Shown here in pieces: positions 1-64,000 of a stretch of 64,000 nt of DNA. The DNA is taken from the NCBI GenBank assembly GCA_947568835.1, contig OX387606.1:9238001-9302000 (forward strand). The letters run 5' to 3'. The DNA comes from Protonemura montana (taxonomy: Eukaryota; Arthropoda; Insecta; Plecoptera; Nemouridae). Each line of letters opens with the position of its first letter. Within the stretch, counting starts at the first letter, position 1. The notes under the pieces are model-generated. The model was not told the DNA's origin. It ran no database searches and was given only the letters and a program-made list of their open reading frames with translations. Position numbers and translations under genes: made by a program.

Positions 1-2093
1 ACAATTTAGCAAATCAATAATTGTTTTTTTTTCAACACATTTTTCAATCGAACGCTCATTATTGCATTATGTTCATTATAATTATCACAGAATTTTTAAC
101 GAAAATAACAAATAATCATTTCAGTATAACAATTCGTCGGCCGCACGCAGTGCTGCGTATGACAGGCTATTTTTTTTTTTATGTACGCGTCACGCATTCA
201 TAGGCCGCTCGTAACATTATTAAAATCAGCTTTTGTAACAATTTACAACCGGACGCATGCACGCAACATTGCACAACAATTTAACAATTACTCTAACAAC
301 GACTAAGAATCTATCACATCTTCGTTCTTGTCTAGGTATAGAGATCCGTTTTTCTGAAATTCAAATAGCGCTAACGGGTTTGAAAATATCGATTTAAAAG
401 CACGTCGTCATTTACCCGAAAGAAAAAAATAAATCTCATCCAGATTTTAGTCAATGGGGGTGTCGATAGGTAAGAGTTGACAAAGAGTTTTGGGATTTAT
501 TTCTTCCTTACCCTGTTAATGCCACACAATATTTGCCTTTATGCTCATTTCTTGAGTTATGCCACTTTTTTCTAGTTCAACCACTATGAGTTCGGCACGG
601 TTTGCCCATTTCATTTTATTTCAAATTGCCAATTTCCATAATCTAGTTTTTATAGCCCAACGAAATAACGACGTGGCTGAGGTGGCGCGTTTGAACATAC
701 TGGGCGAGGGGGTGGTTAGAGCAGTGGGGGTGCGGCGAAGAGCCGGGGAAGGTTCTGTGACAGAAAGCTTAGCAGCATGCTTGCAAATTAGGTGAAACGA
801 GTTTGAAAACCAACAATTCGTGTACTCATGATAAAACATTGTGGGGCGTTGCAAAGCCACTGGTTATGCAGAACGGAACTCGCTAGAGGGTTTGCGTGAT
901 CCTCTATTTTTTAACAACTTTTAACTGAACTTCATATAGCTCATAATATTAGAGTTGAGAGAGACCTAATTGTTTTTTTTTCAATCAAAAATGATCAAAG
1001 ACTAACATCAAAAATATCTTTGATTGGCTTTGATTCCGTCTTCAATCTTAATTTCCTTTCCCGTCGCCTTTACTTGCTTATCGTAGCGCAAGCAACCCAT
1101 ACCCATATATGTCTACGCGAAGAAGCCAGGCAAGACGTCTATGTTTAAAGCGGCGTACTGCTCCTATACTTTCTACATGACTATTGCTACGTTACAGGAG
1201 AAGAATTGATTGAAAGTCTAGTGTTTCTTTTAAGAGATTCAGCATAAAGCCAAAAACATGAAGTTGTTTGCTATTCGTGGATAGCAGTCACATTTTTTTT
1301 ATTAGTTAACTGTGTTTTTGGGTTAACACTTGAATTTCGACATGGACATATTATTTAAGTTATATTTTCAAGATTTTTTCAGAAAGTAGAATTTACTTGT
1401 TTCTTGAATGTGCAGAATCATCAATTTGACTATCGAAACTTATATGCAGTTTACTGGATTAGTTGCTCGTTCTTTTCGCGAGCTCTGCGAACTGCATTCA
1501 GAGGTTGTGTCGATTTCTGACCCAAGTTTGACCGTTTCTCAAAAAAATATAACAAAAAAAATGTTTTTGTCCACACGAAGATTTCAAACTTTCACCAAAA
1601 ACACGTGCATTGACAGTAATTAACAACAATCATAGTTATCGGAATATTTCGTTCAAAATTCACGCTAATCGCAAAACGAAAAATACTCGTTGCCTAATAA
1701 ATAATAATTATAAAACGCACCAGTTCAAGTTCAAATTCTCGAAGACGGAGCAACGAATTTCGAGATGTGTACTTTAAAAACACCAACCTCCAGAGCACTT
1801 AACTATTTTGCCGTGCACAATTGCACCGGGCACTGTTCTTCGAAAGTCTCCCAAAAAATTCGAATTTTTTGTCTGCTTGTAATAATTTTCATCGCCGGTA
1901 TTAACGGTACACAGTTTTCTTTACATAGTGATCGAAAAAAAAAAAAATGTTAAAACTTCCTGTCCATTTTTATTCTGTTGTGTTTGATTTTTCATGTAGT
2001 TATATAGTTGTGAAATTTCATGATAATAGGTAGAGCTGCGTGTTATCATTTTGGGCGCGCGGTCGCGGCATCGGCGTCGGCGGCGTCGGTCGG
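1..2093. other. Non-coding flank downstream of frequenin
   Basis: AT-rich sequence beyond the frequenin stop codon. The short ORFs here (for example 559-795 and 1408-1623) have no recognisable domain and no convincing splice context. Part of it, from about 1960 to 2093, is probably frequenin 3' UTR. No RNA gene or element was recognised in the rest. Confidence 0.6.
1969..1974 (-). terminator. Candidate poly(A) signal for frequenin
   Basis: The plus strand reads TTTATT, which is AATAAA on the minus strand, about 120 nt downstream of the frequenin stop at 2094-2096. Position and sequence fit a polyadenylation signal, but this hexamer is common by chance in AT-rich DNA. No transcript data were available. 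Confidence 0.35.
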
Positions 2094-2306
2094 CTAGCCA
2101 GGGGTGGGTGAGCCCGCTGGCCCGGGATTTGCAGCACCTCCCGGGTCCCCCAGCGAGAGCGCCTGGACGATACGAGGGTCTGCCTTGCTGCCCTCCCTGA
2201 ACTCCTCCAACGTGAGCCGGTCGTCGTGGTTTTTGTCCATCTGGTCGAAGATTTTGTCCACTCTCTTCTGCGGCGTGTTCTCGTCTTCGGCTTGCGGCTG
2301 TTGGCC
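2094..2306 (-). CDS. Frq: Frequenin coding exon 7 (EF-hand 4, unusual tail, stop)
   Basis: 213 nt: [20 protein letters not shown], then the EF4 loop [12 protein letters not shown], then [17 protein letters not shown]. After this come [18 protein letters not shown] and a TAG stop at 2094-2096. The acceptor CCAG lies just 5' on the minus strand. The tail is 18 residues rich in Gly, Pro and Ala; I know arthropod frequenin as ending in a short Gly run here. EF4 position 6 is Asp instead of Gly. Confidence 0.94.
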
Positions 2307-5300
2307 CTGGAAAATATGCAAAAGCGATTTTAGAATCTTGTCGAACTCTTGTTTTTTTTTCCTCCGATAACGTTTTACAATGTCTTCAACACAGAGCAAT
2401 ACCGTAAAGCACATCTCAACAATTTTATGAAAATACTATAAAGTATTTTCACTTTAAGAATGGCCAGATAAAAGTGCCAGTCAAGCAGAATTCTTGCCAT
2501 ATTGACTTTTACTTCTGACTTCACCAATAGACTTAATGGCACTATGGATAATTACACTATGGAGACACTAATCACACCATGGAGATATCTATGAAGATAT
2601 CTTAGATGAAAAATACATTTTGGCTGAAACTTGATTTTGGTTGGTGAGTAACAGTGTGCAATGAGTGCACTTAAATCGAAAGAAAATGATTAGTTACCAT
2701 GATTTAAAATATATCTTTTCCTCTCTCGCCAATTTCTCTCTCGCGAACACTAAGTGTACATTCGTTGCACCAACTAAAATCGACGCTAGTCATGTGAATG
2801 TGTTAGTGGAAAATGCAATTTTGTTAAGTTTAGGAACTGCAAGCTGCAACTCAAGGATGTGCAGTTTTAATAGCAATCCTTGTTCACATAAAATTTTCTT
2901 GCTAGCTTGTATCATGCAATTAGCTTTATCGTTATTCGCATTCTTGTTTGCATTGCCCCATGAAACGCGCAACCCAAAAACACTCGAGAGTGGAGCCAGC
3001 TTTCAGACGAGCTTTGCCCTCAGGAATATTCATTTAATTAACAATGACTGTTCGGTCCATTCTCAATTGATTGCAGATTTTTAGTAAACCATTTCCCCCT
3101 GCTCCTTTTATGTACCTTCTAATTTTTAGCTTTCAAATGATAATTTTACTGGAAACCAATTTCGATTAAGCTGGATTTTTTTATCGCTTGCGAGTGGTGC
3201 ATTCAGTTGGGCTTGAAGCCCCCTCAGTAACAAAGCCTAATTTATGAACGAGAGACGGACTTTACAAAATGCTTTTAATTTTCTCTTTTGGATAGACGAC
3301 GAATTCGCATGCATGCAAATATGCTTGCTCACAATAAAGTGTCTCAACAAGTGGATATGAGTGACATTGGCAAAAGAATCACCAGCCAGATCCTACCCTC
3401 ATCGGTCTTGTTCAGATAGAATCACTTTCGACGAGACAAAGAAAGTCGAACCATTCTTCACTCTCGGTGCGTACGAACGCAGTTTTGTGCGTCAGGGCTC
3501 GATCGACCTAACATGTGCCCCTAGCGTTTGTATGCGGGAAAACGAGACGTGCGCGCTCCAGAAAGCATCCTGACTCCTGAATCCTGACTCGCATCACACC
3601 GAAACCTATGTGCGACCACCAACTCTCTTGAGCCCGATATAAAATCCTTGACCGGCTCGCCACCAACTTGACCACTGGACCAGTTTATCAGAGATCTGAA
3701 CTGTTCGCCGGTTGCCGCCCACGGATTACAATAAAACAGAAACGTACTAACGGCGGTGTTTAACGGTGTGTTGTCTTGACACCAGGCCAACAAACGGTGA
3801 ACACTGAAAACGTATCAGGTTGTGTCTAATCCGTTGGTATCTTCTTTCTAGGAGTCGAACGGTGAAAAGCGACTTGAGAAGCCAAGTTTGAAGACATTTG
3901 AGCCAAGATACGGTCTTCTTGCGAGTTACTAATTAAAGACGGTTCGACCACTGTCTTGGTACTGATGGTAAGTAGCTGAAACTTCTTGCTTAAGTCACGT
4001 CCGTCCACTGTATGTCCAACACATGCCCACGTTTGCACTCCAATTTGCCTGTACTGGTCAGTAGTCTTAGCTAAAGTACTTTTAGCTCTTCACTCGTTTG
4101 AGTTCCACACGTTCACCTACTTGTTTCACTATTTGTAATTATCTATGGCGGTACTCGGTGGTCGTATTTCCCATTGGAGAGCAAATTGTAAATCACGCAA
4201 TTACATGCTCTCTCGCCACAATATCTCAAGCGGAATGAAAAATCAGATTACGTTCGGGATAGTCGTCCGGATTTTTGTCTCCTACTTTCGAGTGAATTCG
4301 CTTTTTAGTTCCGAAAGTTTTGCTGGTGTTTCCGACTTTGTGTCTGGTTCTGTTTCGGAAAATCAATAACGTATTTTAGCCGCGCACAATGGGGTCCGTC
4401 GGGGCAGGTATCGTCGGTCGGGTAGCACATATGTCGCGCCGACTTTAATACCGAATTTCATGTCTCTGTTCTACCACATTTTTATGTTATTCAATTAAAT
4501 ATTTAAATAAATGTCGTGTTTTTGTTTTTCAATCGGTAAAAGCAACATGGCGTGTACAGCCCGTGGGACCGTGTGTGTATATATCGAGTGGTAAATTGAA
4601 CAACGATCCCCTTTCGTATATATAGAAAATGGTCCACGGCGCCAAATGTATTGGTCGATCACCTTGATTAGAGGCGGTTCGGAATACTAAACGTTTCGGG
4701 TCTAAATAATTAAATCGTTTCATCAGGCTATGAGTTAATTAAAAGCATTACCCGCGTTACGCAGTTTTGGCCCCGTCGTTCTAACTATGCGGCTGCGTGT
4801 TATTTGCATATTGTATGTTCATTAAAAAGTGGGATTACGCGCGGCCTGGCGTAGAAAGCCGCTGTTGCACTTGTTAAAAAATGAACTTCTAAAGTAATTT
4901 TAATCGTACAGATAAAGAATAATAATAAAAAATAAAAAAAAAATACAATTGACGATAAAACGGTAATTTTTACGCAATATTCAAACTGTTCTCTTTTTCG
5001 ATCAACTCGTGTATTTATTTTTCAACTCGCTAATTCCCTGAACACTGGATGAAATGGTTAACACTACGCCGAGGTGCATAAATTACCACAATTATCCTAC
5101 TAGCCTATCACGCGAGGCTATCCAAATGCACCTCCACTTTAGCAGTGTACTGTTTTGCTATGTAAATCGAGCGGACAAAGCACATTTGAGCGTACAATGC
5201 CATTATTTCGAGTCGGACCGCAGGTCAAACCCAACGCCATGGCTATGTGGATAATTCCAGCTGATTTAATGCGGCCAATATCTCGCGGGTATAGGCAGAG

Positions 5301-8300
5301 ACACCAAATCTACGCCATGGCAGGGCAGACGTAAAGCTTGCATGGCTACTGTTAGTGATAGCCCGTGATTATTTGTGTTAATTCCAGAGATGTCGGTGCA
5401 GATTATCATTTGCACGCAATCGATGCATCACCGGCTCATGCATGACAGCTTTAACTTTATGTTTATATGTTGATACTTTGTGTTTTTATGTGCAACTTCA
5501 TTTCGCCTTTGGGATGCACTGGGAGTGCTGTTATCTAAGGAGTGGATGCCGAAGGCATAACTTTGTATCGTATACTTTACGTGACTTTGTGAAATGAAAG
5601 AAAACTATCACTGGGAGTTGAATTTGTTCCAATAAAATGTCATGAATTGCATTTTCCAGAACGAGTCTCACTGAATTTTCTATCACCTTATGTCTTACAG
5701 TGTATAGCGTAGATCAAGGATAAAACAGACGCTGTTCGTGAATTTTCTTGCTATTTTCTGCTCGAGCAACTCGACGCGCTCTATTTTCGTGTGTTTAGTT
5801 TAGCTTGCAAGTTTTGGTGCTGAAAAGTGTTGGATGCATCCAATATAAATGTTACGCGAAAACATGCTGACCGCCTGTACTGTTCCAATTACTTCTGATA
5901 TAAGGTAGTACATATGTTGTCCTGTACGCTTGACCAGCTTGGAATAAGATCGTTTGTTGAACTGGTTCAGCAATTTTCCCGGTAACATCGCTGGAGAAAC
6001 GTGCACTCTGAATTCATTAATGCCTATGTCCTTTTTCGAGGGTCATCGAATCAAGAGCAATGACACAATCGAGTTAAGAACATGTCCTAACAAAGGATGA
6101 ACTAGATGGGTCATTCCATATCAAGTGCCCACACTCAAAACCTTCACTATCTCAGAACTTGACGAAATTTTCAGGAGGGTTAGAACACCGGAAATAAAAA
6201 ATCTCTTTTAAAGTTTTTTTCCATATGTCTAGCGGTTTGCCCGTGGCAGGGGATGGAAAAATAAAATATTTTACTTTTTGCCCCGCACGGCCATTCACTA
6301 TATTCACTCTAGCGTTTGAACAAATAAACTTAAAACAATGGGATTAGTTCTAAAATGATAATCGTGCTTTCATTAACAAGAAAAAATGCATAAATTGCTT
6401 ACTTATCAAGTTTAGGGGTAGAAAAAATCCACCCTTAAATTTCAACCCTTAATAACTCGAGAAGTAATATTTTTTTTTTTTTTTTGTTTTGTTGTGAAGC
6501 ATCTCCTGTCTATTATCTTTCCATGAAAAAAAAATTAATCATTAACAGCCGTATGATCAGAAGTTATGAGATTTTTATTGTATAAATGTGTGTGCATTTA
6601 GTTGTGTTTCTGCAAGTCTGTTAGCATGGTCCATGCAAATCACCCGTAAATTGATAGATTATATAATTTTTCAGTTTAAAAATTGTGTGTAAGTACTACA
6701 AAGATTCTTTTTACTCACTCATTTCTTCGTTTCACTCTGACCTATCACTCTGGCTTCTTCGAACAACGGCGAGGAGGAGAACACCCGCGTGGCTACTGAG
6801 TGCTCAGACACGGGTACGAAGCAATGCAGTTTTTGCGTGCCGGGAATTGGCCGGGATGACGCAAATCGTGTGGCTAGCACCTGTTCTGTGTCTTGGTGCT
6901 CCTCAATAGTTCCGAATGTGAAGTTGATGGTCGGGATGGCTTCGACCGCCCAATCGAAGAGTTGCCGGGGTGTTATTATTTGCGACTCGTAGGGGCGCTG
7001 AAGACTCGCCCGCGCTGCCAGCCGCTTGACCGTCCCTCCGACGCCGTCGCAGGCGCTCTTCCCATGTGACGTCGCCGTGAAATGCCACTCCACGTCGGCC
7101 CCAAAGTCTCTTTGATAGTGGCACAAGTTGGCAAAATTTTTCCTATTTTTATATTGCGAGGCTGCCCCATCAGAAAAATAGAACATCTTCTTTATGGTCT
7201 GAAATTTATTGTGCAAAAAGCTCACGAGTTTTTTTATGAATAGATGCACTGCGACAGTGTTGTGGATCAAACTCTCGGAAATTACAACAAAGCTGATGTG
7301 GCGCTCTTCCCCGCCCTCTTTGTAATATGCCACGAAGGGGTGGATGGTGGCGGACGCATTGTTCCAGTGGAACCCCTGGGCCTCGTCTTGTAGCACGAAC
7401 GCATAGTTTTCGGCAAAATCACAGATCACCAAAAACTCGCCGGGCAGGAGACCGCACTTGATGTCCGATTGGTGCGAAGAGATTGGTCTCCTGCCCGGCG
7501 AGTTTTTGGTGATCTGTGATTTTGCCGAAAACTATGCGTTCGTGCTACAAGACGAGGCCCAGGGGTTCCACTGGAACAATGCGTCCGCCACCATCCACCC
7601 CTTCGTGGCATATTACAAAGAGGGCGGGGAAGAGCGCCACATCAGCTTTGTTGTAATTTCCGAGAGTTTGATCCACAACACTGTCGCAGTGCATCTATTC
7701 ATAAAAAAACTCGTGAGCTTTTTGCACAATAAATTTCAGACCATAAAGAAGATGTTCTATTTTTCTGATGGGGCAGCCTCGCAATATAAAAATAGGAAAA
7801 ATTTTGCCAACTTGTGCCACTATCAAAGAGACTTTGGGGCCGACGTGGAGTGGCATTTCACGGCGACGTCACATGGGAAGAGCGCCTGCGACGGCGTCGG
7901 AGGGACGGTCAAGCGGCTGGCAGCGCGGGCGAGTCTTCAGCGCCCCTACGAGTCGCAAATAATAACACCCCGGCAACTCTTCGATTGGGCGGTCGAAGCC
8001 ATCCCGACCATCAACTTCACATTCGGAACTATTGAGGAGCACCAAGACACAGAACAGGTGCTAGCCACACGATTTGCGTCATCCCGGCCAATTCCCGGCA
8101 CGCAAAAACTGCATTGCTTCGTACCCGTGTCTGAGCACTCAGTAGCCACGCGGGTGTTCTCCTCCTCGCCGTTGTTCGAAGAAGCCAGAGTGATAGGTCA
8201 GAGTGAAACGAAGAAATGAGTGAGTAAAAAGAATCTTTGTAGTACTTACACACAATTTTTAAACTGAAAAATTATATAATCTATCAATTTACGGGTGATT

Positions 8301-11253
8301 TGCATGGACCATGCTAACAGACTTGCAGAAACACAACTAAATGCACACACATTTATACAATAAAAATCTCATAACTTCTGATCATACGGCTGTTAATGAT
8401 TAATTTTTTTTTCATGGAAAGATAATAGACAGGAGATGCTTCACAACAAAACAAAAAAAAAAAAAAAATATTACTTCTCGAGTTATTAAGGGTTGAAATT
8501 TAAGGGTGGATTTTTTCTACCCCTAAACTTGATAAGTAAGCAATTTATGCATTTTTTCTTGTTAATGAAAGCACGATTATCATTTTAGAACTAATCCCAT
8601 TGTTTTAAGTTTATTTGTTCAAACGCTAGAGTGAATATAGTGAATGGCCGTGCGGGGCAAAAAGTAAAATATTTTATTTTTCCATCCCCTGCCACGGGCA
8701 AACCGCTAGACATATGGAAAAAAACTTTAAAAGAGATTTTTTATTTCCGGTGTTCTAACCCTCCTGAAAATTTCGTCAAGTTCTGAGATAGTGAAGGTTT
8801 TGAGTGTGGGCACTTGATATGGAATGACCCAGATACTAAACAAGGTGCCGCAGCGTGACATCTTCAATGCGATTACTTTTTTTCCCTCAGTTGTTGTTCG
8901 AGCAACAAGACGGAAGAAAAAAAGTTTTCGGACGTTTTATTACCTGCCCTATCTCGCACGAAACAATTCCCTAGCTACTGCAAGTGTCAAAGTAGCGTGT
9001 CACCCAGCTAGACGTGGATCTTGCTAACGTGTCACAAAGATACCGCACGCAGATGCTAACGCGCAGGAAAACTAATTGCTTGCCGCAGTACGCTACGCAG
9101 GGGAAAATGCTGTCGCCCCGTTTTGAAACAGACATTCAATTTGTTGGTCGGGAGGAAATTCTGCGCGGAAAATTATCACGAAACCACACGGCGCGGTCGA
9201 GGTTTGCAGGTAATATACATTCAGGCAGGTATCTGGGACGCCGTTTGAATCTGCATGGAAGACACGTCCATCGCACTGTTCTCCTATATCTCTAATCGCG
9301 AAGATGCTGCGAGCACCGAGGCTTTGTCTCGGTCGATAACAAATAACCAAGAAACGAAGCTACTATTTACGTACATCTACTTAAATGCTTACCTACTCAC
9401 GTTCTACTTATTGTTTAATTTACCATTGTCTAAATCTTTTCATTCCATTACACCCGTACAGTCTAGCTCGCGAAGAAAGATACCAGAAAAAGTACTGCCC
9501 CCCGGCATTGCAACCGACTCATGAATAGAATTCCAGCTTTTTTCAGCGGCGAGATTTAAAAATACTTATTGAGTCTGAAACATAATTTTGAAGATTGTTA
9601 GAACTGGTAGAACAATTCTTATAAAAGCTCGAAAAACTGATAATCTTTGCACGTCAAAAGATTTAGAGCAAAATGAGAATGGCGGACATCAGTAGTGATG
9701 ACTTTTAGTGTTTTTTTTTTTTAATGGCAGTTGTCCCAAATGTCACCCTGATACGACCGGTGGCGCCTCTGCCGGAAAAGTACGTTCTATCGTTGAAACG
9801 GAGTATATACTGCAAGGATAGATGTCGATCTCTTGTCCTCGTATCCACTTCTTCCTTTTTCATGTCTTATCCCCTGCTGATGCCTAGTAATTACTCTGTT
9901 CGATTTGAGCTGTTATCGATTTCTTGGTATTCTCAGTCGTGTACCGAGATTGTACCATTAGGGATAATCGCGCAAATAACGAGGGCTTGCAAGATACGAG
10001 CTGTATACGTATCCCCGATCGTAATTGACTTCAGCTATCTGAAAATTTTTGTCTTAGATACTGGGCGCTGTTAGTTTTCTTTTATGTGGATCATAGATAG
10101 GTATTTCAAGACTTCTCACTGCCCGACGAGGTCTACAAGATACTAAGTTTGATTTTTTTTGAGACTTTGTTTTTGTTGAGATCATATAGGGGGACATATA
10201 AAAACCACATTACTTAGCCATAAAGATCTTGGGGCGCCACCCTGAGAGGGCGTTATAGGCTTAGCCAGGGTGTATTACTATTCCAAAGTTGTTTTGGCAG
10301 CTAATAAAACGGATGAAGATGCCAAAGGAAAATGAGATTTGCATTTCCGAAGAGGAAATACAGTCTTTTCATAAATTTTGACCCGATAAAGTTTCAGGGA
10401 AAGATTGTTGAACGCTATTTTACAAGCAGTTTCATATTGCACGCTTTTTTTTAATGAACTCTGATGAGATGGATACAAAGGCAAGATGCCTAAATTACTG
10501 TTGAAAAAAAAAAGATGCATGATTACAGTATTTTTTTTCGGTATATTATTTGGATGACTAGTTCCATCAATTAAAATGGCTGAAACGCAGCCTTTAAGCA
10601 AGATAAACCCATTAAAGCTTGGTGGCTAATGTTGCATTTGATCGGCTATTTTAAATGGTGTTCGTATCCTTTTCGCACAATAACAGAGGCAAATATTATC
10701 GTCGGGAAATGGCCATTGTTTCCCCCCTTTACGGGAAGTGTAAACCAATCAGCAATTCAGACAACAAATTCACTTGCGTATATCACGCCCGTTATTGATG
10801 ACTGTATACTGTAATCATCGCTTGCAAATTATTGCAATAACTTACCACCATTTGGTATATCGCGTCAACAATGTTGTACATCTCGTCGCGAGTGATGAAC
10901 CCGTCGTTGTCCACGTCGTACAACCGGAAGGCCCCTGTAACAGAACATCAACCATGTGCACCAAATTACCACCAGCTGCCATGGCCACCTGATGTGTGTT
11001 TGATCTCTGATATAGCTATGCCCCACAGTGCTATCACTTGCAACAGTATAGTCTGGTGTAGTGATTATCATCGGTAATTGATATGTATGTCAAAAGCACC
11101 TTCACTAATAACTGAACTAGTGATTTTTTACCTGTCCAGTCCTCTCTATGCCAGAACAAAATGGTTGTTTCGCTGGAAAAAATATCTTCGGCTATGTTTA
11201 ATTCTAATATGTTTCTCTTATACATTTTTGTAAACGTTGATATCATTTCACTG

Positions 11254-11285
<32 letters not shown>

Positions 11286-14200
11286 CAGTGAACGCTGGAA
11301 ATACTTTAATATGTGTTTTTTTAGGATTTTCTGATACTGTTACAAAATTGTATAAAGACGGAACTGGTTTTGTGTTCCACTTGGTTATGTCAATATCAAA
11401 TGAAAATTGCTCACCGAGAATATTTGAGTCATGAAGATAACTCTAAGTTACAGCTAAGAGGCTAAGGGAAGAAGAACTGGCAGGAACATAAGGATTGAAC
11501 AATAAAAATTAAACGTGTTTTTTACTATGCAAAGCGGTCTAGACGCAAGGGTACTTCATGCTTAAAATTGTCTCTTTTATAGTTTTCAAGGCAGTTTGAT
11601 TATGCGCAAGCGGCCATTGCGTTGCGTATCATATAATTTTCTATCATAAAACTCATTGCATGGTTGGTTCGGCCTAATTAAAGCGTTCGTTATTTCACAA
11701 GTTTTATTATGAAAGTTATTATTTGTCAGACATGCTATGATGTTTTCCACTAGCCGGTGTTGTTTGCATCTCGTGAAGTAATCTGGTTCGTGAAAGTTCA
11801 CGTGTAATTAGCACAGAAAGTCGTTTGTTTTGCCCGAGTGCTGGTCGCTCCCATTGCTGTTGTCGACAAGACGTACTGACAGGCGACGCCAGAATTTCAG
11901 GACCAGTGCAATAATACCAACGTTGTGGAGCTAAACTCAATTCCTTTTACATTTATATGCCATGTAAATGGATAGCAACGAAATATAAATCTCATTTATA
12001 TTTGATATAGCTTGTCCTCGTGCTGTTTCGACTGCCCTATCCCCTTACCATGAATACGACTTGTCGTATCTACAAAAAGAACATTATTTTACAAGCTATA
12101 CCAACTGCCAGGCCAACACCGAACCAAACAACCGACCTTAACGCGATACATTATTTACAATTTTTTACTTCATATGACAACAAGTTTTTTTGTAAAAAGA
12201 TAAATTTTTCGTACGAAAGAGACAATATTACTATATATTTAGAGTTTTTTTTTTTCGAAATCTAATGCATAGTTGAACAGTGTCGCGCTCTCTTGTATAA
12301 TTGAGAAGATGGACGTTAAGCCGACAGCTGCAGTCTAGCTCGCTACTGAAGATAACAACCCCACGACATTGCTACCAATCGCGAATGAAATTTCAGTTAT
12401 GAGTTTAGAGCGGTTAAATAAAAAAAAAAAAATTGTTTTATCAAACAGATATCTATAGCAAAAGAAAAAAAAATCTTAGCACGGAAAAAAGCTTTAGAGA
12501 AAAATGAAAATGGCAGAAATCAGTGGAGATAATTTATTGTTTTTAAAAATGACAGTTAAGCCCGCATGTCAGCCCAAAAAGACCGGTAGCACATCTGCTA
12601 GAAAAGTATGTATTTTTGCTGAACGGAGTTTACATAGGTGAAGTTTGGCCGCCCACATAAGTCTCGTGGAACACCTTTTTACCCCGAAGTTATCAGCCGT
12701 TGTGATTTGTCTACAGGGGCTAGTCTAAACTGTGACGACACACATATCTATATCTGCGCGAGGCATTTCAGCTGGTGTCCATAATATCACAATGTCACAA
12801 TGGCTTTGCCTCACGTGTGAATTCGTTTAAAACAAACGAACAATTGGCGGCAATGGATGTCAAAGTGTATCCACCATTTTAAAAATAAAACTATAATCGC
12901 TGAAAAGCCCCATGCCATTGTTGCCCCATTCAAAACACAGGTAATTATTAATCAATAACATTTACATAGCTATATCAGGCAAATATTTTCCAACAGAGTA
13001 GTGGGATTTGTTAATTGATTTCATTATTTAGAAACCTCGACGAAATTATGTATGAATTTTAAAATTAATCGATGGGACACAACGTATCTTCCAGGCGATT
13101 ACGTTACGTCTAGTTAGTTGGCTGACACCTCATTGCTAGGAAATTGCTAGGAAATTGCTAGGATAGTGCTAGGATAGTGCTAGGATAGTGATAGGATAGT
13201 GCTAGGATAGTGCTAGGATAGTGCTAGGATAGTGCTAGGATAGTGCTAGGATAGTGATAGGATAGTGCTAGGATAGTGCTAGGATAGTGCTAGGATAGTG
13301 CTAGGATAGTGCTAGGATAGTGCTAGGATAGTGCTAGGATAGTGCTAGGATAGTGCTAGGATAGTGCTAGGATAGTGCTAGGATAGTGCTAGGATAGTGC
13401 TAGGATAGTGCTAGGATAGTGCTAGGATAGTGCTAGGATAGTGCTAGGATAGTGCTAGGATAGTGTAGGTATAGTGTTGTATAGTGGCGGCGAAAGTGTC
13501 GGATAGTGGCGGCGATAGTGCAAGTTTCATTCATAAGTTATTTCAGATTTTTTTTTATATGAGTTATTTCAAGCAAGTCGCGCTTGAAAGAATTAACCAC
13601 GTTTTCTTGGACCTCGAATAACTAGCAGAGCCAACACTATCGACGGAACTATCCTGCACTATCCTAGCACTATCGACGACACTATCCTGCACTATCCTAG
13701 CACTATCGACGGCACTATCCTGCACTATCCTAGCACTATTTTTTAAGGTTGTAAAATCTTTATAAATGCAATGTGGTACATCCAGCTTGCTAGAGCTTCT
13801 CGGCGTGCTACTCACAGTGCAACTTTTCGTCCAAGTTGCCCCTCGACGTGATGGAAAGCGCTCGGATGAACTCCTCAAATTCTATGGAGCCGTCCTGTAG
13901 GATGCAAACAATGGGTGAATAGTCTGCTCCTGCACAATGCTCACGTCAGCCATTTTAACTCTAAGAGGACATCGCTTAAGTAGTCGATTGTGTATCGGTG
14001 TTTCTAATTCCAAAACTTAATCAATAAATACAATGTGCAGTTGAGAAAGGGATACACTGGATCTCTGAGACAAACTTGGCGTGCTCTTTATGAGGCCGGG
14101 GGCAAGGATTGAAAGGCAAGGAGTTCGAGCTAAGTGGTGGAAACTTTGTTGGCTAAAATATTATGTGTATACTTACGTTGTTTTCATCAAATACTCTGAA

Positions 14201-17200
14201 CACTAAAGAGGCGAACTTGGATGGGTCGCCCTGAGGGAAAAACTGCTTGTAGATTTTGATGAAGCCCTGTGAGAAAGGAAAACAAAATGATAACCGTTAT
14301 TTCGAGTAACATTTCAAGATGGAATGACTTGAAAAAAATATCTGCTAATTACTTACTTGTTCTGTTAAAAGACCGTTTGGACAATCTTTGAGAAAGCCTT
14401 TGTGCCTGGAACAGAAAAGAAATTCAGTTTCATCTCCCGCGCGTGCCACACGCGTGCAAAAATGTGTCTGTACAATAAAGTCGTGCCTTGCATTCACTTC
14501 GCTGGTAAGCAGGGCGTTCGAATAGGATTTTGAAACAAAACCACGCGTGCTGCTTTTAAAATGATTAAAGTTTGTAAAAAAAAGGTGAAGTAGAAGAATG
14601 TTTCATAAGGAAGTATGGGGGTGAACTAGTATTTTAAAGTAATTTCTCACAACGACACTTAGAGCATGGAAACACATTCATGTGGAAATACGTTCACAGC
14701 TACGAGCCGCTGTATGTAATGCTGATCTCAAAAGTGTTCCTTAGATTTATTACCGCAGAAACGCGCTCAGTCTCCTCATTCAACTAGACCTAACTTAGTT
14801 TGATTTGTCTTTAAAGCCTTGTGATAGCATTGAATGAAAACCGTAGATAAAGCACCCGAGCTGGTTGAAATTGACCTATAGGGGATTCGTCATGCTGCAC
14901 GTGGATCTTGCCCCTATAAATTGCTACATGTATACATATTGTATGAATACATGCACGAACCGTGCAAAGGAAGGGGTATGTCATAATTTATAGAAACTGT
15001 TTGGCGTATGGTTAGCCATATTGTGTCGCAGTGTCGCCCTCTTAGACAATTGATACCGTTTGCTTATTAATGCACTTTGCATTTAGGGGTCTTTGCACAG
15101 CCCTCTTGAGGTCAATATCATTCATTTGTCGCTATAAAACAAATTGTCATGCGTTCTGCATTCGTAGCTCCATAAAAATGGTAGTTTATACCATTTGGTG
15201 GTGTAATTTGGTAATGCCGTGATGTCCGTTACATTTTTTAGAACCACCAACGAAAGCATTAAAAATATAACGTTCGACCATAGTACGACTCTCGTCATAA
15301 TTACTTTATTTTTGCCGATGCTTGGAGGCGAGGCAAGATGATATCGATAAGCTGTCAGTATGAGAAAATAAAAGACTTCATCAGGCCCGATTCGAGCGAG
15401 GCCGGCCAAATCCCAACTGGCCCATACGTCATCCACCGTGGCAAGCCCCGCTCCCGAGTTATACAAAAGTAAATACGCTTCTTTTTCCCAAAGAAAAGGA
15501 GCAGGAAAACGAATGATCGCTGGACTCAAACGATGCTTTGCGTCTTTACTGGCCGTCCACCGTATTTACTGGTAGACGCCTCTAACTGGCCGACGGTAGC
15601 GTGGTTTCTCGATGATCCCACGACGCTCGTCTATCTTAGTCGAGATTTGACGTGGTAAGAAAATATTATTACCATGTCAGTTATAAGGGTTGGTGTACGC
15701 GACATGCAGACCGCATTAAAATATTTGTGTACCACTGAGCAAACTGCATGCACAAGCGGCTGGCAAGTAACGATCTCCAAACATTTATTCGACCAAGCGG
15801 AATGAGATAAAGCTTCTTGCCAAAATTTAAGTGCATTAGTTTGTGAAATAAAGACCATTAATTATTGTATTCGCTTCAACTGGCAAGAACAACTCATTTT
15901 TATTTTTATTTTTGGACGAGGTGACACAGCAGAAAGAAACTATTGTCGCTCGTGGACCACAGAGAGCTCAATGATTTTAATCGCAAATCGGCTTCTTTAA
16001 ACGCAAGAATACTGTCAAAGGTCTGCACGGAAAAGCAGACGCTTAATGAAAACATAACTTATCTTTTCAGTTTTAACTTCTCAAGATGAGAGCAGTGAAA
16101 TAATTTTACACTTCTCTTCAAAGTGACTCTAAATTCAGCTCCACTTCCACGTCGCGTGTGTACGTGTTACGACGTGAGACGTTAGTAGTAACACAATTTA
16201 CATGTTTATAACTCGCGAGATGGTATCGTATCACTTTCCACGACGCTCGGCCAAGCTGTATAACATTTTTCGCCCCCTCGGCTGCAACTGTGTCTATCTG
16301 CTGTAAAATGTTAAATGCCATGACAATGTCTTGAGGATAATAATAACATGCACCCGTGAGGTGGATTGGGGGGGGGGGGGGGGGAGTTTGGGTGTGAGGT
16401 GACGCACGCGAGAGCGCCAGGGGTAATAATCACCCCGGCGGCTTGGACAGAGTAAGCCCGCGACGGGTGACGTTCAGATGTTGACCAAGATAACAATTTT
16501 ACGCCAAAAATCGATAGCCCTCGAGAGCTGGGAGCTCAAGTTGAAACATACCTACCCTTATTTTCAGCAACCTTAGCCGCCCCCGCGTCTCCAACCCGGA
16601 CTCTGCACCCCCCCCCCCCCTACGCATTCCTCGCTAGCCATCGTTCACACTGTTACGCCCATGCCGCGTGTAGATCTATATATACTCTTCCGTAGAGCCC
16701 CGGTGCTGGCGCCGGGTGGGAAATTCCCTGGCCCATTTTCTGCACGATAAGTCCCTATATCCCGGCTAGCTCCTAATCTCCCTCGAGAGTTTGCCCCTGT
16801 GGTATAACACCGAACAAACTAATTGGGTTAGAGAAAATCACAAATTAATTCAAAAATTCTGTTGGAAACGTGCGCTTCGAGACGCGAAATGGTTGGTCTG
16901 GAGAGTGAAATCTACACTATAAAGTGGAGTCTTAGCAAATATTTATGAGCGACGATCATCAACGATTTCGTCAGATTTAGTAACGGCAGGAGAAAAATGT
17001 TGTTACGTCAACACATACCCCGTTTAAAGAGAGAACATAATTTGCCGACAGAGGCGCTACCTGTCGTTTTAGGGTGACAAACAGTCCAACTGTCATTTTT
17101 AAAGACAATGCCTATCACCTCTGTTGATGTCCATCATTTTAATTTTGCCTGAAAGATTTTGTAGTGCCAAGAACTTTTGTTTTTGAGCTATTAGAAGAAT

Positions 17201-20200
17201 TATTCTAACATTTATTACAATATTGGGTATTTTTTTACAGATATAATAAGTATTTTGAAGGCCTGCCCCTGAAATCATAACTGAAATCTCATTCATGGGT
17301 TGGTAGCAATGCTGAGGAGCAAACTTAGAGCCGGTATTTTCCCTCGCAGGCTAGACTGTAGCAAAGTAGGTGAAAAGCACAATTTCCCAAAAAAAGACAC
17401 AAACTTGACAAGAATGTGAGGAAACGCGTTCCTTTAGCTGTCGCCCTCGCGAGGGTTGAATTTTTCAACGGGCGTCCGAAATAAAAAGTGGTGAAATGTG
17501 GCTGCTCTGACGCTCTTTACGGGAGGCGAGAGGTCTGACGATATCCCAAAGGTGTGTTGCTCGGCCCATGGTCTTATGTACATACCAACTCCACGCCACG
17601 CGAAAGAGGAATTGCTTCCTTTCGTATACAGTTCTAACCTATGACCTTTCTCTGCCTCACCCTCGCAAGGTGAAGAAAAATACTACCAACTTTGCGTAGA
17701 GAAGTGATATGTAAATATTTCACATACTTTTCCTCTTATACTCTCGCTGTTACAAGCTATGATACTATTTTTCTTTTGTGAAAATAATATAAACGAAACG
17801 CTAGCGCTGTATACTTTTTTTCGATGTAAGCTCACCTTTTTGATACGATTACGTATGCTTATTTCGGGTATAATATGCCATATTAAATTTGACTTCATTG
17901 CGAATTTTTATGAAAGTATTTGCCTGCCAGAGTAAACTGAATGACGTGGCGCTGCATACTAACTCTTCCCACAAAATGCATTCACGGCGTTTTTAGCTAC
18001 CGAACCTCGATCGAATGCTCGATCGCTGAGCGTTAGTTTGTACATGACGCACGCTGATAATTGATTTACTTGCCATGCCAGATACCCTCCAATACTGAAT
18101 TCGAGTGTTTATTAATTCGATTCCGTGCGACCGTCAGTCGGGAATTTAAAACTGTTGGCATCGATTTCATTAAACAGAACGAAATTGTGTGTACACTTCG
18201 TATTCTATCCACTCCCTGCTCGCACGCACACAGCTGGAACGGGACCACATCTGGAACGGCTAAAGAGCTGGGACATCGCAGCTGGGACAAGATCATAGTT
18301 AGGACAGGGCCCATAGTTGAGACGGGCTGTAGAAAGGATTGGGACATGGTTGGGACGGGCGGTTGTTAGGGCAGGGACATGGTTGGGACGGTACCATTGT
18401 TTAGACGTACCCCTATCTGAGTCTTCTGGCATGTAATTCTTTAGAAACAGGGCCCGGGGCAGCCCCCAACCATTGTCAACCCGCTTGGCTGTAGACGTTC
18501 AACGATTCTGCTGCCATTATCCTGTATAAACGACTCGTCAACGACCTTTAGTCACGATATAATCACTTAAAGTCAACTTATTAAAGATCCGTTTTCTTAC
18601 GGAAAGATTGTAAAATAATCGGAGATTCGGCCATTTTACTTTGTCACATGAATCCAGTGGTTTCTTTTCAAATATGAAACCGGTACAGGAAAAAACTCAG
18701 GGTAAAAAAACTTATTCGGTTAGTTCAAATAAAGGAAACGATGTAAATGTGTACACTGAGTTTCCTTCTCATGCAAAACTGCTTCTATTTTTATCTTCAC
18801 ATATATACAAGACGCTTTTGTCCGACTGATTACATCACGCTAACATTCACACGACTCTGTCGGTCGTACCGAACGGTTTGGCGTGTTGAAAACACTGGTT
18901 CTCGTGAGATCACCGAAGTAATACTGCGCTGGGTCAAGTATTGGAAGGATGACCATAATTTCGTATCAACCTCTCGACAGAATGTGTAGGAATCCTGCTG
19001 TTCGAGTTGTACCGTCCTCCGGAAGGGACGTTAAGCCGGTAGTCCGCTTGGTTCTTTTCGACAAGTTTAGACCACGTGCCGAATCCGAGTTTCCCCTACC
19101 CATTCTAGGCTAGGTTACTTTCATTAAAATCCTCTTTATCAACCACTCATACGCCGACGCCATTTAACCAGTGCCACATGGTCCGTTGTCAAAGCAGTGC
19201 GTCGTTAAACACAACATATCAATCAATCTGTCGGCCTTCTCGTGATGGTGCACACAATGTTAGTTCCGCAACCAACTACGAATAGCTAGGTAGCTCAGTG
19301 GGGGCTCTACGTGAGCCGGAGCGGCTGTCTAGAACTCAACAATGAGATCGCGGGGGCTGGGGCCTGTGCCATTGTCCATTCGCCGAGTGGAACCTTTGTC
19401 CGGCGGACGTTTCCATTAGAGTCTAGCGAGTGGTGGATGCTGCAAAGATTCAAGATCTACCTCCAGGGAACACTGACGCGCACTGGAAAATTATTAACAA
19501 CGCTATATTACACGTGTTAATTGGTTCGTCAGATAGAAGAAGTGTAATGAGAAAATAAAATATATTTCTGAGCTGTCTTCTTTGAAATTACGTGGGTAGA
19601 AAAAAACACATTCTATTTTTTTTTTATTTTTTTTTTACTATTTTCTTTATCAGTGAGCGGTGCTTGAAACTGAAATAAGGAATACGCCGAGAAACAAGTT
19701 GAGACATCTGAGCCCGACACCTGGAATTGGCAATTGTCATTTTGAAATCCCTTCCATCTAGCGGCTGACAGACAGTAAGATAAGAATAACCCTTTTCTTA
19801 TTGTTTCCAGTTAGTCTCCGAGGTGTTTTATTAGTTACATTCGAAATTCGAATAGGAAATCGTACCTCTATCTGTTGCATAAATCTTTGGAAGCACAAAT
19901 GAATAAAACTTCTGACTTCAATCCAACCGCCATCACCGTAATTTATCGCTTTCGTATTCACGGCGTCGGGTGTATCATTATAAATGCACATTAGCCTAGT
20001 TGAGGCAGTCACATGTGGCTGAGCCAGCTGGCTTTATCCGTCGGGTAACCACAGTATCGATGCAGTCTGCACGAATGGCCGCGAGTAGCTATAGGCTTAA
20101 ATTTGAGACCCACTTGGCGCAAATCCATGAAAGTTTACAGCCAGAAAATGGCCAAACTAATCAGGTCTTCATTATTAACGTCCAATTAAGCGCGAACATA

Positions 20201-23200
20201 TTCTCATCAGCAGTGCATTATGAGATTATGAATTTATAATCAGTGCTGTAAAGGTGGACAGACTGGCTGGCACAGAAACTTGGGTATCAATAGATTTGTG
20301 TGGGTGTCTTCCGATTTTATTTGCAAAAGGCTAGCCTATTTTTTTTTATTCAATATATTTCTTGGTATATTTATAGCATTTTGTGTCGCATAGCCTATTG
20401 TTGATGTACTGTGGGCTCGGTTTTATGATACAGAAGATTGCTTTCATCGTATCGCGTTCTGTAATAGTATTTGCTGTTGTAATAAAAGGCAAAGAAAACC
20501 AGCTTTTATGCGATTAGAGACAAGATCGTAAGAAAACCTAGCTTATCCACTATTAGAGAGTTGTTTTGGTTTGTTACTTATCTATTTTGTGTACATGTGC
20601 GGAGTGGGCTTAAGGCAGTCAATCATTCCAAGTTCTGGCCCCAATTATTTTTGGTCTCATGCACAACTATTTCCCACACGCTTTGGAATGTAATTTCACG
20701 AACGGTTGAGCAAATGTGTAAGATGTTTCATTAAATTGTAGGAAAAAGCAATTTTTGCAGCACTATGCTACCAAATACAAAACGCCTCGAAGACGCTGTC
20801 ATTAATAAAGCTTGCAATTTCTTGACGTTTTAATGATAAAAACCAGTTTAATTTTAAATCCATGCATCACTTACCATTGTCTCACTTCTCTTTCGGAAAC
20901 TGGAACACAAAAATAAACGAAATCAGTCCAAACATATCACATATTCACATTGATTTCAAATTTTCCAAACACAAAAGCTACAATGACCAGATCGACACTG
21001 TCACTACCCACACATTTACGATTTGCTATTGCACCCAAATTGATTCCGACTCTCCGCTTGTGCCATTTCCAATCTCCGCTAATTTCCCATTTAGAGTTGT
21101 CTGGCAATTAGTCGTCGCCCATCATTTGTGACGGTGATGCCGGGCATTAATCATTCATTTAGCGAGCGGCTGGGAGCGCCAAACCGGACGAATCCTTTCT
21201 GTGAACGCAATATGCAAGCATCCGGTACGCCAGCCAGACAAGATGTTAAACGCTTACAAAAGCTTGCAACGAGAAATGCGATCAGCTGTTGCGTTCAGCT
21301 ATTAACCACAGAAGACGGTGGGTTGATAGGAGTGGGGGGTACGTTCTCAATTTCAAAGGTTCCTGCTCCAACAGATGTTATCTAGTCGTTAATTTATCAG
21401 CTAGAGCAGGTTGAGATTTGACTGATTTTGGCGAATTAGAACTTCACGTTTGATGTCGGATTTAACTTGTTCGTTATTCAATAAATTAGTTTCTTTGCAT
21501 TCCTGAGATGTTAGAATAGTTTGGGACGTACTCTCAGCTTTCTGTCAAAAATTGTCAAGAATTGCATCTTTGCTATTTTGCTAGGTTTATCTTTATATTT
21601 GAAATGTGAAAAACAAGAGAACCTCTATTTAGGTTGAAAAATCAAAACAAAAACAATAGCCTACAAAGTTTTTTTTTCGAAAAACCTACGTTTGCACGAA
21701 ACAGCAACAACGTTTTTCATTATGACACAGAATTCAGAAAGGAATTCTTACTGCACTTTTTGAATATTTATAAAGTTGCTATCACCAATCGGAATATAAT
21801 TTAAGTGGTATCATTTCGTTGCACGCAGACGTAAGCATAATTTACGCATAATATTAGTGCGTGCTATGATACAGTGTTCGTACGTTTTTGCGTAAACACT
21901 GCGACAGAATAATTGCGTACAATCGCTAAGTTTTTTTGTCGATACCTACGTCTGGTATGTAAATCCACTCTTACTGGTTGGGTGCAAGTGATACTTCAAG
22001 TAGAAATTAAATCAATGCACTTTTTCTATGAGCTGGACACTTTAAGTGGAGGTGCCATGATCTTAGCTCTGCGGGCTGCGTTCAGGGGCTACACTCGTAT
22101 TCAGTAGTTTTCTATGTATTCTTACTTATTTTTGTATTTTTAATGAGAAATTGGTCAACAAGTTTTGAATTGACATCATTTATTTAATCTAAAGTCAAAT
22201 TTTTTAAGTATTTTTTAAATTAAATGTGGAGGAGCCGCAATTGATCTGCGGGCTGCGTTCAGAGGAGCATGTTTGAAATGAAATATTAGACGTTGCTTCC
22301 GCTATTGCGAAGAAAGTTTTAATACAAATGTTCAATCCCGAGTTTTGTGTTCTATACTGGAGAAAGATCATGGACCTATTCGCATTCCGTGGTTGGATCA
22401 TAATAACATTTAAACATTGAACATTTAATGCGTTGCTTATTTTATACTCAGAGTGCATTTATATTGACACGAAACTAATCCTATTTAATCCTATCCTATT
22501 TTCGTATGATTTTCAAAATAAAAAGTGACATGGAGGTGCCAGTTTTTCTCTGCGGGTTGCGTTCAGAGGCGCAGAAAATGTTCCCTGTATACCTCGGCCC
22601 TCTGGTTTGGGACTTCGTGAAAAAGTTGACAGCTAGCACCGATAAAGTAGCTTCGCGCGGACTTCAAGAGTAAGAAATCTAACAACATTCTGAAGGCGAC
22701 GCCTCACTTTTTCGTTGCATGCTACTTTCTGTGGTCATATTAGCGTTAGACACCACAAGACTATTCGATAACTGAGTCAAACCAATGGACGTGATTTTAA
22801 TCTTAATTTAATTGAAAACTTCACTTGTATTAAGATGTGCATTTGATTGTAGGTATAAATTATTTGCAGAAACGAGTTTTAGAGTTTTTTTTCGATTAAA
22901 ATAGAGCTGCCGGACAAGAAGAATTATGTATGTACTTAATTTAACTGTCTGGCGATAAAAATAACTACAGGTTTATATATGAATAGAAGTATCTGATTGG
23001 TTGTGATCATGGAGATGAGTTGCCAACTGTTCATCCAGGCCGTATTCATATTGTTATTACTTGATAGCATTGCATAACGTAATTCAGCAAGCTATAAATC
23101 TATAAATACTATAAATGTGATCCCAAGACGAATCTCAAATCCAATTATGTTTCTCAATGCTCGAAAAGGAAATGCAGTGTCAAGTCGCCGAGGAAAATGA

Positions 23201-24013
23201 GTAGGAAAGCGTCGTGCGCTCGTAAAGAGTACAGCAGAGTTGTGTGTTTCCGAAGTGAATGAACGGATGGGATCGAGCGCTCGGATTTATTAACTCGCGG
23301 GCAAGTTTTACAAGGTTCTAATCCACCCGCTGCGACGCCGTGCTACGCACCACGGGCAACAAGTTATCTCAGCTCTAGCGCAGATTTTCCCATTTGGCAC
23401 AACAAGAAGACATTAATCAAGTATTGCTGGCACCAGTGGGTATTTTTATGTTGATCTACTAGAAATATTTTTTAAATCTACCGTAATATTGGTTTCAATA
23501 ATATGGAACTCTCTTCAGAACTGATTTTTCCGTGCGCTTAGCTGACCTTAAACTTGTAGAATAACTTTATATTTAAATGTGTATCATATTTTATATTTTT
23601 TCTTAAAAGGAAAATGAAAACTTCCAAGTGAATGGTCCCTTTTAGTATTCATAACTCGTTAAAACATCCATATATCTTCATCTCCGCCTCCAGTTCCATA
23701 CACCAGGGCGCGACGGTGTATACACGTCACGACGCCTCCACTCGACGCCTTCCGAGTTGATACCGACGCTTTTTGTGTCACAAAATTTTCCTCGAACGAA
23801 GCATCAGCCCCCTTTGCCCCTTCCATCACCACCCTCTTTTGCCACCGGCGTTCAACACGGTGGAAAAGGTTACAGCGCCGCAGTGAGGCTCGAGAAGAGC
23901 ACATGCCCAAACACACACAAACTTTTCCATTTCGCAACAGAGGATTGGGGCGATTTTTTCCCTGTCGCGGCATTGTTCTTCCGTCCTCAACGCTCAGTTA
24001 ACCCTACTTATCG

Positions 24014-24060
<47 letters not shown>

Positions 24061-26744
24061 CGAGACTGGAGCCGTGACAGATGATGGCCAGAAAAGGGCA
24101 AACAAAAAACAGTTAATGGCCGGGGACGGACTTAACTCTCGCGTGCTAGACCCTGTCTTTCTTTATTAGTTTTGCTTAACTTTATCGCTAACTATAACTT
24201 TCTTTGGGTAGCTCAGTGTATAACTCAGCGAGTTAATTCGCGACACAAGTTTTAAAACACAGTGTGTGCGCTGAGGGTTGGGTGCTATAAATTACAATTA
24301 AAAATTAAAATCTTGAATAAGAATTTGCACATTTTTAGCGCATTTTAGCAATTTTGTTGGGAGCGGCGCAAACTTTTGCGATGTTTTAATTAGAAATATT
24401 CTATAAGGACATGTTTTATCACTTCTTGTGGGCTCAGAGCTAAAACGTGGGCGTTTTGTTTTATTTAATTTAAGACAATTCCAAGCACCGACCACATGCA
24501 CTACGACAATTAGTTGTGGCGAAAACAATACTGGTAATCTGCGATTGTAAAAATTGATTACATTTACCATTAGCAGAGCTATTGTCTTATCGATTCGTTA
24601 TTTAAGTCGATTCTATTTCCATCCCCTATTCATATAACTTCTCAGATCCCTTGTTTAGATGCTGACGCCTACACTTTACTGCACTATCTTTGCAACTGTC
24701 TATACGAAAAGAAAAAAAAACCCGGAACGCAATAATACAAGAAGCACACACGCGAGCAAACGATTTTGTGTCTCGTTTCTTCCGAGCCATCCGAGTCCGT
24801 GTATCTTTCCGACGTGAAACTTTCGGCATTATTCGAACTCTGCTGTAAGCTACAAGTCAAACTTATCAAGCAGCACACCGAAAAGTTGGTCTTCACCGCT
24901 ATACAGGCTGCACGCAACGTTGTCGCAGTGGGGCGAAGGCTTGCCATGGGCTCTGGGGGGGGGGGGGGGGGGGGGGCATGGGTACGGTGGTCGAATGACG
25001 TTCACGCTCGACCCACGGTCGCCGTGGCTCATGGCCCCCAAATCAACGATCATCGCCGTTCGTATTGACCCCGTGGATTAAGGACGTCAAGAGAAACGAC
25101 GAACGACGCTGTCTCATGGCCGATTCAATCGATTTTTCTTTTAGCAATTTTGAATGCTTTGCGAAACGGCAACGTCTGATCGTCGTTGATTATCCCGATT
25201 TAGGGAAGAATGTTGAGCTGTTACCAGCTCTACTGCGCTTGAAGGACGGGCAATGATCCAAATAATAGCACTTTATACTCGGTGAAAGAAATCGTTAGGA
25301 TCCGACTCAGTTACTTTTTGTGCACATTTTGTGTACGTTTGGATTCAAAATATCCGAACAAATACTTGTGCGGTACTGTAATCTTGAAACATGAGTGTTT
25401 GCTATTACTTTAAGTTTTATTATTAAAATTGTATTAATCTAAATAATATGTAATCTTGTAAGCGACAAACCGAGCGTGATTAATTCATCCAGAATTTCTA
25501 GCACGACTTGAAAATACCAGGTGTTACTATTTCCCAGCTTTGGTCTGTACATTTCTACGATATATCCTATTATCTTCCAAGAGTAATTCCAGTGTTTGTT
25601 ATGCGTTTTGCCTAGACGGCCATCCTCTTTTCATGTACGTGCTTAATGCACGAGCCTGCTGCAATCCCACAGCCATTTGCATTTTATTTGCCTGAGCAAA
25701 TCCTGTGACTATCCGATGCCACTTTGACGGGAGACAATGCCAGCTAAAACAAGCAATCGTGGTATGGCTAGCGACCGTAGTACATGTGGGACTGAAATGG
25801 GCCCAGCTTAATAAAATAGAGTAGAGACAGGCAACTACACCCCATCGGAATTCTCACGCGAACATGTGTTGAGACTTTCGCACGACCAAGCCAATTACTC
25901 GAAAGTTAGAATTTGATCGTAATAAAAGGAATGAACTTGGGAAATAAAACGAACGGTTCATGGTCTGGTAAACGAAGCGCACACATCCAATTGAAGAAAC
26001 CCATGCAGAAACTTGATTTGAATTCAAGCATGAAACTAGATTTAAGTTTGGTTCTAATAAAGAGTATCACACTTAAAAACGGACGATGGTGTACCAGTTT
26101 CGCAACGTTTCTATTAAAGATTCAAATCTTAAGTGCTCTGGATTTGTTTTATATATCTATTTAGTTTCACTCTTTAGTAGGAGGGTGATATCATTCCCAA
26201 AGAATTCTTGGTTCCAGCTCGGAATCATTTGTCTCTCCTGACATTTATACTCTAGCTCAGAGGCGAATGAAACGATATCACTAAGCTTGCTAAGTGGTGA
26301 TAAAGCGGTCGCTTCTTTGTTATTGCCATTGTCCGAAATTTGCAAAAGTGCAAGGCCCGCGACGGGCGGCGCGAAGAGGACCTATTTTCGTGCCGCCGAC
26401 TCGAATCATTAATCCCCACACTCAGTTTTCATTATGAAGTCTCTTGCTCCACGCTCTAGGCATTCCTGCACACTCTAAGGTTGAATCGATCTACACACAA
26501 GACCTACCAACTTCACAAATAGCAATATACCTACTATGGTGGGTTGGGAAAATCTTTCCTCGATTGTTAACCTACATTTGGAGTTTCTAGATATTTGCAT
26601 GAAATTATGAATGGGTATGGTAATTTTGAAGAGGGATCGAAAATATTTGTCAAATTATTCATATCAATATCTATACTTACAATAAGTGTCTTTTGTGAGC
26701 CGGTCTATCGTCTCCTGTTTGAGCTTCGAATTCTTTTTCCCCAT
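2094..26744 (-). CDS. Frq: Frequenin / neuronal calcium sensor 1, complete 7-exon coding region
   Basis: EF-hand calcium sensor of the NCS family. Family members are myristoylated membrane-associated proteins that regulate neurotransmitter release and PI4-kinase. Joining exons 26681-26744, 20875-20899, 14357-14405, 14177-14266, 13816-13894, 10846-10934 and 2094-2306 gives 609 nt, or 202 codons plus stop. Every junction has GT/AG ends and compatible phase. The start MGKKNSK has the Gly2 myristoylation context. EF1 is degenerate (KDCPNG, as in the family). EF2 ([13 protein letters not shown]) crosses the exon 4/5 junction. EF3 is [13 protein letters not shown], and EF4 is [13 protein letters not shown] with Asp where Gly is usual. 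The [18 protein letters not shown] and [15 protein letters not shown] wording is diagnostic of frequenin rather than neurocalcin or hippocalcin. The family usually ends soon after QALSL; here a Gly/Pro/Ala-rich tail follows. The gene spans about 24.6 kb because its introns are full of repeats. Confidence 0.95.
6719..7432 (-). pseudogene. Transposase-like C-terminal half, left-arm copy
   Basis: 237 codons, giving the same protein as the right-arm copy from residue 17 onward. It begins in the middle of a conserved block (VICDFAENY), so it has no native start or N-terminus. It contains [28 protein letters not shown] and [17 protein letters not shown] recognise these as conserved in a large family of transposon-encoded proteins of invertebrates. 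The Asp residues of DFAENY and FSDG are plausible DDE/RNase H-fold catalytic residues, which is inference. It is untranslatable as a full protein in this state. Confidence 0.75.
7458..8219 (+). pseudogene. Transposase-like C-terminal half, right-arm copy
   Basis: Open for 253 codons from a TTG in the spacer to TGA at 8217-8219. The spacer-encoded residues (MSDWCEEIG) continue smoothly into [16 protein letters not shown], so this arm keeps slightly more of the ancestral frame than the left arm. Blocks by residue: DFAENY 21-26, QGFHWNN 35-41, [12 protein letters not shown] 101-112, [15 protein letters not shown] 139-153. No ATG start or N-terminal DNA-binding domain is present. It is a truncated remnant of a larger transposase, with no stop or frameshift in the surviving part, which suggests recent origin. 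Confidence 0.78.
9459..9810 (+). repeat. Dispersed repeat family A, copy 1
   Basis: Starts at CAGTCTAGC. It shares in order the blocks GGCATTGCAACC, AAAATACTTATT, GTTAGAA...CAATTCTTAT, GGCGGACATCAG, ATGGCAGTT, TGTCACCCT and GGTGGCGCCTCTG with copies 2-4. Non-coding and divergent, so old. Probably a non-autonomous element of unknown class. Confidence 0.65.
10846..10934 (-). CDS. Frq: Frequenin coding exon 6 (EF-hand 3)
   Basis: 89 nt: GG finishing Trp, then [18 protein letters not shown] and [11 protein letters not shown]. The EF3 loop [12 protein letters not shown] has all calcium ligands. The acceptor is CTGTTACAG and the donor GTAAG, phase 0. Confidence 0.95.
12331..12640 (+). repeat. Dispersed repeat family A, copy 2
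   Basis: Starts CAGTCTAGC, then GACATTGCTACCAATCGCG, GAAATTTCAGTTATGAG, CTTAGCACGG, ATGGCAGAAATCAG, AATGACAGTTAAGCCC, GACCGGTAGCACATCTGC. It aligns by eye with copy 1 in the same orientation. The short stretch just 5' (GGACGTTAAGCCG) resembles the 5S-headed SINE body at 19 kb, perhaps by chance. Confidence 0.6.
13133..13465 (+). repeat. 11-bp minisatellite (GCTAGGATAGT)n
   Basis: Begins with 12-bp GCTAGGAAATTG units, then about 28 nearly perfect 11-bp units. Two units carry A instead of C (GATAGGATAGT) exactly 66 bp apart, suggesting a six-unit higher-order duplication. It decays into GGATAGTGGCGGCGATAGTG up to about 13520. It lies in intron 5 of frequenin. Confidence 0.95.
13635..13739 (-). 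repeat. Inverted array of the same minisatellite (33-bp x 3)
   Basis: Three 33-bp units (CACTATCGACGGCACTATCC + TGCACTATCCTAG) at 13635, 13668 and 13701, then a partial unit. Each is built from reverse complements of the 11-bp minisatellite motif and its GGCGGCGATAGTG edge variant. With the forward array it forms a head-to-head pair with a spacer of about 170 bp. Confidence 0.93.
13816..13894 (-). CDS. Frq: Frequenin coding exon 5 (rest of EF-hand 2)
   Basis: 79 nt: [19 protein letters not shown] then NLDEKLH plus the T of Trp. The acceptor is CCTACAG and the donor GTGAGTAG. An inverted minisatellite array lies only about 80 nt into the downstream intron. Confidence 0.95.
13895..14176 (-). 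other. Frequenin intron 4
   Basis: 282 nt between GTAAGT (donor, 14176 end) and CCTACAG (acceptor). No repeat or conserved element was recognised. Confidence 0.9.
14177..14266 (-). CDS. Frq: Frequenin coding exon 4
   Basis: 90 nt, exactly 30 codons: begins [15 protein letters not shown], continues [11 protein letters not shown] and ends at DENN inside the EF2 calcium loop. The acceptor is CTCACAG and the donor GTAAGT, both phase 0. The wording is typical of arthropod frequenin. Confidence 0.95.
14267..14356 (-). other. Frequenin intron 3 (90 nt)
   Basis: Very short intron with GTAAGT donor and CTCACAG acceptor, in contrast to the multi-kilobase introns around it. Confidence 0.92.
14357..14405 (-). 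CDS. Frq: Frequenin coding exon 3 (degenerate EF-hand 1)
   Basis: 49 nt: G finishing Trp, then [16 protein letters not shown]. The Cys-Pro in the EF1 loop is the NCS-family signature of a non-calcium-binding first EF-hand. The acceptor is CTGTTCCAG and the donor GTAAGTAA, and the next intron is only 90 nt. Confidence 0.94.
17000..17358 (-). repeat. Dispersed repeat family A, copy 3 (inverted)
   Basis: Read on the minus strand it gives CAGTCTAGCCTGCG, AGCATTGCTACCAACCCATG, GAGATTTCAGTTATG, AAATACTTATTATATC, AATGTTAGAATAATTCTTC, TGATGGACATCAACAG, AATGACAGTTGGACTG, TTTGTCACCCT and GGTAGCGCCTCTG, in the same order as copies 1, 2 and 4. Confidence 0.68.
18228..18420 (+). repeat. Degenerate short tandem repeat rich in GGGAC
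   Basis: About ten loosely repeated units of roughly 14-20 nt with GGGAC or GGAAC cores followed by an AT/GTT stretch (for example GCTGGGACATCGCAGCTGGG and GGTTGGGACGG). The units are too diverged to give an exact period by eye. No coding function is implied. Confidence 0.6.
18838..19230 (+). mobile_element. SINE with 5S rRNA-like head and LINE-like tail
   Basis: 18893-18954 resembles the internal part of eukaryotic 5S rRNA: GGTTCTCGT, GATCACCGAAGT, then a degenerate A-box region (CTGCGCTGGGTC) and a C-box-like TTGGAAGGATGACC, in the normal 5S order and spacing. It is followed by an unrelated body (GGGACGTTAAGCCGGTAGTC and GGCTAGGTTACTTTCATT) and ends GTCGTTAAACACAACATATC + AATCAATC. That layout (Pol III 5S head, body, LINE-like 3' end with short terminal repeats) fits the SINE3 class. 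The 5' boundary is uncertain. A plain 5S pseudogene is less likely because of the conserved-looking body and tail. Confidence 0.65.
20875..20899 (-). CDS. Frq: Frequenin coding exon 2, 25-nt microexon
   Basis: Reads (T)TT-S-E-R-E-V-R-Q-TG(G), completing the F of exon 1 and the first two bases of the W finished by exon 3. It supplies the FSEREVRQW helix where the family has F-T-E-K-E-[IV]-x-Q-W. The acceptor is GTGTTCCAG and the donor GTAAGTGATG. It is far too short for ORF finders and was found by searching for the missing residues between exons 1 and 3. Phase and residue fit make a chance match unlikely. Confidence 0.88.
22046..22572 (+). other. Three copies of a short conserved motif of about 45 nt
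   Basis: Copies at 22046-22090, 22226-22268 and 22530-22572 share GTGGAGGTGCC (GAGCC in copy 2), a variable gap of 8-14 nt, then CTCTGCGGGCTGCGTTCAGAGG with small changes. The second block can form a small stem (CTCTG/CAGAG) around a conserved loop CGGGYTGCGTT. The sequence between copies is unrelated AT-rich DNA. No known RNA or protein-binding site was recognised. Confidence 0.7.
24015..24056 (+). repeat. Poly-G run (42 nt)
   Basis: Uninterrupted G tract of 42 as assembled. The length is uncertain, as homopolymers of this size are error-prone. It may form G-quadruplexes on the plus strand; in the frequenin transcript it would be poly-C. Confidence 0.9.
24955..24976 (+). repeat. Poly-G run (22 nt)
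   Basis: Second G tract in the same orientation about 0.9 kb from the first, inside frequenin intron 1. A third, 17-nt run lies at 16368-16384. Confidence 0.9.
26681..26744 (-). CDS. Frq: Frequenin coding exon 1 (start codon, myristoylation site)
   Basis: The minus strand reads ATG then [21 protein letters not shown] plus one base of the next codon (21 codons + 1 nt). It ends at GTAAGTATAG, a strong donor. The start is fixed by the conserved [10 protein letters not shown]-terminus. The sequence just 5' of the ATG (CTTTTACTAACTCAAG) could itself be a splice acceptor, so an upstream non-coding exon is possible. Confidence 0.93.
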
Positions 26745-27300
26745 CTTGAGTTAGTAAAAGTATTGCATTAAGTCAACTTGTTAACGATTGGCGATAATCC
26801 CATAATATCCAATTCGGTATCCGTAAAGATGTTCTCGACGTGTAGAAATACGCTTACGAGATAACAAAACTGTGTAACAACAACGCTAGTCAATTCACCC
26901 ACTGCCTAAACGACTACTTGTTAAACTACAAATCGGTGCGTACGATAAACCTTCATCCTAATTCGATGCGAAAGTCGTGGACTAGCACGTGCTCGCGAGG
27001 ATGTCGCCTTCGAAAGAGTGCGTCTCGCAGCAAAGCACCCGTCACCGCCTCGTCTCACGGTGGCAATACGCGACGCCGTTGGCCGGGGACCGACGCTCGG
27101 CGTCGCGACGCCTGCTACCACGCCACGGCGCACGCGTGCCGTCCGCACACCCACCCGGGGGTGCAAACCCTGGGGCGCACGGGACGCGAGGAGAATCCGC
27201 CGCACTGCGTAGGCGGCGAAATTGTGGGACGTTGGTCGAAACAGTTCGAAGATTAAACCCCATTGCGAATCGCTAATAGTCGTGCTAAGAGAATACGTGT
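26745..27300 (-). promoter_or_regulatory. GC/CpG-rich block, likely promoter or 5' UTR of frequenin
   Basis: From about 26920 to 27270 the composition changes sharply to GC-rich with many CpG sites (GGGGACCGACGCTCGGCGTC is one stretch), unlike the AT-rich surroundings. It sits 180-530 nt upstream of the frequenin start codon. Long open frames on both strands here reflect composition rather than coding. No TATA box or initiator could be assigned with confidence. Confidence 0.5.
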
Positions 27301-30300
27301 GCACGCGGTAGAAGTTTTTTTTCGTTATCTTTTTTTCCCCGGCGATTTTCGCTCGATTGCTGCGAATTGATGAATTGAAGCTGAGACGAAGGTTTAGTAG
27401 TTCAGCCGTAGACTTATTGCTGGCGTTTTAATTACGGGTTTGCGGTATCGATACAGCCGTTGAGCGGGCGATTTATTTGGGAGGGTTAATCACGATTCGT
27501 GCCGGACATCTCCGCTCCGACCTGTCGTCGCGTTCATTCACGTAGATATTCTGTTTTTCGCATATCTCGTATTGATTCCACAGATTTTCGGGCTTTTCCG
27601 TACCCGACTGGCGCCTCTGCTGACTCAAAAATACTCGCTCAACCAGAAACCACGCAGTATTTTCTGGGAACCCAAGCATACCTAAAATCGGACCTTCTAA
27701 CATTTCTTCCAGCAACTTTAACAGATACCTAAATACTCAAACAAAGCGCCTTAACGCAATTAATATCTTTATGAACAAGTACAGGAGACGCACTCGTTAG
27801 TTGCGTCAGTTAAATCGCTTGCAGAGCTACTTGTCTTTCGTTTTAATACGCCACAGCATGCAGTGGGGGCGATTTATGCGATAAGATGGGCCGAGATTTA
27901 TGTGACCATCTTTCAACCCCCGATAGTGCGCTCTGATAAACGGCCACTCATTTCGTAGATATAAAAGGCAATTTCTGAACAGGAACCCCCGCGCTTCTCT
28001 CTGTGTGCATTAGCTAATTACGAATGAATGAACGATGGCGGGCTGGTTTACTCATTATACAAATCGCACCGTCGAATATGAGACAGACTCTGGGAGCAAA
28101 TAAAGCTGGTTAAATACTAGAGTCGCATACGTTTTATATTGTATTTATTTTGTATCATACTGTGAGAGTCTTTTATCTCACTTTAATTCAGCGTTGCGTG
28201 ATGCCTACCTCATACGTTAATTAGAATATAAATTAAACAATCGAGGCGAAAATACCCCACTTGTGGTGGTGCGTATATTATATAGAGGACACATTCACTT
28301 ACTATCAATAATCAATAATCCTGCAATTAGTCATAATTAGCGGTGTGTATACAGTTGGTCAGTCAGTCAGGATTGCATGCAACTTGACAATAAAAACCGC
28401 GAGTATGCCATAAAAGAAGACAGTAAGGTGCATGCTAATTCACCAGTTTGTAATACTAGCGACTCTTTAATTGCCTTACAGCAAATAGTAATCAAAATAT
28501 TTTTTATTAAGTACAGCATAAAGTAGAAAGTACAAGGAAAACAATTAGCGGAAAAGTCGTTTTAATAAAATGTCATGCCACAATAGTTCGCCGCTAAACA
28601 AGCTGCGTTTGAATATCTGTCCTTAGAGTTGAAGAGTTATGATTAACTTTTCACCCCTTTTCTGGAGTGAACGTCTCTCACGCAGAGGAGCCAACTCTTA
28701 TGCGTAGCTACATCGTCGTACGAGCTTCGTCTTGAGTCGTGAGACATCCGCAAGACAGACTCTCGTCTACTGGGATATGATTTTATGGATTTCCTTTTTC
28801 CTTTTTAGCGACATGGCATGGCAGCGTACGCTGATTTTATCGGACTACGCGAAATGGCACACAGATTTGCATCGCCCCTTGACATTTTCTTCTTTAACAT
28901 TAACACGCTTACGTAGAAATCTCAGGTTACTTCGTCACAAAGCCAAAACTCGCAACGAAAAATACTTTTGAAAGACATGTTTTCATACAATATTTAAATT
29001 TAATAACGTCGTGTCCAAGTGTTACTGCATAAATATTTTTCATTTCGCTTCAGTTTTTACGACAAGTGTAGGTACAAGATTTTTGCGCGGCTTCGCATCC
29101 CGAATCTTGTAATAAAAGTGGGACTTGGATAGCGACGGCTGGGAAAGTGACTTGCTCGCCAAAAGCAATATCAATCGCGGCGAGCACGTCTCGTGGCATG
29201 CACGCCTCTCGAGAAGATCAACATTTCAATTGTAAGAAGGGCACTGCACTTTTATTAGAGGCTGTTTAGCTGGTCTGTCGAAATAGCGCGAGAAATCGGG
29301 AACTGTGCTTGTAAAATTAAGCTCGTGACGTTACTGACACACCTGTTACTTCTTTCTGAACCGTAGCACCAAAATTTGGGAGGAGAGAGTGAAAAATGGG
29401 ATAACGCACCTTCTCTTCCTTCCCATTCATGGAAAGACTTAAGAAAGTTCAGATCGTCATGCGAAAATAATAATAATGATAATAATAATTCTTCTTCTTA
29501 ATTCTTATTTATGCCAAAGGAAGGTCCACATTTCACATACACAATTCAGGTACATGTTCACATAAAACATATGTTTTATAGTAACTTTAGTGGGGATTTA
29601 CAAATTATGTTTCACCACGGTTGAGGAACAAGCTTTTCATAGATATTAAGACATCAGAATTTGATCTGGAATGGCATTTCTGTTCACAATTCTCCTCCGC
29701 CGAATTTTCAAAATGAACATTGGTCTGTACTCAAAAGTCAACATGTGTAGGAGACGTCCAGCTTAATTGACATTATCCGAGCATTTTCTAAGCTTACACC
29801 CATAATTAGAGTAGAGTATGCAAGTTACGAACCGTTCGAAACATTGCTCCTAAAATCCATGTATGTTTTTTATTTTTTATTTAAGCTCCTCAACTTGAGT
29901 GCATAATTGGGTCTGCTCTTATGTAGAACAGATTCGCGTTGTCTTCAGTCCTCGCACTGTTCTGCGGTGTATGCATGTGAAGCTCAAGAAAAGGGACGAG
30001 CAACGTATTCAATGACAAAGCAATCTTGGAGAAAATGGAACTGATGTTAATTTAGTTCAGCTGTTTCTGGCAGTATTAAGCCATAAAGTTTCATCTAAGA
30101 AATGGCCGCTGTTGCTTTGAGAAGTTCGTTAGACAACCCATGCGCTGAAAACCTGTGTAAGAATGATAGAATGTAGATACTGAAGAAGACGGTTCAATTT
30201 GAATTTGCTTAGTGTATTTACATTTTTATATAGTATCAAGCCTGGTTTATTTGAACAATAACAGTATATTTTGGAAGCATCGTGCAGATATATTTCAAGC

Positions 30301-30409
30301 AACCCGTTCATTTATTAAAATAATGGTATAGCTTGTCATGGAAATAATTAATATTACTCTGTACTACGAATATAGATACAACCGTTGAATTTATAGGTAG
30401 TAAGAGGGC

Positions 30410-30715
30410 CTGCATGAATGCTAAACTTTCTGCTAAGCAAACGAGAACGTGGTAACAGTAAGTTTCCTCCCGATGGCGCTTGCGGCCGTCTTGAGAAAGT
30501 CTTGACAGTTAAATAATAACCACACAAAATATCAGCATATCAATTGTAAAGTTTAACACCTCAAATGTGGGTAAGCAGCGAGAAGTAACTAAACGAAATG
30601 TCTTAACACCCAAACGACGGTGACTCCATCTAGTAGAATCCTCCATTTTATCGGTAAAGTAGTCATTTGGCGGTTATTTTTTGCAAAAACAGTTTAATCT
30701 TTGCGCTATGTTAGA
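30410..30715 (+). repeat. Dispersed repeat family B, copy 1
   Basis: Contains in order AAACTTTCTGCTAAGCAAAC, ACGTGGTAAC, CGATGGCGCTTG, ACGACGGTGACTCCATCTAG, AATCCTCCATTTTATCGG and AAAGTAGTCATTTGGCGG. It matches 51485-51830 throughout in the same orientation. Confidence 0.65.
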
Positions 30716-32104
30716 ACGATACAACTGTGTATTCTATTTTCCTTTCAAAGATCGTTATATCGAGTGTACTGAACATAACATATCTCTATTTTAAAAAGAA
30801 CCATGACTAATTCATCGCTTCTTTTGTAAAAATATGTTATTCTATGTCTTCCGCTCAATATTTTCGATCAGAAAACTTCAGAACGGAAGTCAACAAGGAG
30901 CTATAGGTTTTGATTGAAAGTCAGAGGCGGAAATCGAAGTGTTATATTTTTGGACACGTCCGTGATTTACGTTCCTCTCGATGTTTTGATGTATGGACAT
31001 TGATATGGTACTTCCATAAACTACAGCTGCTTTTGGGGGCGTGAATATTTCAGAAAAAGACCAGCGAAAAAAAACGCGCAGACTTCGTGGATGGCACATT
31101 AGTTTTTTTTTTCTCTTCCAGAAACTTTCTCCGAAGCCAATCAGTTTGAGTTATCGAAGCGCTCACTAATGCTCCATTTATACTCAATCAGATTCTAATA
31201 CTTTCGGAAATATTAAAGCTTCATACGCTTTGCTTATTATATAGCCAGAGTAAATTCATTTTCTTAAAGAAAACTGAATAAACCATATATAAGTAACTTT
31301 TCACCTCAACTTGATTAAGGTCTTATACCTGCTCGGGGTACGAATTCGCTCTTTTATGTGGCACACCAATTTAAGTTTTAAAGCGATACTTGCTTCCAAA
31401 TTACAACATATTTCTAAAAAGTTTTGCCATATTTCAAATTCAATGTGCAGATCAGCGTACACTACTGTCGTAGCCGCGACAAATTAAGACATATTTTGAA
31501 CGAGTGGCCGTATCGTGGCCGTATCTCCAAGACAATCGCCTCCCATGTGCACCGGCCGCCGTAACTTCGCGAGGCTAAGTCGCTATGTGGGTCAACCTCG
31601 GCACCAAAAACCGTTATCAGTAGCCTTGCACGAGGGTCTGGAAGAGAAATGATAAACGCGGCTCGAATGATAAAACTTTAAGTTTCATAGCAAATTTAAA
31701 GAGGCAAACGCATACAACACTTCACGTTCGTAAGACGTTTCCTAACAGACTGCCAGATAAAAATAAATAACTTTGCGATTGATTTTTGCCGACGTCGTTA
31801 CAGAATAAGAACAACGTGAATAAATATGAGAATATCGACATGTTTTCATTTTGATTAAATGGCACAGGGTGCTCGAAGAATATTTGAAATGAACCATTGT
31901 TTTTCATAGAGTCGAGCTGTATTTTGAAATCTGACTGCGGGCGGGGCTTTTTAGAGTTCTAAATCACCGCTCCCTTGAAAGCGATTTGAAATCGGATGTG
32001 CGCAGAAATGGGAATAACTCCAGGCCAACTAAAACATGTGTCGGCATCTTTTAGAGGCGATGTCTTAAGGGCTCTGCTTTGTCCCCGATCTGACCCTCTT
32101 ATTC

Positions 32105-32225
32105 GGAGTTCATGAGAAAGGTTCATAAACTGAGCGCCAAATGACAAAAATACCGACAACAATGGAGGATGCTTCTAGTTAGAGTTGCCGTCGTTTTGAG
32201 TGTTAAGCAATTTCATTTCGTTATT
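32105..32225 (-). repeat. Dispersed repeat family B, copy 3 (partial, inverted)
   Basis: On the minus strand: AAACGACGGCAACTCTAACT, AGCATCCTCCATTGTTGTCG, GTCATTTGGCGCTCAG. These are the 3' blocks of family B; the 5' part is not evident. Confidence 0.55.
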
Positions 32226-35200
32226 TCCGTTTGCGCTGAATTAATATTCATTTATGCTTACCTCAACTATTGATTCTTATTTACTAATATTTTGAGTCGT
32301 GATTATTTAATTGTAGAGGTTTGTTAAAATGGACATCCCCAAGCGTCATCGGGTATCATCCTCCGTTACCAAGTATTGCCGGTTCGTTTGCCCAGCAGAA
32401 AGCTTAAAATTATCGCTGATTCTCTAATTATAACTATAAACTCAATGGCAGTATGTTGTAAACTCAGCTAGTTATGTATTACGAATCTGTTACAAAGCGC
32501 GGCGGCTAAACTCTGCACTTGGTTTCGGTATTGCGTTGGTATTTTCGTCAGCAGCGGTATAGGTATATACCGTTTCAGAAAGTAAATATTGTCCATGAAC
32601 AGGGCGAACAGGCTGTGCACGAGAGGTTAGTTTTCTTCTAGCGTAGTCCAAGCTGTGTCCCTTGGAGCTTGGGTTTCGTCCCGTTTGGAGACAAACTAGG
32701 GCACCACACGACATTTGGATTCAACACGCAATTCACGCTTACAGTGCGACAACTTAGCTAACTTTAGTGTCGTTTTCTCTCGGCGACGAAGTTGCATCGC
32801 TTGCTAATTTCGCGTTTCAACAGTAGTAATACTCTCAAATGACTACCTAGGGTAATGGCGTAAGTTTTCGTACATCTACTTGACGTGTTTAATTTTGAAA
32901 AGAGATAATGCGTGCATGCGTCCATGTGTTTGCTATCACACGCAGGCAGGGGAATTTTTTGGGCCACTGAACTCTTGGCAATGTAATGAAGGAAAGGTGT
33001 TTTATTAATCGATATTGTAAAAATATTGTATATGGTATATGCACATGCATGTTACCTCGCTACCGTATAGTAATTTTCGGTTGGGAATCTACAGATATTT
33101 TGCACTCATGTATGATGGCAATGACAGAATTTCCTCTTGGAAAAAGGCAAACCGTTCATTATGTTTTTATCAAGTTTCTTCAATGAGCACATTTCAAAAC
33201 ATCAGAAATGCATACCAACACTTCACTACGCAAAGATGCATCGCGATGTGGTATTTTCTCGTTTTCGATTCACTTTTCACAGAGCATTTTCGTCGGTCTG
33301 AACGAAAAGTTTCTTCATAAAAGAATCCGTCTCGCGCTACATTTATTAGATATGGGCGTTTTTCGTCGAGAGCAGTGGTGCTGCGCGGGGTGCAGCCAGC
33401 ATCTCTCCTTTCAGCGAGACGCCTTGCACAGTTCGATAAGAAGACACTCTTGGCACCAGACTAAACCACCGAGGTGGAGGCAAGAAAAAAAAACACGGGG
33501 TAGCTTAGCACTCTTTTGTCGGCAAGGCATGAGAAAGAAATTTACTCTGTAACTACCACGGCAAACAGAAGAGACGTTCGCGTCGCTCACCAAAAAAATG
33601 AAAGATTCATTGAGCCCTTACTTATATACTAGGTATAAGAAATTGTCGTTAGACGTGAAATGTTTCGAAGCATTTTCTTTCATATTGACTGGCGTACAAT
33701 GATCGGGTGTTCCATTCCGAGAGCTAAATACGAGCTCGGAATTTTAGTTTCCCAACAAGGGGGTTGGCAATAAATCAGAATTTGGGTCACGAAGCAAATC
33801 TGAGTGCTGAAAGGCTGATGAGGTGAGATCGTAGCCCTTCGTCTCCCCGTCCACCCTCCCCCGTCCCGCGTGTGTGTGTGTGTGGGTGTGCGCGGAGTGT
33901 GCTCTGCCGTGGGCCGAGTGAGAACTAGGGGGGACGAATTGTTATGGACATCCACATCCTTTGAGCCACCTTATGCTATATACATGAGATTAGGAGCTCA
34001 CCCAGTTTGTACATGTTGTTTAGTTTGCGGCCTGTAACTCCCCCTTCTTCTCACCCTTCACAACCAGCCAGGATATATGAGACAGAAAGATGGCTCCACA
34101 TTGCGATTTTCGGTGATATGGCTTCAGCGCAATGGCTTCCAGAGAGTTTATGGCGTTGTGCATGATTCCTTTCTACGTGTCTCCTGGGATTTATAAATCA
34201 AATCCGGTAAAACTACTCGAAAGTGTGTAATATTCAATGAGATGTGATTTCCGACGGTGGTCATGGTTGCGGATCGACCATCGCCGCGCCGTCCAGAGCT
34301 GAGCTTAATGGAGATTTAGTCCAACGGGTTAGTTTCAAACGATGCCACCGCGGACCTAAATGGTAAAACTTCCTCCTGGTCGAAACCTCAATATAAATAA
34401 AATAACGACGTCGATTGAGAAATGACGCTGTCTGTGCATGAAGTGACGTCGACGTGCCGCTTGTTCGTGTGGACGGGAAACACGATTCAACTTTGCAAGG
34501 GATGGTCTCCCATGCAACACCACCACCGGGCGATAGTTGTGAAAAGCCATCGATTATTTACCGTCTCGGCAGCAAGGCGCGCGATGTTTCGGGCAGGGAA
34601 TTTACTTTGACTTTGACGTTATCTGTGATAACAAATCGTGATTGTGTTTAATTTCGATTGATAACATAGCAGCTCAGCTATGTCATTGTAAATAGAGCGA
34701 TATACTGATTTCGAAAGTGGTTGGTTGTCTCATTTGAAGGGTTATTTAAGCCGCTAACCTAGAGCGATTGGTTAACTGGTCAACCTCATATATTATTTCC
34801 CTTCGGACGTCAGAGAACACAATGATCGAGCATTTGTAATTAAACATTGTCTAATCGCTTTTTCCTATCCATGGCTAATCACGTGGTCAAATGCATTTTG
34901 CATTTCACAGAGCTGATGAGCACCACGTCGCTTGCACGCAATCGGGTTGAAGAAGTTGAATATCACCTCCCCGGGGATGTATCGAGCCAGTGGGAAATGT
35001 CAAACGAATGCCATGAGAAAAAAAACGCGTTTAATTATCTTTTTCTGTTCATCGATAATTTCAGATTCTCTTTTACTATCGTGCTGGTAAGAATCGATCC
35101 TTTCGAGGTTCATTCATCGCTATACGCACTGCGATGGCAGCCGCGATGCGTCAAAAGATTTTTTTTGGTGCCATAAAACGGAGGCAATATAACTTTCGCG

Positions 35201-37466
35201 TATAAAAATGGCGATTGCTGTCACGATGAAAATTGGTTAAAGAATTTATTATCGCGAATAATAATCTAACTTTTCGCTTTCAATCGATGAATCCGCCATG
35301 AAGCGTTTGAGCTTTTGAATCGCTGCGTCTTAATTAGATCTCAATTCTCAAGCGCTGTGCCAATTCACTCATTATTATCGTCCTAAGCTACGATTTCAAT
35401 TACCAGCTACCTTTTACTCAATTACGTAATGAAGCAATATAAAACAATGTGCATCTAGTACTCTAGCACAAATTCAAGTGATTGCCAAATAGCTTTGTAA
35501 ATCAATTTGTTTCAAACGCGCTGCGATTTGCATGGCGTAATTGTAAAGTGACTCTATTCGAGTTCAGCACGTGATGAAAATCGCCGATTCCGGCGGACAG
35601 GGGCGCTCAAGTGGCGAGCCCAAACAATGGTAAAACTGACTGGGCTTAAAGGCGCGAAGAATTATCGTGACCACCGACTATGTCTGCAATTCGAAGCAGT
35701 TTGGGCCACAAGTGGGAAAATTCTTGGCCGTTACTCTGAACGCTTTTCCGGATCTTCTTTCAAAAGTGGGCGGTTGCGTGCGCGAAACAAATTTTCATTT
35801 CGCAAAAACGAAGGAACAAAAAAATCGCACACTCAACATCTGTTTACTCACGAGCGTGCCATGTGCAAGAAAATAAATGTACCAGACAACTATTATATCA
35901 CAACAGTTTTTTAGAACAAGAAGAAAAAAAAACGACATCCCGCTTATTTCACTAAGTGGGTCCAGTATTCAAACAGACAAAGAAATAATACACTAAACAT
36001 CAACAACATTGCAAGCTGTAACGGTATTTTCGGATTTTATTCCCCACATCACTCCAAAAAACAGTCAAACACGAAACAGTCGAACGCAAATTCGCGCGGG
36101 CATTGCACGTTTCTGATTTTGACAGGACCGACGCCCGACATCGCGACACGCTTTATTTCACAGCGTTCCGTTACACATTTTGACACACGTAACAATCAAT
36201 TCACTTGCTCCAATCGCATTTGAATGCCATGTACAAAACAAATGCGATACATTTGGCATCGATATCGAAAAGTTCTCCCCCCATATCCGCAAGTACGTCA
36301 CGTTAATGTTACAATGTAGATTTTAGGGGTGGGTCTGTTTAGGGGTATGGCTGGGACCACAGACTGAGAACACGAGAGATGCATTAAGCCGCGTTACGCA
36401 AAGTTACTCACGTCCACGAAATTGCGTCCCGCAACGCGTTACTCTCATATCGGCCCGTCTAGGGACACTATAATTCTGCATATTCACGGTACACGCCGCA
36501 CGCTTTCCTCAGCTAACTCGATGCCACACTGGATTATGTCGACAGTTAATTTCAATTCGGGCTAACCGAGTGGTTGGCGGAAATTTTGCTAAGAAATTGC
36601 GAATATATCATAGTTTGTAAATGCGTTCTCCGGCGTTAAGCCACAAAGTCGTATTATAAAGACAAGGAGGGAATTTTGTTCAGCTCTATCATAGCGTAAA
36701 CCACTAAAAGGATTTCCAACGGCGGCGACCGTTTTCCAAATCCAATAGTAATGCACTTTGCGAAACGTATTAGAAAGAAACGGTTCTCGTGTTACATCCA
36801 AATAACGTCCCCAGATATAAATAACACTTTTCCAGACTGGTTTTCACTCTATGCAGAGATTTCCTATTCATTTTCTTTGTGTTTTAGGGTTTACTAGTAC
36901 CGGATACGTGCTAGAGAAAGCGATTGCGCTGAGATGCCGTTGCGGATGGAATACTTATCCGGCCTGTATTTTTTTCGTCTAAACGGGCAGAAATAAGCGA
37001 GTGTTCAGTCTTAAAAACTCGTCTTACTATTTTATGGGCATTATATACGAAAGGAGTTTCTTCGGCTGGCATCTGCACGGGCACGGCTAGCAAATCCGCG
37101 AAGATGTCGGCTCAGCCGGGAACCCTATAACCCGTCCCTTTCCGTCTCATGAAAATTCCCGTCTCCAGCTTCCATTTCTGTACCGATCTTCCGCGCGTCT
37201 CGACCTCGCGGAACGAAATCGATACGTTGGAGACGAATTGAGAGAGAAATACACTCTTTAATAGAATTGTATTTAAAGATGAGACTGGATTTTTTTCAAC
37301 TAAAAAGTACGGTCGCTTAATTGCGACTGGGTCTAGATTATTTTCATATTTTCTCTCTGGCTTAATACACCTACGGACGTTTATTTATTTCAATGCCGTA
37401 AGGCACGAACTTTGCTATTTATATTTTATACTCATCACAGTCATATTAAATATTTTTTTCGTTTAG

Positions 37467-37606
37467 GTAATTCCACACCGACGCCTGGTTGGGCGAGTGC
37501 GCCGCTCGGGAGGCAAAGGCACCGACGCTTCGTCGGTATTGATCGACAGGCGTCGCGCGTGGTTCGCTCTGTCTCCGCGTGGCGCTGCAACGCGTACGGG
37601 AAGTCG
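37467..37606 (+). other. Possible plus-strand exon in a GC-rich island
   Basis: 140 nt of GC-rich sequence. A good acceptor (pyrimidine-rich ...TTTCGTTTAG) precedes it and a consensus donor (AAGTCG then GTAAGTGATC) follows. One frame is open throughout (GNSTPTPGWASAPLGRQ...). No homologue was recognised, so it could be a non-coding 5' exon, part of an unknown gene, or chance. It also contains a 9-bp inverted repeat CGACGCCTG/CAGGCGTCG. Confidence 0.25.
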
Positions 37607-39942
37607 GTAAGTGATCTCTACTTCATACTTAACCTTTTTTTTTATCGAAATAAATAAACACATTTTCTGTAGATATTTGTTTCCCAAATGTCTGATCGAT
37701 TTTAGTATGGTTGGTGTATTACGATTCTAGCAACGTTTTTGACTCGCGTGGTGGCTTCTACGCACGCGAGGACCGATAAGGTAGCGACCTTTCGTACCCA
37801 GATCTCAATGCACGTGGTTCCCAATGCTAACAATAGGTGGCTCTGACTGACAGCGCTAACGACGCTTTCCAAACACATTTCAAATCTACCCGTTTGTTGA
37901 CGTAACGAAACTTAACGTAACGTAACTTTAGATTGCTTACGACAAAAAAAAACAAGGAAAATATTTACGGAACGAGTATAAACCAACATGGGTTGATTGT
38001 AAGTCTGAAAAACATTTTTTTGAATTATAGCATAGACTTTTCGGTATATTTTAATAGCTAACCTCTATGCAAGCAGGAGTACCTACGCAGTTTTGTATTC
38101 CTGTTCGCAATGAATATTCAGATGGAAGGGATTGCTCGGGCATTGACTTTTATAATTGAACCTAATCTTATTGGCATTCAAGCTTAATCCTTTGACTGGC
38201 AACTGCGTCGCACGCTTTTTCAAACGCTTCGACAACACAGCTTCAAGCGCGTTCGCCCTTTTTTTTTTAATGGATTATAACGCCACAGCCAGTTCCATTC
38301 AAGAAGGGCACTCGATTGAAAAGTTGGAAAAACCAAAACAGAAACAGTAATTAAATTGCGAAGCTGCGTGGTGTTGGAAAGCCACCCCCGTGAAAAATCA
38401 CCGTCGACAAACTGGTGGAGACTAGGTGATGGAGGTGCCGCGTTTGCTTCGTGTCAATAGGGCGACAGCTTTTATTTATATTCTGCTCTGTTAAGGGTAG
38501 TTGGCATTTTCTAGATTTTCGACAGCCTGCATTGTTTTTGACCTGGTTTCGATATGACAAGCCATGTACTGCGATACGGCATTCGGTTCGTACGTTTCTC
38601 TCAAATTGACCATCGAAGTTTGACTGAAACAGCTGTCGCAATGTGCAGCAAAAACAGCTTTGTAAAACATTGACCTGAAACTTTGGTAATAGTATGGCAA
38701 TATTTTTGTCACCATAAAATATGCAAATCCAAGGCTTGACAAATTTACAGTACTTTTAAACTTTTCTTACCATTTTTTACTTGAATATAAATCGAAATTA
38801 AAAAAACCTTTTCGAACGGTTTATTAGCATAACAAGCGATAGTTTCGTGAGCCTTGTGGATGAAATGTAAATAGCAAACGACTTGCAATGCCAGTAAACC
38901 ATGTTTTCTGTCTAAATTACGCCCGTTTCGACCAAACTTGGGCCATGCAATTGATCTAGGCAGCGTACTAGATGCTCCTATAATAATACTATAGCAACGC
39001 TTGTTCTCTACTCCATATTTATTTAACATGCAGTCTATCGTCATCAGCGTTGCATTGTATGCAAAGCCAACAACATTATTCAAAATAATAGGCTGGCAGC
39101 AATATTTCGAAATCATCTTCAATGCGCTTCGGTTTAATGAACATTCGCAATTGCTATTCAATGTTGTGATATTCTATGATGCTGCTGCTGCATAACTGCC
39201 ATTTCGATGCACTACTCGTGGCCCGTTGGTATTGATAGTCAGTCGGCAAGTGACGCTCCGATATCAAGTTACCGTGTGCATGTAAAACGGACGCATCGCT
39301 GCACGAGCCTCGCGTCACCAGATATACACACCACGTATAGTGGTGATAATGTGTGATGCAGAATATTACATGCATTGTGGTGTTGGCGCTCTATCGTCTC
39401 ATTTCACAGACAGTTGTGACCCAAATGTGATGTGCCAAATTCAATTCACTTTTACGTCTGCTCATATTGGTGTGTGTATATATATATATGGATGTATTTT
39501 ATACTGTATTTTGATTGGGGTAAATTGAATTTATTAGGAGAGCAAAAAATGGGCGTCGCAAAACGCTTTCAGTGAGTTTCATGCAGTGCAAAGTGGTTAT
39601 CATTTTTAGCCGACCAACTCTATATGGATCCGATAAAAGTATGAAAAATATCAATCGACCGTTGTTTTTTTTTTTTTTTTTTTCGCTAAGCGACTGGATT
39701 TTGTATTTATGCTAGCTCTGGAATAAAACGGTGCATAAATTGAAATGGAAATTCGTGTGCTGAGATGGTCTCGATATTTTCAGTTAGTCTAATGCCCCGA
39801 CACTTTGTCGAGCTCAAAGCAGTTAGCGCTACAAGAATAACTGCGAATTGCGACTCGTCTGAAGCGGACCAATGAAGCAGGCTTGTCGAAGATTTGTTGG
39901 CCGTTCATAAAGCGTCGTCGCATTCAAACTGCGTGCGTGTGT

Positions 39943-39943
<1 letters not shown>
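37607..39943. other. Intergenic region with unassigned minus ORFs
   Basis: Minus-strand ORFs at 38745-39161 (138 codons) and 38491-38742 (83 codons) lie end to end in related frames. They contain a Cys-rich stretch (AAHCDSCFSQTS), but I recognise no family. They may be a decayed transposon gene or chance. A copy of the GGAGGTGCCGCGTTT string lies at about 38432, and a 19-nt poly-T at 39665-39683. Confidence 0.4.

Positions 39944-39982
<39 letters not shown>
39944..39982 (-). repeat. Poly(A) tail of the LINE
   Basis: 39 T on the plus strand, equal to the 3' poly(A) of the minus-strand LINE. It is followed outward by CACACACGCACGC in the element's sense, which may be a remnant of the CA microsatellite target. 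Confidence 0.85.
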
Positions 39983-39986
<4 letters not shown>

Positions 39987-40185
39987 AAACGATACGGAAA
40001 GAGTTTTAGTCCATTTTGGGACAGCGCTCCCCAAAAAAGATTTGAAGAGTGAGACATAGAGATTCTCTAGAAAGAGATGTACTCTACCAAGAGATAGATG
40101 TAATAGAACCAGGAGGTTGGAAAAGGATATTATTTTTCAGTAATTCAAAGAAAAAGAAGGGTTTTATAGAGAAACATACAGGGTT

Positions 40186-40209
40186 AGTGCCCTCGCACGA
40201 GAGGGCACT
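40186..40209 (-). other. Perfect 9-bp hairpin in the LINE 3' UTR
   Basis: AGTGCCCTC at 40186-40194 and GAGGGCACT at 40201-40209, with the 6-nt loop GCACGA. It lies 57 nt beyond the ORF2 stop. LINE reverse transcriptases often recognise a 3'-terminal RNA stem, so this is a candidate recognition structure (inference). It shares CTCGCACGA with the stem near the ORF1/ORF2 junction. Confidence 0.75.
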
Positions 40210-40265
40210 TTCCAATATACAATAGTGACAAATTGCTTCCAATGGGCTACATGTTTTTAATTTGT

Positions 40266-43200
40266 TTACATGTTAAGTGTGACTTCTCCGTCACCCACGG
40301 AGCAAAGCGCGCCACCGACGCACCAAATCTTTTTAAAGGCTTCCATATCGCCTCGGCCAAGATGCCACGCGTATTCTTTTAGAATACGGGCTTTAATGCG
40401 GGCTGTTAAGACTATTTCATAGGCTACTGGAGGTGTATGCTCTTTGAAAAAAGCCGTTAACACACGATAAATCGTGCTTTTGGCGAGATTAACGATAAAA
40501 TTTGCGATCGCTAGTTTCGGCTCGCTGCTAGTCGCACCCGGCCTCACTCCAGCAAAGATATCTCTGTATTGGAGACGACGGCCCCCTAAAAGTCGACTGA
40601 CCATGGAGGCGACCGTGTGCCACATGGCCGCAGCCCGACGGCACTCTACCACCATGTGCCACGCCGAGCCGACTACCTTGCACCAGGGGCACAGGGGCGA
40701 CTGTAGTTTCTGGGCATGGCACAGGAAAATGGGATCCGCCAGGCGGTTTTTGGCAAAACGCCATCCCACCTCAGCGTCGAAGCCAAGAGTTGGGGAGCGA
40801 CTCAAACGGCTCCAGGCGACTTCGTCACCCGACCAGTGGCCTGGTAATGGGCCCTTGACACCGAAGAAAGGAGCCGTAATGTCCCACTGCAGGGATTTTC
40901 GTTTTTGTAACGTGTCGAGAGCTTTTGGGGTTTGATCCTCGGAACAGAGGTAAACCAGTGTTGGGGGCCATGGTTCAGGGCCAGCTGTTTCTAGGACACC
41001 GCGAAAGCGTAGGCGGCAGAACGCCTTTACTCGATTGAGATTCATCAAGAGCGCAGTGCGGTGTCGTGCTGGTAGGTCTTTGAAACCAGCTAGGTCTTTC
41101 AGCTCCTTCCAATTGCCACCGTCACGGAGGTCGCCGATCGATCTACACCCAAGCCGTCCCCATGATGGGTCGAAAGGGTCGGTTTTAGTCGGGATAAGGG
41201 TCGATAGGGTGAGAGGCACGTCCTGTAAACCCTGTGCGGTGATCGCATATCGCTCGGGTTTTATGGACAGAGCGTTCCATGCTAGCAGTGCAGCTCGCAG
41301 GAAATCTGTCATCCCTCGTCCTGTGCGACGGACAATGTCGGGACAGAAGAGAGCCTGCCATCCGAGCACCGGCCCACGAGAGGGGCGCAGAAAATGGCGA
41401 GTCATGACATGGCCCGGGTGATCTTCGACAGATGTAATATAGCGATGAACAAAGCAGACTCGAAAGAAATTGACCTTTGACTGAAGGTGCACCAAACCTT
41501 GGCCTCCTATATGCATAGGGGCGCACAAGTCACGCAGGCGAGTCCAGTGACGGCGCCCAGCCCACACAAAATCCACGAGAATGCTTTGTATCCTGCTAAG
41601 GAAGGATGCTGGGGGTTGGATAACTTGTAGCGTGTACCACAGCCGTGGTGCTACAAATTGGTTTACAACCAGGACGCGGCCTCGGAGCGACATGGCCGAA
41701 GCTCTGTGTCGCCAGGCGTTTGTGACGCGTCTGACAGTGTCTTCCAGTTTTTTGAATCCTTGGTTGGAGACCATTGGGCTATTCCCAAGCATCAGGCCCA
41801 GAACCTTAATCCCATTTGGGGTCCAGGAGAAACCAAGGGGGTGGTCTGCTCGATCCTTCCAGTTTCCAGCCCATAGGCCACGTGATTTTTGGGAGTTTAG
41901 TGTTCCTCCCGATTGACGCGAGTAGCACGTGTAGGCTGCTTGCAGCTTGTCAAAATCTGCGTCGTCTGAAATGAATAGCGAGACGTCGTCTGCGTATGCC
42001 GACACCACTAGACGACGCTCCTCTGGGCCTGGGAGCCTGAAACCGAGCATCGTCCGGCGGGCCAGTCTTAGGAAAGGCTCGATTGAGATCGAGAAGAGAG
42101 GCCCGGATAGAGGGCATCCTTGTCTGATACCTCTCTCAAAAGCAAAAGGGGCGGTGAGGCGTGCGCCAACGCGGACAAAGCACGTGGCATCTTTGTACAT
42201 AGCTCGGAGATGGTTACTGAAGTTTTCACCAAAACCGAATCTTTTTAAGCAGTAAAAAAGGTAGCCGTGGTCGACTCTGTCAAATGCGCCTTGTTGGTCT
42301 AGAGATACAAGAGCGAGGGGCCGATTTTCCTTGTTCACATATTCTAACACGTCCCGGTGTAGGTGGAGGCTGTCATAGATCGTCCTGCCTGGAACGCAGT
42401 ACCCCTGATCAGGATGGACGATATGACTCATGACATTTTTTAATCGGGTAGAGAGAGCACGTGCCAGAATTTTGTAGTCTGTTGTGAGCAAAGAAATCGG
42501 CCTCCAGTTTTTAATGTCGAGTCGATCTCCCGATTTTGGTAACAAAGTCAGGACTGACCTTTGGGCCGATTTTGGAAGTTGACCATTTGCCATTGCATGT
42601 TTAAACACTTCCCAGTATGGTGTTGAGAGTTCGGCCCAAAAGGCTACGTAGAACTCTGCTGTTAGGCCATCGAGTCCCGGTGCCTTTCCCTTGTTTAGCT
42701 CTCTGAGGGAAATACCAAACTCTTTGAGCGTGAAAGGTTTGTCGAGTTGTTCACGGTCAACTTGGGTAAGTGTGGGTAACGACTCGTACAAAGGAGAGTC
42801 GGGATCCAGCACGGTGGCAGTGCCTGAGAAGACGTTAACAAAATGGTCTCTTGCAGCCGAACAGAGGGAAGGCCCATCAGACACGATTTTCCCGTCATGA
42901 CGAAGGCGGGAGATCGGGCTGAAGGCAGCGGCTATATCTCGGGCCATAACGGAACCGGCAGGTCTATCTGTGGCCAAGAGGTGGTCTTGGTGAGCTGCTA
43001 AAAGTGTGGCCTCACTTCGCTGTGAATATGCATCTTTTGCATCAGCGTTTGCACGGGAGAGGTCTGCAAGGTGTTTTGTGTCGAAAGAGCAGTTAGAAAC
43101 GATCTGTTCAACCTTTCCTTCGAGGTGGACAAATTCAGCGTCCAAGCGCTGTTTTTGGGCTCGAGAGAAAATCACCGTTACCTCCTGAATATCGGCTTTA

Positions 43201-44084
43201 ATGGCATCCCACCAGACTTCTAGCGAACCATATGCTTTTTTGGAGTTTTCGTCATATGTGGCTAACAAATTCCGAATGCATATGGAAAAATCTGGATCGC
43301 TAAGAAGTGAGTTTTTGAAGCGCCAATACGGGGGCTTGTTTTTAGGTGTACAGGTGTTAAGATTGATGACGAGAGCAAGATGGTCGGAAAAAGCTGGAAC
43401 TACCTGAACGTTTGACACTCTGCAAGCGATGTTTGGCGTTGCATAGAATCTATCTAGTCGAGAACCGGAAAACGCCGGGGCGTTCCCTATAAAAGTGAAG
43501 CCCGGCTCTGTTGGTCGAAAGTCTCGCCAGACATCATCCAAGTTTTCCGTCATGACTAAATTCCTGAGCCTCTGAGCAACCCTAGGTTGTCTCTCCGGGC
43601 CACCATTAGATCGATCAACATTGGGGTTCAGCGTGACATTGAAATCACCGCCCACCAGGAACTGTTTTTCACAGAGGTCGTCACCAGCGTGCGCTTCTTC
43701 TATGCGGTCACTCAGCGCGTCCAAGACGGTGAGCGCCAAGTCGCATTGGTGCGGGACGTAAATGCAAAAAACACGGATAGTGCTGTCCGAGTTAAGATGA
43801 CCGAGCACAGCCTCTTGAAGGTAGCCTGGGACTAAGATCTTATGTGATCGTATCACGAGGCGAGAGGCCTTCTTTATGCCGATCATGGTGCCTGAACAGA
43901 CGCCTATAGGTGGATTAAACAAGAACTCATAGGCCATATAAGCATGAGGGAATGGTGATTTTGAGCAGTTGCTTTCCTGAATGAGGACTACATCAGGGAG
44001 ATGGCGATCTAAAAAACTGCGAAATTGTACCCACTTGTAACTACTCTTAACGCTCCTGGCGTTGAGTGTTACAACGCTCCGCAT
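40266..44084 (-). CDS. LINE ORF2: endonuclease-reverse transcriptase
   Basis: 1,272 codons with no stop or frameshift. The N-terminal AP-like endonuclease has LNAR (7-10), QE (36-37), GGDFN (145-149), SRLDRF (208-213) and SDH (233-235), which are the metal-binding and catalytic positions. The reverse transcriptase has GKAPGLDG (466-473), NWRPISLL (526-533), DQQGAFDRVDH (596-606), RGIRQGCPLS (651-660) and catalytic YADD (697-700). A C-terminal CX2CX7HX4C knuckle is formed by C1132, C1135, H1143 and C1148. In this family the protein nicks target DNA and primes reverse transcription of its own RNA. The ATG directly follows the ORF1 TAA (TAAATG), suggesting translation by termination-reinitiation. 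All key residues are present, so the enzyme may be functional. Confidence 0.93.
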   Translation of the reverse strand: MRSVVTLNARSVKSSYKWVQFRSFLDRHLPDVVLIQESNCSKSPFPHAYMAYEFLFNPPIGVCSGTMIGIKKASRLVIRSHKILVPGYLQEAVLGHLNSDSTIRVFCIYVPHQCDLALTVLDALSDRIEEAHAGDDLCEKQFLVGGDFNVTLNPNVDRSNGGPERQPRVAQRLRNLVMTENLDDVWRDFRPTEPGFTFIGNAPAFSGSRLDRFYATPNIACRVSNVQVVPAFSDHLALVINLNTCTPKNKPPYWRFKNSLLSDPDFSICIRNLLATYDENSKKAYGSLEVWWDAIKADIQEVTVIFSRAQKQRLDAEFVHLEGKVEQIVSNCSFDTKHLADLSRANADAKDAYSQRSEATLLAAHQDHLLATDRPAGSVMARDIAAAFSPISRLRHDGKIVSDGPSLCSAARDHFVNVFSGTATVLDPDSPLYESLPTLTQVDREQLDKPFTLKEFGISLRELNKGKAPGLDGLTAEFYVAFWAELSTPYWEVFKHAMANGQLPKSAQRSVLTLLPKSGDRLDIKNWRPISLLTTDYKILARALSTRLKNVMSHIVHPDQGYCVPGRTIYDSLHLHRDVLEYVNKENRPLALVSLDQQGAFDRVDHGYLFYCLKRFGFGENFSNHLRAMYKDATCFVRVGARLTAPFAFERGIRQGCPLSGPLFSISIEPFLRLARRTMLGFRLPGPEERRLVVSAYADDVSLFISDDADFDKLQAAYTCYSRQSGGTLNSQKSRGLWAGNWKDRADHPLGFSWTPNGIKVLGLMLGNSPMVSNQGFKKLEDTVRRVTNAWRHRASAMSLRGRVLVVNQFVAPRLWYTLQVIQPPASFLSRIQSILVDFVWAGRRHWTRLRDLCAPMHIGGQGLVHLQSKVNFFRVCFVHRYITSVEDHPGHVMTRHFLRPSRGPVLGWQALFCPDIVRRTGRGMTDFLRAALLAWNALSIKPERYAITAQGLQDVPLTLSTLIPTKTDPFDPSWGRLGCRSIGDLRDGGNWKELKDLAGFKDLPARHRTALLMNLNRVKAFCRLRFRGVLETAGPEPWPPTLVYLCSEDQTPKALDTLQKRKSLQWDITAPFFGVKGPLPGHWSGDEVAWSRLSRSPTLGFDAEVGWRFAKNRLADPIFLCHAQKLQSPLCPWCKVVGSAWHMVVECRRAAAMWHTVASMVSRLLGGRRLQYRDIFAGVRPGATSSEPKLAIANFIVNLAKSTIYRVLTAFFKEHTPPVAYEIVLTARIKARILKEYAWHLGRGDMEAFKKIWCVGGALCSVGDGEVTLNM

Positions 44085-45236
44085 TTAGTCGAGAATTTGT
44101 GATGACATGCTCTCGCACGACGTGGATCGTGCGAGAGAAACATTGTCTTCATCTCCTTTTGCCACCAACATGAGTTTTTTTAGATTGGCAATGAGCCTCC
44201 TCACTCTTTCCCTGATTGCACGCTCGGATATCAGTTTTGGTTGTATCGCCTCCAACATGTCAAGTACACCGTAGACATTTTCGGTGTATTTGTGGACAAT
44301 TGTTAGTGGATGATCATTTCCTTTGACCGCCTGCAGGAAATCAACGAAGTCATGCAGTGAAATTACGTTTTCAGTCTCGCGACTTTCAAGTATCTCTCTC
44401 GCCTCAAGTGGTAGGACGAGGGAAACTGTTTTTTGACGCTTAGCTTTCTGCCTATTCGTTGCAGTTTTGGGGTTGAAAACTATCTGTCCGTCGAGTTCTT
44501 CTAGGTTCTTCTGAGGTTCTTCACATTTTTCTAGCACATCAGTGTCCATGTCAATAATGGCCGACTGATCGTCAACGACAGTGATGTTGTTTTCGATATC
44601 GTCAACCAGTTCTACCGTGGTCACCGATTGGCTAGATGAAGAGGGGGTCTTTCTTTTGCTGTTCGCTGGCGGCTCTATTGCATCCACACTGCCTAGAGGA
44701 TCAGCAGACCCTTGAGACTCTGTGGGTGAAGAGGCCTTGCAATGCTTAGCAACGTGGCCAGTTTGGCGGCACTTAAAACATTTTAAATCGTCGAGTGACA
44801 GGAAAACCCGGTATCGATCACCGTCATAGTCAACTAGGATTGACTCGGGAAGCTGACAGCCGTCATCCGCCACCACAAAGATTTGCCTTCTGAAACTCAG
44901 GACAGAGCTGAGCTCGGGGTCCTTTCCCCCCACGTTTACGAAAGACATCGGAGAAACGATTTTTACCGCCGAGCTCAAATAGCCCTCCAAGACCGAGTGT
45001 GGTATAGTGGGGCAGACGTTAGACAATATAAGCCTGCTTGCCTTGGTAATTAGACGCCGTGCCGGCAGGAACTCACTTCCCACCTCCACCCCCCCATGGT
45101 TTGACATGAAGGTGTCGACCAGTTCTGTGGTGGTAAGGTAGATGGCTACCCGGCCCAGCGACAGCCTAGACCCAAACCAGATGTTCTTGGCGCCGACTTT
45201 GTCTGCGACAGCACGGAGGTATTGGTGGATGGACAC
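44085..45236 (-). CDS. LINE ORF1: zinc-knuckle nucleic-acid-binding protein (frame-shifted start)
   Basis: At least 383 codons, ending TAA at 44085-44087. A CCHC knuckle CFKCRQTGHVAKHC (C153, C156, H161, C166 counting from 45236) marks it as the RNA-binding partner of ORF2. The C-terminal part is Lys/Glu-rich. Position 45236 is a GTG and not a real start: the frame stays open upstream (FPTKEHAFLLQSIDTVSIHQ and further, past 45400), where it overlaps the other ORF at 45307-45702 in a different frame. The natural N-terminus therefore probably lies in that upstream ORF, separated by a frameshift. Confidence 0.85.
   Translation of the reverse strand: MSIHQYLRAVADKVGAKNIWFGSRLSLGRVAIYLTTTELVDTFMSNHGGVEVGSEFLPARRLITKASRLILSNVCPTIPHSVLEGYLSSAVKIVSPMSFVNVGGKDPELSSVLSFRRQIFVVADDGCQLPESILVDYDGDRYRVFLSLDDLKCFKCRQTGHVAKHCKASSPTESQGSADPLGSVDAIEPPANSKRKTPSSSSQSVTTVELVDDIENNITVVDDQSAIIDMDTDVLEKCEEPQKNLEELDGQIVFNPKTATNRQKAKRQKTVSLVLPLEAREILESRETENVISLHDFVDFLQAVKGNDHPLTIVHKYTENVYGVLDMLEAIQPKLISERAIRERVRRLIANLKKLMLVAKGDEDNVSLARSTSCESMSSQILD
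44110..44137 (-). other. Perfect 11-bp stem just upstream of the ORF1/ORF2 TAAATG junction
   Basis: CTCTCGCACGA (44110-44120), 6-nt loop, TCGTGCGAGAG (44127-44137). It lies inside the ORF1 C-terminal codons, 22 nt upstream of the stop-start junction on the minus strand. A strong RNA hairpin there could influence reinitiation at ORF2 (inference). Confidence 0.85.
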
Positions 45237-45306
45237 CGTGTCTATGGATTGCAGCAGAAAGGCATGCTCCTTGGTCGGGAAACGGGGTTGACTGGATGAC
45301 CCTGTG

Positions 45307-45702
45307 TCAGCAGTCCTTGTGGTGGTAGCCGGTAGGTCTGTGGCTAGAGGCTGTACCAGACCCAGAGGCGCTCGACAGTATCTGTGCCATGGTTTTTTGG
45401 GCTGGGTGGGTCGAGTAGGGCTTTGCTGTAGGTGGGCTTTTTGCTGCTACACTGGCAATCGTTTTTGGGATATCGCCGCGGTGTGAAATTGGAATCGTTA
45501 CGATAGAATCCGTCGATCGTGAGGATCGCCTGTCTAGGTTAGCCTTGACGGGCAGGATAGTTACTTCGCCGGCAAACGGGGTGCTGTCTTTTTTCGGGGG
45601 GCGAACAATGGTGTCTTCTTTCGTCAAAGGGCTAACCTCTTTGACTGCTAAACTAGTGGTCGGTTTTTCGTTGCCTGGTCTAGGCTTAATTTGTTTCGGC
45701 AT
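45307..45702 (-). pseudogene. LINE ORF1 N-terminal part, separated by a frameshift
   Basis: 131 codons from ATG at 45700-45702 (MPKQIKPRPGNEKPTT...) to TGA at 45307. Basic, Pro/Ser/Thr-rich and probably disordered, as expected for a LINE ORF1 N-terminus. It overlaps the zinc-knuckle frame but is out of phase with it. A single-base indel, probably in 45240-45420, would explain both ORFs. Alternatives are a separate small ORF, programmed frameshifting, or an assembly error. Confidence 0.6.
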
Positions 45703-46082
45703 ATTTAAATAATATGCTTCTTACTTTGGATGTGCAACAAGCACCGGAATGCTACGCAATAAAACGAGAGCGACCCAACTAATTGCTCTCCGTATACCTG
45801 ACCCTCCCGGGCCGGGCGATTAATCTACGAGTTGCCTCTCTCAGTATGAACAATAATGCACTGGCCGGGTACCTAGCTCTGTGGTTTTACACAGAGAAAA
45901 ACTTAAAACTACGAAAAACAGGAGAAAAAATGAACAGAACGAAAATCCAATTTCTGGAAAGTATAGATAGTCTGACCTGTATGAGGATGAGACAAGAAAA
46001 AACTGTGAAAACGTCACAGAAACGCTTGCAACGATACCAGTTTCGGGAGCCGAGACGAAGCACGTCCGATCACAACGAAGTA

Positions 46083-46084
<2 letters not shown>

Positions 46085-46124
<40 letters not shown>
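46085..46124 (+). repeat. (GT)20 microsatellite at the 5' end of the LINE
   Basis: Twenty uninterrupted GT units. It adjoins the inferred 5' end of the LINE. The opposite flank of the LINE also begins with CA/GT repeat sequence (about 39931-39943), so the two may once have been a single array. Confidence 0.9.
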
Positions 46125-46126
<2 letters not shown>

Positions 46127-46714
46127 CAGCGTCGCGACGTTGATGTGGACGTGGAGGCTGCATTTTGTAGCTGCTATTGTTTCGTCCAGGCTCAAAGGGA
46201 AGATGGAATGAGAATGGAACTAGGGCAATCGTTAACAGGGTTGAAATAATATCACCATTGTTGGTGCGACTTTAATTAACACACACACTACACAAGGGCT
46301 ACATCGATAATAATGACTTGTGGGACAAAAACAAAAATTATTAACAGCTAGTTATTGGACTTTTTTATATACTCTGTGCGTAATTATCACTCTTCTTCAA
46401 GCATAATATAATAGTTATGAAAACACAAACGAGAAAAATAATGACGAACAAGTGTATAGGTATATATATATTTTTTCATACTACATAATATTGATGCAGG
46501 CGGAATTGAACATAGATTTCCTTTTATTTTACGGACTCTTTTTAATGACGATTGGGAAGATAGCTACATTGGTAATTGCTCTAGATACTTACTAAGCTCC
46601 AACCTCCACGAACTAGTCATTGCCTTCACCTCATTACTTCTTACGACCGGACGTTAGGAATGTGTGGAATGCATGACGGGAGTGCAGCGGCGAAATGACA
46701 TTTTTTCCCGCCAC
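46125..46714 (-). other. GPCR 3' flank / probable 3' UTR
   Basis: AT-rich stretch between the (GT)20 and the GPCR stop codon. It includes a candidate poly(A) signal at 46523-46528. No other feature was recognised. Confidence 0.5.
46523..46528 (-). terminator. Candidate poly(A) signal for the GPCR gene
   Basis: TTTATT on the plus strand is AATAAA on the minus strand, about 190 nt beyond the GPCR stop at 46715-46717. Plausible by position only. Confidence 0.35.
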
Positions 46715-47562
46715 CTATACGTTGTCGCTCGTCGGGTGGAGATACCAGCATGGACAACCGATCCAAAGTATCTTGGACGAGGCGGCGCCCAGCGATGACG
46801 GATTGTTGGTGGACGTTGTGCACGTGGGAGGGGTGCTCTGTCGAGGCGTTATCAATTTCCTGGCGAGCGGGGTGCTAGGGGGATAGGCCGACCCGGCGGG
46901 GGGCGCCATCCACGGCCACCGTATCGTCCGCAGCAGCGTGTTCCGGAAGTCTTCAGAAAACAGACAGTAGATGTAGAACGTGATCGAGTAGTTTGTAACC
47001 TCTAGGAGATTGGCGATCGCTCGGAAAACTTGGTACGAGAAACTGCTCAGGTTGTACTCCGAGAGGGTGACGTTCAGGATGACCATCGGGGAGACGCAGA
47101 CCAGGAAGAGGATCGACGTGCTGCCGAGAAGAAGAATGAGGCGACGCTCCTCGGCGAACTTCCTTGGATCCTCGTCGGAAGACGCCCGGGAGGAGGTCAT
47201 GCGACGACGGCGATCGCAAGAGTTCCGATAAACGATCATGATCCGAAGATTGAGCCCCGCCAGGAGGACGGTTGGACCGACCTTGAAGACGACCTCCAAG
47301 ACCACCTTGTAGATGGAGTAGTAGATGGAGTTGAGGAACTCTAGGTTGTCGTACTTGCGATAGACGGTCATCCCGGTGTTGTTGAGCACGCAGCGGGTGA
47401 GGCGGGTGCGGAATATGCCGGGCAGGTAGACGATGAAGGTGAGCAACAGAATGAGGGTGACTATGAGGCGTGGCTGTCCCATCATTGGCCGCGGCTGGCC
47501 CGGATGGCAGACGGACACATAGCGCTCGACGGTCAGCGCTAGCAGCATCATCACGCCGACAC
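46715..47562 (-). CDS. GPCR last exon (TM3 end to C-terminus)
   Basis: 848 nt starting GT GTC GGC GTG ATG after acceptor CTGTCCACAG, ending TAG at 46715-46717. It encodes the ERYVSVCHPGQ motif, TM4-TM7, helix 8 and a Ser/Thr/Pro-rich tail (TPLARKLITPRQSTPP) suited to phosphorylation. The tail end is assigned only from the reading frame. Confidence 0.87.
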
Positions 47563-50500
47563 CTGTGGACAGGCAATAGGTTGCGGAATCGGGTCGTTAT
47601 TGCTTGTTACGGGTGACTGCGACAAGGCAGGGTGGGGGGAGGAGGGAATTTAATTGCACACTCATTTTGCTTTGGTCGGTCGTTGGTTGGGGACAAGAAT
47701 ACGGTAAATCCCCGAGCTATGTAGTGCGCCAATGAGAGCTCAGCATATCAAGGTTACAAGAGCTCGCCAATCATAGCTCTTCCCTCAAGGTCATAGACAT
47801 ACCGATACAAACGTTTCGGTTTCTCGCGGGCTTAAAATGTCAGCAGAGTAGAATTAATACTATTTAACAAAACGAGTCACTTTTCATTCCGACTTTGCCA
47901 CACAGACATGAGAAATGCAAGAATTATAGCGTAGTGCTACAGGCGATTACAGATTCTCTAAGACGAGACAGTAGGCAAAAAGTATATTACGTTTTTAATT
48001 CGTGTGCTACATTATTTATTTACACAATAAATAAGGTATCACAAAACCTTGTTTGCCGTTTGTGGCATTACATTATATATCGTGCTTTGATGGCAGAGGA
48101 AAATGTAAAGCCTCCGGCGAGGAGAGCGGCATTGATGATGTTTTTCCATTTATCGGGAAACATGCTGGCAAATAGCTACTGAAGACTGGGAGCATGATGC
48201 GAATCGGGGGGAAAGCGGTGGGTGTGTATTACTTTATTCCTCTCGCCGAGAAAGAGGGTTCTTTTGTACGACTCCGCTCGCTCCCGGCGCCGCAGGAAAA
48301 AGCTGCCTCCTCGTAATTTGCGCACGCGATTTTCACCGAGCTACGGCCAGCTCGGCGCTGGCATGACGCGCTGCAAGATTGATAGCTCGTCATCTGTCGG
48401 TTCCCACACTTTTTCTCCATCTTTAACACGTGAGCTCACCACGGCTGGCCGATGATGCATGCTGGGATCTTGTGGTGAGAGCTCTCACTCGAACAGTTTC
48501 GATGTCGATGCACAATGCACAATTTGTGCGCGCGGCAATAGACATTTCATTTCTTTCCACGGGGTGTACTTCTAGTATTATTTAGTTGCACGTTTACAAT
48601 TGCTGTGTTTGTATACCATTTTTTTTCAAGTTTTATAGGTCACGTTGAGTTGATAAAGAGCAGAAGTTTTTACTTTTAATTATACAGCAAACACACATTT
48701 CGCACATTAGTTTAAGTGGAAAACTCGTGCAATAATAACTAGGATAAGTTTTTATTTATATATTTTTTTATGGAACGCCAATTCCATTCGACATGCTACG
48801 GTTGGTTGCGGTCGAAAATCAGGGGTTTCCACCAATCGAATTGATCGATGACAAAATTTGTTCGTTCACGTACATATAGTAGAGTAGCGTACGCAGCTAA
48901 GCGAGAAACCAATCAATCTAGCTAATCATCCATCAAGGAAATTAATAGCGGCTAAACTCCGACACGTTTAACGATTGGCTAAAATTTTACCATTCGATCC
49001 TTCATCAATAACTATTTTGGAATCACCAGACATGTCTTAGGCTCTTTCTTGTAATCCAATCTGTTTTATAAATGATCATTTTCTTGTACCACGGTCGTTT
49101 GTACTTGTCAACCTCGTTCGACATTGTGATCTTTGATCAAGGAACCTTCTGCAGCTTAAGATTGATTCTCAACATAAGCAACCGCCCTTTTATAACAAGC
49201 CAAGTCTTTGAGGACACGATGTAAACATCTATAGCTTGAGGTTATTTCCGATTCCTGTAGCGCCCTTCAGGAAGTAATGTATGTTTCGGGAAGGCTTGTT
49301 AATGAGATTTTCTTTTTATAGTTTGTCCTTTTGGCTGTCTCTTCTTAGGCTAAGTTATGTCTTTCCGCTTCAAGTCGGTGATAACAAGAAAAGTTTCGAC
49401 CTCAATTGAAGTCAAGTGTCTCGTGGATAAAGGAAGAATTGTGAAAGACGTCCACAGGACTTGTTCCTTACGAGTGTGCTTCGAACGTCGGTGCCGAATT
49501 CATAAAAAAAAAGATTCATTGCATTGTTCCTACTTGTTTAACTAAAAATAAAGCGCGCTTTGCAGATTATTCATGAAGGGTCTTCCTCTAGCAATGAAAA
49601 TCGGTTTTCAAGCGAGGCGCTCTAAAACTAATGTTCACTGTTTCCACTAAGTTATCTTAAAGCCAAAAGAACCACTTCATATACGTACTTGCGAACGAAA
49701 ACTTTGTATTAATTAAATTCATTCCCTATTTAAATGGCGCTTGGGAACGCGCACGTTCAACTAAGCATCGTCTGTAATTTCCACAATTTGGTCCAGTTGC
49801 ATCAAATCGGTGCCCCCCAAGGATGTACACATTTGCATCGCCCAGCGCAAATGCGTTTAGTCTGATTTTCCGTAATTTCAGGTGCAACGAATCAACACCG
49901 TTCAAACCACTCGCTCGAAGGCTCCCGACATGCGGGTAGCTCCCTTCAATCCAGGCTAATTGACTCGTATAAATCCACTTTTAATTGAATTTGTGATGAA
50001 TGATTAAATCAAGCCAATTACAGTAGATACGGCTGCTGCTGATGGTAAATTTAATTCTGATACCTGGATTTAGCTATAAGCTTTTGTCCTAAACCACGAT
50101 GAGATGTACCTGTTTCGCTCATTTGAAGTGTTGACGCCAAAATCTTTAGCAAATCCTGTAATCTGAACTCGTTGCTTATTGCCACAGTTTTGTCCGAGTA
50201 TTAAATCCAGGTATTTTCCTATATTGCCTAAACCCGACAACGCAAATCCGGATTTAAAGTCATCCGGGTTACGCTCATAAGCAAAAGTACGGTCACCGAA
50301 TAATAATACCAAGTCTCGTTATATACCTATACAGACGGTTCTCATATAATATCCTGGAGGAATAATGTATGCGCTCAACATTCATCTATCCGTGAGGTCG
50401 GACAGAATCGTGGTATTGATGTAATATTCCGTCGTAGTATATCATTTTACAGCAATAATGTGTTTGCATTGTGGTGATACTACAAAAGATGTGCTCTCCC

Positions 50501-53500
50501 ACTTTCAATCCACTTAATGAATTTCCGAAGCCTGTGTCTGCCTGCGCGCGCCCGTGTCTCTCTCTGTGTGTGTGTGGGTGTTTGTGTGTGTGCGCCATTA
50601 AACACTTCCGTGTGATTCGTGACAGGAAACTCGACCCCAGGAACTGTTGTTGCGAAACCGAATCTTATATCGCGGAAATACGCGGCAAGTGTACGATAAA
50701 GGCGACACAGCACTTTGATAGACCCCGAAACCCTAAAAATGAAATTCGTTATCTCTGTCTCTTTTGCAGATGGTAAACAATTGTTTGTATTTGTGTGCTT
50801 AAGGGTTACAGATCGTCGCTTCCTTTTTCGTATCAATCTTTCTTCCGGTATATTGATCCTGTGTCCTTAGCTCCTTATTCGCGTTCAATTATTAAGGCGT
50901 GACCCTACCCGGCGCTCGGAATATCGTCCCGGGAGATGCTTTCCCGATATTTCCACTTTACTTTCCCACGCGTTAAGGTCTTGTCAATAACTTCGAATGG
51001 TAAACAATTACTATTCTAATTCAATATTTCATCAAAATGTTATTATATTTTCCTTGTCGCGTTGCTCTCTCGACGAAGCTCGTCAATTTTTAGGCCACCC
51101 ACCTCGCACCCCACAGCTTGCTGGCAGGCTGTCTGTTATTGACGTGCTGTGAAATGAATTGTACCTTCGCTTGTAAACAGCATGGGATGGTAAAACAGCA
51201 CGTGTGCAGTGCAATGTTGACCAACGTCAGAGGGAGATAGTGGGAAATGATGGGCTGTTTGATTCACACTGGTAGATTTTAGAAATTAATGTATCGGTTA
51301 TTTTTTGTTACCCTTTATTTTTGTGAAGTGGAAAAATGACTAGTAGTCAGATTTTTTGTATTACAAACAAAAACAAGCGCTGTGATATTAAATACGCAAC
51401 ACGATGGGTGTTTTCCATGAGATAGAGGTTGATAAAGTGAATTGGTGTGTTATACCATTGAGTTTATAAGTATAGACAGAGAACCAGCGTTAATGTTAAG
51501 CTTTCTGCTGAGCAAATGAGCTGGCAACACGTGGTAACGGTAGATGCCACTCGATGGCGCTTGTGGCCTTTCTCTTTTAACAAACATCTACAATGAAATA
51601 ATGACTACTCGAAATATTGACACATGTACATCAATATGTGAGGTTAGAATAAATAAAGATTAATTGGGCGTAAACCAGTCTCAAATGCGAGTAATCTTCG
51701 AGATAGAACGAAATTAAATTCCACGAAACCAGAAACGATGGTGACCCCACCAAGTAGCATCCTCCATTTTTGTCGGTAAAGTAGTCGTTTGGCGGTAATT
51801 TTTGGGGAAACAATTTAACATTAGCGCTGGTCCTCTGACTATATATCTCCATAAACTCAATAGTAGTACTTTTCTCTATATTTTTTATTAAATTTAACTG
51901 AAAAATGGTCGGAGAAACATTTAAATTTTATTAAGGTATATTTAATAATAAAGGTAAAGGATGTTTAATAATAATTGAATCATATTGGACAGCTATTTTT
52001 AGATCACGATCTATGTTCCATGCTCCGCATCCGCAAACGTTTGCTTAGCGCGTGGGTTCCAAAAATACGCAATCAAAAAGGTTTCGATATTAAAATCGCG
52101 ATGGAGCGAAATGGTTCAAGTGGAAATTCTGATTGAAGTCTGCGAGGTGACCTTGTAATAACCAGTAACACTGCGCATGACCTCGATGACGCGACTGTGA
52201 TTCCAGATTTTTATCCAGCGGTTGAGGCCAAGACGAAATGTTTATTAAAATCAAATGAGACCATCTAGACTGCGATAAGACAAAAAACGAGGCAAACGCT
52301 TTTATTTGACTCAAGACTTGCTCAGTGTAAAGCCGATTGAATTTAACGAGAAAAACGTTAAGCAAACATTTATCTTCAACTTAAATTATGGTGGTCGGTT
52401 TCGAAAGAGCGGTGTGCGATCCGTGAACAAGTAAATATGCATTGGTTATAAACGTCAAAAGAAAAAGTAAAGGTTAGTTACTTACAGTCTAGCCCGTGGA
52501 AAGTTAGTAGCACAAGAACTGCCCCATTAGCATTGCTTCCAATAAAATCTTGAATACAATCTCGTGAATAAAAGTGCATTGATGATTTCAGTTGTAAGGT
52601 TTTCAAAAAACGTATTACATACTAATACTTATGCCCAAGATTGTTATAAATGTTAGAAAAAAAAACTCAAATTGCTCGAGAAATAAAACATCTTGGCACG
52701 ACATAAGCTTTTGAGCAGAAAGAAAATGACAGACATTAGCGGCGATTATTTGCATTTTTTTTTCAATGACAGATGGCCCGTGTATCGCCCCAAAACGGCC
52801 GTTGGTGGGTCTTTCGGTTAAGAATGTTCTCAGGGTGAATAAGGTGGATATTATTCGATGCGCAGTTAGGATTAAAAAAAGGGAATTTCATCCAACCACT
52901 ATTCTGATAACTCCATGGAAGAGTTTTTTTTTTTGCATCGGGGCTAAGTTACGTATTTGGGGGAGGGTACTTGATATATCAATCATAAGTCAATTAAAAC
53001 AGAGATGATAAACAGTGATAAAACAGAGGATGCGATCTTGTTCTCTGATAACACTATACATGTAACGAAGCGAAATTTGGCAGACCGTCAGATCCTGTTC
53101 TGTCCTGGAAAGTTCCTATAGGCGATCCATGCATTTCAACGCCAATACCTGTGTACAAGATATGCCTCGTGATATTGCGTCTTACCACGCGATATTAAGT
53201 TTTCGAGGAATTTCATTATAACCAGCCAAGAAAGGTGTGTGAAGCCGATAGATTGAGGCAAATAAGGGAATAATTTCAGAGAAATCTTTGTCAGTGCATA
53301 TTTGTGCCCCGCAAAAGTGAATGATGACATTGTTATTGTCTATAAGAAATTACATTCTGCCATAAATAAAAAAGGTTCAAAACGCCACTTCTTCAATGAT
53401 AGATAGCACTTCTTCAATGTGCACCGACATTGATGGCATGATTAATTAAATATCTCTCCACCATTTTACATTCCAGGAAAGGAAATGCATTTACCTTGAT

Positions 53501-54495
53501 TTACAACGCTGAATGAAATCTACTATATATCATGTTTGTCAGCAAAATTGCTAACCTCCATACAGCTGGCAATTGGAAAACACTTCAGATATAAGCGAAG
53601 TTATTAACTTGGAATCTAAAACTACTTATTAAAGTGCGGCTCAAAATTGCATTGCACTGAACTGTTATGCTCAGGAGGGCAATGTATCTTGCACCTGTCA
53701 AATTCCCGTATAGCCGACGCCGCGTGAGAGAACGATTAAAGAAGAGAACGAGAAAGTATTACATTTTCCGAGTGACCGGTCTGCTGCTACGTTTTCATAT
53801 GTTTCTTTACGACAAGCGAAATCCGGACCAATTTCTTTGCCACTTTTTAGCTAGCAATTAGAGTTGTGAACCGACGGTGACAAATTACCGGCTAGATTTG
53901 CAGCTGGTATGACAGTGAAAGGTTCACACTTAGATTATTCAAGAATAATTGTTATCTCGGGTTTATTTTTATTTCCCAACAACAACAAAAAAAACGTTAC
54001 TCCACCATTGACGATCTCGTATCTGGTTTGGGTGTTTTACACATTTTTACAGCTTGATAAACTTTCGGTCGACAGTGTGCCCGAATAGAGCTGGTTATAA
54101 AAGTTTGCTGCTTTTTGCTGTGTTTTATGTCTGCGTCTGGGGAATGTCTGGAAATCGCGCGAGCTTCTGTTTTCGTTCCTTCTAAACTGTTGAGACTGAT
54201 AATAGGCATGGCAATGATGAAGTGGATGCTGGATTTGGGACGCCGACGACGTCGACGCAATCGCATAATGAGCGATTGCTCGAAATAGGTTACACAAAAA
54301 GTGACAGTTGTAGTCGCGCAAAAACACAGCAGAGCTTGGTCTCACCTAGACACCCGTTCCCGAGGAACAGCTCGAGGTGCGCGTGGTAAAAGGCTTGTGG
54401 TAAGTTGGTCCAATTCCCGTTCTCACGGTAGATCAAGACTCGGAGGCCGAACGGGATCGCGAACAGGATGGCCATCAACGCTGCCGCCGAGTAGC
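46715..54495 (-). CDS. Class A neuropeptide-type GPCR, 5' end missing (TM2 to C-terminus seen)
   Basis: Two exons (54346-54495 and 46715-47562) join in phase to encode about 331 residues. TM2 is AAALMAILFAIPFGLRVLI. TM3 is LFLGNGCLGVGVMMLLALTV with ERY. TM4 is RLIVTLILLLTFIVYLPGIF and TM5 EVVFKVGPTVLLAGLNLRI. ICL3 is Arg-rich. TM6 is ILLLGSTSILFLVCVSPMV and TM7 LLEVTNYSITFYIYCLF, then helix 8 SEDFRNTLLRTI. The TM7 wording matches the FMRFamide-receptor-like/B0563.6-like orphan peptide receptors I know. Departures from textbook class A: ERY instead of DRY, CVSP instead of CWxP, no NPxxY, and no Cys at 3.25 although ECL2 has one (RLTRCVLNN). The ligand is unknown. The TM1 exon was not found in 54496-64000. 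Confidence 0.85.
51485..51830 (+). repeat. Dispersed repeat family B, copy 2
   Basis: Blocks AAGCTTTCTGCTGAGCAAAT, CACGTGGTAACGGTAG, CTCGATGGCGCTTG, ACGATGGTGACCCCACCAAG, AGCATCCTCCATTTTTGTCG and AAAGTAGTCGTTTGGCGG align with 30410-30715. Confidence 0.65.
52485..52830 (+). repeat. Dispersed repeat family A, copy 4
   Basis: Starts CAGTCTAGC, then TTAGCATTGCTTCCAATAAA, ATAAATGTTAG, CATCTTGGCACGAC, TGACAGACATTAGCGGCG, AATGACAGATGGCCCG and TATCGCCCC. Same order as copies 1-3. Confidence 0.6.
54346..54495 (-). CDS. GPCR internal exon (TM2, ECL1, TM3 start)
   Basis: 150 nt with acceptor TTTTTTCCCAG and donor CTAG/GTGAGACC. It encodes YSAAALMAILFAIPFGLRV, LIYRENGNWTNLPQAFYHAH and LELFLGNGCL plus the first base of Gly, in perfect phase with 47562. 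The hydrophobic TM2 and the linker with a possible N-glycosylation site (NWT) fit the receptor fold. Confidence 0.82.
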
Positions 54496-55019
54496 CTGGG
54501 AAAAAAGAAATATTCTGTTTACGCGGAACCATCAACGAAATTGTGATTAGTTTTTAATTAAAACTGAATTTTTGTAAATATTCATGACCGACCATATCGT
54601 CGATATCAAACAATATCTCGAAAGTTGACAGGTACAACCAGTGCATTCAGCCGTTACACATTTCTCATTTTAAAACATATTTCCGAGACAAAAACACACG
54701 GTTGTGCATTCCCATGGGTTCGGAGAATCACCGTCGATGTAGAAATCCATTTACACACATCGTTTTATTTTACACGAAACCAGAAATATGCTTTAATTTC
54801 GATTTTAAAAAGCTTCTACATTTTAATTTGTTGCTTCAAAATACTGAGTGATGATGCACGAGGACACAATTGTCCAACTGTAAATTATACATTTTATGAT
54901 GTGTTTGTTAAAATGTTCGGAGAGAGTGCAGGCAGGCTTGACTCAGTTGTGCAACTGGCACCTCCAACGGGTTTTACTAAACCGCACTCGTGAAACTGCT
55001 CTCCCGTTCAAAAAGCTTC

Positions 55020-55470
55020 ATCCGCCGGCAAGCTTTAACGCGGCACCTCCACTAGTCATTCCTCCATCTCCCTGGAGCCTCCCCCGCTTGAATAAAGATT
55101 CTTCAACCAGCTTTAACCCGGCACCTCCACCAGTCTTTCCTCCATCTCCCTGGAGCCTCCCACCGCTTGAATCAAGTGTCTTCAGCCAGCTTTAACGCGG
55201 CACCTCCACCAGTCTTTCCTCCATCTCCCTGGAGCCTCCCACCGCTTGAATCAAGTGTCTTCAGCTAGCTTTAACGCGGCACCTCCACCAGTCTTTCCTC
55301 CATCTCCCTGGAGCCTCCCACCGCTTGAATCAAGTGTCTTCAGCCAGCTTTAACGCGGCACCTCCACCAGTCTTTCCTCCATCTCCCTGGAGCCTCCCCC
55401 GCTTGAATAAAGCGTCGTTCAACGGATAGCATAAACGCGGCACCTCCACCAGTATTTCCTTTATCGTTGG
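55020..55470 (+). repeat. 79-bp tandem repeat, about 5.5 copies
   Basis: The string GCACCTCC starts at 55043, 55121, 55200, 55279, 55358 and 55440, giving spacings of 78, 79, 79, 79 and 82. Each unit holds GCTTTAACGCGGCACCTCC, then CTCCATCTCCCTGGAGCCTC, then GCTTGAATCAAGTGTCTTC. The middle copies are almost identical and the edges diverge. The period is not a multiple of three, so it is not a protein repeat. Confidence 0.92.
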
Positions 55471-58400
55471 AGTGGATCGTGCTTCCGCTTGACATAGAGC
55501 CAACTAATCGCTGACCCTCCGAGACGGCCTTTGTCTTATCAGATTCCTGGTAGAGTATGCTTTTCTTCTGCGTCCGTCAAGCGGGGCGTGGGAGAGAGGA
55601 GGGGTCATTAAACGCTTTAGGGCAAAACTCTCATAAACCACAAACGTTATTTGTTGTTTGACAACAGCGAGCCACGCCTCGAGTTAATCATTTTTGGATG
55701 CTGCTTGTGGAGATTTGTTTGTAATTGAATTCAGTTGATTGATATGTTTATTAATTTTGTCAATCTCAGCAATGAAATACTATGAGTATCAATTTTATAC
55801 TGGAGAGTGTGACAAACAGCGAACTTTGTTTTACTACATTTTTGCGACCTATGTGCATTTTTTTTTGTTATAACCTAAGAAATCATGGCAAAAAATTGCA
55901 TTTTTACTGAGTTAAGCGCACAGTTTTCCCCTAAGAAATAAAAAATAGATTTCACTAACTATTTAATACCCAGTTTGGACAAAGCTTAATATAAATGTTG
56001 GATTTTGTTGATTAATCGAATAGCTGAAACAAAAATAGCAACAAAACTGTTCGGTAAGTGCTTAATTCTCTGCAAATAACTATTAAATTCAATGCCTCTT
56101 CTCGAAGCAATTTCGCGCGTGCGATTGGTGAGTGCCAATATAACCCAGATTTCTAGAAGTTGTAAAGTTCCATGATGCAGTTTAGATGCAATTCTGCATC
56201 GCTTCTTATGGGTCCTTAAAGGCTGACAAAAATCGTAAAGATTTAGTTCTTATATTTATCAACGTTTCCATGAAAGACAAAATGAAAGCTTGCATCGCCA
56301 GCCCAACACTAGCTTATATTTGAATAAAACATGTAAATGTGAATAAATGTCACAAATCCTTTCACCGTCGAGAAACTCCGAGAGCTGTTCATTTACTGTG
56401 CACCATAGAAAAATTAAGCTTAAGTAATATTAAGTGCCATGCCGTCGCTTAAATGGTTTGCATTTTTTGGCTGGACATCAGGTATACGAAAATGTATCTT
56501 CTCTAAATGTGTGTGCACGATTTAGCTTACGTTTTCGAGTTTTTATAACGCAGTCAAAAATGTAATACCATAAACACCAATAAATCAACAAAATATCTTT
56601 GTCGAAAGAAAACTAGGTTAATATGTATACGATGGGGGCGGTTACAAAAGTCTAATAATTTACACTTTTCGCCGCGTACAAAACGTTTATATATGCGTGA
56701 TTAAATATTTTTGCATTTGCCATTTTCATTTCGCGTCGTCTACGCAAGGAAACTCTAGCGATCCTCTAAGAAAGTAGCTCAAAGTCAAATAATTTCCTAA
56801 AAATAGCGACAAATTCTCATGACTCACGTCGCCCACTGGTGCTTGATGCTAAATCAGATTTGCCATTGATGTTCATTCTTGATGATTATATGCGAAAAGA
56901 GGCAGACGCGACCCGGCTTCGGATTCTTGACGTCTTAAGCTAATACCAAGCCGGATATCTGTACGCGATTCGCGTTTTCTACTTTTACAGGGTTCAGAAT
57001 GAGATTTTTGAGATGTAGGCTTTTCTCTGGCCTAGATAGATGTGAGCCTGAGCCACGTCGGGTTCTATCGTTTAATATATATCTATATATATTTGTTTAA
57101 TATGAGTACAGTCTTTAGATAAAAGCCATGGGCTTATGCTGCGACAGGAAATCATTACAGTATTAAAGGTAGAGGTGTAGGCGTAAGCGTATCAATAGAG
57201 TAGTGGAGGTTTTGTGATATTAAATTATATATATATAGGTATATATTTAGCCACGGAAGTTGGCGGTTGATGTCAAAAGCAGGCAACCAATAACAATTTC
57301 GCATGATAGGAAAGTTATGCAGGTGATGAAACAGAACATAGTTGGATTGTCTTTAATTTCAGGCTTATCATTCGGGATTGACTTGTATGTTATGGTAAAA
57401 CATGCGCTTTGGGACATTTATTTCAATAATATAATGTAGATTTTTAATATATTTCTGATAAAATATTGAATATGAGAAATCGATTTGTCATTTACTTTTC
57501 ATATTCGAATATATATATTCACTGATGCTTAGCAGGTAAAAACAGTAAATACACGTGAATGTGTTTATATTTAATGTTCTATTGTATTTTATTCCATTCA
57601 AATATGACAATGGGAAATCACTGCTCGTATGCTTCCTTGCATACGCAATCCAGCGCAAAGCAAATTTACAGAATGTCCGTTGATATAGATTTTCCGACTG
57701 ACGATTCACATCACATCTCCAACACAGGCTTGCCGAGATTTCCACCCGTATAGCATACACCTTTCCCGTTTTCCGACGGAGTTCGAATGCTTGTGACTTT
57801 TCCACGTGCAAGTCAGTGTACAGGAAAAGCGTACACAGCATAAAGCGATGGAGCGAGAACTTTTAGCACTACCGCTCATTTCAATTTCATGATATAATTA
57901 ATTCCATTTCAGTCGCGATAAACAATCAAGAGGATATCGGATCGCTGTAATTGCTCTCTGGTACAACAGTGAGATGACTGTTACATGTTACAACTTTGTG
58001 CCCCAGCTCGATGGTTATTTTGATAGGTAACATTTATTTTTATTTTCATTCGCAATCTATCTTTCTATTTATGTTTGTTTGCGAAACGTCTCTTTCATGA
58101 TAGGTCACATAAAGCCAATTTCGATAGTTTATTATGCTAATTATCATTTAGCTACTCTGTGGATTCGGTAATGAATTAATTTTCATTGTACATTTTGATC
58201 ACGATTGAGGCCTACAGTGTAAATAATTTAGATATCAAAGCGAATCTCTCAAACATGTGCTAACTGCATTACTGGAACACAGTGCATGAATTGTACATGA
58301 AATGCACAATTCAAGTAATTGTTTGTATTTTGCTCAAGTATACAGTCATATTATAGTAGGTGGTTTGTTTGCAATCTGAATGAGACACTTGTATCGTCTT

Positions 58401-61400
58401 GCTCTTAAGACGTGGATAGATTCTTGGCAGTGGCAGTGTTAGGAACTTAAAGTAGCAACCGAGGATGATGATTAAAAAAAAATGTGTGATTAACGAAAAG
58501 TCTGCTCTAATGAAGCCTTATAACCTGGCGACTCCTGCTGATGAAAATTTCATTTCGTTCACCATACGCAGCCCTATTTTCCAGCGTCGCTCAACGTGTA
58601 CGCCAGAGTGCATACATGTATTATTTTGTCGTCGCAAATTATTTACGGTTGGGGCTGAGACGGTTTTCAATCGAGACTTGGGGCCTCATGGTGTGATTCT
58701 TAAAATATGTTTCGCATGAATATGTCAGCGCAAGACTTTGTTTGATGTGTAAGGTGTGAAATTAAATGTGCTTTCTGAGGTTTGGGTATATGCCCTTACA
58801 GAAATGAGTTTTTGGAATGTTTATCTTGAAAGGGTATGTGCCTTGTTATTTCGAAAAAAATCTCGTTTTGGTCGGTCACACCACAGAAAATGTAATCAGG
58901 AATGTAAATCCAAGATCTCAAAGGGCAAAAAGCTTTTAACAAAATAACGGTTTTTTTATTCTTTGAAATATTGTGTTATTTTTGTAAAAAAATCTACAAC
59001 GGAGGGGAAATCATATTACACCAAGCTTGGAAACAAATACGTTTCGTCCGGATGCAGTTTATTACTAAATTAAACTAAATCACTACCAACATTTTTTTAT
59101 TTTATTAGAAACAAATGTACGAGAAAACCTTCAAGTTTATCTGGTGCTTGGATAGCATGCAAGCAGCATAATTCTAGAAACTGTGGCTTCATATCTTCCC
59201 CGACGCTTTAAAATGGGGTACAGTGGTTGGAATCATATTACATGTAGCTTAAACATGCACCATCACCGTAGAGAAATCACAGCACAAAAGTTCAAAAGCG
59301 TGAGGAATGTACGAACCTTCTTGGAATAATGCACGAAAAACCCTCGACCTGAGTTTTCAGCCATGGTTCAGCGGAGAGAACACTTTTCACATCCAGACAT
59401 TTTCGCATTACTTCACGATAACTCCGAGAAGAGCAATAGAAAAATGCGGCTCATCGTCGACTGCGTTTTACAAAAACACGTACACTTACATGAACAGGCC
59501 AATATATTCCTTCGTAACACTTTGGAAGCGATCGCCGCGGTATCTAATTCCCTTTATGCATCGCTCGTAGGCCATTTACACAAAATATTTCTATATTTGA
59601 TCCGAGCGACACCGAGTGCTCCTTAAATATTGGAAAAGCTTTCCAAATATCGCGAGACACGTGACTATGACAACAGTATCTTAATCCACAAAGCAAACAT
59701 ACTTTCGTTACATTCATAGGTGATAAGCCGTAGGCCCTCACCTTCCAATGTTTGTGTCTTGTGTCTGAGGCCATGTCTTAGAACGGCAAGGATCTTACAT
59801 TGTATGTTCAGGTTTTACCATAGCGTTTTCCTTCACCGCTGCGTCTCACAGTGCCAATCTTTCGAGTGGGTGAACCTAACGAAAATTGTCTTAATGTTGC
59901 CAGACGCCTATGAGCTCTTGCAAGTATCATGTTCCATGTGGGCGGCAAGCCTCAAAAGACCAATTTTAATAAGCACCTTCGTCGGTACGCGGAGACCGTT
60001 GTAATCAGCGTGCGTTTGTAAGATGCATAAACATTGAGCGAGGCCGTGTCTCATTCTTCCGCTTACCAATAAAGATAATTAAAATGTATGTTGTCGAGGA
60101 GGCTAACTAGAAAGTGTATCCGAGTGTTTAAATAGTTGTGGAAACTATGGGAAACCATTTCCCTGGCTTCTTTTGTAAATTGTTTCCTCGAGGAGCCATG
60201 TGTTGTTGAGTTACGTCTGCATGCGAACATTGATCACGACTAAATGTATCATTTGAAAGAGTGTGAGTTCTCCTGGTTCGGTGAGTTAAAACAGCTGCAA
60301 ATATCGCAGAAGTAACGCAGGACTGTACGCACAACGCCAAGTAAAGGATATCGCTTTTCTTTATGAATGAAATCTGTCTGGAATTCATTTAGGAAGATAC
60401 TCGAGCAAAAAAAAAAACGAGAAATATGCCTGAATCTATTTCTATTATTAAACGAGTCAGCGCCTTTGAAGCGTTGGATGATTCCGGGAATTCGTTACGG
60501 CGCACATTCCAAGATTTCTTTGAACAATACATTTTCTTTTCAATTAGATTTTCACGCCTTTCGAAAATAACCTTAAACAATGTTACAAAGAGTATTCAAT
60601 TCTAATTAGGTCACTAGGTCAATCGTATATCCCTAGTTTATTGTGGTTTCTGTTTTCTTACGGCCTAGCGAGGCCATTACATCGTAATAAGCATTCGTAC
60701 ATTTCTAAAAACCGTCAAATGTGCGAGTTTCAACCATTTTATAGTGTAATAAGAAAATCTCGCTGAAACTAATTTACGGTGGTAAGTTCGCACACGTGAT
60801 GCAGAGAATATTGTTATTCACTGGGCCGTGCGGCGAAACCAACTAGACCTATAATATTGATTTGACAATTTAAGCCATGACAGAATCGGTCAGAGCAACT
60901 CCAATGCTGTTTACACGTTAGCTGCTATCAGCACGAACGTGTCAACACTTGGACACCGCTAATGCGTTCCTGTGACACTGTGGTCAGAATGCCCATCAGT
61001 GACAAGGGACCTATTAGTCATCGAACGCGGTCCGAATCGTTGATGGTGCACCACTAGTCTGATTCGAAACTAATTAAATTATGGCCTAGTTCGCGAAAAG
61101 AGAACATTTTTGTTGTCTGCAAAAAAAAGTATTTTTATCTGCACGTTGATATGTTGTCTGCGACGTGGTTTTATATTTTGTGTTAAACGTTTGAATGACA
61201 TAAACTGTCAGAAATTTTGTACTAAGTTTCCTGTCAAAATAATTTGCGGTTGGTAGCAATTTGCTATATATTACGCCGGATCCCACGCTGTAGTGCTGCA
61301 AACTCGTAGGTACGAATGTCACTCAATTCGCATTTGTCAAGATCGTAATTAATTGAGTGCGACCTACATATTGGCTTTGACAATGATTGAGTGAACTTGA

Positions 61401-62642
61401 TTTTCAAACAGCATCAACCCAAACGTTCGTGATTATTGAAATTCTCTACATTGCAAATTAACTATGTAGCCCTGATTTACCCCGGTGATTGCGTCTACAA
61501 ATTAAAATGAAATCCTTTATGTGTGGCTGCAAACAACTAAACAAACGTTTCATTAAAAATTACTAATGGTTTTATTTTAAAAATTGTAAACGATTGATTT
61601 TATATTGAATATTTCATTAGATGTTAACTGCTGCTACCCCAGGGGATTCTGAAAAATTATTAACTCATCGCCGAGTCGCTAACGTGCTGGAAAATTGCAT
61701 ACTTTATTAATCCAGAAACTCAGCTGTTCACCTGCCTTCGTTTTAAAGATTCCTCATTGATCTTTGCTGTGAAACGCTGTGCATGATCTTGCGGTATTCA
61801 AACGAGTGGGACATTTGATCTCCTTGAAACAACGTCGACGGCCCAGATCCTGGGTCAGACCCGATTATTTCTGTTGTCTGCTTTCAGCTCCAGTTTCGCC
61901 AGGCTTTGCCTCTTGTGCTATCCACAGAGAATTCTGAGCTCAGTCAGTTTCTACCTAGACCGAAACCAGCCGCATCTTTGCAAATATTGAACTCACGTCG
62001 AAATCGGCGTCGTGCTCTTTAGTCAAATGATTGCTAACGTCCACAGCACACAGCCACGGCTTAGACTTGGTGATTTCGAATCAAAGGGCCAACTTTTGTT
62101 CCCCGTGTTAGATGTTTTGAGAGCTTGTACGTCCATAACTGTTATTTGCAAATCCGCTTAGAGTCTCCACTTTATTCAAGTTGCACTCTACGTAATAAGT
62201 GGTCGAGTTTTTTTTTTTTCATTTAATGATATCGTAATTTGTTACCTATATTACCTACTGGCTGCAAAGGGTGTTTTATGCTTTTGCATTGCAGATTGAT
62301 ACTACGTTTAAATTAAGTGCACACAATGGTGCGATCATATGATTTGTCTAATTCCATTCCTTTTGAGTTCAGTTATAAAAGCCAAGAGGTTTTTTAGTTT
62401 TAAGGCATACTGTAAAGTCTGTTAGACTTTAAAATTTTATTCATGGCTTATAACTAGCAATTAGAACTCGCTTCCGACTACTGATTTATTTTAAAAATCA
62501 GCATATACATACATACAAAGAAACAAACAAACAAAAGATAATTACCAAAAGTAACAATTTATCTTGTAAAAATACTTCAAGTAACAAACAAGTTAATAAC
62601 CATCAAAACAAAATTTGTTTACCACGATATCATGTTTACAAC

Positions 62643-62678
62643 GGCACCTCCACCATTACGAATCACAGTGGAGGTGCC
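62643..62678. other. Perfect inverted repeat of GGCACCTCCAC
   Basis: GGCACCTCCAC at 62643-62653, 14-nt loop, GTGGAGGTGCC at 62668-62678. Perfect 11-bp arms. The arm sequence is the same string that recurs at 22, 38 and 55 kb. Confidence 0.85.
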
Positions 62679-64000
62679 TTCCCGAGTTCATGTATCGATT
62701 GGGCTGGAATATGGGTGCTATTCATCGAACTTCGATGTGGTGATTTAAATGAAATACTACCAGAAGTAATGTAGGCACTTTTAATTGAAATAGTATAAAA
62801 TATATAGTTAAACAATTTTTAATACAAAATAAAGTAATACCGAGGTCTACTGACCGATGCCAATTTTGTAACAGCACTACGGATTTCAAGTTAAATCATA
62901 CATGTTAAAGCGTGCATTTAATTTTTCTAAAATTGACGGATTGAAACGGTGAAACATGCGACTTGTGTGACATCGGCCTATATATAATATGCAAGTGGTG
63001 CGACATTAAAACGTATTTCGTCGCTGCACTCTCGTGCAAACCCATTCCAACGTCATTAAACGTATGAGCAGTCATGTAACATGGATACGCGAAATAATAG
63101 TTGCAATAGAAAATATCAAATAAACTAAATTCTCCGTGCGGAAATAATTGCGCACACTAAAAGCCAGATTATAGGGAGGAGAGATGATAAATTTAACAAT
63201 CACGTTTTCCACTTTTATAATGTAATTTACATAAAAGATTTTTTTAAACTTCTTCGCGTTCATGCATTTAAGAGTAATGTTTGATTAATCTTACACTAGC
63301 ATTGGCCATATTTTTCCTTACTAAAGAGGGCTATCGCATGAGTAATGAGATTTTAGCTAATTGTTACTCATTTAGTTCAAGAGGTAACTCCACTTTCTAT
63401 CCTGATTAATGCTAGCCGTAACCCAGCACCTTCCAAACTGAGCATTATAACTTATTTTAAAGGTTTCCTTCTTGCTAAAATATGACGACGGTATCCATCA
63501 CCAATAGTTGGTCACAAAACACGAACCGGCTTGATAAGAACATATTTTAAACCGAACAGCTGACGGTTGACACTTGACAGTAAGATATATTGAATTTAAA
63601 ATGTGTTTTTTTGGTATTTGGCAGTCGTTTTATTTCGCCGTGTTTGTCGGCGACATGTGGGTCGCATTTGTGGCTGGGGGGGCATTTGGACCTGGCAAGA
63701 AAGAAATCCATTAAAGATTCGAATCATATCTGTCACGCTCCCAGCCGGGAAGGAGGACAAACAACCTGGTCCATTTTATCCGGATTAGTTCCAAGAATAT
63801 TGTATCCGGGCACAGTTCTCGGAAAGAGTGTTTCCTGTGCCACGACGGCTTCGTAGTTCCCGACCGAGAAGCGTCTCTCCGGCCCTTTGTTGAACCACGT
63901 CGAAGATACAATGGAAAATGTCTTTTGGCGTCGAAATAAGTTTTTTCCTAGTCTGTGCAATAGTCGTTTGTAAATTTGTTTTCATGAAAATTCTAGAGGA

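Follow-up and report, generated by a model that had tools for sequence, protein, structure and literature searches.

In Drosophila willistoni and D. mojavensis, the terminal inverted repeats (TIRs) of Galileo, a transposon of the P superfamily, have been described as lengthening by absorption of internal sequence, and in one D. willistoni copy, number 147, the TIRs include over 500 bp of the transposase ORF (PMC4168063). In D. willistoni these elements have target-site duplications (TSDs) of 7-8 bp, and the account given of them reports that a functional copy was not found (PMC4168063). Exchange of sequence among Galileo copies has also been proposed (PMC3573991). In maize, Mu killer is a deleted and partly duplicated element, both TIRs of which come from one end, and it contains an inverted duplication of about 1.3 kb of the transposase gene (PMC3440606).

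The window analyzed here, a 64-kb stretch of Protonemura montana DNA, contains at 6108-8830 a palindromic DNA transposon of 2,723 bp, made of two 1,346-bp arms and a 31-nt spacer (Table 1). It is the only inverted repeat found in the window in a search for arms of at least 60 nt lying within 8 kb (14-nt seed), and it has the long, near-identical inverted arms, short spacer and bounding TSDs of a fold-back element. Base-by-base comparison of the arms, which an initial annotation had delineated, gives 100% complementarity over 1,346 bp; the inverted-repeat tool returns 1,347 bp because the flanking T and A pair as well. The same annotation had noted AGAT on both outer sides, and these four bases do stand there.

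Table 1. Features of the fold-back element and of the host gene around it (positions in the window).
Feature	Position	Strand	Basis
Last two detected frequenin/NCS-1-like exon matches and element-bearing intron	2145..10932	-	tblastn
Target-site duplication AGAT, left copy	6104..6107	.	
Left arm = parent positions 1-1345	6108..7453	+	aligned to parent L047; 100% identical to right arm
Open frame, C-terminal transposase part, left arm	6719..7531	-	
Open frame, C-terminal transposase part, right arm	7407..8219	+	
Spacer	7454..7484	+	alignment to parent L047; class A junction
Right arm = inverted copy of parent 1-1345	7485..8830	-	alignment to parent L047
Target-site duplication AGAT, right copy	8831..8834	.	

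The ends of this element are common to L047, an autonomous-type element of the same genome, which we treat as the parent. With respect to it, the left arm has a 1-nt homopolymer insertion and comprises the 3′ terminal repeat and the C-terminal part of the transposase gene, with the minus strand as coding strand. The right arm matches the 3′ half of the parent with 6 mismatches and 1 gap over 1,346 bp, as against 11 mismatches and 1 gap over 506 bp in comparison with the parental 5′ TIR; judged by these alignments, it is derived from the 3′ half and not from the parent's own 5′ end. The spacer had been attributed to the reading frame of the right arm. The alignment reverses this, 7454-7480 corresponding to parent positions 1346-1372 in continuity with the left arm and 7481-7484 being a GATT filler at the junction. 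Read on the minus strand, 7454-7480 give SHQSDIK, matching the parent protein, and the plus-strand frame that crosses the spacer into the right arm is open only incidentally. The proposal that both arms encode identical proteins holds for the open frame, which is the same in the two, and fails for the first residues, which differ; in the left-arm frame, those upstream of SHQSDIK come from the palindrome and not from the parent.

With a frequenin/NCS-1 protein sequence as tblastn query, NCS-1-like exon matches were located on the minus strand at 26744-26682, 14404-14180, 13897-13814, 10932-10846 and 2288-2145. The element sits between the last two, and on these matches it occupies an intron of a frequenin/NCS-1-like gene, where the initial annotation had placed it.

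The parent is 3,780 bp long, with a single intact ORF of 689 aa, presumed to be the transposase, TIRs of 505 bp that are 98.6% identical, and CTTA as TSD; since it already has such repeats, the fold-back has lengthened native TIRs. The proposed loss of the 5′ half of a DNA transposon, and gain of an inverted copy of the 3′ half, is supported by this full-length relative, which has the N-terminal half and whose 5′-half markers recur genome-wide: the one at position 2400 at 59 places (56 exact, 3 with one mismatch) and the one at position 3150 at 55 (52 exact, 3 with one mismatch). The 3′ marker occurs at 151 places. Two one-armed copies, L013 and L016, were also considered as full parent and rejected, both being truncated.

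The ends and junction of the window element are found elsewhere in the genome, and the fold-backs, each with one of four junctions, number at least 41: class A, that of the window, 9; class B, 10; class C, 6; and class D, 17 places in 16 elements, one of which, L061, holds two. These searches tolerated up to 2 mismatches, and every match was exact. Matching 4-bp TSDs flank 36 of the 37 fold-backs for which both ends were found and, with the autonomous copies (5/5), 41 of 42 elements; at the two central positions, A or T makes up 144 of the 164 bases counted over 41 elements and both strands. The mirror form is present at dozens of places in the genome and is therefore real and mobile.

Representatives of the classes nest in class B. 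One element of each class was compared with L019, of class B, after long homopolymers had been collapsed: class A (the window element) is B with GATT in place of 585 bp, class C (L027) is B with 12 nt in place of 224 bp, and class D (L040) is B minus a net 97 bp between 12-bp direct repeats, with zero mismatches in the common prefix and suffix outside homopolymers. B and D have part of the junction in common. The nesting script did not resolve four elements (L024, L035, L060 and L061) as single-deletion derivatives of B, A or D; L061 is rearranged, and the exact-match walk of the script halts where sequences differ close to the poly-T tract. Furthermore, 121T and 230A are present in every aligned fold-back row and in none of the 15 autonomous copies compared (L047, ten 3′ parts and L064-L067), and 1425C, present in the representatives of B, C and D, is found in 0 of 5 full-length autonomous copies. 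An autonomous copy with the full fold-back haplotype was not seen, four unpaired places with the fold-back 531 allele being left out.

From this we infer one fold-back event followed by deletion derivatives, all mobilized by the parental transposase, and the window copy most likely arose elsewhere, as a transposed and internally deleted descendant of a longer class B fold-back. Altogether, we give a probability of about 85% to the reading in which the family is non-autonomous and descends by folding back from a young cut-and-paste transposon, with a single strand switch, transposase-driven spread, later tip deletions and occasional arm rewriting. One parental copy would have been hit by the switch, probably during repair of an excision gap: synthesis proceeding inward from the 3′ end would have reached about position 1,810, passed to the complementary strand where a short stretch matched and copied the 3′ end a second time on its way outward, so that a mirror of the 3′ half replaced the 5′ half. 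The product and its junction are read directly in the DNA; the switch itself we infer, because no copy at the birth site was found among the copies examined. Having retained two good transposon ends, the fold-back could be moved by the parental transposase, as TSDs and copy number suggest, and later internal deletions at the palindrome tip would have generated the shorter classes, including the window element, a step that appears as exact nesting in class B (one representative per class).

Recent formation or ongoing arm correction had been suggested for the window copy; the formation is recent, and arm variants bear signs of correction. Among the 38 of 41 fold-backs compared, a non-majority variant occupies both arms of one copy in 8 cases (378 in L032, L035, L036 and L038; 772 in L033 and L012; 546 in L039; 442 in L061), which suggests arm-to-arm correction. 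Such correction would be incomplete, because most differences stay in one arm (31 single-arm differences). The near-identity of the arms would thus reflect a young family in which one arm occasionally serves as template for the other, a view supported, though not proven, by these variants. It is less probable, yet deserving of attention, that youth alone accounts for the identity and that both-arm variants come from recurrent formation or from exchange with autonomous copies: 15 of the 38 have no variant at all, and 378T and 772G are also found in autonomous copies. Exchange is possible, since 378 and 772 vary there and L024 has, in one of its arms, the alleles of the autonomous type at 531 and 772. 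Against youth alone, 546G (L039) and 442T (L061) are each confined, among the aligned rows, to a single copy, where the two arms have it, L039 being without matching TSDs and L061 re-rearranged; in addition, the arm that carries 13G or 127A, long or short, changes between copies, a pattern that arm exchange predicts.

Rather improbable, in our estimation, is that the fold-backs silence their parent, palindrome transcripts forming long hairpins and these in turn siRNA, a mechanism put forward for Mu killer. Much of the C-terminal part of the transposase gene is present twice, in near-perfect arms, the window copy is inside a gene intron, and the architecture of Mu killer is very similar (PMC3440606). 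Nevertheless, the parent is young and present at 55-59 places, and Mu killer transcripts are described as mainly shorter antisense RNAs unable to form large hairpins, the study proposing another model, to which long hairpins might contribute (PMC3440606). Highly doubtful is the stronger version, a mobile Mu killer in which one strand switch would have created a self-spreading transposase hairpin, with introns as RNA sources silencing the parent and arm rewriting keeping the hairpin perfect; if true, fold-backs carried into introns such as that of frequenin would shut down the very parent that moves them.

The classes A, B/D and C could also have folded separately from autonomous copies, by strand switches at different places. 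The junction differs from class to class and contains filler in two of them, and independent origin was our initial reading; it was dropped because of the nesting test and the shared alleles, and we now hold it to be very unlikely. Starting from B, one deletion suffices to give each of the A, C and D representatives, without mismatch outside homopolymers, and the fold-back alleles are absent from the 15 autonomous copies. Moreover, fold-backs of the 5′ end were not seen, no opposite-strand pair within 10 kb occurring among the 59 and 55 marker places (lists read by eye), a search blind to arms shorter than about 600 bp. Finally, although chimeric reads can yield perfect palindromes, an assembly artefact or a local inverted duplication of host DNA, which the initial annotation had tied to an absence of other copies with these ends, has a negligible probability, given junctions recurring in 41 elements at separate places, TSDs matching in 36 of 37 and an assembly that separates single-arm differences.

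A fold-back transposon would here have been caught early in its birth and spread: the persisting near-identity of parent, founder type and derivatives leaves the steps readable from the sequence. The family offers a testable natural case for two questions, whether conversion keeps the arms of short palindromes identical and whether mobile elements with an inverted duplication of a transposase gene silence their parent, as has been put forward for Mu killer. Forty-odd dispersed, near-identical palindromes would, in turn, be candidate sites of chromosomal rearrangement.

The presumed transposase gave no credible match. In Pfam, the window frame had none, and the 400-aa frame (DCX2_DCDC1, E 0.0067) and the 689-aa frame (Dehydrin, E 0.14) had only sub-threshold matches; against PDB sequences a single match had an E of 0.82. 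In viral contigs, 9 stretches fit a pattern and none encodes a relative. The structure predicted for the C-terminal part in the window (252 aa, no alignment) has a mean pLDDT of 36.9, and 0 of 464 Foldseek matches reached E ≤0.001, so no claim is made on the fold. As a lead only, the parent protein may resemble transposases of the Sola2 superfamily. TSDs of Sola2 are AT-rich and of 4 bp, AWWT in Dictyostelium fasciculatum elements (PMC3627910), and the TSDs found here are likewise of 4 bp and AT-rich.

Fold-back elements have been described before from flies and from maize, and the family is a variant of them. As in Foldback (FB) and FB-like elements, such as Tetris, most of the element consists of long inverted arms; classical FB arms are internal tandem repeats, whereas here they are transposase-gene sequence with a known parent. 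With Galileo it has in common the nature of a cut-and-paste element whose TIRs are extended from internal sequence (PMC4168063). Unlike Galileo, it has 4-bp TSDs, instead of the 7-8 bp of D. willistoni, and includes copies whose ORF is intact, and its extended form has been amplified into a largely nested family in which the arms are nearly identical. The likeness to Mu killer lies in the inverted duplication of part of the transposase gene and in both ends coming from the same TIR. However, Mu killer is a locus defined by its silencing of MuDR (PMC3440606), a Mutator element, whereas the present family, without credible Pfam match, comprises at least 41 elements, with TSDs in 36 of 37.

The initial annotation described a long-armed inverted repeat bounded by AGAT at 6108-8830, and the sequence bears this out: the two arms of 1,346 bp are 100% identical, the spacer between them measures 31 bp, and AGAT is present at both outer sides. 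It is the sole inverted repeat found in the window with arms of at least 60 nt lying within 8 kb. The spacer had been assigned to the reading frame of the right arm, and the reverse is the case: it corresponds to positions 1346-1372 of the parent transposon (counted from the end nearest the 3′ side of its gene), running on from the left arm, followed by a 4-nt GATT filler. Both arms encode the C-terminal part of the transposase; because the N-terminal part is absent, the element should be non-autonomous. Altogether, the window element is real, recent and well explained.

Scoring of 40 candidates (573 in a first look) for the left arm as genome query yielded 51 matches, mostly arranged as inverted pairs. 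Tracing sequence inward from such matches led to L047, a copy of the autonomous type and the full-length relative with an N-terminal half that it had been suggested to look for. It is 3,780 bp long, with CTTA as target-site duplication (TSD), terminal inverted repeats (TIRs) of 505 bp that are 98.6% identical, and one ORF of 689 aa, reading from the far end toward the end duplicated in the fold-backs. With up to three mismatches permitted, a 41-bp parent marker at 2400 matches 59 places (56 exactly, three with one mismatch) and another at 3150 matches 55 (52 exactly, three with one mismatch); the figures count markers, the majority of the copies behind them not having been read at full length. 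When the 5′ part of the parent (1,376 bp) served as DNA query, L047 scored 2482 bits and the other 39 copies 2478 bits each, with the full query covered (40 of 97 candidates scored). The parent family is young. Among five full-length copies examined, the 689-aa frame is uninterrupted in L047 and L064, has altered ends in L065 and L067, and is far shorter in L066; L064-L067 are a non-random sample, having been chosen for carrying the fold-back allele at 531. At G000:C13:3530729-3540692, two 2400 markers lie 796 bp apart on one strand, about 8.4 kb from a place with that allele, possibly representing a nested or rearranged autonomous copy.

The fold-backs fall into four junction classes (see table), counted by pattern with up to two mismatches permitted, every match being exact, and amount to 41 elements.

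Junction classes of the fold-back elements, in parent positions
Class	Structure	Places
A (window type)	1-1372, GATT, 1345-1	9
B	long arm to about 1810, 10 nt, then 1482-1	10
C	1-1611, 12 nt, 1467-1	6
D	long arm to about 1810, then 1397-1	17, two within re-rearranged L061

The parent marker at 640 was counted at 151 places (positions given for the first 100), about the number that a pair in each fold-back and a single one in each autonomous copy would produce. Allele 531A occurs at 85 places (exact pattern), which by eye resolve into 36 pairs on opposite strands plus 13 single places, four of the latter (C2:28356317, C13:3540656, C15:1686250, C16:14173969) standing outside the sequence comparison. 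Several fold-backs (L009, L011, L012, L024, L026, L035, L060) have extra deletions or losses in one arm, the second arm of L009 being reduced to a 311-bp remnant. L061 (G000:C1:3767650-3771250), with the class D junction at both sides and scrambled tip segments, is an example of ongoing instability.

One representative per class was compared with class B (L019), long homopolymers being shortened. Each differs from B by a single internal deletion: in the window element (A) GATT stands in place of 585 bp, in C (L027) 12 nt stand in place of 224 bp, and D (L040) lacks a net 97 bp between 12-bp direct repeats; under this treatment, all three show zero mismatches to B in the shared prefix and suffix. 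The same script did not recover a single-deletion derivation for L024, L035, L060 and L061: in the first three the exact-match walk was halted by differences near the poly-T tract, and L061 is rearranged. The succession could also have run from D through B to C, since C nests in B and not in D. Furthermore, 121T and 230A are common to all fold-back rows counted (without the L024 long arm and the L035 short arm) and absent from the 15 autonomous copies compared (L047, ten 3′ parts and L064-L067). Position 1425 separates the B, C and D representatives, which have C, from the five full-length autonomous copies, which have A. Other fold-back alleles, among them 119T, 531A, 772C and 1071T, are partly present in L064-L067. 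The simplest account is a single fold-back event in a progenitor lineage, followed by internal deletions and transposition. The parental sequences that meet at the B/D junction have CC and, close by, a TTTTATT run in common, consistent with a strand switch where short sequences match. The switch could have occurred during gap repair; a similar argument has been made for defective Galileo copies (PMC4168063).

TSDs of 4 bp are identical in 41 of the 42 elements having both ends (36/37 fold-backs, 5/5 autonomous copies; L009, L012, L013, L016 and L026 lack an end). The AT-rich 4-mer is preferentially preceded by C and followed by G, each in 47 of 82 base counts over both strands. The sole exception among the 37 fold-backs, L039/L048 (G000:C16:12340387-12345087; ATGT versus ATTA), has a private variant in both arms and may have arisen when copies recombined.

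Arms were compared in 38 of the 41 fold-backs (without L009, L016 and L026), excluding the poly-T tract; 15 are variant-free. The same non-majority variant appears in both arms of one copy in eight cases, at four sites (378, 442, 546, 772). Between-arm differences number 31, of which six lie at deletion edges (L011, L012), seven are in L024 alone and nine are one shared variant, 13 A>G. The variant at 13 is in the long arm of seven copies and the short arm of two, and that at 127 in two and one, respectively; such switching is as would be expected from arm exchange. Against arm correction, 378 and 772 vary among autonomous copies too, at 531 and 772 one L024 arm has alleles of the autonomous type, and both carriers of private both-arm variants are atypical (L039 without matching TSDs, L061 rearranged). 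Arm-to-arm correction is likely, not proven.

The proposed location in a frequenin intron also holds: a frequenin/NCS-1-like gene runs on the minus strand, and the element lies between its exon matches at 10932-10846 and 2288-2145, so the pre-mRNA would contain the palindrome. The gene spans about 24.6 kb (2145-26744, minus strand). Four of the five exon matches detected have 62-79% identity to NCS-1, and the match at 14404-14180, apparently crossing an intron, has 43%. That the palindrome may act as a siRNA source or silencer is a hypothesis, for which Mu killer offers a direct architectural precedent (PMC3440606); the same paper also describes short antisense transcripts and a model needing no long hairpin.

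A literature search, covering titles and abstract starts among the matches listed and few subscription papers, returned no report of the window element and no amplified, nested fold-back family of comparable sort. In its 4-bp AT-rich TSDs the family agrees with Sola2, a candidate superfamily (PMC3627910). Among the published cases found, Galileo comes closest in having taken a piece of its transposase ORF into the TIRs, a trait described there as so far unique to that element (PMC4168063); for D. mojavensis, TIR growth and sequence exchange have been discussed (PMC3573991). The fold-back family is a variation on an already known type of element.
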